Virus record (IMG/VR): IMGVR_UViG_3300036978_000083
Location: 1-31,299 of that record
Length of the DNA: 31,299 bases
Strand: one strand, 5' to 3'
Source: a virus
In this document: in pieces, positions 1 to 31,299 of the stretch
How positions within the stretch are numbered: position 1 is the first letter of the stretch
How the letters are laid out: every line of letters starts with the position of its first letter
Notes under the pieces: generated by a model
The model's input: the letters and a program-made list of their open reading frames with translations, nothing else
The model's database searches: none
What the model was told of the DNA's origin: nothing
Made by a program: the position numbers and the translations under genes

Positions 1-222
1 CATACTTCATGTGAGTAGTGCTATCATAATCCTCTATCTTGTATTGCAAGTTAATCTCAGCTGTTACCGGTCTATAGAGAATGCACATTAGTTCAGGCAT
101 CTGATGGGGGAAATTCTTGCTAAACTCAGATAGATCTAACCACTCTCCAAAGGTCATGCTTTTTAGATCAGGATGAAAGCCGAACTTAATTCCATCTATC
201 TCTATGAACTTCTGAAATATCT
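1..222. repeat. Terminal overlap, left copy (circular genome closure)
   Basis: These 222 bases are repeated at 31078-31299 with a single difference: A at 95 here, T at 31172 there. The repeat lies inside one coding frame (the tail-chaperone-like gene), and that gene is completed when the ends are joined. This is what assembly of a circular or circularly permuted genome gives. A true short direct terminal repeat is also possible, but it would have to lie inside a gene. Confidence 0.95.
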
Positions 223-421
223 TCTCGTCATTCTTTAAGCCTGCTGCATAGGTGCTCACTATCTTATCAATAGTAGGCATGTCTATCTTGCGAATGTCAT
301 CCCTCTTCAGTCCTGTGATGGCTGCTATCTGAGATATGCTATCTGTACCGGCAGCTATGAAGTCTACATAAGTACCCAGTGTCTGATCTGAATACTTAGT
401 GCTAATTATCTTCTCGCTCAT
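1..421 (-). CDS. Probable tail assembly chaperone, N-terminal part (continues at 31077)
   Basis: The ATG at 421-419 begins MSEKIISTKY and the frame stays open to base 1. Joining base 1 to 31077 continues the same frame to a stop at 30914, giving a 194-residue zero-frame product. The protein is soluble, with no signal peptide or membrane segment. The start overlaps the stop of the 68-residue gene upstream as ATGA, showing translational coupling. The chaperone assignment rests on the -1 frameshift arrangement near its 3' end, on its place just ahead of the tail genes, and on a resemblance of the frameshifted extension to chaperone C termini that I recognise from Bacteroidota phages. In that model it coats the tape measure while the tail tube polymerises. 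Function is an inference; the gene itself is certain. Confidence 0.8.
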   Translation of the reverse strand, partial: MSEKIISTKYSDQTLGTYVDFIAAGTDSISQIAAITGLKRDDIRKIDMPTIDKIVSTYAAGLKNDEKIFQKFIEIDGIKFGFHPDLKSMTFGEWLDLSEFSKNFPHQMPELMCILYRPVTAEINLQYKIEDYDSTTHMKY

Positions 422-624
422 AGTTTCTCTATTTCTTGTTTAACTTCTTGCCAATGTTTCATACCTACTTTATTTCCACCCCAACAAAGATTTAATATCT
501 GATCTACTGCAATTAAAGCGCATTGCTTTGCATCTTCTTTAGCTTCCTCATCGTAAAGCAAACCTGCTCGCAAATATATCCAATACTTATCTACTAATTC
601 TTTAGCTTTTAATTGTGGAATCAT
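418..624 (-). CDS. Conserved phage protein, 68 residues, unknown function
   Basis: A small soluble helical protein starting MIPQLKAKELVDKYW, with a middle KQCALIAVDQIL segment and a C terminus rich in Glu and Lys. I recognise the pattern K-x-LVDK-[YF], then AKQCALIAVD, then W-x-EVKQEI from other Bacteroidota phages, where it sits near packaging and tail genes; no function is known to me. It overlaps the small-terminase-like gene upstream by four bases, and its stop overlaps the chaperone start (ATGA). It therefore belongs to one coupled series with them. Confidence 0.8.
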   Translation of the reverse strand: MIPQLKAKELVDKYWIYLRAGLLYDEEAKEDAKQCALIAVDQILNLCWGGNKVGMKHWQEVKQEIEKL

Positions 625-1028
625 ATGTTAGTACCATCAATAGTTATGTTAATGCTCTTTATCTCTGTGCTCAGCTCTTGTCTCTCTATGTACCCTCGCT
701 GCTTACCTTGAGTCTTAAGGTAGAAGATAACAGCGCTTGTGTTAGGTGCATCTTTAATAGTTACTACATCACCATCATGCGTTAAGGCTTGGCGCTCTGC
801 TCCCTCCATCAGCTTCTTAAGCTGCGACTCAGCAAAGTCTAAAGCTACATTCTTAAGTGAAACTACAGCAGCGTTATACTCAGGATCATCTTTGAGCCAT
901 TCATAGTGAATAGTTCTACTGATCCCCAACTTCTCACAGGCTTCAGTTACGTTACCTAAAGAAGCAGTAAGCGCCTGAAGCATAGCATCTTTTTTGATTG
1001 TTAACTTTTGTACAGGCTCCTCACTCAT
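621..1028 (-). CDS. Small terminase subunit-like HTH protein
   Basis: This 135-residue protein has an N-terminal helix-turn-helix, roughly residues 15-48: GNVTEACEKLGISRTIHYEW followed by a Lys-Asp-Asp-Pro. A helical DFAESQLKKLMEG segment and a C-terminal YLKTQGKQRGYIER motif follow. The combination fits the phage phBC6A51-type HTH proteins that act as small terminase subunits, binding phage DNA and presenting it to the large subunit. Its neighbours are small genes rather than the large terminase, which lies about 2.7 kb away across the 511-base intergenic region; the separation is unusual. The stop and start overlap both neighbours by four bases. I am fairly sure of the family and less sure that packaging is its job. 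Confidence 0.7.
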   Translation of the reverse strand: MSEEPVQKLTIKKDAMLQALTASLGNVTEACEKLGISRTIHYEWLKDDPEYNAAVVSLKNVALDFAESQLKKLMEGAERQALTHDGDVVTIKDAPNTSAVIFYLKTQGKQRGYIERQELSTEIKSINITIDGTNI

Positions 1029-1378
1029 GCTAACTTATTCTTGAAGTGTGTTATTAATTGCTCCATCTTGCTATCATAGTATTTAGCAAAGGTAGTAAAT
1101 CCCTCTGAATCAGCCTCATAAACCCTAAACATTATTCCTCTTAATCTTTGTGATGGCTTCTTAAGTGTATCTTCTAACTCTGATTTAAGCGATTCTACTG
1201 CATCTAACTCCTCACGTCTGAAGCTCTCATCTTTAAATGCAAGATAACCAAACTGATTGGCTGTACCGAACAGTTCAGCAGCCTGTGCTGGGGTAAGCTC
1301 GTTAGTGCCGAAGGTAAGTTTAAGAGTCTTATCTTTGCGAGTGCCTACTGATTCAAGTTGTGCCGGTATTAATATCAT
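1025..1378 (-). CDS. Conserved phage protein, 117 residues, unknown function
   Basis: A soluble protein that starts MILIPAQLESVGTRKDKTLK and contains a Thr-Asn-Glu-Leu-Thr-Pro-Ala-Gln-Ala helix start. Its C-terminal half is helical, with KPSQRLRGIMFRVYEAD and then FAKYYDSKMEQLITHFKNKL. I have seen the pattern SQRLR-x-x-x-[FY]-x-x-[YW] followed by YY-x-x-KME in other Bacteroidota phages without an assigned function. The acidic and basic helices suggest protein-protein contacts. It starts nine bases after the 49-residue gene upstream and overlaps the small-terminase-like gene by four bases. Confidence 0.75.
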   Translation of the reverse strand: MILIPAQLESVGTRKDKTLKLTFGTNELTPAQAAELFGTANQFGYLAFKDESFRREELDAVESLKSELEDTLKKPSQRLRGIMFRVYEADSEGFTTFAKYYDSKMEQLITHFKNKLA

Positions 1379-1387
1379 GCTTTAGTT

Positions 1388-1537
1388 TTATGATCCACAA
1401 TATAGGCAATCCTCATCTTCTCCACCCTCTCCAGCATTTAGAATCTTCTCACATTCTTTATCTATTTGTTCATCACTCCAGGTAGGATTAAACATTTTTA
1501 CCTGAGCCCTCAAAAAGTTATATTTATTATCACTCAT
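1388..1537 (-). CDS. Small acidic CxxC protein, 49 residues
   Basis: A 50-codon frame starts at the ATG at 1537-1535: MSDNKYNFLRAQVKMFNPTW, then a Ser-Asp-Glu-Gln-Ile helix. It ends in an acidic tail carrying Cys-Leu-Tyr-Cys. It stops at 1388, nine bases before the next start. The composition looks coding (NPTWSDEQID is helix-capping), and it is the first gene after the 511-base leader region. The C-x-x-C pair could bind metal with a partner or form a disulfide. No family is recognised. Confidence 0.6.
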   Translation of the reverse strand: MSDNKYNFLRAQVKMFNPTWSDEQIDKECEKILNAGEGGEDEDCLYCGS

Positions 1538-1573
1538 TTACTTTAATGTTAGTTATGCATATTGCTTAGTGTA

Positions 1574-1615
1574 ATTAGCTATAAGCTTTTGCTTATTAGC
1601 TAAAGCTCTTAGCTA
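1574..1615 (-). promoter_or_regulatory. Two mutually exclusive hairpins upstream of the first gene
   Basis: TAGCTAA (1597-1603) can pair with TTAGCTA (1609-1615) around a 5-base loop. It can instead form part of a longer stem, TTAGCTATAAGC (1574-1585) with GCTTAT-T-AGCTAA (1590-1603), around TTTT. One strand is shared, so only one structure can form at a time, as in an attenuator or other RNA switch. The surrounding 100 bases also hold several dispersed AGCT-centred words, so repeated protein-binding sites are the alternative. Confidence 0.45.
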
Positions 1616-1647
1616 TTAACTCATGCTTAGAGCTTAGATGCTGAGCT

Positions 1648-1706
1648 AAATGAGAGATAGAAGTATCCTAAGCACAACTATTTCTAATTGTGTTAGGCTC
1701 TCATTT
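1648..1706 (-). promoter_or_regulatory. Long bulged stem-loop in the leader
   Basis: AAATGAGAG (1648-1656) pairs perfectly with CTCTCATTT (1698-1706). Inside it CCTAAGCACAA pairs with TTGTGTTAGG (1667-1697) with a single bulged base, around a 10-base loop. A 10-base one-sided bulge (1657-1666) separates the stems. Roughly 19 paired positions in 59 bases is unlikely by chance in a stretch without a convincing gene. Confidence 0.5.
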
Positions 1707-1915
1707 AAATGACTGTCTCTTGCTTGTCGCTTGAGTGCTTCGCCATTATGAATTAGTGTCATCAGCAATGTGCACTAACATGGTATCTACCTTTTAGAGA
1801 TATTGCCATCCCTAAGTAACCTGGAGCTTATACCTTAGCCATACTCCTGAGCTGTGTTACTATCCCGCAGTAGCTCGTTTCATTCTTTACACTGCTGTTA
1901 ATCGCTTCCCTCTGT

Positions 1916-1960
1916 AAAAAATATAGCCCTAAGGATGCAGGGTGAGAACATCCAAAGGGC
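1916..1960 (-). terminator. Rho-independent terminator-like hairpin
   Basis: Minus-strand RNA reads GCCCT, TT, GGATG, an 11-base loop, CATCC, TT, AGGGC, then TATATTTTTT. That gives two perfect 5-bp stems separated by a symmetric TT/TT internal loop, followed by a T-rich tail. It lies about 90 bases past the stop of the 63-residue membrane protein gene, so it could end the transcript that carries the large terminase and sigma-like genes. A promoter-like box lies just upstream of it, so it may instead be a leader attenuator. Confidence 0.55.
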
Positions 1961-1974
1961 ATATAACCTTAAAT

Positions 1975-2008
1975 CAAATCTATGTCTAACATTAACACCC
2001 TGTAACAA
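1975..2008 (-). promoter_or_regulatory. Candidate Bacteroidota-type promoter
   Basis: The minus strand has TAGATTTG at 1982-1975, fitting the -7 consensus TAnnTTTG, and TTG at 2008-2006, 23 bases upstream, the long end of the accepted 17-23 spacing. The same TAGATTTG recurs at 2013-2006, so the two copies form a 31-base-spaced direct repeat. A start near 1968 would place the terminator-like hairpin at once in the transcript. Confidence 0.35.
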
Positions 2009-2048
2009 ATCTATAGGTAAAAATGTTACGACATTCATTTGTTAAAAA

Positions 2049-2240
2049 CTATTTAGGCTGTTGAAAACGCAGCACTGTGATATACACCCAAAAAGGAAGC
2101 CATACAAGGCCTGTAAAAGCCACACCCACATAAGCGTACCAATGGTAAGAAGATAAGTGTCTCTGATGCTTATAAATGTTCAGGCTCAGTATTCCAAAGT
2201 GTAGGATGAAGCCGATAATGTAAATGGTTAATAGTGTCAT
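2049..2240 (-). CDS. Small two-helix membrane protein, 63 residues
   Basis: This protein has two predicted membrane segments: LLTIYIIGFILHFGILSLNI near the N terminus and YVGVAFTGLVWLPFWVYITV in the second half. A basic, His-rich loop (KHQRHL) joins them, and there is a short charged tail. It overlaps the Cys-rich gene upstream by four bases and is the last gene before the terminator-like hairpin. It lies far from the lysis genes, so a holin role is not supported. It could be an inner-membrane accessory or superinfection-exclusion protein. No family is recognised. Confidence 0.65.
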   Translation of the reverse strand: MTLLTIYIIGFILHFGILSLNIYKHQRHLSSYHWYAYVGVAFTGLVWLPFWVYITVLRFQQPK

Positions 2241-2752
2241 ATCTTTTTTCTTTTTGCTTTACGTTTCTTTATGCGTTCAGGAGTAATCTCTACTTGCGCT
2301 AATTCAGTTAATGCAGCCTTCTGCAAATCTTCTACTAATGATCTCTCTAATCTATCTAACAGCTCATTCATGCATGGAGTGCAAGTAGTAAAGCTCTTGT
2401 TATCTTTAATGCCAAGATACTCACGTCTGAGTTTAAACAGCTGCTGCATCTCTCCAGCTTGTACATTGCCTCTCTTTCTGATTGCTCTAATCTGCTCAAG
2501 TGTTGGCATCTGCCATTCTTTTTGGTTAAGCGTTGGCCACTTCTTAGCTGGGCAGCTCGTTACTGCATAAGACGCTAAGTGATCCACCGGGCAGCCACAA
2601 GGTTTAAAGACTACCCCATCTAACGTAGTGGGCTGCTTAAATGGATTGATAGCATTTATCGGAGGTCCGCATGTTTTGTAGCGCTCGTTAAATACAGGGC
2701 ATGCCTTGCAGATATTTATCCTTGCTTCATAATCTGATTTGCTAATCATCAT
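2237..2752 (-). CDS. Cys-rich putative zinc-binding phage protein, 171 residues
   Basis: The N-terminal half holds a cluster of cysteines: CKAC near residue 15, then Cys in KTCGPP, a CGC at about residue 52 and SCPAKKWP near 67. This fits a zinc-ribbon-like fold. The middle segment is helical and basic, and a second CTPC pair (about residue 124) precedes a helix and a very basic tail, KKRKAKRKKI. The SCPAKKWP motif is familiar to me from Cys-rich proteins beside terminase genes in Bacteroidota phages. It overlaps the sigma-like gene upstream by four bases. Nucleic-acid binding is inferred from metal-site cysteines plus the basic tail. Confidence 0.7.
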   Translation of the reverse strand: MMISKSDYEARINICKACPVFNERYKTCGPPINAINPFKQPTTLDGVVFKPCGCPVDHLASYAVTSCPAKKWPTLNQKEWQMPTLEQIRAIRKRGNVQAGEMQQLFKLRREYLGIKDNKSFTTCTPCMNELLDRLERSLVEDLQKAALTELAQVEITPERIKKRKAKRKKI

Positions 2753-3252
2753 ATCTGTAATGAATTTCTTAGTGTTGTTTTAGCTTTCTGAATTGTCCTA
2801 TAAAGATAAGCTAAAGGTATTCCTGTTTCTTTCGCCAATGCCTGATAAGAAAAATCATCTAATGCATAGAGAAAGAATAGCTCACGCTCAAAGTAGGGTA
2901 AGCGACTGATGAAGATATCTAATTGCTCATTCTCTAATCTCATCCCTACACTCTTATTCACATCATCCATGATATCATCTTTCAGATCATTGCGTATCTT
3001 TTCAAACTTCCTCAGCGTATAATTAAAGCTGCTGTTACTACAGCGTGCAGCAAGTCTTATGCTATTGCTTACGTAATTGTTCAGCTTGCCTCTATTATGA
3101 ATATCTTGCAGCTTATCCTTATCTGATTCTAATATCTTTAATAGTGTATCGTGTAAAAGTTCATCTGCTACATCTGCACGCACTACACTATGCGCCACCC
3201 TGCGCCACTCTAAATAACACTTATCAAACTCAGAGCGCCAGGTATTCATCAA
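2749..3252 (-). CDS. Sigma-70-like RNA polymerase sigma factor
   Basis: The 167 residues have the two-domain layout of a small sigma factor. The N-terminal region resembles region 2 (DVADELLHDTLLKIL, then LNNYVSNSIRLAARC). The C-terminal region 4 helix-turn-helix is LPYFERELFFLYALDDFSYQ, then ALAKETGIPLAYLYRTIQKA. The length fits ECF-type or phage-encoded sigma factors. Such a protein would direct host RNA polymerase to phage promoters, most simply late ones. It overlaps the VRR-NUC gene upstream by 23 bases and the Cys-rich gene downstream by four. Spacing between regions 2 and 4 is short, so an sRNA-binding or anti-activator role cannot be excluded, but sigma-like is the best reading. Confidence 0.75.
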   Translation of the reverse strand: MMNTWRSEFDKCYLEWRRVAHSVVRADVADELLHDTLLKILESDKDKLQDIHNRGKLNNYVSNSIRLAARCSNSSFNYTLRKFEKIRNDLKDDIMDDVNKSVGMRLENEQLDIFISRLPYFERELFFLYALDDFSYQALAKETGIPLAYLYRTIQKAKTTLRNSLQI

Positions 3253-3574
3253 TAATTATTTGTGCCTGATCAAAACTCTTGCATGTTACTGCTATGTAGC
3301 CTCTCTTCATTAATTTATTTTGCCATTCTTTCTGATGCTCACTCATTACACCCTTAGCTGTTTTCATTTCAATAGCTAAGCCATGCCATTCTTTTTTAGG
3401 CTCATAGATGAAGAGATCAGGAAAGCCTTTTACATATCCTGTTTTTTTCATCTTTACCGCTTGCTTCATAGAAGTTCTTACTCCACCTGCCGAAGCACAG
3501 TAAAGCGCCTTAGGATATTGAGCTACCAAGTAGTTAATAACTGCTTCCTGTATTAGAGCTTCCTCATTCTTCAT
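3230..3574 (-). CDS. VRR-NUC domain nuclease
   Basis: The 114 residues match the stand-alone virus-type VRR-NUC fold of the PD-(D/E)xK superfamily. An N-terminal helix holds Glu and Gln (EEALIQEAV), and the metal-binding core is GFPDLFI with Asp53, then Glu69-Met-Lys71 in LAIEMK. A Gln-rich helix (SEHQKEWQNKL) and a closing strand AVTCKSFDQA follow. All expected catalytic residues are present. In phages these nucleases process branched DNA or recombination intermediates, here probably before packaging. It is the first gene after the origin-like gap and overlaps the sigma-like gene by 23 bases. Confidence 0.9.
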   Translation of the reverse strand: MKNEEALIQEAVINYLVAQYPKALYCASAGGVRTSMKQAVKMKKTGYVKGFPDLFIYEPKKEWHGLAIEMKTAKGVMSEHQKEWQNKLMKRGYIAVTCKSFDQAQIIIDEYLAL

Positions 3575-3650
3575 GTGCTCAAAATTAGTTAATTAACTTA
3601 TCCTCTATCCACATCTTGTTAACATACTTATTCACATATGATTTAATCAA

Positions 3651-3740
3651 TATATTTGGCTATCCATTTTAGCCTTTTGGTTTAGGTTTAGATTGATTAT
3701 TGATTGCTGAATAGCCTTGCAAACGTGCAGGGCTATTTTG
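3651..3740 (+). ncRNA. Possible plus-strand small RNA (about 75 bases) in the origin-like gap
   Basis: TATATTTG at 3651-3658 on the plus strand fits the Bacteroidota -7 box. The hairpin at 3710-3737 followed by ATTTTGTTTT is best paired as plus-strand RNA: its one non-Watson-Crick position is U:G on plus but A:C on minus. Together they could bound a short plus-strand transcript, in a genome whose genes all run the other way. A second small hairpin (GGCTA 3658-3662 with TAGCC 3670-3674) lies at its 5' end. No -33 TTG is found at the proper distance, so this is tentative. Confidence 0.25.
3710..3737 (+). terminator. Stable hairpin after the large terminase gene
   Basis: AATAGCC-T-TGCA, loop AACG, TGCA-G-GGCTATT gives a 12-bp stem with a tetraloop, counting one T:G pair. 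On the plus strand it is followed by TTTGTTTT; on the minus strand the following sequence is not T-rich. It therefore looks like a plus-strand terminator or a DNA structure rather than the terminator of the adjoining minus-strand terminase gene. Confidence 0.45.
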
Positions 3741-3742
3741 TT

Positions 3743-5062
3743 TTAAATGAATGCGTACTTAGTGTAGTTTCTATTCAGCTCAAAGTAAGCTCTCATCATT
3801 ATAGCATCTGCTATATCGGGAGAGATACCACCGGTGCGTTGGCTGATCGTATCCTTAGAAGTAACTCGCAGCTTTCCTTCCTTATCAGGATCTACTCTTC
3901 TTACTAACTCCAGCTCTTTAATTATATCTTCCTGGTATTTAATGGGGAAGGTAATCTCATTCTTATCTATGAGCTCACCTAATCTAAAGTAGCAGTCAGC
4001 TTTTAGATTCATGTACTGAGTGCCTCTTACTGCTTTGCTACCATTCATGAATTCTCTGCATCTAAGACTATCTACTAATCCACCGCCTACCCCATCAGCA
4101 TCTGCCAGCACATTGGATAACCTAATGCTGTGAGTGTTCATTAATCTTTGTATCTCTGCCTTAACTTCATCTTGTCTCTTTTGCTTAAGCACTACTATAT
4201 CAATACAGCTTAATCCCTTCCATACGCAAAGCACAGTTCTATCTTTACCAAGCCGAGCTATATCCGCAGTAATATATCCCTCTCCTACATTCATCGGCTC
4301 TCTAAAGCAGCGCACTAATTCATCATACATATAAAGTCTATCAGAACTGTTATCGAATTCCCAATCTCCTTCTAATAGTCTCTTCCTATCTGCTTCGGGT
4401 AATCGGGTAAGGCTTGTAACGTAGCTATCAGGTAAGTGTATATTATCACCAGGTAGCGCTTGAATAAATGCTCTGTGCGCAGGCAGATTCTGATTCTTAT
4501 AGGGTAAGTAGAATTGGTTATAGATCCACCCCTTAGATGGATTGCAAGTGAGCAGAATCTTAGGCTTAAGCCCAAACTCGTTTAGCTTGTACCTGATACG
4601 TGAGCTAACAATAGAATAAGCTTTCTCAGTTATCTCTGTAGCTTCGTCAATAAATGCATCTGTAATTTCAAGGCCACCTAAATCCGTCATCATCGGATCT
4701 GAGGGATAGAGAAACAAATCGGCTAAGATAATCTCTGAGCCATTGCTGAATTTAATGATATGGCTCTGCTGATTATAGATAAAATCTTCGCCTGCCTTTA
4801 AGCCTATTTCATGAGCCACCTGAAAGAAGGTAGCCATGGTAGTCTTTTTAAGCGTATCTAATTTAGCTCGGCCTATGAGAGATCGTGTACCTGGATACTT
4901 TAAGCGCCTAAGAATTTGCCACATGCAGCCGAGCATAGTCTTACCTCCTCCTGCTGCTCCTCCATAGAGAATAGTCTCAACGTCTGAATCTACTGAAAGA
5001 AATTTAAGTGCCTCGCTTTGCCTTGTTAGTGGCTTAAAATTATAATCTATTTGTCTCTCCAT
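3743..5062 (-). CDS. Terminase large subunit (packaging ATPase/nuclease)
   Basis: The 439 residues carry the full set of large-terminase motifs. Walker A is GGAAGGGKT at residues 34-42. Walker B ends FIDEATE with Asp139-Glu140. The coupling-motif region reads LLTCNPSKGWIYNQFY. The C-terminal RNase-H-like nuclease shows ADIARLGKDRTVLCVW, ADADGVGGG and PDIADAIMM, supplying the usual acidic residues. The length is normal. The enzyme cuts concatemeric DNA and drives it into the prohead through the portal. It begins inside the 3' end of the metallophosphoesterase gene (16-base overlap), and the origin-like gap follows it. Unlike most siphoviruses, the portal gene is not next to it but about 7.5 kb upstream in transcription. 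Confidence 0.97.
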   Translation of the reverse strand: MERQIDYNFKPLTRQSEALKFLSVDSDVETILYGGAAGGGKTMLGCMWQILRRLKYPGTRSLIGRAKLDTLKKTTMATFFQVAHEIGLKAGEDFIYNQQSHIIKFSNGSEIILADLFLYPSDPMMTDLGGLEITDAFIDEATEITEKAYSIVSSRIRYKLNEFGLKPKILLTCNPSKGWIYNQFYLPYKNQNLPAHRAFIQALPGDNIHLPDSYVTSLTRLPEADRKRLLEGDWEFDNSSDRLYMYDELVRCFREPMNVGEGYITADIARLGKDRTVLCVWKGLSCIDIVVLKQKRQDEVKAEIQRLMNTHSIRLSNVLADADGVGGGLVDSLRCREFMNGSKAVRGTQYMNLKADCYFRLGELIDKNEITFPIKYQEDIIKELELVRRVDPDKEGKLRVTSKDTISQRTGGISPDIADAIMMRAYFELNRNYTKYAFI

Positions 5063-5925
5063 TGCACAAAATTAGGTACAATGAGGTGAGTATCAACAGG
5101 TTTCTTAATTCTTTCTAAATTTAATTCTAATAGATAAGCACCTAATGGCTTAGGAGGTCTCATACGCTCTACGTGAAATCCCATAAAGCCTTCATCATAC
5201 TCTTCCTTATAACTTGCTGTTCTGATGTGATGCACATATCTCATGTTAATTCTATAACCTGAGTTACTTGCATAGCATAACTCCTCTACCATGTCGGCAT
5301 GATGATAAAGCTCATGTACGTGGCCTGCCCAAATGCAGTCAGCTCCATCTATCATAACACCCATTCTGTTATTCTGAATTACTCCCTTAGTAACTACTCC
5401 TCCTCCTCCTGATCCATGATAATACTTTGTCTTAAATACAAAAGTAGCTGTCTTAGTAGCCTGAACTCTGTGAATCCACCAACCACCATAACCACCCACT
5501 AACACATTAGAATTAGCTTCTCGGTTTAATCCGCTTACAAATCTTTCTATTAAATCAGTCTCACAGTTCTTAATTATAGCAGTCTCATGGTTACCATATC
5601 CTACAAATATCATAAGGTGAGCATAAGGCTTAAACCAATCTATCGCAGTATTAACTAAAGCATCTAAGTAGTTAGCTACGTTATGCTCCGGTAGAATATC
5701 CTGCTTACTTCTACGTGGATCATACTTGCCCTGCATGCAGCAGAACAAATCGCCATTAACAGCAAAAGAAATATTTTCCTCTAAGCACTTATCTAAGTGA
5801 GCTTTAAGTAGCTTTCTATCGCAATGGGGATTATCCCAGTGCAGATCGCTCATCATTAAAAACTTATCACCGCTTTTGCAAGTAGTAACTATGACATTTC
5901 TACCCTCTCGATATGATGTAATCAT
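5047..5925 (-). CDS. Calcineurin-like metallophosphoesterase
   Basis: The 292 residues show the metallophosphoesterase signature in order: Asp27-x-His29 in SDLHWD, Gly-Asp59 in NGDLF, Asn112-His113-Glu in GNHE, His170 in YYHGSG, and Gly-His202-x-His204 in GHVHE. All metal ligands are present, so it should be active with a two-metal centre. Related phage proteins include SbcD/Mre11-like nucleases and phosphodiesterases; there is no second SbcC-like gene. Its place between early genes and the large terminase suggests DNA processing, but this is inferred from position. It overlaps the upstream 118-residue gene by 26 bases and the terminase by 16. Confidence 0.9.
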   Translation of the reverse strand: MITSYREGRNVIVTTCKSGDKFLMMSDLHWDNPHCDRKLLKAHLDKCLEENISFAVNGDLFCCMQGKYDPRRSKQDILPEHNVANYLDALVNTAIDWFKPYAHLMIFVGYGNHETAIIKNCETDLIERFVSGLNREANSNVLVGGYGGWWIHRVQATKTATFVFKTKYYHGSGGGGVVTKGVIQNNRMGVMIDGADCIWAGHVHELYHHADMVEELCYASNSGYRINMRYVHHIRTASYKEEYDEGFMGFHVERMRPPKPLGAYLLELNLERIKKPVDTHLIVPNFVQWRDK

Positions 5926-6256
5926 TTGTAATTATATTAGATTTAAGCTCCTGAAAATGTTTCTTGAATTCGTTATAAGGCACATCTATTACTACTGCAT
6001 TATCTATCCCTTGCATAAGCGCTAAGGTGCGCTCTCCTACGTAGTACGTGCCATCTTTCCTAAACTCTACCTCAGCTTGAATGCCCACACATTTGCGAGC
6101 ATCAAACATAAAGGGAATATCCTCAGCATAAGTAGCCTCTAAGCCTATCTCATCGCTGTAATTCCATTGAATTATTGTGCAGCTGCATAGCTCAGGCAAT
6201 AGTTTAGAGTTTAAATCTATTGGCTCCTTCTTTCTTTTAAATAGATTCATAGACAA
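5900..6256 (-). CDS. Phage protein of unknown function, 118 residues
   Basis: A soluble protein beginning MSMNLFKRKKEPIDLN, with a basic start followed by an alternating strand pattern: CTIIQWNYSD, GLEATYAEDIPFMFDARKC, QAEVEFRKDGTYYVG. It ends in a helix, NEFKKHFQELK. There is no signal peptide, since the initial hydrophobic part is too short. It is the first gene after the terminator-like hairpin at 6293-6265 and overlaps the metallophosphoesterase start by 26 bases, so it heads that operon. No family is recognised. Confidence 0.7.
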   Translation of the reverse strand: MSMNLFKRKKEPIDLNSKLLPELCSCTIIQWNYSDEIGLEATYAEDIPFMFDARKCVGIQAEVEFRKDGTYYVGERTLALMQGIDNAVVIDVPYNEFKKHFQELKSNIITNDYIISRG

Positions 6257-6264
6257 AGGTTAAC

Positions 6265-6293
6265 AAAAAAGCCGAGCAATGAGCTCAGCTTTT
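6265..6293 (-). terminator. Rho-independent terminator after the early module
   Basis: Minus-strand RNA reads AAAAGCTGAGC, loop TCATT, GCTCGGCTTTTTTG. The stem is complete if the one T:G pair is counted, which is a wobble only on the minus strand; the plus strand would have a C:A mismatch. Six T follow. It lies about 45 bases past the stop of the small HTH gene and before the 118-residue gene, so it separates the replication module from the terminase module. Confidence 0.75.
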
Positions 6294-6303
6294 CAAATTA
6301 GTT

Positions 6304-6323
6304 ACTAACATCTATTTGTTAGT
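6304..6323. promoter_or_regulatory. Perfect 7-bp inverted repeat (possible operator)
   Basis: ACTAACA (6304-6310) and TGTTAGT (6317-6323) form a perfect inverted repeat with a 6-base spacer, between the small HTH gene stop (6340) and the terminator. The short distance to a regulator gene suggests an operator, though a hairpin that stabilises the mRNA end would look the same. Confidence 0.35.
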
Positions 6324-6339
6324 GGAAGAAATTAGATAA

Positions 6340-6534
6340 TTATATTTTTTCCTCCCGAATCTCTATCTTAAATAGTTCTTTAAGTATTTCTATCTCCGCA
6401 TCTTTCCAGTTACTTATGCCCTGCTCTCGCAGGCAGTAATTAGATTGTTCTATACCTAACTTAAATGCTAAGTATTCTTGCTTGTATCCATAGAATAACC
6501 TATAGCATTTAATTGATTTGTGAAATGGTATCAT
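6340..6534 (-). CDS. Cro/XRE-like HTH regulator, 64 residues
   Basis: A short protein whose core KQEYLAFKLGIEQSNYCLRE reads as a Cro/C1-type helix-turn-helix, roughly residues 18-40. The preceding helix is MIPFHKSIKCYRLF, and an acidic helix (DAEIEILKELFKIEI) closes the fold. The size fits a single-domain Cro-like repressor. Its ATG overlaps the stop of the 247-residue gene (ATGA), and it is the last gene before the terminator. A small inverted repeat just downstream could be its operator. There is no partner repressor or integrase, so it more likely tunes early transcription than lysogeny. Confidence 0.7.
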   Translation of the reverse strand: MIPFHKSIKCYRLFYGYKQEYLAFKLGIEQSNYCLREQGISNWKDAEIEILKELFKIEIREEKI

Positions 6535-7274
6535 GATTCTTTAATTATTTTTTTAATAATGTCTATGTAAATAAGTCTGCTCAGCTCTATCTTTTGGTAG
6601 CCATCGAACTCTTCTTGGGCAGATGGGCCTAACACTACTCGGTTAGATGCTTTAAACTTTGCCTCAGTCTTTTGCTTGGCTAAGTCATCAAACCTAGCCC
6701 ATACTTCTGCATCCCATTCAGATTTTTTATAGATGCCCTGCCTAAATAAGCGCTGACAGTTGTAAGGTGCAGATATTTCTACCCAAGTCTCCTTACCATC
6801 TTGCCATCTTTGAACGTCAGTGTGCAGTGCAGTTAGTGGATCAGTAGGCTCAGCTCTTATAATCTCAGGCTCCGGTAATATAAGCGCCTTGTTTAGCTCT
6901 CGCCATACTTTGCTCTTATAATCTTCATAGCGCTTAAACACATCACTCATAAAAGCTACGCTAAATAGATTAAATGCATCTATTCTGTCAAAGTCTTTAC
7001 CTATTGCATTGTATAAGAAAGCATTTTGCCAATCTTTAACTGAGAGCTGCATGTAAGTAGTTAATACTACTTGCTTAAGCAGGCTAACTTCGATGTCTGA
7101 AGGGAGAGATTTAATGCCATTAACTACAGCTGCTTGTGCTATGAGCTCTCTAAACTCTTGCTCATTCAAACCTATAAGCTTATCTGAGCTCATGCAGGCC
7201 ACGATGTTCTTCTCTTCAGCGCTTAGTAAACGACTGAAGCTCGGATGTTGTAATACGCCCAATTCTTTGCTCAT
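6531..7274 (-). CDS. Replication-module protein, 247 residues (possible helicase-loader type)
   Basis: A soluble, mostly helical protein. The middle segment LPSDIEVSLLKQVVLTTYMQ, then LSVKDWQNAFLYNAIGK, a Phe-Asp-Ala-Phe-Asn motif and a SVAFMSDVFKRYEDY helix follow a pattern I recognise from Bacteroidota phage proteins placed in replication gene clusters. Function is not established there; helicase loading or primosome assembly is a plausible guess. No Walker motif, zinc site or nuclease motif is visible. Its start lies 59 bases inside the 3' end of the 107-residue gene, a long overlap, and it precedes the HTH gene by a four-base overlap. Confidence 0.75.
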   Translation of the reverse strand: MSKELGVLQHPSFSRLLSAEEKNIVACMSSDKLIGLNEQEFRELIAQAAVVNGIKSLPSDIEVSLLKQVVLTTYMQLSVKDWQNAFLYNAIGKDFDRIDAFNLFSVAFMSDVFKRYEDYKSKVWRELNKALILPEPEIIRAEPTDPLTALHTDVQRWQDGKETWVEISAPYNCQRLFRQGIYKKSEWDAEVWARFDDLAKQKTEAKFKASNRVVLGPSAQEEFDGYQKIELSRLIYIDIIKKIIKES

Positions 7275-7539
7275 CTTGTTCTGTTTTATTTTGGTTTATA
7301 TCTCTTGCTCTCCACTGATCAGCAGCAGCCTTCCAGCTCTTCATAGAATTCTTGCCTACCTTCCATCCATTGCTCTCATAAAAGCAGTAGAATCTTTTAG
7401 ATAGAACTACATCATCTGTGTAAGCTATGATGTCGGATAGTGATGGAGGTGTAAATTTGGTAGAAGGTAAGCGCTTTGTTTCAAGCGCTTTAACCCTCTC
7501 CTCAAGCGCTTCGATGCGCTTTAATAAGATAGTCATCAT
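7216..7539 (-). CDS. Replication-associated protein with GWxxGKNxMKxW motif, 107 residues
   Basis: It begins with a short coiled coil (LLKRIEALEERVKALETKRL). Then come PPSLSDIIAYTDDV and the highly characteristic FYCFYESNGWKVGKNSMKSW, followed by Lys-Ala-Ala-Ala-Asp-Gln-Trp. This aromatic motif is common in Bacteroidota phage and plasmid replication proteins, often as a C-terminal domain, where I take it to bind DNA or a replication partner. Here it is a stand-alone protein with its own coiled coil. It overlaps the 247-residue gene by 59 bases, and a promoter candidate lies just upstream (7591-7564). Confidence 0.75.
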   Translation of the reverse strand: MMTILLKRIEALEERVKALETKRLPSTKFTPPSLSDIIAYTDDVVLSKRFYCFYESNGWKVGKNSMKSWKAAADQWRARDINQNKTEQDEQRIGRITTSELQSFTKR

Positions 7540-7551
7540 TTGGTTTAGTGA

Positions 7552-8019
7552 TTAGTGATTTGCCAAATATAACAGAAATCTCTTCCACCAAGGCAATGCT
7601 ACTGCTTTTTTTGCTTTTCTTTTACTTCTAACTCTTACCGATTGAATCTCTTTAGGAAGATTTACCTCGCTGGGTAATGGCACTCTACCAATAAATGGGC
7701 TGTCTTTTTTCTGCTCATAAAAAGAAATAGCTTTTCGTTGTTCTTTTCTTTTTTTTTCATAGTTATATCTTAACTTTAAAAGCCTGTTATAATCTTTACG
7801 CTCTATAATTGGCTTTATGACCTCTATTTTATGACCGCTTACACGTCTAATTATTAAAGTCTTTTCAAAAAATACAGCCCAATGAGTTGTTAAATTTTTG
7901 GATTGTAGCGCATGAGTTGCTTTTTGACCAGCACTCATTAAATCTAAAGCCTGCTGTAATCTTTCAATAGTTACAGGCTGGCTCTTTCTTTTATCAAATT
8001 GCATTGTAGTTTGTTTCAT
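7552..8019 (-). CDS. Basic phage protein of unknown function, 155 residues
   Basis: A strongly basic protein: repeated Lys/Arg clusters include KRKSQPVTIERLQQALD near the start, NYEKKRKEQRKAISFYEQKK in the middle and RVRSKRKAKKAVALPWWKRF near the C terminus. The amphipathic end PWWKRFLLYLANH could touch membrane or nucleic acid. The charge suggests DNA or RNA binding. Its start is preceded by AACAATCAATAATC, the leader type shared by several early genes. No family is recognised. The composition is more A/T-rich than its neighbours. Confidence 0.65.
   Translation of the reverse strand: MKQTTMQFDKRKSQPVTIERLQQALDLMSAGQKATHALQSKNLTTHWAVFFEKTLIIRRVSGHKIEVIKPIIERKDYNRLLKLRYNYEKKRKEQRKAISFYEQKKDSPFIGRVPLPSEVNLPKEIQSVRVRSKRKAKKAVALPWWKRFLLYLANH
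7564..7591 (-). promoter_or_regulatory. Candidate Bacteroidota-type promoter
   Basis: Minus strand: TTG at 7591-7589, 17-base spacer, then TATATTTG at 7571-7564, a full match to TTG-N17-23-TAnnTTTG. A start near 7557 would lead straight to the ATG at 7539. It sits at the 3' end of the preceding gene, so it would add expression of the 107-residue, 247-residue and HTH genes. Confidence 0.45.
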
Positions 8020-8039
8020 GATTATTGATTGTTAATTAT

Positions 8040-8528
8040 TTACTTACTTAATCTGTTAAATGCTCTGTTTAAATCTTGACTATCTATGTGATTTAGAATC
8101 TGCTCCACATGACCTCTATACATTCGATCTGTTTGGATTAAAGCCTCCACATGCTTAACAGCGTGCAGAACTGTAGCGTGATGCCTATTAAATACCTTGC
8201 CTACATCATAGAAGCTCATGCTGGTACCCTTGCGAATAATCCACATAGCAGTTTGCCTGATATCGTTTAGCTCTCGCTTTCTACATTTGCCCTTCATCTC
8301 ACTCCAATCCACCTGAGTAAGATTGCAAATCACTTTCATCATATCATTAGTGAGTTTCTCGTTAATAGATTCTACCTCTCCATTAATTGACTGCCAATTA
8401 AGCTCCGGTATCTCACTCTCATTCACAGCTCTGATTAAGTTATCTATGCGCTTGCGTGCAAAGTGCTGATGATCTGATGGAATGAGCAGAATCAAATCTG
8501 CTATTTTTTTCTCTACTGCTTTACTCAT
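8040..8528 (-). CDS. DnaA domain IV-like replication initiation protein
   Basis: The C-terminal third, roughly residues 90-152, reads like the DnaA domain IV DNA-binding fold: DIRQTAMWIIRKGTSMSFYD, then VGKVFNRHHATVLHAVKHVE. The latter corresponds to the DnaA signature of a helix-turn-helix followed by G-x-x-F-x-R-x-H-[STA]-TV-x-x-A. There is no AAA+ ATPase domain; the N-terminal half is a helical region. Such proteins can bind DnaA boxes and guide or mimic host DnaA. DnaA-box-like sites lie at 3605-3636. It overlaps the small HTH gene upstream by four bases. Confidence 0.8.
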   Translation of the reverse strand: MSKAVEKKIADLILLIPSDHQHFARKRIDNLIRAVNESEIPELNWQSINGEVESINEKLTNDMMKVICNLTQVDWSEMKGKCRKRELNDIRQTAMWIIRKGTSMSFYDVGKVFNRHHATVLHAVKHVEALIQTDRMYRGHVEQILNHIDSQDLNRAFNRLSK

Positions 8529-8758
8529 TTGCTATCCTTCATTAATTCGATTATGTATGGTATCTCTTCCTCAGTTACATTAGCAAGCTTACCTATGTGC
8601 GTTACTTTCATAGTGAATGGTTGCTTAATAAACTTTTGAGCTGTGGGGTAACTTACCTCCAGCACCTCCGCAAAGTGTGCAACAGTCATAAAATGACTGC
8701 GCACCCATGCGTGAAACGGTGTAAGCTTAGAATGGCATTTCATCGTTGCTGCTTTCAT
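8525..8758 (-). CDS. Small HTH DNA-binding protein, 77 residues
   Basis: The middle region reads VAHFAEVLEVSYPTAQKFIK, a helix-turn-helix with a recognition helix at PTAQKFI. It is followed by a second helical part, TMKVTHIGKLANVTEEEIPY. Size and layout fit a phage Cro/excisionase-size regulator. Two in-frame starts exist: the ATG at 8758 overlaps the SSB-like gene by 32 bases, and the ATG at 8743 (MKCHSKLTPF) by 17; I cannot choose. It sits between the SSB-like and DnaA-like genes and could regulate replication genes or take part in origin recognition. Confidence 0.7.
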   Translation of the reverse strand: MKAATMKCHSKLTPFHAWVRSHFMTVAHFAEVLEVSYPTAQKFIKQPFTMKVTHIGKLANVTEEEIPYIIELMKDSK

Positions 8759-9392
8759 TGCTTGCTACTTCTTTAATTTGTACTGCCTCTACTGCTTCAC
8801 CCTTAAGCCATGCTAAGAATATCTCAGCAGTATCTAACACATCACCTGGCTTACTTCCCTTTTGCTCTTTGCAGAATAGCACAGCGTTATTTAGAGCTAC
8901 TGATTTGCTGATAGAATTCTGTACATCAGGGCTTTCTTTGCGGTAATTAACTGCGCTATTCACCGCACCACCTTGAGCAGAAGATGGACCACTGTACTGC
9001 ATTGGATTCTGCATCTTAAAGTTAGTGCTCTTTTTGCCTGTTGGACCTGTGCGCTCTTCAGCAGTGTAGTGCAAGGTAGCACCTACTGCTATCTTAGGGC
9101 TGTTCATATCCTTAACTCCTATTTGACCTACCTCTCCATTTTCGAGAAGTAAATCAAAATAATGGATAGCTCCTGAAGGTCCATCCCATGTTCTAACAAA
9201 TTTCTGTGATTTAACTGTTGACTGATTCATAACTGTTTGTTTTATTTTGTTTTGATTAATATATCCTTCTAACTTATCTGCTAACTTGTCTTCCATCTCA
9301 TCCCAGTCTATCTCAGGCTTGAGCTTCTGCCAATTAGGCTCTCTTGTGTAACTCATGTGGATTGTTTTGAAAGTAACTTCTCCAGCTCTCAT
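8727..9392 (-). CDS. Single-stranded DNA-binding protein-like
   Basis: The longest frame has 221 residues. A central strand-rich part (KFVRTWDGPSGAIHYFDLLL, then GQIGVKDM and GATLHYTAEERTG) fits an OB fold. A flexible Gly/Ser/Ala/Gln linker follows, and the protein ends in the acidic tip SNDEMPF, the hallmark of SSB tails that recruit replication partners. Three starts are possible: 9392, 9356 (MSYTREPNWQ) and 9230 (MNQSTVKSQK, preceded by an A-rich, leader-like stretch). The 51-residue gene ending at 9334 argues against 9392; 9356 or 9230 are better. In replication it would coat single strands. Confidence 0.75.
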   Translation of the reverse strand: MRAGEVTFKTIHMSYTREPNWQKLKPEIDWDEMEDKLADKLEGYINQNKIKQTVMNQSTVKSQKFVRTWDGPSGAIHYFDLLLENGEVGQIGVKDMNSPKIAVGATLHYTAEERTGPTGKKSTNFKMQNPMQYSGPSSAQGGAVNSAVNYRKESPDVQNSISKSVALNNAVLFCKEQKGSKPGDVLDTAEIFLAWLKGEAVEAVQIKEVASNESSNDEMPF

Positions 9393-9489
9393 AAACTACT
9401 TTCTGAGCCATTTCATTGAACTCTAACTCCTCTCCCGGTAGTGAGCTCTGCACGCAGATGAATCTGCTTTGGTAGCGATCAGATAACAT
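9334..9489 (-). CDS. Small phage protein, 51 residues
   Basis: A 52-codon frame begins at the ATG at 9489-9487, overlapping the stop of the 76-residue gene by 11 bases, and ends at a TAA at 9336-9334. It reads MLSDRYQSRF, then Ile-Cys-Val-Gln-Ser-Ser and an amphipathic helix LEFNEMAQKVVYESWRSYFQ, and ends HELHKRA. The helix pattern and the exact filling of an otherwise empty 86-base gap make it look real. It overlaps the 5' end of the longest SSB-like frame, which bears on the SSB start. No family is recognised. Confidence 0.6.
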   Translation of the reverse strand: MLSDRYQSRFICVQSSLPGEELEFNEMAQKVVYESWRSYFQNNPHELHKRA

Positions 9490-9709
9490 AGCGATCACTC
9501 ATAAAATAGTCATGCACATTATTTTCATCTTCGCTCTCAAATTGGTAGAGGAAGGTCCCATCATCAGGGAATACCTCACCATGCTTTTTAGCTGTTGAGA
9601 AATCAGTTAGTGAATAAGAGTGAGCTGATGTATACAGCCTCCATTTGCATCCTTCGGCATCCCACCGAGATACGATAACCTTACCGGTTATGTTGTTTGG
9701 TTTATTCAT
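9479..9709 (-). CDS. Phage protein of unknown function, 76 residues
   Basis: A small strand-rich protein starting MNKPNNITGKVIVSRWDAEG, then Cys-Lys-Trp-Arg-Leu-Tyr and an acidic C-terminal half (QFESEDENNVHDYFMSDRYV). The start is preceded by AATTAATAATC, the shared early-gene leader. Its stop overlaps the 51-residue gene start by 11 bases. I see no membrane segment or known motif; small acidic early proteins often target host enzymes, but there is no evidence for that here. Confidence 0.65.
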   Translation of the reverse strand: MNKPNNITGKVIVSRWDAEGCKWRLYTSAHSYSLTDFSTAKKHGEVFPDDGTFLYQFESEDENNVHDYFMSDRYVI

Positions 9710-9734
9710 GATTATTAATTAAGTTGCTAATATA

Positions 9735-9971
9735 CTAAATTCTTTTAATACTAATAACTACCTCGTCATTTTCCCACTCATACAATGCGCCTTCGTTATA
9801 CTCTTCAATCCATACTGGTGTATAATCGAATTTGTAAATTTTCATGAGTAGTGGTAGCATCTGCTGCGCTACTTCCCAAGTATCTGCTATGAATAAGTTA
9901 GCAGTGCCTAAGCGCTCAGCTATTGAGATTGCTACCTCGTCTAATGGTGTAACTACTACGTGGTACTTCAT
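9735..9971 (-). CDS. Phage protein of unknown function, 78 residues
   Basis: This acidic protein begins MKYHVVVTPLDEVAISIAER. Its middle helix is TWEVAQQMLPLLMKIYKFD, and strands at the end read EWENDEVVISIKRI. The alternating strand-helix-strand order suggests a compact alpha/beta fold. It overlaps the 60-residue gene upstream by four bases (ATGA), so the two are coupled. No family is recognised. Confidence 0.65.
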   Translation of the reverse strand: MKYHVVVTPLDEVAISIAERLGTANLFIADTWEVAQQMLPLLMKIYKFDYTPVWIEEYNEGALYEWENDEVVISIKRI

Positions 9972-10150
9972 AGCTCTACCTCCTTACTTAATAGGATAGT
10001 CTTTGTAGGTATCCAGGTAATAGCTTCCTCATACTCGGCTTTAGCCTCTTCAAAGGTTGCAAATGATTTCTGATAGCTGCCATCAATTTTAAGATAGTAG
10101 CGAGTGCCATCATACTTGGCTTGCTCTTCAATTTCAAAAAGTTTAGTCAT
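9968..10150 (-). CDS. Phage protein of unknown function, 60 residues
   Basis: A small acidic protein: MTKLFEIEEQAKYDGTRYYL, then strands KIDGSYQKSF and a helix FEEAKAEYEEAI, ending in VEL. The strand-strand-helix order with a conserved-looking Tyr-Tyr-Leu-Lys-Ile-Asp-Gly turn resembles small DUF-type phage domains, but I cannot name it. The start follows the leader AAATAATC two bases after the stop of the 38-residue membrane protein gene. Confidence 0.65.
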   Translation of the reverse strand: MTKLFEIEEQAKYDGTRYYLKIDGSYQKSFATFEEAKAEYEEAITWIPTKTILLSKEVEL

Positions 10151-10152
10151 GA

Positions 10153-10269
10153 TTATTTAATTGTTAAATTGGTTTCTATTTTTTCTAACTGTTGAGTGTC
10201 TGCATCGAATGATCCTCCGATGAGTAAGCCTGCTATTAGCATGGCGATAAAGAGTAGTGCTTTTTTCAT
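10153..10269 (-). CDS. Small single-span membrane or secreted protein, 38 residues
   Basis: The ATG at 10269-10267 starts MKKALLFIAMLIAGLLIGGS, a basic start plus one hydrophobic segment of about 16 residues. A polar tail (FDADTQQLEKIETNLTIK) follows, with the stop at 10153. It could be a membrane-anchored peptide or a signal peptide with a tiny mature part. It is the first gene after the best promoter in the genome and is linked by two bases to the next gene. No family is recognised. Confidence 0.6.
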   Translation of the reverse strand: MKKALLFIAMLIAGLLIGGSFDADTQQLEKIETNLTIK

Positions 10270-10292
10270 ATTGCTTATTGATTTAATTTTAG

Positions 10293-10323
10293 CAAATGTA
10301 CTACAATATTTTAGATATGCAAA
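10293..10323 (-). promoter_or_regulatory. Strong Bacteroidota-type promoter candidate for the early module
   Basis: Minus strand: TTTG at 10323-10320, 19-base spacer, TACATTTG at 10300-10293. Both boxes fit the Bacteroidota consensus TTTG-N19-TAnnTTTG. The region around it is non-coding and very A/T-rich. Transcription from near 10286 would cover the genes from 10269 down to the terminator at 6293. A second -7-like box, TAACTTTG (10351-10344), lacks a -33 partner. Confidence 0.65.
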
Positions 10324-10370
10324 AGAAACCTTACTAATATTAGCAAAGTTATTAACAAAGAAATGTTAAT

Positions 10371-10769
10371 TTAGAATAAGATAGTGAAGATAATACCCCC
10401 TACAAATGAGATAGGAATACCTATTAACGCTATGCTGCGCCAAGATTGTTTACGTGCAGCTTCTTTATTTCGCTCTTGCTGGACCTTTACTAACTGTTGA
10501 GCTTTCTGCTCATTGGCTACGCTGTAGGCATCTATAGATTTCTGCTGATCAGTAATAACTTTACCCTTAACACTATCCGATTTAGTGCAGATGTTTACAG
10601 TATTAAAGAGATAATCACGCTCAGCCTTTAACTTCAGCAGTGCCCTTACTTGCTCAGTCGTTAGTGTTACCAGGGTATCTTTCCCCGGCAAGACTTGAGA
10701 GTAGATTGTGCATGGCACGCTTGAGCCCATTACGGTCAAGAGAATCAATAGCGCTAATGTTTGCTTCAT
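10371..10769 (-). CDS. Putative outer spanin-like secreted protein with C-terminal membrane segment
   Basis: The 132 residues begin with a signal-like segment (MKQTLALLILLTVMGSSVPC). A soluble, Gln/Lys-rich coiled-coil region (roughly residues 35-105) follows, then a C-terminal hydrophobic segment, IALIGIPISFVGGIIFTILF. The single Cys near residue 20 is preceded by Val-Pro, so a classic lipobox is not present. The first 116 bases overlap the 3' end of the inner-spanin-like gene in another frame, the hallmark of Rz/Rz1-type gene pairs. It would act in disrupting the outer membrane at lysis. Layout and overlap support spanin; the C-terminal membrane segment is unusual. Confidence 0.5.
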   Translation of the reverse strand: MKQTLALLILLTVMGSSVPCTIYSQVLPGKDTLVTLTTEQVRALLKLKAERDYLFNTVNICTKSDSVKGKVITDQQKSIDAYSVANEQKAQQLVKVQQERNKEAARKQSWRSIALIGIPISFVGGIIFTILF

Positions 10770-11028
10770 ATCTTTCTTTGTTACGTTCTAATTGCACATT
10801 CAGTTGTTCAATCTCAAGCATGCGCTGCACGTTGGTAGCTTCTAATGAATCAATAACATGAGTAGCTCTGTCTGCTCTGCGCTCATAACCTTCAATAGCT
10901 TTCTTGCTATCCTTTAAAGCTATGTATAATAGCTGAATAGTAATGCAGATAGATAGTGCTACTATTATAATTACAGCAGCTTTAATTTGTTCCTTCGCCT
11001 GTTGAGTCATTTGATTTCTTTTTACCAA
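10654..11028 (-). CDS. Putative inner-membrane spanin-like protein
   Basis: The 124 residues have a short cytoplasmic basic N terminus, one membrane segment (about residues 15-38, AAVIIIVALSICITIQLLYI) and a long charged coiled coil (LEIEQLNVQLERNKERYEAN) facing the periplasm. This is the layout of an i-spanin. It follows the holin-like gene with a 47-base overlap, and the next gene begins inside its 3' end in another frame. In the spanin model it spans the periplasm with the secreted partner and disrupts the outer membrane once the wall is degraded. Sequence families of spanins are too divergent to recognise by eye. Confidence 0.55.
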   Translation of the reverse strand: MVKRNQMTQQAKEQIKAAVIIIVALSICITIQLLYIALKDSKKAIEGYERRADRATHVIDSLEATNVQRMLEIEQLNVQLERNKERYEANISAIDSLDRNGLKRAMHNLLSSLAGERYPGNTND

Positions 11029-11227
11029 AGATAGATTCTATAACTGTTAATCCCAAGCCTCCACCTGCTAAAAGTAGCAAGCCATCGAACATATACTCAG
11101 GGCATTTATACTCTGTGAATGTACCAATGTATGAAAGATTAATGCATACAAGTAATGTTACTATAGACGCTACTCTTTTGGAGCTGGCATCTCCCTCATT
11201 GCTAAATATGCTCCTTAACCATTTCAT
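10982..11227 (-). CDS. Holin-like two-helix membrane protein, 81 residues
   Basis: After a charged start (MKWLRSIFSNEGDASSKRVA) come two membrane segments: SIVTLLVCINLSYIGTF and MFDGLLLLAGGGLGLTVIES, joined by a short loop with TEYKCPEY. The tail (FGKKKSNDSTGEGTN) is charged. The layout, with SKR before the first helix and LLAGGGLGLT in the second, is one I recognise next to lysis genes in Flavobacterium-type phages and matches a two-span holin. Its ATG overlaps the stop of the 57-residue protein gene (ATGA). Holin is a reasonable assignment, not proven. Confidence 0.65.
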   Translation of the reverse strand: MKWLRSIFSNEGDASSKRVASIVTLLVCINLSYIGTFTEYKCPEYMFDGLLLLAGGGLGLTVIESIFGKKKSNDSTGEGTN

Positions 11228-11397
11228 CTCTTCTTACGCATCTTATAGATCGTAAAGATAGATGCAGCTGCTGATAGTAATAAACAAAATATCTTTAATG
11301 CGAATTCAACATCTACCATCCATGCAGGCACAGATAAAAGAATGCTACTTACTGCTCCTGTTACTCCCTCTGCTACTTGTTGCTGATGATTATTCAT
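11224..11397 (-). CDS. Small membrane protein, possible holin or antiholin, 57 residues
   Basis: The ATG at 11397-11395 overlaps the stop of the lysis enzyme gene as ATGA, and the TGA at 11226-11224 overlaps the next start in the same way. It encodes MNNHQQQVAEGVTGAVSSIL, an amphipathic stretch with Pro-Ala-Trp-Met, and a membrane segment FALKIFCLLLSAAASIFTIY. It ends with a basic KMRKKR cytoplasmic tail. One clear membrane span plus a basic tail fits a small holin or an antiholin working with the 81-residue protein. Confidence 0.65.
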   Translation of the reverse strand: MNNHQQQVAEGVTGAVSSILLSVPAWMVDVEFALKIFCLLLSAAASIFTIYKMRKKR

Positions 11398-11939
11398 AAT
11401 TCGTGAAGTAGTGTGTAAGTGAATGATTTTTTACCTGATTTAATACAAGCTTGTATAAGCTCTTTAAATTGCTTAGGATTGTTTAGTACCTGGCATCCAG
11501 CACTCCACTTATCTACGTTCTTTGATTCAGCAGATTCATTCGCACGATGGATGTTAATTCCAAATAGGCCCGTATCCTCTTTGCCCTGCTCCTCAGCTAC
11601 GCTATCTTTATCAGCATCTCTAAACACTGTTACCTTTTTAGACTGCTTTAATGCAGTGTATTTGCCCTGATGCAAGCCAATAACATAAGTGTCGACATAT
11701 TGTCCTACCTTAAGTACAGCTGTGCCTAAGTTATTCATAGGTGAGTTGAGCCAAAATGTACCTGGGTTAGTGGTACCGGTGTACCAATTCACCTGATCAC
11801 CTTGCACCAATCCGATGAGATCATCAAATTGGTTAGGCTCGTTAGCTTTGGACCTGATTCCTACCACGTGAATAGTAGGCCACTTATAACCAAGCTCTGT
11901 AAATTGAGCCTTAAGCTCTTCTGCTGTTGGTGCTTTCAT
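11394..11939 (-). CDS. Peptidoglycan-targeting lysis enzyme (L,D-transpeptidase/YkuD-like motif)
   Basis: The 181 residues end in a segment reading FGINIHRANESAESK and KWSAGCQVL. His131 and Cys149, 17 residues apart, fit the YkuD-type catalytic pattern H-x15-17-[ST]-x-G-C. There is no signal peptide, so holin release is needed. The N-terminal part (WPTIHVVGIRSKANEPNQFD, then VQGDQVNWYTGTTNPGTFWL) resembles the middle part of Bacteroidota phage lysins. Its place before two holin-like and two spanin-like genes supports a lysis role. Whether it cleaves or transfers peptide cross-links cannot be told from sequence. It overlaps the tiny basic gene by 29 bases. Confidence 0.7.
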   Translation of the reverse strand: MKAPTAEELKAQFTELGYKWPTIHVVGIRSKANEPNQFDDLIGLVQGDQVNWYTGTTNPGTFWLNSPMNNLGTAVLKVGQYVDTYVIGLHQGKYTALKQSKKVTVFRDADKDSVAEEQGKEDTGLFGINIHRANESAESKNVDKWSAGCQVLNNPKQFKELIQACIKSGKKSFTYTLLHEL

Positions 11940-12030
11940 GCTTTCTTAATTCTTTATCTCGTTTAGTTAGATAGACCTTTAGCTTACGCTCATAGTCTTT
12001 CCTTGTTTGCTCTTCCTTTGTTATCTTCAT
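11911..12030 (-). CDS. Small basic protein, 39 residues
   Basis: A 40-codon frame begins at the ATG at 12030-12028, next to the connector stop at 12031, and ends 29 bases inside the lysis enzyme gene. It reads MKITKEEQTRKDYERKLKVY, then LTKRDKELRKHESTNSRRA, with one-third Lys/Arg. It fills an otherwise empty 91-base gap. The charge pattern fits a helix. It is plausible but short, and could be a leader peptide. Confidence 0.4.
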   Translation of the reverse strand: MKITKEEQTRKDYERKLKVYLTKRDKELRKHESTNSRRA

Positions 12031-12606
12031 TTAGTTAGTAAAGTTACGAATACTAAATCTGTTCCATGGATTTGCTGCATCATTAGCAGCTCTGCTAAAT
12101 GCTATTTGGCTCTGCCTGTTAACTACTCTGATGGGTGTAATATCAGGTGAAGTATTATTGCTATATTCAGGATAGTCTGAGTTATTAGCACAAAGGTAAT
12201 CTACCAATCTTTGAGTATAGTAGTTAGCATTCTCACGTGCCATATCTCGTAAAGAAGATAGTTCACTTTGAGAGATCGCTGTAGTATTCTCTGATTGACG
12301 AGTAACTAAGTTACCGTTATCATGCTTATACATGAGCATCGGATAAAGCTCTACCATAGTCCACCATGCAGTAGGCTTAACTATGTATTCATTTAGCAAA
12401 GTCTCATAGACTCCTGCTAACGTGCCATTCTCTATCTCATTCTTAATCTTGTTAGTTAGATTAGTGCCTAACCAAAGTGTGATGTACTTATCTTGAGCCA
12501 AGTAAATTGCAGGGCGAATTAAGTTAGTATCTACAGCTTCATTCAGCTGAGTGTATTTCTTAAGGAATTCCTCGTTAATGAAAAGTATTTCGGGTGCTAT
12601 TGCCAT
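12031..12606 (-). CDS. Head-tail connector-like protein, 191 residues
   Basis: A helical protein starting MAIAPEILFINEEFLKKYTQ, with IRPAIYLAQDKYITLWLGTN near residues 30-48, a WWTMVELYPMLMYKHDNG helix and a C-terminal YYTQRLVDYLCAN motif. The order of helices and the LAQDKYI-x-x-[WL]-LGT motif match the DUF6712-type proteins placed after the portal in Bacteroidota phages, likely head-completion adaptors (gp6/gp15-like). It starts 12 bases after the portal stop. It would sit below the portal ring. Function is inferred from position and fold pattern. Confidence 0.7.
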   Translation of the reverse strand: MAIAPEILFINEEFLKKYTQLNEAVDTNLIRPAIYLAQDKYITLWLGTNLTNKIKNEIENGTLAGVYETLLNEYIVKPTAWWTMVELYPMLMYKHDNGNLVTRQSENTTAISQSELSSLRDMARENANYYTQRLVDYLCANNSDYPEYSNNTSPDITPIRVVNRQSQIAFSRAANDAANPWNRFSIRNFTN

Positions 12607-12618
12607 TATGTTATAGTA

Positions 12619-14625
12619 TTAATTTGTTCCTGGGTATCTGCCTTGGTCGGGCATGTCAAACGGTCGAGTATTAGCTGTAGCAAAGTCTTTAGCTATATCT
12701 TTTAAAGGCATGCCTGCTCTGATTGCTTTTGCTACTGAGATAGGATCAGATGATTCTAAGCCGTTATCTTTTACAAATCTTCCCTTCTCACGTTTTCTGA
12801 AGTATACTCTACGCTCCCAGTTATGCTTACAATTAACTCCGCCTTTATATAACCATACAGAATAGGTAGCTCCATTGTGGCCCATGTTAGGATTCAGCTC
12901 ATTAGTATCTGATTCCATTTTAGTTAAATCTTCGTAACGGTATACATATCCATTACGTGCAGCGTTAGCCATTTGTCTACAGAACTTTCTACTCTTAGCG
13001 CTTGTATTTTTAGAGTAGGCATAACGCACTTTGTATAATCCGCTATCCATTTCAGATGGCTTATCAGGATCAGAGTAGCTTCTAACTGATGCAAGATTAA
13101 CAGGCTCAGCTTCGATAAGCTCCCACTCCTCCTCATCTACTATCTCGCCCTTATCATCTAAGAATTCGCACCACCAATTCTCATCCTCTTCGGTAAAGAT
13201 TGGCTTATCTGTGGGATCACTTAAATTAGTCTTTTTTTTTTGAGCAGATAGTTTAGCTACAGCGTTCCCTCCGGTAGCTTCAAACATTGCAGTAGCTACG
13301 TCTATAGGAAGTTGAAGGAATTGAACTAAAAATACAATGGCTTGTTCTTTAGTTAATGCTCCTGTCCCTACAGCTGCTACAATTTCTAAAGCGCTTGCTA
13401 TCTGTGCACCGTTATAAGTTACATCACTTACTGATGTGCCTGCTGGTGCTACCGGTGCAGCTGTGTTAGGATCAGTAGTTGCATTATCTGCAACAGTTGA
13501 ATCTATTGCTGCTGCTGCTGCATCCATCTCATCAGAGAATAAGTCGTTAGATTCAATATAAACATCAGCCATAATGCCCATACCTTTAAATACTTCCTCA
13601 ATACTATCTGTAACAATTTGCTGATATGGCTCAATTATATTCTTATTAAAAATTCTGTAAGCTTGTTTCATCTCATCAGCGTTACTCCCTAATCCTCCTG
13701 CATCACGAATACCAAAAAGTAAAGGTGATGTTACTCTGTGAGCGCCTAAGATGTTTTCTCTTGACTGAGTGCTTAACTCCATCCATTGCTTATCAGCATC
13801 GGACATAGGTACTAAGTCTAAACGTGGAGCTCTATCAGCAGATTCATTAAATGTAAATACTACTTTGCCTGCCTTCTTAGCACCTACCATAGTCTCCCAA
13901 TTTCTGCGAATAGCCATTTGCTCTTCGGGATCAGGAATACCGTTATTCATGTGCAAGAAATAGCTAGGTGCCATACCATTGCTTAAGAAAGCTCGGTAAA
14001 ATTCGCTGATTTCTCTTGTAATTTCTATGTAATTGATAGCACTATAGTAGTCAGGCTTGGGATAGTAAGCACTGCCTGGAGTCATTATCCCCACAAATAG
14101 CACCTGAGAAGGCTCATCTGCTTTTGTAGTTGGATTATACATCGGGATAAATGTCGGAATGTTCTTCTTTTTGCGCATATCATTCCAATCTTTAGAATAA
14201 TAAACACCAGGTATAACATCTTCATCATTAGAAACAGCCAATCTAACATTCTCATAAGGCAAATGATTAATCTTAGCAACTGTTGTTCTATCTACACTCC
14301 AAATAATCTCTAAGTAGTAACCACCTTGCATCTTAGCATCAAGCGTTATAGGCCTTCTGATTGTGTTTAATTTCAATCTGTCTATCTCACGTTGCGCTGT
14401 TGGATTAGTGCTCTTAAATTCCTTCCCTGCTATCATGAAAGCTATGCTCATGGTTAGTGCTGAGTGCACCGGTGAGCTATAGTATAAATCTATAAGGTAA
14501 TTCGGGAATGAGTTAGCTTCACCAAGCGTTACCCATCCCTTCGGAGTTTCTTTCTCGTTAGCCTCTTGAGGCATTGCTGCTCCCAAGTTAACAAGCATTG
14601 GCGCTGAGTGTGCTATCTTATCCAT
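12619..14625 (-). CDS. Portal protein with extra C-terminal domain
   Basis: Residues 1 to about 400 are a portal core, with SFPNYLIDLYYSSPVHSALT, a GGYYLEIIWSVDRTTVAKIN strand pair, PSQVLFVGIMTPGSAYYPKP, and RENILGAHRVTSPLLFGI, typical of the portal stem region. An Ala/Thr-rich part (about 370-410) and a run of four codons CAA-AAA-AAA-AAG (462-465) separate it from about 200 more residues. That tail contains RKFCRQMANAARNGYVYRYE and YKGGVNCKHNWERRVYFRKR, a Cys/His-Trp motif reminiscent of MuF/gp7-like head proteins. The total of 668 is longer than a standard portal. It starts eight bases inside the 136-residue gene. It is the dodecameric DNA gate; the tail may place a head-morphogenesis protein inside the capsid. 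Confidence 0.9.
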   Translation of the reverse strand: MDKIAHSAPMLVNLGAAMPQEANEKETPKGWVTLGEANSFPNYLIDLYYSSPVHSALTMSIAFMIAGKEFKSTNPTAQREIDRLKLNTIRRPITLDAKMQGGYYLEIIWSVDRTTVAKINHLPYENVRLAVSNDEDVIPGVYYSKDWNDMRKKKNIPTFIPMYNPTTKADEPSQVLFVGIMTPGSAYYPKPDYYSAINYIEITREISEFYRAFLSNGMAPSYFLHMNNGIPDPEEQMAIRRNWETMVGAKKAGKVVFTFNESADRAPRLDLVPMSDADKQWMELSTQSRENILGAHRVTSPLLFGIRDAGGLGSNADEMKQAYRIFNKNIIEPYQQIVTDSIEEVFKGMGIMADVYIESNDLFSDEMDAAAAAIDSTVADNATTDPNTAAPVAPAGTSVSDVTYNGAQIASALEIVAAVGTGALTKEQAIVFLVQFLQLPIDVATAMFEATGGNAVAKLSAQKKKTNLSDPTDKPIFTEEDENWWCEFLDDKGEIVDEEEWELIEAEPVNLASVRSYSDPDKPSEMDSGLYKVRYAYSKNTSAKSRKFCRQMANAARNGYVYRYEDLTKMESDTNELNPNMGHNGATYSVWLYKGGVNCKHNWERRVYFRKREKGRFVKDNGLESSDPISVAKAIRAGMPLKDIAKDFATANTRPFDMPDQGRYPGTN
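13231..13242 (-). promoter_or_regulatory. Candidate slippery site A_AAA_AAG in the portal gene
   Basis: Minus-strand codons read CAA AAA AAA AAG (ten A in a row). This contains an in-frame A_AAA_AAG, the E. coli dnaX-type slippery heptamer. A -1 slip would read Lys-Asp and then stop (GAC TAA), giving a 466-residue portal lacking the C-terminal domain. The +1 frame stops a few codons later. No downstream hairpin was verified. Confidence 0.35.
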
Positions 14626-15028
14626 TGTATGCTATATCGTTATCTATTGTTAAGTTCGGCTCTGTGAATCGTGGAGTAGTGATATCTTCTACTATTAAAT
14701 ACCCCTTCTCTATTACCCCTACTACTGCCGCATTTGTAGGATCTAAATTAGTGCTGCTATTTTGCCCATAAACAATATAACTAAATCGTGCTGGATAGTT
14801 AATCAATAGGCTTGCAGCTGTTGGATTGTTGGCATTAGTGCCAATCTGAATGGTAGTATACCTATCATTCTGTGCTATCTGAATAGGGATAGCGTAAAGC
14901 TTTTGAAGTGTCTGCTCGTTAGTTAGCTCAAGCAGATAATGCGTATAAGTATTAGCAAGCAAAAGCTCCCCTTCCTTAAGGCTAAGGTAGAGGAGCTGTG
15001 TTGCTGTATTTTTTAGTAAATAAATCAT
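14618..15028 (-). CDS. Structural protein of unknown role, 136 residues (head-tail region)
   Basis: A strand-rich protein with no signal or membrane segment: MIYLLKNTATQLLYLSLKEG, an LANTYTHYLLELTNEQ part, IPIQIAQNDRYTTIQIGTNA and YPARFSYIVYGQNSS, ending EDITTPRFTEPNLTIDNDIA. The Tyr-Thr-x-Ile-Gln and Y-x-YIVYGQ strand pattern is one I have seen in Bacteroidota phage head-tail genes. Its place between the tail-tube-like protein and the portal suggests a virion component. It overlaps the portal start by eight bases. Confidence 0.7.
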   Translation of the reverse strand: MIYLLKNTATQLLYLSLKEGELLLANTYTHYLLELTNEQTLQKLYAIPIQIAQNDRYTTIQIGTNANNPTAASLLINYPARFSYIVYGQNSSTNLDPTNAAVVGVIEKGYLIVEDITTPRFTEPNLTIDNDIAYNG

Positions 15029-15052
15029 GCTTTAAATATAGCACAATTTTAT

Positions 15053-15601
15053 TTACAATGTACCTTGTACTACAGTTATTGTAGCAAAATCTGCAAATGG
15101 AGTATCTCCAGCATCTTGATCTAACAAGTATGCTTTATCTTTCTCTTCGCCAGTAAGCGTGATAGTATATCCTGACATGTCTCCCTTGGCTGTGCCACTT
15201 GCAGTAGTAAATGCAGTTACTTCTACTCCATCCTTATAGCCACACATCCAAATGTTATCGTTATTATCTTGTACAAAAAGTACATTACGACCTTTAGAAA
15301 TGTTTTGAAGTTGTAGTGAACGTGCAGCACTCATACCGTGGAACATAGCCACGATAGTCTGAGTGTAATATACAGTGCCATTTTCGATAGAGATTGCAGC
15401 CTCTTCTGTGAATGATCCTGTGTGCTTTGGTAATTCGAATTCGTAAACGCTACCTGTTGCTAAAGCAGTAACTAAGTTACTTGTTCCATCAATAGTAGCT
15501 GTGTTTGCGAATGTACCGTATGCCCCAAGGTAGATAGCTTTGATGCCACCAATCGCCTCTTTGCAATTAATTTGAAAGCCTGATGTGGTTAAACAGCTCA
15601 T
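15053..15601 (-). CDS. Probable major tail (tube) protein, 182 residues
   Basis: It starts MSCLTTSGFQINCKEAIGGI, and a central EYELP-like part reads VYEFELPKHTGSFTEEAAIS. Then come an IENGTVYYTQTIVAMFHGMS helix, GRNVLFVQDNNDNIWMCGYK and a SGYTITLTGEEKDKAYLLD end. The order GG-I-K, ELPK-x-TGSFTE, ENGTVYYTQ, then G-Y-x-[DN]-G and SGYTITLTG-x-EK is typical of tail-tube-like proteins in Bacteroidota siphoviruses. The size is near 180 residues, as in such tubes. It follows the major capsid gene after an 86-base gap, between capsid and portal, an unusual place for a tail gene. Confidence 0.65.
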   Translation of the reverse strand: MSCLTTSGFQINCKEAIGGIKAIYLGAYGTFANTATIDGTSNLVTALATGSVYEFELPKHTGSFTEEAAISIENGTVYYTQTIVAMFHGMSAARSLQLQNISKGRNVLFVQDNNDNIWMCGYKDGVEVTAFTTASGTAKGDMSGYTITLTGEEKDKAYLLDQDAGDTPFADFATITVVQGTL

Positions 15602-15642
15602 GGTTATTTTTTATTATTTAGTTAAAATATCTTTGCAAAGAA

Positions 15643-15664
15643 TGGGCAGCTCATAGCTTACCCA
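15643..15664 (-). terminator. Hairpin after the capsid gene (weak terminator or processing site)
   Basis: TGGG, TA, AGCT, loop ATG, AGCT, G, CCCA on the minus strand, between the capsid stop (15688) and the tail-tube start (15601). Only a short T-containing tail follows. Such hairpins after the capsid gene often trim or partly terminate the transcript so that capsid is made in excess. Confidence 0.35.
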
Positions 15665-15687
15665 CTCTTTTAACAAAGGAGTATAAT

Positions 15688-16611
15688 TTAGTTATCGAAT
15701 CCGATAACGATATCACCAAGTACTGCGTACTGAACACCAGCTCTGAATCTCATAGCCATACGCACGTTGTCAGAAGCATCAGTGAAGCTCATATCTACAA
15801 CCTTAACTTCGTTGAAATCTGATGTCAAATCAGTTCCGAATACCAAGTTAGCAGGAGTAGCTAAGATAACTACTGAATCAGAGATACCTGGACATACATA
15901 CACATCGTAACCGTTGAAGGTCAATGGGAATTGTACAGTACCTTGGAATGTTTGCAAGTAACCAGCAGTAGCCAAAGCTTGACGGTATAACTGTGCAGTC
16001 TTACGGTTAACGTAGATCTTAAGGTCAGGGCTACCTACTAAACTTGCAGGCAAAGCATCTGTACATAACTGAAGCTTAGCGATTACGTTAGTAGCATCCA
16101 AAGATACTGTGAAATCTACATCAGGAGTACCACCTTTACCGGCATCAATCAAATACTGAAGGCCGTTGAATCCTGTGAATCCTGAAGATGGCCAGTTACC
16201 TTTCCAAATATTGCACTCAATCTCTTGTGCTACTTTAGCAGCCAAGTGAGAGATTAAGAAATCAGAGAAGTTAGCAGGAACTACATCGTTGATAAATCCA
16301 CGACCTGTTTGAGCCGCTTCCCAATCTTTTGTAAATTCTGCTTTGCAAAGTTGGATATTAACCATAAGGTCAGTTACAGTCAATACTTTCTCCTCAAGAG
16401 TAAGAGCAGAAGTAGAGTTGTCAAAGTCGCATGTAGCGCTCTTAACTAATCCTGAAGATGCAAGTACCTTAAGTACAGCTTTGTATTTTACATTTTCCTT
16501 TACGGTAATGTAGTTGTTTGCAATAGTGTCTCCTGAAAGAACTGCTGCTGCAATGTACGGTAGCGCTAATTCGCCAGCGTAGGTTGAGGTGATGGTCAAG
16601 TTATCAGCCAT
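15688..16611 (-). CDS. Major capsid protein
   Basis: The 307 residues begin MADNLTITSTYAGELALPYI and have the strand/helix layout of an HK97-fold capsid protein: an N-terminal helix, LTLEEKVLTVTDLMVNIQLC, a helical HLAAKVAQEIECNIWKGNWP, SPDLKIYVNRKTAQLYRQAL and C-terminal strands ending AVLGDIVIGF. The length is normal for small siphovirus capsids. It lies after the protease and scaffold-like genes, the usual order for these three, with 15 bases to the upstream stop. The start is preceded by an A-rich sequence with repeated AAAACAAAA typical of Bacteroidota high-expression genes. No cross-link Lys/Asn can be assigned by eye. Identification is by context and fold-like pattern. Confidence 0.85.
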   Translation of the reverse strand: MADNLTITSTYAGELALPYIAAAVLSGDTIANNYITVKENVKYKAVLKVLASSGLVKSATCDFDNSTSALTLEEKVLTVTDLMVNIQLCKAEFTKDWEAAQTGRGFINDVVPANFSDFLISHLAAKVAQEIECNIWKGNWPSSGFTGFNGLQYLIDAGKGGTPDVDFTVSLDATNVIAKLQLCTDALPASLVGSPDLKIYVNRKTAQLYRQALATAGYLQTFQGTVQFPLTFNGYDVYVCPGISDSVVILATPANLVFGTDLTSDFNEVKVVDMSFTDASDNVRMAMRFRAGVQYAVLGDIVIGFDN

Positions 16612-16626
16612 TTTGTTTTTGTTTTA

Positions 16627-17205
16627 TTATTTGTTTTTGTATTTTGCTACTATTGCACGAGTTCTATCTTCGATATTACCCATTGCTTTGATGTTTAAAG
16701 GTGCTTCGTTTGAAGCTTGGCGAGACTGCTTAACAGTTGTCGCTGCTGGTGCTTGTGAAAGCTCAGTGATCTTAGAGTTAGCAGCGCTTAACTTAGCTTC
16801 GAACTCAGAGATAATGTTATTTAACAATCCCTCTACTTGCTCCTTAGAGTAAGTCTCAGCTACTTCTTGCTCTACTGTTACCTCTACTTCTGTAGAAGGC
16901 TCTTCAGCATCAGAGATAGATGCGATTAAACCACTTGCTACAACAATCATTTTACCGTTGTCTAAAGTGTATTCGCCATCTGCTAAAGGTGAAGGATTGC
17001 CATCTGCATCCATTACGAATATCTCTACTCCCTCAGCCCATTCGGCAGCAGGTGAATAGATCATAGTGCCATCCATCAAAGCGCCCTCAGCCATCATCTC
17101 TACCTTAGTAGTTTCAGCTACAGGAGTCTCTTCAACAGATAACTTCACTCCATGCTTCATAAGCTGCGGAGCGAACTTTTCTAAAATTTCAGAAATCATG
17201 TTCAT
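16627..17205 (-). CDS. Scaffold-like protein upstream of the capsid gene
   Basis: This acidic 192-residue protein is rich in Glu and Ala. A helical start (ISEILEKFAPQLMKHGVKLS), low-complexity acidic parts (TEVEVTVEQEVAETYSKEQV) and a coiled coil (ISEFEAKLSAANSKITELSQ) are followed by a basic end, RTRAIVAKYKNK. This is the usual architecture of a capsid scaffold: a coiled dimer with a basic C terminus that touches the capsid. It stands between the XkdF-type protease, which would clear it, and the capsid. A middle part (DGTMIYSPAAEWAEGVEIFV) is strand-like and atypical. Confidence 0.65.
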   Translation of the reverse strand: MNMISEILEKFAPQLMKHGVKLSVEETPVAETTKVEMMAEGALMDGTMIYSPAAEWAEGVEIFVMDADGNPSPLADGEYTLDNGKMIVVASGLIASISDAEEPSTEVEVTVEQEVAETYSKEQVEGLLNNIISEFEAKLSAANSKITELSQAPAATTVKQSRQASNEAPLNIKAMGNIEDRTRAIVAKYKNK

Positions 17206-17230
17206 AGTTTATAATTATTAGTGGAAAAAA

Positions 17231-17830
17231 TTACATATTCATTTCAAGCTGCTCAGCTAATTCAGCTAATAGCTTCTCAAGGTCCTTCTCTTCTACCTTA
17301 GTCTCAGCCATTGGAGTAAACCATCCCTCTATAGAGAAGCCCTTAACCTCGCCATTCTTTACAGCAGCCCAAGTAGCATCATCATCTACCTTTACACCTA
17401 TCATCCAGGTGCCATCCGGTAACTCAAAGCCATAATTATCACCCTTATCAGCGCCTGCCTTAATCCAAGATTCAACAACAGTTAAGTTGTTTACCGGCAT
17501 CTCATGCTGGATAGTATGGTTATGGTGCATGTTACGCTTAAGGAATTCCTGAGCAGTCTGCTCAATAGTCTCTTTAGAGTAAGTGATAAAGTATTTTTCA
17601 CCATTACCATCATAACGTACTATAGGCTGATTAGGGATCAGTGCAGGACCGTATAACATACGCTTCTCACCATCCTCTACTCTTGCTAATAGCAAGTTAG
17701 CTTTAGATAGTGCTACAAAGTCTACCATTATAGCAGGCTCACTAACAAGGCTCACAGCGTACACTCCCATGTTATCCTCTTCCTCTCCTAAGCCGTATTC
17801 AATTAATTTTACATCACTCATAAGTTTCAT
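17231..17830 (-). CDS. XkdF-type prohead protease (Peptidase_S78_2)
   Basis: The 199 residues match the XkdF-like phage serine protease family. An N-terminal GVYAVSLVSEPAIMVDFVAL is followed by a His-rich segment (HHNHTIQHE, residues 102-110), VVESWIKAG, and VKDD and Trp positions up to KGFSIEGWF with Ser166 in GFS. The His and Ser are the expected catalytic residues. The usual role is cleavage of scaffold and capsid delta regions during head maturation. Two starts are possible, the ATG at 17830 and the ATG at 17821 (MSDVKLIEYG); the latter overlaps the 50-residue gene's stop by eight bases. It is followed by the scaffold-like gene, as expected. Confidence 0.85.
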   Translation of the reverse strand: MKLMSDVKLIEYGLGEEEDNMGVYAVSLVSEPAIMVDFVALSKANLLLARVEDGEKRMLYGPALIPNQPIVRYDGNGEKYFITYSKETIEQTAQEFLKRNMHHNHTIQHEMPVNNLTVVESWIKAGADKGDNYGFELPDGTWMIGVKVDDDATWAAVKNGEVKGFSIEGWFTPMAETKVEEKDLEKLLAELAEQLEMNM

Positions 17831-17966
17831 TTATTTCAAAAATTATAGCATCAATTATTTCGTCTATGATAGTATCAGTATCTTCTAATCCTGTTTTATC
17901 AATTTCAGATAGTGCGTTTCTTACTCCTCTTGCTACGCACTTTTTTAATAGTGGAAAATTCGACAT
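17814..17966 (-). CDS. Small acidic protein between tape measure and protease, 50 residues
   Basis: The ATG at 17966-17964 follows the tape-measure stop by five bases and the frame ends at a TGA at 17816-17814: MSNFPLLKKCVARGVRNALS, then an acidic helix DTIIDEIIDAIIFEINETYE. It overlaps the protease start. Tight packing at both ends and a clean helix pattern make it likely to be real. No family is recognised. Confidence 0.6.
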   Translation of the reverse strand: MSNFPLLKKCVARGVRNALSEIDKTGLEDTDTIIDEIIDAIIFEINETYE

Positions 17967-17971
17967 ATTTG

Positions 17972-20203
17972 TTATAAGTATGATTGGTCTATTATCTTTT
18001 GACGTGCCTCTAAAGCGTTGGCTACATTGCCTGCTAATACATAAGTCTCTAAACCACCTGGTGCATTATTCTGCAAATTCATTCCGCTGAAATCTATAGC
18101 CGGTGCGTTGGTGCCTGTTGGTGCATTTAGATTACCTCCACTTGGTGAAGGTGTATTACCTTGAAATTGTGTTTGATTAATCTTAACTATGTTAGCTATT
18201 CCTGCTGCTGCTAATGCTGCTGCTTTTACGAAGTTCATACCGGTTAACTGATCTTGCGGAACAGCTAACTGCTGAACTATACCCGAAGCCATAGCTATAG
18301 TAGCTTGAGCTTTCTGCATTAATTTGTTACGTTCAAACGTCTTACGCTGGCTTGCCTCATCTCCTTTAGCAGCTGCTTCATTTAAACTCATCAAAGCATC
18401 TAAGCCAATAGAAGCCATTTCAAAGCCTTTCTGTATATTGGCCATCCGCTTCTCTGCATCTTCCTTTCTATACTTCTCTCTAATCTCATTCTCTTTGCGT
18501 GCTTGCTCCTCTACTAATGCAGAACTATCTATCCCTGCTGCTTGAGCTTCAGATATAAGCTGCTGATAATATGTATCATTAGCTATTAACTCTTGCTGCT
18601 GTTTAGTGTATTGCTGCATGATGTTATTTTCATCTGCTGCATCAATAATAGCTTGTAAATCTTGTAACTCTTTTTGCTTATCTTTTAATCTTTCTGCTGC
18701 ATCTTCTTTAGCCTTAGCCTTTTTCTCATCATCTGCATCTTGATTTGCCTTAGCGTACTTCTCCAGTAAAAGCTGAAGCTCCATAGAATGCGCAATATTT
18801 AAAGCACGCATATCTTCTGCGCTTCTCTTATCTGCTTTATACGCATCCTCTCTTACTTTCTGAGCAGCGAGTAAATCATCTATCTCTCTCTTTTGCTCAG
18901 TCTTTTTAGAATCAGCTAAAGCCTTTTCTATGGCAGTTATTTCTTTGTCTACTGTTACAGCTTCATCTCTTATTCTTTTGCTCTCAGCATCTGCCTTAGC
19001 TTTTCTTTCCGCTGCTGCTGCCTTAGATTTAGCTATAGCCTCAAGCTCTTTCTCTGTCTTAACAGTATCTTTAGCTGCCTCTCCTGCATTCCAAATCTCA
19101 TCCTTATTATTTTGAAGTGAGATATTTTGATTAGTTAAAGATTGCTGCTCTAATTTTAACTTCTTTTCCAGCTCAGTATTACCCGAAGTTTGAGCCATCA
19201 ATATATCGTAATTCAGCTGCTTAATTCTTTCAGCATTATCTTGCTGCAACACGCTAAGCTCTTCAGTTCGTGCTTTGTATTCGCTAAATGCCTGATTTTG
19301 TAAAAGCTGTTTATTATACTGATCATCAGTGCTCGCACGAATTTTATCTAAGAGTGCTTGCGCATCAGTGTTAATCTTAACCTTACGAATCTCTAAATCA
19401 TTAATGGCTTGTAACTGCGCTTGCTGTGATTCTAAAAACTTGGCTTTATCTTCCTCAAGAATCGCTATCTTCATAGCAGTCTCAGCTTGCTTCTGCTTAT
19501 TCTTAAGCAATGCTAATTCTGTTTGCAAAATAGCAGCAGCTCCTGCTCCCAAAGCTTTCTGCAATGCCAGCTCTCTTGTTAACGCTTGCTCTTGAGATTT
19601 TAGCGCCTCTGCTTGCTTGTTTAGATTCTCAAGCATCTTGCTCTTACCGGTTACAAAGTCGCTCAGCTCTTTCCAATAAGCAATAACAGCCACAATAACA
19701 CCCACTAAAAGGAAGATAGGATTAGCTAAAACAGCTTTACCTAAAGCTTTTAATCCTGCTACTCCTGCTTGAAATGCAGCTTTTAAACCACTACCTAAAG
19801 CTGCTGTATCTACTCGTGCAAGATTGCCGCTGAATGTCTGAATGGATTGCGTTAAGCCTTCAAAGTCTAAGTTGCTAAGTTGCTCACCCATTATACCGAA
19901 GGTATTACTCATCCCCTCAATAGCAGGACCTGTATTACCTTTTACTGCCTCAGCAGCATCATTCATTCTATCCTTAAGCTCACCCATCTTAATAGATAGC
20001 TGATTGAATTTCTCAGTGCCTGGATCAAACTGATCCTGCTGTTTCTTTAAATCAGCATATTGAGCTTTTAATGTCTTAGTAGATTTCTCTACTGCTTTGG
20101 TAGCCGCATCGGTTTTTGCAAGCTCCTGATTGATATCCTCTAAACCTGTAAATGTACCCTCGTCATCAAACGAGAGTCTTAATATCATTTCTTGTGTAGC
20201 CAT
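17972..20203 (-). CDS. Tape measure protein
   Basis: The 743 residues are mostly coiled coil, rich in Ala, Lys, Glu and Gln (for example LKDKQKELQDLQAIIDAADE). A helical start reads TKTLKAQYADLKKQQDQ, a hydrophobic stretch near residues 155-178 includes AVLANPIFLLVGVIVAVIAY, and a Gly/Pro/Asn-rich end follows. This is the classic tape-measure layout; the hydrophobic part may insert into the host membrane. At about 0.15 nm per residue, the tail would be near 110 nm. Here the distal-tail genes precede it in transcription, whereas they normally follow it. It starts one base after the 65-residue gene's frame. Confidence 0.93.
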   Translation of the reverse strand: MATQEMILRLSFDDEGTFTGLEDINQELAKTDAATKAVEKSTKTLKAQYADLKKQQDQFDPGTEKFNQLSIKMGELKDRMNDAAEAVKGNTGPAIEGMSNTFGIMGEQLSNLDFEGLTQSIQTFSGNLARVDTAALGSGLKAAFQAGVAGLKALGKAVLANPIFLLVGVIVAVIAYWKELSDFVTGKSKMLENLNKQAEALKSQEQALTRELALQKALGAGAAAILQTELALLKNKQKQAETAMKIAILEEDKAKFLESQQAQLQAINDLEIRKVKINTDAQALLDKIRASTDDQYNKQLLQNQAFSEYKARTEELSVLQQDNAERIKQLNYDILMAQTSGNTELEKKLKLEQQSLTNQNISLQNNKDEIWNAGEAAKDTVKTEKELEAIAKSKAAAAERKAKADAESKRIRDEAVTVDKEITAIEKALADSKKTEQKREIDDLLAAQKVREDAYKADKRSAEDMRALNIAHSMELQLLLEKYAKANQDADDEKKAKAKEDAAERLKDKQKELQDLQAIIDAADENNIMQQYTKQQQELIANDTYYQQLISEAQAAGIDSSALVEEQARKENEIREKYRKEDAEKRMANIQKGFEMASIGLDALMSLNEAAAKGDEASQRKTFERNKLMQKAQATIAMASGIVQQLAVPQDQLTGMNFVKAAALAAAGIANIVKINQTQFQGNTPSPSGGNLNAPTGTNAPAIDFSGMNLQNNAPGGLETYVLAGNVANALEARQKIIDQSYL

Positions 20204-20400
20204 TATATTACGCTATAAATTGTTAATCCAATTAATACTATTACCCCTATTATTGTAGTGTAATTAATAGCTCTTATTTGCCACACTTTGCGCTTAGCAT
20301 GATAGCTACCACTTGCCTGCTTAAACTCTTTGCTCTTGCCCTGTACGTTGGACCTTAATAAAGTCATACTAAGTATGATGTCATTTTGTGGATTTGTCAT
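20203..20400 (-). CDS. Small C-terminally anchored membrane protein, 65 residues
   Basis: A polar, basic first half (SNVQGKSKEFKQASGSYHAK) is followed by one C-terminal membrane segment, YTTIIGVIVLIGLTIYSVI. Its ATG overlaps the large tail gene's stop by four bases, and its last base is shared with the tape-measure start, so it is coupled to both. It could be a tail-tip component that reaches the membrane or an assembly factor. No family is recognised. Confidence 0.65.
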   Translation of the reverse strand: MTNPQNDIILSMTLLRSNVQGKSKEFKQASGSYHAKRKVWQIRAINYTTIIGVIVLIGLTIYSVI

Positions 20401-23400
20401 ATTATAGGTGTACGTTGGAATTTAGATTGAGTGTATTGAATAGTGGCGCTTACTACTGCCGTTTTACCGGTTAACTTGCACGTGATGTACGGTGCTATTT
20501 TATTACTTACTACTGGCATGTACAAATCAAACAAGCTCGCACCAAATCCACTATAAAATTGGTTAACCAAAATTGGAGTAGAGCTAAACTGAGTTGTTTT
20601 ATCTTTCCATAACATAGAGCTGTATTCTAAGCTTGCTACCCTTCCTGTAAAGTCGGTTACATTATAGTCATATTCAAGTATAGAAATGTATACCTTAACC
20701 ATCCATACCGTTTCAGTAGGCATCACTATAGAACCACCGCTAATACCATCTAACAATAGATTGATATTTGTAGGATTAGCATTTAAAGCACCTAACCCCA
20801 TAAGCTGAATAAAGCCATGCTGTGATCTACCTGGTATAGTTGTTCCGTAGTTGCTTGTTCCATCGTACCATGTACCACCTCCAAAGTGCACCCCTCTTAC
20901 ATCTGCCTCTGCCCATCTGCCCATTACAGTAGTACCCTCAAGATTAGGCCTAATAAAGTTACGATATCCTAAAGCTTGGCTGTAGTTATTGTTAGGTGAA
21001 ATACCATGACCTAAGCCACTAACTAAGATGCGCTCGTTGTTATTCTCAATGGATGCTCTATTGACATTGCCCATACCGGTAGCGCTCTTTTGATTACCAC
21101 TAGTGTTAGTGATATTGCTACCGCCTACGTTGTTAGGTGAGGTGATTATCCCGCCTGTGCCGTTAGTGCCTGTAGATGCAAAGCATTGGCCCTTCCCTGA
21201 ATTCCAAGTATAGCCATAAAACTCGCAGCACTCTTCTGATCCATTGCTAACATCTCCATCGTAATCTACAAAATCTACAGCTCCTGTAGTTGCGTTAATG
21301 GTAGATGGGGTGTATTGGCATAGCGCTCCGATGTCTAGCAAGCGCATGAGCTTGCACTTAGTTACTTGCTCCTCTGCCACTATGTAATCTGTTAGCTCTA
21401 TCACTCTCCACAAAGAATCCTTTACCCAAATCTTATCATTAAACTTTAACCCAAATACATCAGTTACGCCAAGCTGAAAATAAGCCTCCATTATCTTTTG
21501 CTCATCATCGTAAAGCTCGGCTATGTACTGCCTCCAGTATCTATCAAATAGCGTGTGTAATGGCATTACCTCTATTGGATGCGGAGGAATCTCCTGCCCA
21601 AAGTTTAGGTCATTAGTTCCTATTGCTGTTGGAACAGATCTGTAATGGCAAAGCAAAGGTATAACTGTAAAGGTTGCATCTTCCGCTATCTCATCGTATA
21701 CCATAACTACCGCATCTTCAGCTGCATCTCTTCGGTAAAGTATGCGAGGCCCTGGCTCCATAAACTCACCTGTTTCATTAAAGTATTTTGGGATAATGTA
21801 ATTAGTGTTAGGGATAAGGTCGCAGGGCGAAGCTCCAAATACCAATTCTACAGTGTAATCACTTGTGCTAAAGTCATTGCCTGCATCAGTTAACCTCAGC
21901 TCTCCATAAACTCTCTGCGCTCCGCTTTTATACTTGGCATTGATTAAATCACCTTGCTCTTTATAGCTCCACTTAAGTAGGCGCTTTCTGATGTCTGATG
22001 CTGGAGTAAGTGTGATGTCTTTAGATAGGTCTAGTTTACCCGTCCAATCGTAATCATTACCACTACCCAAATACTCTACCATTGGAATAATCTCAACAGC
22101 GTTAGGCATGTTAGCATCAGGAACTAAGACTGCATTAAACATCTTGAGAATGTCTCTTAAGAAATCCACCTGTTTCATCTCAGGTGCGTTGCTAGATATG
22201 TTAATAGGCTGAGCCTGTAGCTCTCCTGTTACCCATAAAGTCTTAAAATTAGAATCAGTATTAACATCTAGTGTAAGCTGGCTACCTGTATGGCCATAAA
22301 TATAAAGTCTAAACTCATCTCCTGCTAAAGTTGAAACAGTAGTGTTGCATACAGCGTGAATTAAGTCAGTAGAGAATACATCGTAAAAGCCTGTAGCTTG
22401 GTCAAAGCCATACGTTACATTGGTTAAGCCTTGCCCAAAATACATTGGGAAAACTGTCTCTATCCCTGCTCTTGTGCGAACTAAATTTATATCATAAGTG
22501 CTAACATCACTTGTGTTAACAGGAAGCTGAATATACAAATCAGCAGTAAATGTAATATCAAAATTTATTTGCGCTGTATACACGTTAGATGCAAAACTAT
22601 TAGATGGATCAAAACTCTCTACCCATCCTGTAAGCTGCTTTCGGTATAAGCTTGTGTTAGCTATTTGGTCTAGTGTGAAAGTCTGATCTGCTGTATAGTC
22701 AGCACTAAACTTAGCCTCATCTGCTGCAATATTTCCAAGTGTTAACGGATTAGTGATGTAAGGAATATACATTCTTACTAGCTCTTCATCCAAAGTAGTG
22801 CCTGTATAAGTAAAGCCTGCCTCTGTGATAATTTTATTAAGCAGCCATTTAGCCTGTAGCGCTAAGGTTAATTCACCGGTATAGATAGGATTAACTGAGC
22901 TAAATACTCTTCGGCTGCCTATAGCTGTATCCTCACTCCAATTCTGCCCCTTATCAGTTAGCGTGTAGCAGATAGCTCCATCAAATAAGCTACCATCGTT
23001 AATTAGATTTACATTCTCATAGCTATTCTCGTGAGCTAAATCAGTATAGTCTAATTCACTGATCAGCTTATCTCCAATGCTGCGAGCTAAATCTACTGTC
23101 TGTCCAAAGAAGGCTATAACAAATTCATGTACCTTATCCTGATGCGTAACTGCCTGCTTAAATTGTATGTGCCCTTCAGCTATTGGTAAAGTGTTTACTG
23201 ATAGCGTTGCATCAATCTTTCTAAGTACGTTAATCTGAGTAGTGTCATTGTTAAGTAAGCTTGGGCTGTATTGCTGCCCGAAAAAATCTACGTTATTCTG
23301 CGTTGCAGGTATTCTAAACTCACGTGAGAATGCTCCCCTGGTAGTAAACTCAGAAACGCTATTAAAGTTAGATGAGTAACTGATGCTCTCATTCTCGTAT

Positions 23401-23462
23401 AAGTCTACTACTATAGTAGCGCCATTGCTTGCCGTTACTGTTAAGATTACTTCTGCTCTCAT
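20397..23462 (-). CDS. Large distal-tail protein (tail hub/receptor-contact type), 1021 residues
   Basis: The N-terminal part (MRAEVILTVTASNGATIVVD, then FTTRGAFSREFRIPATQNNV) has the S-x-EF-x-IP-x-T-x-N motif I recognise in Bacteroidota phage tail proteins. The middle is strand-rich with aromatic motifs. After about residue 700 come a Gly/Asn/Ser/Thr-rich linker and a repeat-like SGLGHGISPNNNYSQALGYR, then NFIRPNLEGTTVMGRWAEAD and VRGVHFGGG, which recalls YadA-type head repeats. A beta-rich C-terminal domain follows. It could combine a hub-like N terminus with a host-contact C terminus. It lies directly before the tape-measure pair in transcription; the role is inferred. Confidence 0.75.
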   Translation of the reverse strand: MRAEVILTVTASNGATIVVDLYENESISYSSNFNSVSEFTTRGAFSREFRIPATQNNVDFFGQQYSPSLLNNDTTQINVLRKIDATLSVNTLPIAEGHIQFKQAVTHQDKVHEFVIAFFGQTVDLARSIGDKLISELDYTDLAHENSYENVNLINDGSLFDGAICYTLTDKGQNWSEDTAIGSRRVFSSVNPIYTGELTLALQAKWLLNKIITEAGFTYTGTTLDEELVRMYIPYITNPLTLGNIAADEAKFSADYTADQTFTLDQIANTSLYRKQLTGWVESFDPSNSFASNVYTAQINFDITFTADLYIQLPVNTSDVSTYDINLVRTRAGIETVFPMYFGQGLTNVTYGFDQATGFYDVFSTDLIHAVCNTTVSTLAGDEFRLYIYGHTGSQLTLDVNTDSNFKTLWVTGELQAQPINISSNAPEMKQVDFLRDILKMFNAVLVPDANMPNAVEIIPMVEYLGSGNDYDWTGKLDLSKDITLTPASDIRKRLLKWSYKEQGDLINAKYKSGAQRVYGELRLTDAGNDFSTSDYTVELVFGASPCDLIPNTNYIIPKYFNETGEFMEPGPRILYRRDAAEDAVVMVYDEIAEDATFTVIPLLCHYRSVPTAIGTNDLNFGQEIPPHPIEVMPLHTLFDRYWRQYIAELYDDEQKIMEAYFQLGVTDVFGLKFNDKIWVKDSLWRVIELTDYIVAEEQVTKCKLMRLLDIGALCQYTPSTINATTGAVDFVDYDGDVSNGSEECCEFYGYTWNSGKGQCFASTGTNGTGGIITSPNNVGGSNITNTSGNQKSATGMGNVNRASIENNNERILVSGLGHGISPNNNYSQALGYRNFIRPNLEGTTVMGRWAEADVRGVHFGGGTWYDGTSNYGTTIPGRSQHGFIQLMGLGALNANPTNINLLLDGISGGSIVMPTETVWMVKVYISILEYDYNVTDFTGRVASLEYSSMLWKDKTTQFSSTPILVNQFYSGFGASLFDLYMPVVSNKIAPYITCKLTGKTAVVSATIQYTQSKFQRTPII

Positions 23463-24748
23463 TATGCTGTATAATCGTTACTGAATTTTAACATCAATTC
23501 TAAATCGTTTTTAATGTAGCTACGTGATTTGATAGCTGTATAGTTATTGCTATCAATTACCACAGGAATAGCTGAGCCATCAGGATTAATGATATAAACA
23601 GATTCAGAGTAAATCAGATTCTTAAGATATTCGAATTGCCCTTCAGTTAAGAAGTCTGTTCTGATCCTTAGCATCTTCTCTACAAATGGATTACGCTCAG
23701 TCAAGCCTCTGTCGTATGTATTAAATCCAAAAGCGCTTTCAGCATCAGCAGTACCATAGTTACCTACTACCTTTCTGTAGCGCTTGCGCTCCACTGAGTA
23801 ACTTTCCTCAGATCGTTTAGTAAAGTTGAAATAATCCCATCCACCTCTGCTATTAGTCCAGCCTAATCTTATCTTATCAAATCTGCACTCCTCTGCTGCT
23901 TTAAATACAGCTATTGATCGTGCGACTGTTAAAGCTCCACTATTTTTAAAAGTAATTAAATAGTGATGCCACGCTGCATCTAATCCAAATATAGCATCTA
24001 TGTTAGCCGGTAATAATGGTAAGTGATTAATGTAACCCTCACTTATTAAGCAAGCTAACACATCGGTCTGCACTGGTGCTCCTGCTGCGTTGAACTGAAC
24101 TATCTGCACATCAAAGATGTCATTTCCTGTTAAGCTTGCACCATCATCCGCAGGAATAGTAAGCACTCCATAATCATCAGCAAAAGCTGTTATCCCTATC
24201 GTGTTAGCGCCTAAACTATATTCACTTAATACGTCATCCATTGCATAGGTGCTACGTACTAAATCACTCATGATGTAGCTTGTGGCTGAGTCTAATGCAA
24301 AGTAAGTAGATGGATCAGGATTAAACCCATCTGCAATTTGAAACGCTGCATTTATTAATGCCGCTGCTCCTGTTAATGGGTAAGCTGTAGCCTGCTTCTC
24401 AAATACACCAAGCACCTCATAGCCTTCATAGATGTTAGTAGCTACTATCATGATGTTGCGAGCTCTGTCATCATCTTGCACCGTTGTAGATGCAAATAAT
24501 GAAGGTACCGCATCTGAAGTGTTTACCCCTAAATCCATCTTCGAATAGACTACAGGATAAAGGTCAAACACTAACGCACCGTTCAGATTAGGCTGCACGT
24601 AAAAGGTATTTACTGCGCCTGCGTTAACGCTAACCTCTACTACATATCTAAAGCCAGGCTGCCCTATGTTAGAAGATGTAGCCACTACTATTAGTTTCTG
24701 CTTTAGCGCAGTATAAGAGTAGGGTTGTTGTTGTATTGTAATTGCCAT
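23462..24748 (-). CDS. Tail structural protein, 428 residues (possible distal tail protein)
   Basis: It starts MAITIQQQPYSYTALKQKLI and is strand-rich. The C-terminal half holds WTNSRGGWDYFNFTKRSEES, then ERKRYRKVVGNYG and FVEKMLRIRTDFLTEGQFEY, a pattern that I have seen in tail proteins of Bacteroidota phages. The end (DLELMLKFSNDYTA) resembles other tail proteins' closing strands. It overlaps both neighbours by one base, so the three tail genes are tightly coupled. Distal tail (Dit-like) function is a guess from position next to the hub-like gene. Confidence 0.7.
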   Translation of the reverse strand: MAITIQQQPYSYTALKQKLIVVATSSNIGQPGFRYVVEVSVNAGAVNTFYVQPNLNGALVFDLYPVVYSKMDLGVNTSDAVPSLFASTTVQDDDRARNIMIVATNIYEGYEVLGVFEKQATAYPLTGAAALINAAFQIADGFNPDPSTYFALDSATSYIMSDLVRSTYAMDDVLSEYSLGANTIGITAFADDYGVLTIPADDGASLTGNDIFDVQIVQFNAAGAPVQTDVLACLISEGYINHLPLLPANIDAIFGLDAAWHHYLITFKNSGALTVARSIAVFKAAEECRFDKIRLGWTNSRGGWDYFNFTKRSEESYSVERKRYRKVVGNYGTADAESAFGFNTYDRGLTERNPFVEKMLRIRTDFLTEGQFEYLKNLIYSESVYIINPDGSAIPVVIDSNNYTAIKSRSYIKNDLELMLKFSNDYTA

Positions 24749-25371
24749 TATGCAGGTTTAATATTAGTTAATTTTCTCGTTTGATTTAAGATATAAATGT
24801 TAACAGCCTCACCCATTGCAGCGTTAAGCTGTGGGCCGTATTCAGGTAAAGTTTCTAAGTAGGCATCTCTCCAATAGTACAGAGGAGCTATACCCTTCTT
24901 TTCAATACTCTTAGCCATCGCATTAGCTACCATCCTGCGCTGATCCTCATCTTTGTTTACTGCGCTCTTAGCAAACTTAGTCATCTTGCCAGTGTCTCCC
25001 ATTGCACGTAATCTAATCTTCTTAAGATTCATCCAGGTGAGTATAGCCTCTACCGGAGGCTTAGCTGCACTTGCTGCGAAGCGTGTATCTATTCCTTTGT
25101 AATTACTCTCTTTACCCTGTCTACCATACTCTACCCACTTGCCATAATCAGCTGATGAGTTGAATGAGATAGATGGAGTAGTACCGGTAACATCCATGTC
25201 ATAATATAGCGAAGCTGCGAGTGTACCTGTAGTATTAGCTTTGCGCTTCTTTCCGTATCTTGTTTGCTGGATACGAATGTTAGAGCGTGCACGATCAGTA
25301 ACGGTCTCACCGAAATCTAAGAGCACATCATACAGTGCTCCCTGTTCAAACAGCTCAGCTAAAATGCTCAT
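24748..25371 (-). CDS. HK97 gp10-like tail completion protein
   Basis: The 207 residues begin MSILAELFEQGALYDVLLDF and contain a SNIRIQQTRYGKKRKANTTG part, then a TLAASLYYDMD helix, SADYGKWVEYGRQGK and, at the end, PLYYWRDAYLETLPEYG. The YG-x-[WY]-VE-[YF]-G motif is the centre of HK97 gp10-type tail completion proteins. Such a protein closes the tail tube before it joins the head. It lies between the 65-residue gene and the 428-residue tail gene with a one-base overlap to the latter. The spacing to the portal/connector genes is unusually large. Confidence 0.75.
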   Translation of the reverse strand: MSILAELFEQGALYDVLLDFGETVTDRARSNIRIQQTRYGKKRKANTTGTLAASLYYDMDVTGTTPSISFNSSADYGKWVEYGRQGKESNYKGIDTRFAASAAKPPVEAILTWMNLKKIRLRAMGDTGKMTKFAKSAVNKDEDQRRMVANAMAKSIEKKGIAPLYYWRDAYLETLPEYGPQLNAAMGEAVNIYILNQTRKLTNIKPA

Positions 25372-25373
25372 AG

Positions 25374-25571
25374 TTATTCGCTCTGTTCGTTAGGCATCGT
25401 TTCTTCTGAGACTACAGGAGATTCGTCAAACCAATACCACCCATCTACTGGATATGTGTGTTCATCTTTATTCTCTCTTGTTAACTCATAGTCTGCCGAG
25501 AATACAAAGTTAGGAGCAAACATCCATTCTGCTACTTCATTTTGTTTGTAAAATCCTGATGTATCTTCCAT
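25374..25571 (-). CDS. Small acidic protein, 65 residues
   Basis: A small acidic, Trp-rich protein: MEDTSGFYKQNEVAEWMFAP, then NFVFSADYELTRENKDEHTY and YWFDESPVVSEETM. It has no membrane segment. It lies between the LRR protein and tail-completion genes with gaps of one and two bases. The aromatic strands followed by acidic residues suggest a small virion part or fibre chaperone, but no family is recognised. Confidence 0.6.
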   Translation of the reverse strand: MEDTSGFYKQNEVAEWMFAPNFVFSADYELTRENKDEHTYPVDGWYWFDESPVVSEETMPNEQSE

Positions 25572-25572
25572 A

Positions 25573-27771
25573 TTATCCTATTATTGTCCAACCTTTTGAT
25601 GTTATTATTAATCTATTTGCAGCAGTAAGACCTGCTGTTCCCGTTGCTGTTGTTATATTAATTGTTTTACCTATAACTGCTGGTTGAGCAGCCATATCAT
25701 TAAACAACTGTATTAAGTTAGCCGTAGACATATTAGTATTAGAAACATTTATTTGTGGAGATGATCCTGTCCATTGACCTGCTGACGTGTTTAATAATCT
25801 TACTGATTGAACATCTGTTCTTTGTGTAGATCCTTGACCATTAATTTGAAGATCTATTAGAGGGCATGAAAATGATATTGATAATAATCTAGAAAATGTA
25901 TTAGCCAATGCACTAACCAATGGTGTAGCAGTTAACGATCCTAACTTATCAAAATTATTTATAGTAGATAAATTAGAGCAGAATTGAAACATAACCTGTA
26001 CTGATGTCAATAAAGACATCTGATTTGTGGGGAATGTTATTGATTTCAAACTACTACAATTTTGAAATGCCGTTGAAAATGTAGTTACTGCAGAAGATAC
26101 AGTTGCTGGTAAAACAATAGTTTCTATTTTTCTACAATTAGCAAACATACCAAGAAAACTAGTACAAGCAGACATACTAGTAGGTAAGGTAACAGATACT
26201 AGAGAAGAGCATGCGCTAAACATTGTGTCAACATTTGTTACAGCGTTCATAGTTGAAGGAAATGTTACAGCTTCTAAATTAACACAGTTATTAAAGCATT
26301 GTGATAAAGTTGTGCAAGCGTTCATACTTGTGGGCATGTTTATCGTTTTCAATAAAGTACACTGTAAAAAAGTATTATTTAAATTAGTTAAACTATTTTG
26401 AACACCTGGAGACCAATTTAATGTCTTTAAAGAAACACAAGATTGAAATGTACTAGCTAAAGTAGTAAACAGATATGATGAGTTTATAGTTATACTTTCT
26501 AATGATCTACAATTTGAAAATACTGACGAAAAATTCACACCAGAAGAAGAAACATTAGAAGGTAAAGTAACATCAGTAAGATTTACACATCCAGAAAACA
26601 TAGCAGTCATGATAGTGCAAAAAGGCATGTCCGATTGAAAAACAACTCTTTTTAAATTTATACAACTACCAAACAAAGCACTTACACTAGTTGCACTAAA
26701 ATTTAAAGGCAAAACAATAGACTTTAAATTAGTATTGTTTGAAAAAACACTACTAAAAGTATATCTAGCATTTGAAGAACATGATGATGGAAAATATACG
26801 TTTTGAAGATTAGGGCAGCCAGCTATTCCCCCTTGAAAATTGACTGTTGTAGCACTTGCAAATGTTGGTAAACTTGTAAACCTAACCCATTCTATTGAAG
26901 TGCAATTATTAATGAAATTACTAAAATTTGTACAAGTATCAACAGATGGGAGTGTTACATTTTTTAAAGAATAGCAATTAGCAAAAACATTGGATAAATT
27001 AGTACAGCTATTAAGTGAAGTAGGAAAAGCAACAGATGTTAAAAAATAACAGTTGTAAAATGCCTGATTAAGAGAATTTATATTTATTGCATTTGAAGGT
27101 ATTACAACAGAACGTAAAGCATAACAGTTCATAAACGTCTGAGCAAATCCCGTTAAACTAGCAGCCGATGTAGGCATTACAACAACAGCAAGATTGAAAC
27201 ATTCTTGAAAAGTATATGACATGTCAGTCCATGTAATAACAGAAGGTAGTTTTGCATATTCTAAATAACTATAACTGCCTAAACCATTGCTGAAGCTATA
27301 GTAAGTTGCCATGCTTACTGTTTGAGTACCATCTCCATAATACATCTCTAAAACATAACAGGTAGTATATACACTACTACTATTAAGAGAAACTCGTACT
27401 GGAAGTATTCTACAGGCTGACAATACTGAAACACCTGTACCTGTAAAGTATATTCTAATTTTAAATGTTGTGTACCCTAAAGAGCAGGGAGTTCCTGTAC
27501 CTGGTGTATAAACATGTGTTGTATCAGTCTGAGTTGCTGCAGTAGTAAGAGTATCTGTTGTACCATCTCCCCAGTCAATAATTAAATTTTGAGATCCCGA
27601 TGTTCTACTAAATTGCGTTCTAATAGTGCATGAGGCATCATTTATATCAGACATTAAAAATTGAACTTCGTTTGCAGCATCTGTAATTACAGGCCAATCA
27701 ACAGGTCTTACATAAGGTGTAGGCTGAACTGTTCTACTAAAAAAATTCTGTACTGGTAAATTAAATGCCAT
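25573..27771 (-). CDS. BspA-type leucine-rich-repeat protein (putative host-contact protein)
   Basis: The 732 residues begin with MAFNLPVQNFFSRTVQPTPY and a PKD-like part holding LIIDWGDGTTDTL, then about 17 repeats of 24-25 residues with the core F-x-N-C-x-x-L-x-x-[VI]-x-[LF]-P. This is the BspA/LRR_5 pattern. The C terminus (LTAANRLIITSKGWTIIG) is typical of phage tail proteins. BspA repeats on bacterial surfaces bind host proteins; on a tail they could bind a receptor. The third codon position and overall composition are more A/T-rich than in the flanking genes, which suggests a recent import. It starts two bases after the fibre gene. Confidence 0.85.
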   Translation of the reverse strand: MAFNLPVQNFFSRTVQPTPYVRPVDWPVITDAANEVQFLMSDINDASCTIRTQFSRTSGSQNLIIDWGDGTTDTLTTAATQTDTTHVYTPGTGTPCSLGYTTFKIRIYFTGTGVSVLSACRILPVRVSLNSSSVYTTCYVLEMYYGDGTQTVSMATYYSFSNGLGSYSYLEYAKLPSVITWTDMSYTFQECFNLAVVVMPTSAASLTGFAQTFMNCYALRSVVIPSNAININSLNQAFYNCYFLTSVAFPTSLNSCTNLSNVFANCYSLKNVTLPSVDTCTNFSNFINNCTSIEWVRFTSLPTFASATTVNFQGGIAGCPNLQNVYFPSSCSSNARYTFSSVFSNNTNLKSIVLPLNFSATSVSALFGSCINLKRVVFQSDMPFCTIMTAMFSGCVNLTDVTLPSNVSSSGVNFSSVFSNCRSLESITINSSYLFTTLASTFQSCVSLKTLNWSPGVQNSLTNLNNTFLQCTLLKTINMPTSMNACTTLSQCFNNCVNLEAVTFPSTMNAVTNVDTMFSACSSLVSVTLPTSMSACTSFLGMFANCRKIETIVLPATVSSAVTTFSTAFQNCSSLKSITFPTNQMSLLTSVQVMFQFCSNLSTINNFDKLGSLTATPLVSALANTFSRLLSISFSCPLIDLQINGQGSTQRTDVQSVRLLNTSAGQWTGSSPQINVSNTNMSTANLIQLFNDMAAQPAVIGKTINITTATGTAGLTAANRLIITSKGWTIIG

Positions 27772-27773
27772 AG

Positions 27774-30743
27774 TTATACTGTTGGAAATATAGTTACTTC
27801 TCCTGTTATATTAGTTTGCGGTGGAAACAAAGAATAAAATGTACAACTTCCTGCTGTTACGTCAACTTGTGTTAACATACCGCAGGTAGTAACCTCTGAA
27901 TAACTAGCATTACCTGGAGTAAAATCTACTCGAGTATTAGTTGTTATATTAACATTTGAAAATGTATATGTATAATATCCACTTACTAAAACCCAGCTTG
28001 CAGCTGTTAGTGTCTGAGCTGTTAATTTATATATTGTACCCCCACCTCCGCCACCACCTGAATACTGCGGAATGTTTAATGTAGCACCTACCAAAGTAGC
28101 TGCGCCACTTGTTCCTGTTGTAGTTAAAGTGAGTGTGTCTTGCTTAGCGTTTAATGCTGTTTGCGTTGCAGTTGAGATAGGCTTGTTAAGATCGCTTGTG
28201 TTGTCTACATTGGCCAAACCTACTGCTGTTTTGTCTAATGTTTGGAAGGTCTTATCCCCTCTGTAATAATCGCCTGTTGTTCCTGCCGTAATCGTTGGCT
28301 CTACTGCTATGTTACCACTACCCAAAAGAGTAGTGCTATTGACAGTCTTTATATTAGTATTGCTAACGAGTAGATCTTGCTTGCCATTAAACGTTGTCCA
28401 ATCCGCAGAACTTAATGCGCCTCTATTCGCTGCGCTTGCTGTTGGAAGGTTAAACGTATGCGTACTTGTCGCTGATGAGATACCGAAGTCAGTGCCACTC
28501 GTTCCAGTTGCGAAGTTTTGCACCTGTGCCGTTAAGCCATTCAATGCAGTTAAGCCCGTTGAGAAAGTAGTAATGACTTGGCACAAATGACTATTTTCGG
28601 TGTGGAGTTTAATTGTCCTTCCCGAGTGCGTAACGTATATTCTTATTGCTAATCTATCAGTAGCCGCTAACGTTGTTTGTGGTACTGCTAATGCGCTCAT
28701 GTAGACATCTGTTACCGTTCCGTTAGTGATGCCTTCGGGAGTAGCTGAGTTAGACGCTATCAAAGACAATGCTGCTCCATCCCATTTGTATAACTCAATA
28801 TAAAATGAAGGAGTGCCACCGCTACTTGATGCGCTAAAATATGTTTCAAAGTTCCAATTTCCTGCTGGTATTTCTAACTGATTCGGTACGTTAGCATCTG
28901 TGATAAAAGACTGAATGTAACCATTTGCCGCTATTGTGAAATCTGTTCCTGCACCTAAGATAGGAGTTCTGTCCATTTCCTTAAACGCTACACCGCCAAA
29001 TGTTCCCTGCGCTACTGATCCATTTAAGTAGAAAGATAACGAAGCGCCACCGCCTGATGAAGCAGGGAAGTTAGCTAAACTGCCATCGCCTCTTACATAT
29101 TGAGATACTGTACCTGCGCCTGTAACTGCTAAAGTTCCCGAAGTGGTAACAGGGCTACTCGCTACACTAAATGCTGAAGGCATTGTTAAGCCCACACTTG
29201 TAACTGTTCCTCCACTTGAAGGCGCTGAGTTAGTTACTGTGAAGTTAGGATAAGTTCCTGTAACTCCAATACCTGTACCAGCTGTTAATGCTACTACTTG
29301 GTCAGGTGCTGTATTCGTTATTGTCTGATTAGGATATGCTCCTGTAATACTTATTCCTGTTCCTGCGCTTGGATTGTATTGAGCAGGTATAACAGGAAAT
29401 GTAGCTAAGCTACCATCACCTCTGAGATATTGCAGAGTAGTTCCAGTTGGTGTGTTAAACTTACCGTTAAAAATTAACCAATCACTCGAAAGTAAATATC
29501 CATTAGTCGTACCATTAGCAGATGACATAGATAGGTTAGGAGCAGTTCCTCCTGTAGATGACATTGGAGCAGTAGCCGTAACAGCCGTAACCGTTCCACC
29601 TGAAGGTGCATTATTGGTAATGGTAAAGTTCGGATATGTACCCGTTACTGCTATACCACTCCCTGCCGTCAAAGCCACTACCTGATCGGGAGCTGAGTTA
29701 GTTACCGTAATGCTACCGCTACTTGTTACCGGGCTACCGCTTACGCTGATCCCTGTGCCTGCCGTTACACCTACGCTTGTTACTGTTCCATTTGTCAGCG
29801 TTGGCTTGTTAAGAATTTGACTCACCCCACTTGTGCTATTCCAATCTGAATTAACCTGAGCAGCAGGGATAGTAGGCTTATTGAGAATCTGAGCTACTCC
29901 ACTAACTGCATTCCAATCGCTATTAACTTGGGCCGCTGGTATTGTAGGCTTGTTATCTAAATCATCATAGTCATTACTAAAGGCAGTAGCTCCTAAATCA
30001 GCAGTGTTAGCCTTTAAAGCTATCTCAGCTTGCAGAGCTGCAATGTCATCCACTATAGAAATGATAACAGCGCATTCAGGTAAATCTTCACAAGTTAAAC
30101 CACCTGCCTCAAGTACATGCCATCCTTTTACACCTTCAGCATCTGTACCATAGTAATAAGTATTGCCAGGTGTTTCCTCGTCATTAACTAATGAGACATT
30201 AAAGCCCTGCTGAGTGATGCTATTAATGAATGTAAGATAGTTATTTGCTTCGCTTGGTGAATCTGTAGGTGTGTTATAGTTCCAGCTTGCAGGGATAGAG
30301 CATGCACTCCAATCGTAATCTAAGCTCAGCTCTACTATTCCTGTTACCCCTGTTAGCGTGTGAGTGTACTGCTCTACAAATGGCTCAGCATTTACCGGGC
30401 GAGTAAGCACTACATCTGAGCCGAACATATTACCCAGGTAAATCTCGTTTATTAAATCTTGAAATATCAGTGAGCAGTCAGTAATACTTTCCGCTTGGTA
30501 GCCTGTCTTATCTTCCTTATCTCTTGGTAGATCGCTAATGAATATCTCAAAGCTGAAGCTCCGGGTACCTGGTGCGTAGTTAATAGCACGTGGCTTAACG
30601 TGCAGCCAAGGCCACTCTGCCTCTTTCTCTAAATCGGCTTGGCTAATCTCACCATGTGTAAACCTGCGCAGCTGAAAGTGTCCATCTGCAAATTGTCTAA
30701 AACGGTCTACTATGACGTTATATGTATAATTGATTGTGCTCAT
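27774..30743 (-). CDS. Large tail fibre-like protein with tandem repeats, 989 residues
   Basis: The N-terminal 150 residues are a globular domain with FRQFADGHFQLRRFTHGEIS and SFEIFISDLPRDKEDK, probably the part that anchors to the tail. Then come tandem repeats NKPTIPAAQ/VNSDWN, a Gly/Thr/Ser-rich repeat region with TAGTGI-x-V-[ST]-G motifs, and a beta-rich second half (PAGNWNFETYFSASSSG). A GGGGGG patch near residue 905 precedes a final domain, TAASWVLVSGYYTYTFSN. This layout fits a trimeric fibre or baseplate spike. It is the first gene after the chaperone-like gene in transcription and the LRR gene follows it. Confidence 0.8.
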   Translation of the reverse strand: MSTINYTYNVIVDRFRQFADGHFQLRRFTHGEISQADLEKEAEWPWLHVKPRAINYAPGTRSFSFEIFISDLPRDKEDKTGYQAESITDCSLIFQDLINEIYLGNMFGSDVVLTRPVNAEPFVEQYTHTLTGVTGIVELSLDYDWSACSIPASWNYNTPTDSPSEANNYLTFINSITQQGFNVSLVNDEETPGNTYYYGTDAEGVKGWHVLEAGGLTCEDLPECAVIISIVDDIAALQAEIALKANTADLGATAFSNDYDDLDNKPTIPAAQVNSDWNAVSGVAQILNKPTIPAAQVNSDWNSTSGVSQILNKPTLTNGTVTSVGVTAGTGISVSGSPVTSSGSITVTNSAPDQVVALTAGSGIAVTGTYPNFTITNNAPSGGTVTAVTATAPMSSTGGTAPNLSMSSANGTTNGYLLSSDWLIFNGKFNTPTGTTLQYLRGDGSLATFPVIPAQYNPSAGTGISITGAYPNQTITNTAPDQVVALTAGTGIGVTGTYPNFTVTNSAPSSGGTVTSVGLTMPSAFSVASSPVTTSGTLAVTGAGTVSQYVRGDGSLANFPASSGGGASLSFYLNGSVAQGTFGGVAFKEMDRTPILGAGTDFTIAANGYIQSFITDANVPNQLEIPAGNWNFETYFSASSSGGTPSFYIELYKWDGAALSLIASNSATPEGITNGTVTDVYMSALAVPQTTLAATDRLAIRIYVTHSGRTIKLHTENSHLCQVITTFSTGLTALNGLTAQVQNFATGTSGTDFGISSATSTHTFNLPTASAANRGALSSADWTTFNGKQDLLVSNTNIKTVNSTTLLGSGNIAVEPTITAGTTGDYYRGDKTFQTLDKTAVGLANVDNTSDLNKPISTATQTALNAKQDTLTLTTTGTSGAATLVGATLNIPQYSGGGGGGGTIYKLTAQTLTAASWVLVSGYYTYTFSNVNITTNTRVDFTPGNASYSEVTTCGMLTQVDVTAGSCTFYSLFPPQTNITGEVTIFPTV
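29803..29946. repeat. Two 72-base tandem repeats in the fibre gene
   Basis: GGCTTGTT (29803), GGCTTATT (29875) and GGCTTGTT (29947) mark a 72-base period. Each unit encodes 24 residues: Asn-Lys-Pro-Thr-Ile, then PAAQVNSDWN, then a Ser-Gly-Val-x-Gln-Ile-Leu end. The units are similar but not identical. Similar shorter repeats of the TAGTGI type follow in the gene. Confidence 0.75.
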
Positions 30744-30758
30744 ATCTTATAGTGTAAA

Positions 30759-31022
30759 TTAAGACAGCTTTTGTTGTAATGCGTTTGCGTAATCCATAGC
30801 GTAGGTTAAATGGGTAAATATTGTGGATGCTCTTGTGTTGGTTATAGCATCAAACTTAGTTATATCTCTCTCAGCCATCTCCTCAATTACGTGCCACCAT
30901 TGGTAAACTGATGCTAAGGTTTCACCTCTTCGGCTAACTGAGTTATCTCCCTCTTCAACATCTCCAGCTCCTGCTCTAAATATTCGGGTGTACTGTTCAC
31001 TAAATCGTTTCTGAGTGTCGAA
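30759..31022 (-). CDS. -1 frame extension of the tail chaperone (frameshift product)
   Basis: Slipping back one base on the T9 run gives an open frame from 31022 to a TAA at 30761-30759: 87 residues with no interruption. The fused product would be 159 + 87 = 246 residues. The distal half contains VYQWWHVIEEMAERDITKFD, followed by a further amphipathic helix ending NALQQKLS. The pattern aromatic pair, acidic helix, Asp-Ile-x-Lys-Phe-Asp is one I associate with C-terminal parts of tail chaperones in Bacteroidota phages. An independent 39-codon gene starting at the ATG at 30877 is possible, but the frame is open about 50 codons further upstream and the coding character begins before that ATG. 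This is analogous to the lambda G-T fusion. Confidence 0.6.
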   Translation of the reverse strand, partial: FDTQKRFSEQYTRIFRAGAGDVEEGDNSVSRRGETLASVYQWWHVIEEMAERDITKFDAITNTRASTIFTHLTYAMDYANALQQKLS

Positions 31023-31299
31023 AAAAAAAGCAGCGCAGCATTCACATTGGCTAAATTCATCTTCCTCATTTGAGGCACATACTTCATGTGAGTAGTGCTA
31101 TCATAATCCTCTATCTTGTATTGCAAGTTAATCTCAGCTGTTACCGGTCTATAGAGAATGCACATTAGTTCTGGCATCTGATGGGGGAAATTCTTGCTAA
31201 ACTCAGATAGATCTAACCACTCTCCAAAGGTCATGCTTTTTAGATCAGGATGAAAGCCGAACTTAATTCCATCTATCTCTATGAACTTCTGAAATATCT
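30914..31299 (-). CDS. Probable tail assembly chaperone, C-terminal part, zero frame
   Basis: This is the 3' portion of the gene whose ATG is at 421; the first 222 bases repeat 1-222. The true start lies beyond the right edge, so the internal ATG at 31234 is not the start. Zero-frame codons read Asn-Ala-Ala-Leu-Leu-Phe-Phe-Ser at 31022-31045 across a run of nine T (31029-31021, minus strand). They continue into a charged helix-like C terminus, EYLEQELEMLKREITQLAEE, ending at a TAG at 30916-30914. Without frameshifting the product is 194 residues. The following 39 codons before the fibre gene are covered only by the -1 frame (see the extension entry). Confidence 0.8.
   Translation of the reverse strand, partial: IFQKFIEIDGIKFGFHPDLKSMTFGEWLDLSEFSKNFPHQMPELMCILYRPVTAEINLQYKIEDYDSTTHMKYVPQMRKMNLANVNAALLFFSTLRNDLVNSTPEYLEQELEMLKREITQLAEEVKP
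31019..31030 (-). promoter_or_regulatory. Candidate -1 frameshift slippery site (T9)
   Basis: On the minus strand the bases are C, nine T, then CG. In the zero frame they read CTT TTT TTT TCG, so a T_TTT_TTT heptamer sits in frame and permits tandem slippage of Phe tRNAs into the -1 frame. The -1 frame then runs 87 codons. Transcriptional slippage on the same homopolymer could give the same protein. I see no strong downstream hairpin, only a weak CACT/AGTG pairing. Confidence 0.55.
31078..31299. repeat. Terminal overlap, right copy (circular genome closure)
   Basis: Second copy of bases 1-222, with T at 31172 where the left copy has A at 95. Removing one copy leaves a unit genome of 31,077 bp. 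The mismatch is compatible with strain variation in the sampled population or with a read error at the contig edge. Confidence 0.95.

Follow-up and report, generated by a model that had tools for sequence, protein, structure and literature searches.

A two-product phage gene with a conserved run of at least nine T, possibly switched by RNA polymerase slippage

Tail chaperones made by frameshifting are a classic example of ribosomal recoding. The gpG and gpGT proteins of phage lambda and related frameshifted tail chaperones have a common N-terminus, a C-terminal extension read in the −1 frame and a location in the tail module, and the gene described here is like them in all three respects. Two products can also arise from a single gene through slippage on a homopolymer. 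In Shigella flexneri mxiE, a U-run unites two overlapping frames, and the longer protein comes from mRNAs into which one nucleotide has been inserted (PMC1088944). Thermus thermophilus dnaX and IS-element transposase genes (A9/T9) likewise obtain two products from a nine-base homopolymer (PMC1088944). In many bacteria, selection against slippage shows itself once runs reach nine, and a 9A or 9T run whose length homologues preserve is very likely a site of purposeful slippage in transcription (Baranov et al. 2005, PMC1088944).

The window, that is, the whole stretch of DNA analysed, comprises the 31,299 nucleotides of IMG/VR virus record IMGVR_UViG_3300036978_000083. Its two ends share a 222 bp overlap with a single mismatch; the gene has therefore been cut by the contig ends, in a genome that is either circular or terminally redundant. 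The lone mismatch (95 versus 31172) lies at a third codon position, CCT in one case and CCA in the other, and encodes Pro either way; it is therefore likely a population variant or an error. Rejoining the halves at the overlap yields, on the minus strand, a zero frame of 194 codons that runs from the ATG at 421 through position 1 to its TAG. This start matches that of complete relatives, and the ATG usually picked, at 31234, is internal. Codons 157–160 of the zero frame are CTT TTT TTT TCG, with the nine T read from 31029 to 31021. From 31022 the −1 frame continues without a stop through 87 codons, to 30762, and gives a fusion of 246 residues. The extension leaves 15 bases before the ATG of the downstream fibre gene at 30743, instead of 170. 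The in-frame run, the open −1 frame, the gap that it fills and the lengths of both products thus agree with the original prediction. That prediction also held that a run of eight or ten T would join the frames outright; ten would, but eight leads into the +1 frame, and the other joining length is seven. The features are listed in Table 1.

Table 1. Features of the frameshift locus and its surroundings in the window
Feature	Position	Strand	Basis
Terminal repeat	copy 1, 1-222; copy 2, 31078-31299		222 bp overlap with 1 mismatch; unites the gene halves
Frameshift gene, 5' part, codons 1-140	2..421	minus	ORF reaching the contig end; start ATG 421-419
Zero-frame 3' part	30914..31297	minus	stop TAG 30916-30914; whole product 194 aa
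T9 slippage run (U9 in mRNA), candidate	31021..31029	minus	at least T9 in 266/266 distinct sequences
T_TTT_TTT heptamer, in frame within T9 (ribosomal alternative)	31022..31028	minus	sequence reading
−1 frame extension, 87 codons + TAA	30759..31022	minus	stop TAA 30761-30759; WWH...DITKFD C-terminal domain; dN/dS 0.044 past the zero-frame stop
Dual-coding overlap, zero and −1 frames	30914..31021	minus	lowered synonymous variation in both frames; period-3 variability shift
Next gene downstream, fibre-like protein	27774..30743	minus	PHROG tail fibre match
Putative tape measure, about 10.5 kb downstream	17972..20203	minus	protein length and composition; no family match

A scan of IMG/VR yielded 79 close relatives, of which 66 distinct sequences were used for variability and dN/dS. 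One 99% identical relative, L003 (IMGVR_UViG_3300034168_000141), lies on a contig of 61,462 bases, roughly double the usual genome size of 30-31 kb, and is possibly a concatemer or a misassembly. The nine T are present in 79/79 close relatives; in one, a substitution of the next base extends the run to a tenth T and leaves the frame unchanged. The zero frame ends at 194 residues in all but one relative, which is truncated by a contig end, and its stop is a TAG at the same codon in 66/66 distinct sequences. The −1 frame reaches residue 246 in every complete relative except two. These two, L040 and L073, carry an internal −1-frame stop after fusion residues 183 and 232, respectively, and may be errors or defective copies.

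The pattern of substitution follows the two frames. Among the 66 sequences, third-position variability is 0.36 in the zero frame before the site and 0.33 in the −1 frame beyond the zero-frame stop, a stretch in which the other two frames contain stops in every sequence; dN/dS for the same two regions is 0.074 and 0.044. Within the overlap, variability is low at all codon positions and its codon-position phase changes. Synonymous variation is lowered in both frames there, with pS values of 0.12 and 0.19 compared with 0.57 outside, and by this comparison both frames are constrained in the overlap. Retention of the run and a low Ka/Ks beyond the zero-frame stop are what the original prediction anticipated; of the contrary signs that it named, loss of the run was seen in no close relative and −1-frame stops in 2/79. 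The site, the two frames and the selection acting on them can thus be read from the alignments themselves. Because the site, both frames and both stops are conserved, comparative evidence strongly supports a real, programmed −1 fusion, about as firmly as sequence data allow. The fusion proposed in the original prediction stands, while the ribosomal mechanism that it implied becomes less certain, given a run of at least nine T family-wide.

Wider searches relied on alignments that place distant members first and on query peptides located away from the slip site, so that the run was not selected for by the search. They added 13 P12024-like loci, then 80, 79 and 48 more (46 of the 48 contain the site), together with prophages from Flavobacteriaceae and other bacterial genomes. 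Counting close and distant members whose site falls inside the contig, 300 loci with 266 distinct gene sequences were obtained. The family, which consists of viruses of Bacteroidetes bacteria, spans down to about 20% protein identity and forms 87 clusters that are less than 70% identical to one another, or 35 at less than 50%. The run is T9 in 224 of the distinct sequences, T10 in 40 and T12 in 2, and a T7 or T8 run occurs in none of the 300 loci. Isolated members are the Nonlabens phages P12024S and P12024L, which hold a 27% identical relative of the window gene. Gene 40 of P12024L contains the same CTT TTT TTT run, and its −1 frame traverses the separately annotated gene 41. The zero-frame part corresponds to PHROG 32199 and the −1 part to PHROG 38404, both of function unknown in PHROGs. 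As judged from these sequences, the frameshift is ancient and unannotated, and a T-only site is the rule throughout the family.

These features suggest a model in which one gene makes two products, the switch is made at T9 by polymerase slippage and the products are probably a tail-chaperone pair. We give this model as a whole an even chance of being correct. The two proteins would have about 158 N-terminal residues in common. A long helix would form the end of the standard product, of 194 residues, and in the minority product of 246 residues an 87-residue −1-frame domain would replace that end. RNA polymerase would slip on the nine-base rU:dA hybrid and leave some of the mRNAs with one extra U. 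The resulting U10 mRNA would place the −1 frame in phase, and ordinary ribosomes would then read the extension. A ribosomal −1 slip on U_UUU_UUU would give the same protein and may contribute. Both products would probably act as a tail-assembly chaperone pair at a fixed ratio, analogous to lambda gpG/gpGT. We infer the polymerase as the agent, the ratio of the products and their chaperone role.

The AlphaFold model of the zero-frame product has a mean pLDDT of 88 and a mixed alpha-beta structure, with a long C-terminal helix that runs across the site. The −1 part is modelled as helical and with less certainty (pLDDT 73). Fold searches returned matches to uncharacterised phage proteins alone, and several of these match both models, which hints at single-frame homologues. 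None of the fold relatives is annotated, and the sole annotated chaperone match in a viral fold library was not significant (E 0.37). Searches of solved structures by sequence and by fold gave nothing meaningful, and an NCBIfam search gave no match. In Pfam, 5/85 members match Phage_TAC_7 (PF10109) below threshold, with a best E of 0.0041; one inspected match scored 17.4 bits against a cut-off of 25. Profile comparison with lambda G, lambda T and Mu gp41 detected no similarity, using single-sequence templates of low power, and the hhalign probability to lambda G or T was below 1%.

The notion of single-frame homologues was followed to a terminase-adjacent gene. In L326 (4001-4561) and L327, a single-frame ORF without a T run follows the terminase gene, and its C-terminal part matches the −1 domain (P 8e-6 for the L326 ORF against the −1 domain profile). 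The N-terminal part of the frameshift gene is not matched, and the ORF is at most a partial homologue. The protein of Flavobacterium phage 6H gene L330:10352-10927 weakly matches the zero-frame product in fold; this gene lacks T9, and downstream of it lies a stretch that is open in a different frame.

The chaperone role is an analogy rather than a demonstrated membership, since the Phage_TAC_7 matches are sub-threshold and similarity to lambda G/T or Mu gp41 is absent. A frameshifted pair with another role, such as head-tail joining or baseplate assembly, is an appreciable possibility, although it falls well short of an even chance. The missing homology to characterised chaperones and the lack of annotated fold relatives are consistent with such a role, as is the position of the gene in P12024 and in prophages, where it adjoins terminase and neck genes and not the tape measure. 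The P12024L gene that matches tape-measure PHROGs lies several genes downstream of it. In the window the distance to the putative tape measure bears out the earlier statement that the site lies far from that gene. Against another role, two products with a −1 extension are typical of tail chaperones, and Phage_TAC_7 is the Pfam family with the most matches, weak as they are. The frameshift gene also lies near tail-completion genes. Support for the tail-chaperone identity comes from architecture, genome position and the weak Phage_TAC_7 matches, without homology to lambda G/T, and the role is a plausible and reasonable analogy, though a weakly supported one. Elsewhere, at 25573-27771, the window encodes a 732-aa protein of regular repeats, leucine-rich (BspA-like) by eye, which matches PHROG 9915, of function unknown in PHROGs.

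The length of the run bears on the mechanism. At least nine T in 266/266 relatives suggests that RNA polymerase rather than the ribosome may slip. The ribosomal alternative is tandem tRNA-Phe slippage on an in-frame U_UUU_UUU, as in lambda G-GT. An in-frame T_TTT_TTT is indeed present in every member (any T9 holds one, whatever its register), the shift is in the −1 direction in all, and the lambda tail-chaperone frameshift is ribosomal (PMC5009743). However, U_UUU_UUU is weak in E. coli, where it shifts far less readily than A_AAA_AAG (Atkins et al. 2016, PMC5009743), and in none of the 266 distinct sequences is the T run exchanged for a different X_XXY_YYZ heptamer. Furthermore, a ribosomal T_TTT_TTT slip requires T7 in one register, whereas at least nine T are retained across three codon registers. 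The flanking bases compensate to nine: in the eight sequences, from several lineages, that have GGT or GCT as the upstream codon, TTT always serves as the −1 Phe codon and the total is again nine.

This compensation was assessed by a permutation in which upstream flanks were shuffled against downstream flanks, per identity cluster. Runs shorter than nine numbered 0 among the 87 clusters below 70% identity compared with 6.5 expected (P<1e-5), and the same permutation gave P=4e-5 for the 35 clusters below 50% and P=0.015 for 12 clusters below 40%; the clusters share ancestry and are not fully independent. Some of the T9 conservation is explained by the amino acids of the flanking codons, a hydrophobic NTT before and TTN after. 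Across the flanking genes (345 kb), T≥9 occurs 0 times compared with 5.3 expected from synonymous shuffles, A≥9 occurs 10 times compared with 31 expected, and T7/T8 is depleted in every register. Such A/T runs are not strictly forbidden, as the window has A9 and A10 in other genes. The A10 lies at 13232-13241 in the portal gene (sense strand) and the A9 at 7749-7757 in the gene at 7552-8019; each is a possible slippage or mutation hot spot.

No upstream or downstream RNA structure signal was detected by pseudoknot-free folding of 71 diverse members and the clade alignment, with a mean folding z of about −0.1 downstream and 0.1 upstream. A downstream stimulator is not obligatory for ribosomal −1 frameshifting. 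Polymerase slippage is favoured by the retention of at least nine T across registers, the absence of T≥9 from the flanking genes, the lack of a fold and the published rules, and we regard the ribosomal route as an appreciable possibility well short of an even chance. A transcript with one added U and a −1 ribosomal slip yield the identical junction peptide (LFFFD), so peptide mass spectrometry cannot tell the two routes apart.

Two further explanations do away with the fusion or with the shift. An overlapping pair of independently started genes, with re-initiation giving access to the −1 frame, would accord with P12024L, where the annotation has the −1 part as a separate gene of 55 aa beginning at the zero-frame stop. 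In the clade of the window, however, constraint on the −1 frame sets in at the T run, well ahead of that stop, and re-initiation has no need of a nearly invariant slip site; this arrangement is very improbable. An assembly or sequencing error that hides a plain single frame with 7 or 10 T, conceivable for an error-prone homopolymer in an environmental contig, is rejected with near certainty, as T9-T12 with the same −1 relation recurs in hundreds of independent contigs, the isolate P12024L and bacterial genome records, and errors could not produce dual-frame constraint with conserved stops.

An unannotated frameshift is therefore common to hundreds of environmental phages and to two isolates held in public collections, always at a site of at least nine T. 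That a diverse group of Bacteroidetes phages sets its tail-chaperone ratio by polymerase slippage at T≥9, and not by ribosomal frameshifting, is a tentative proposal from these comparisons, to which we give somewhat less than an even chance. If it is true, the same end as in ribosomal recoding is reached by a different machine. The frame would then be chosen at the level of the mRNA pool, perhaps under the influence of the host polymerase and of nucleotide levels. In a search of a library of open-access papers, only reviews and prediction tools connected transcriptional slippage with Bacteroidetes phages or tail chaperones. The annotation can be corrected in either case, as gene callers split the protein.

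A comparison with the known systems brings out what is particular to this gene. Unlike lambda gpG/gpGT, it has a T9-T12 run and never a mixed heptamer as its site, it does not adjoin the tape measure, its sequence gives no detectable match to lambda G, T or Mu gp41, and its frameshift is probably polymerase-driven. The product of mxiE is a bacterial regulator, whereas the run described here sits in a phage gene with a probable assembly function and persists throughout a very wide family. Slippage in dnaX shortens the product and slippage in IS elements makes transposase; here it would make a C-terminally extended phage protein. Finally, PHROGs lists 32199 and 38404, represented by genes 40 and 41 of P12024S/L, as unrelated families and has the frameshift unannotated, but the two are parts of the same gene, and P12024L carries the same T9.
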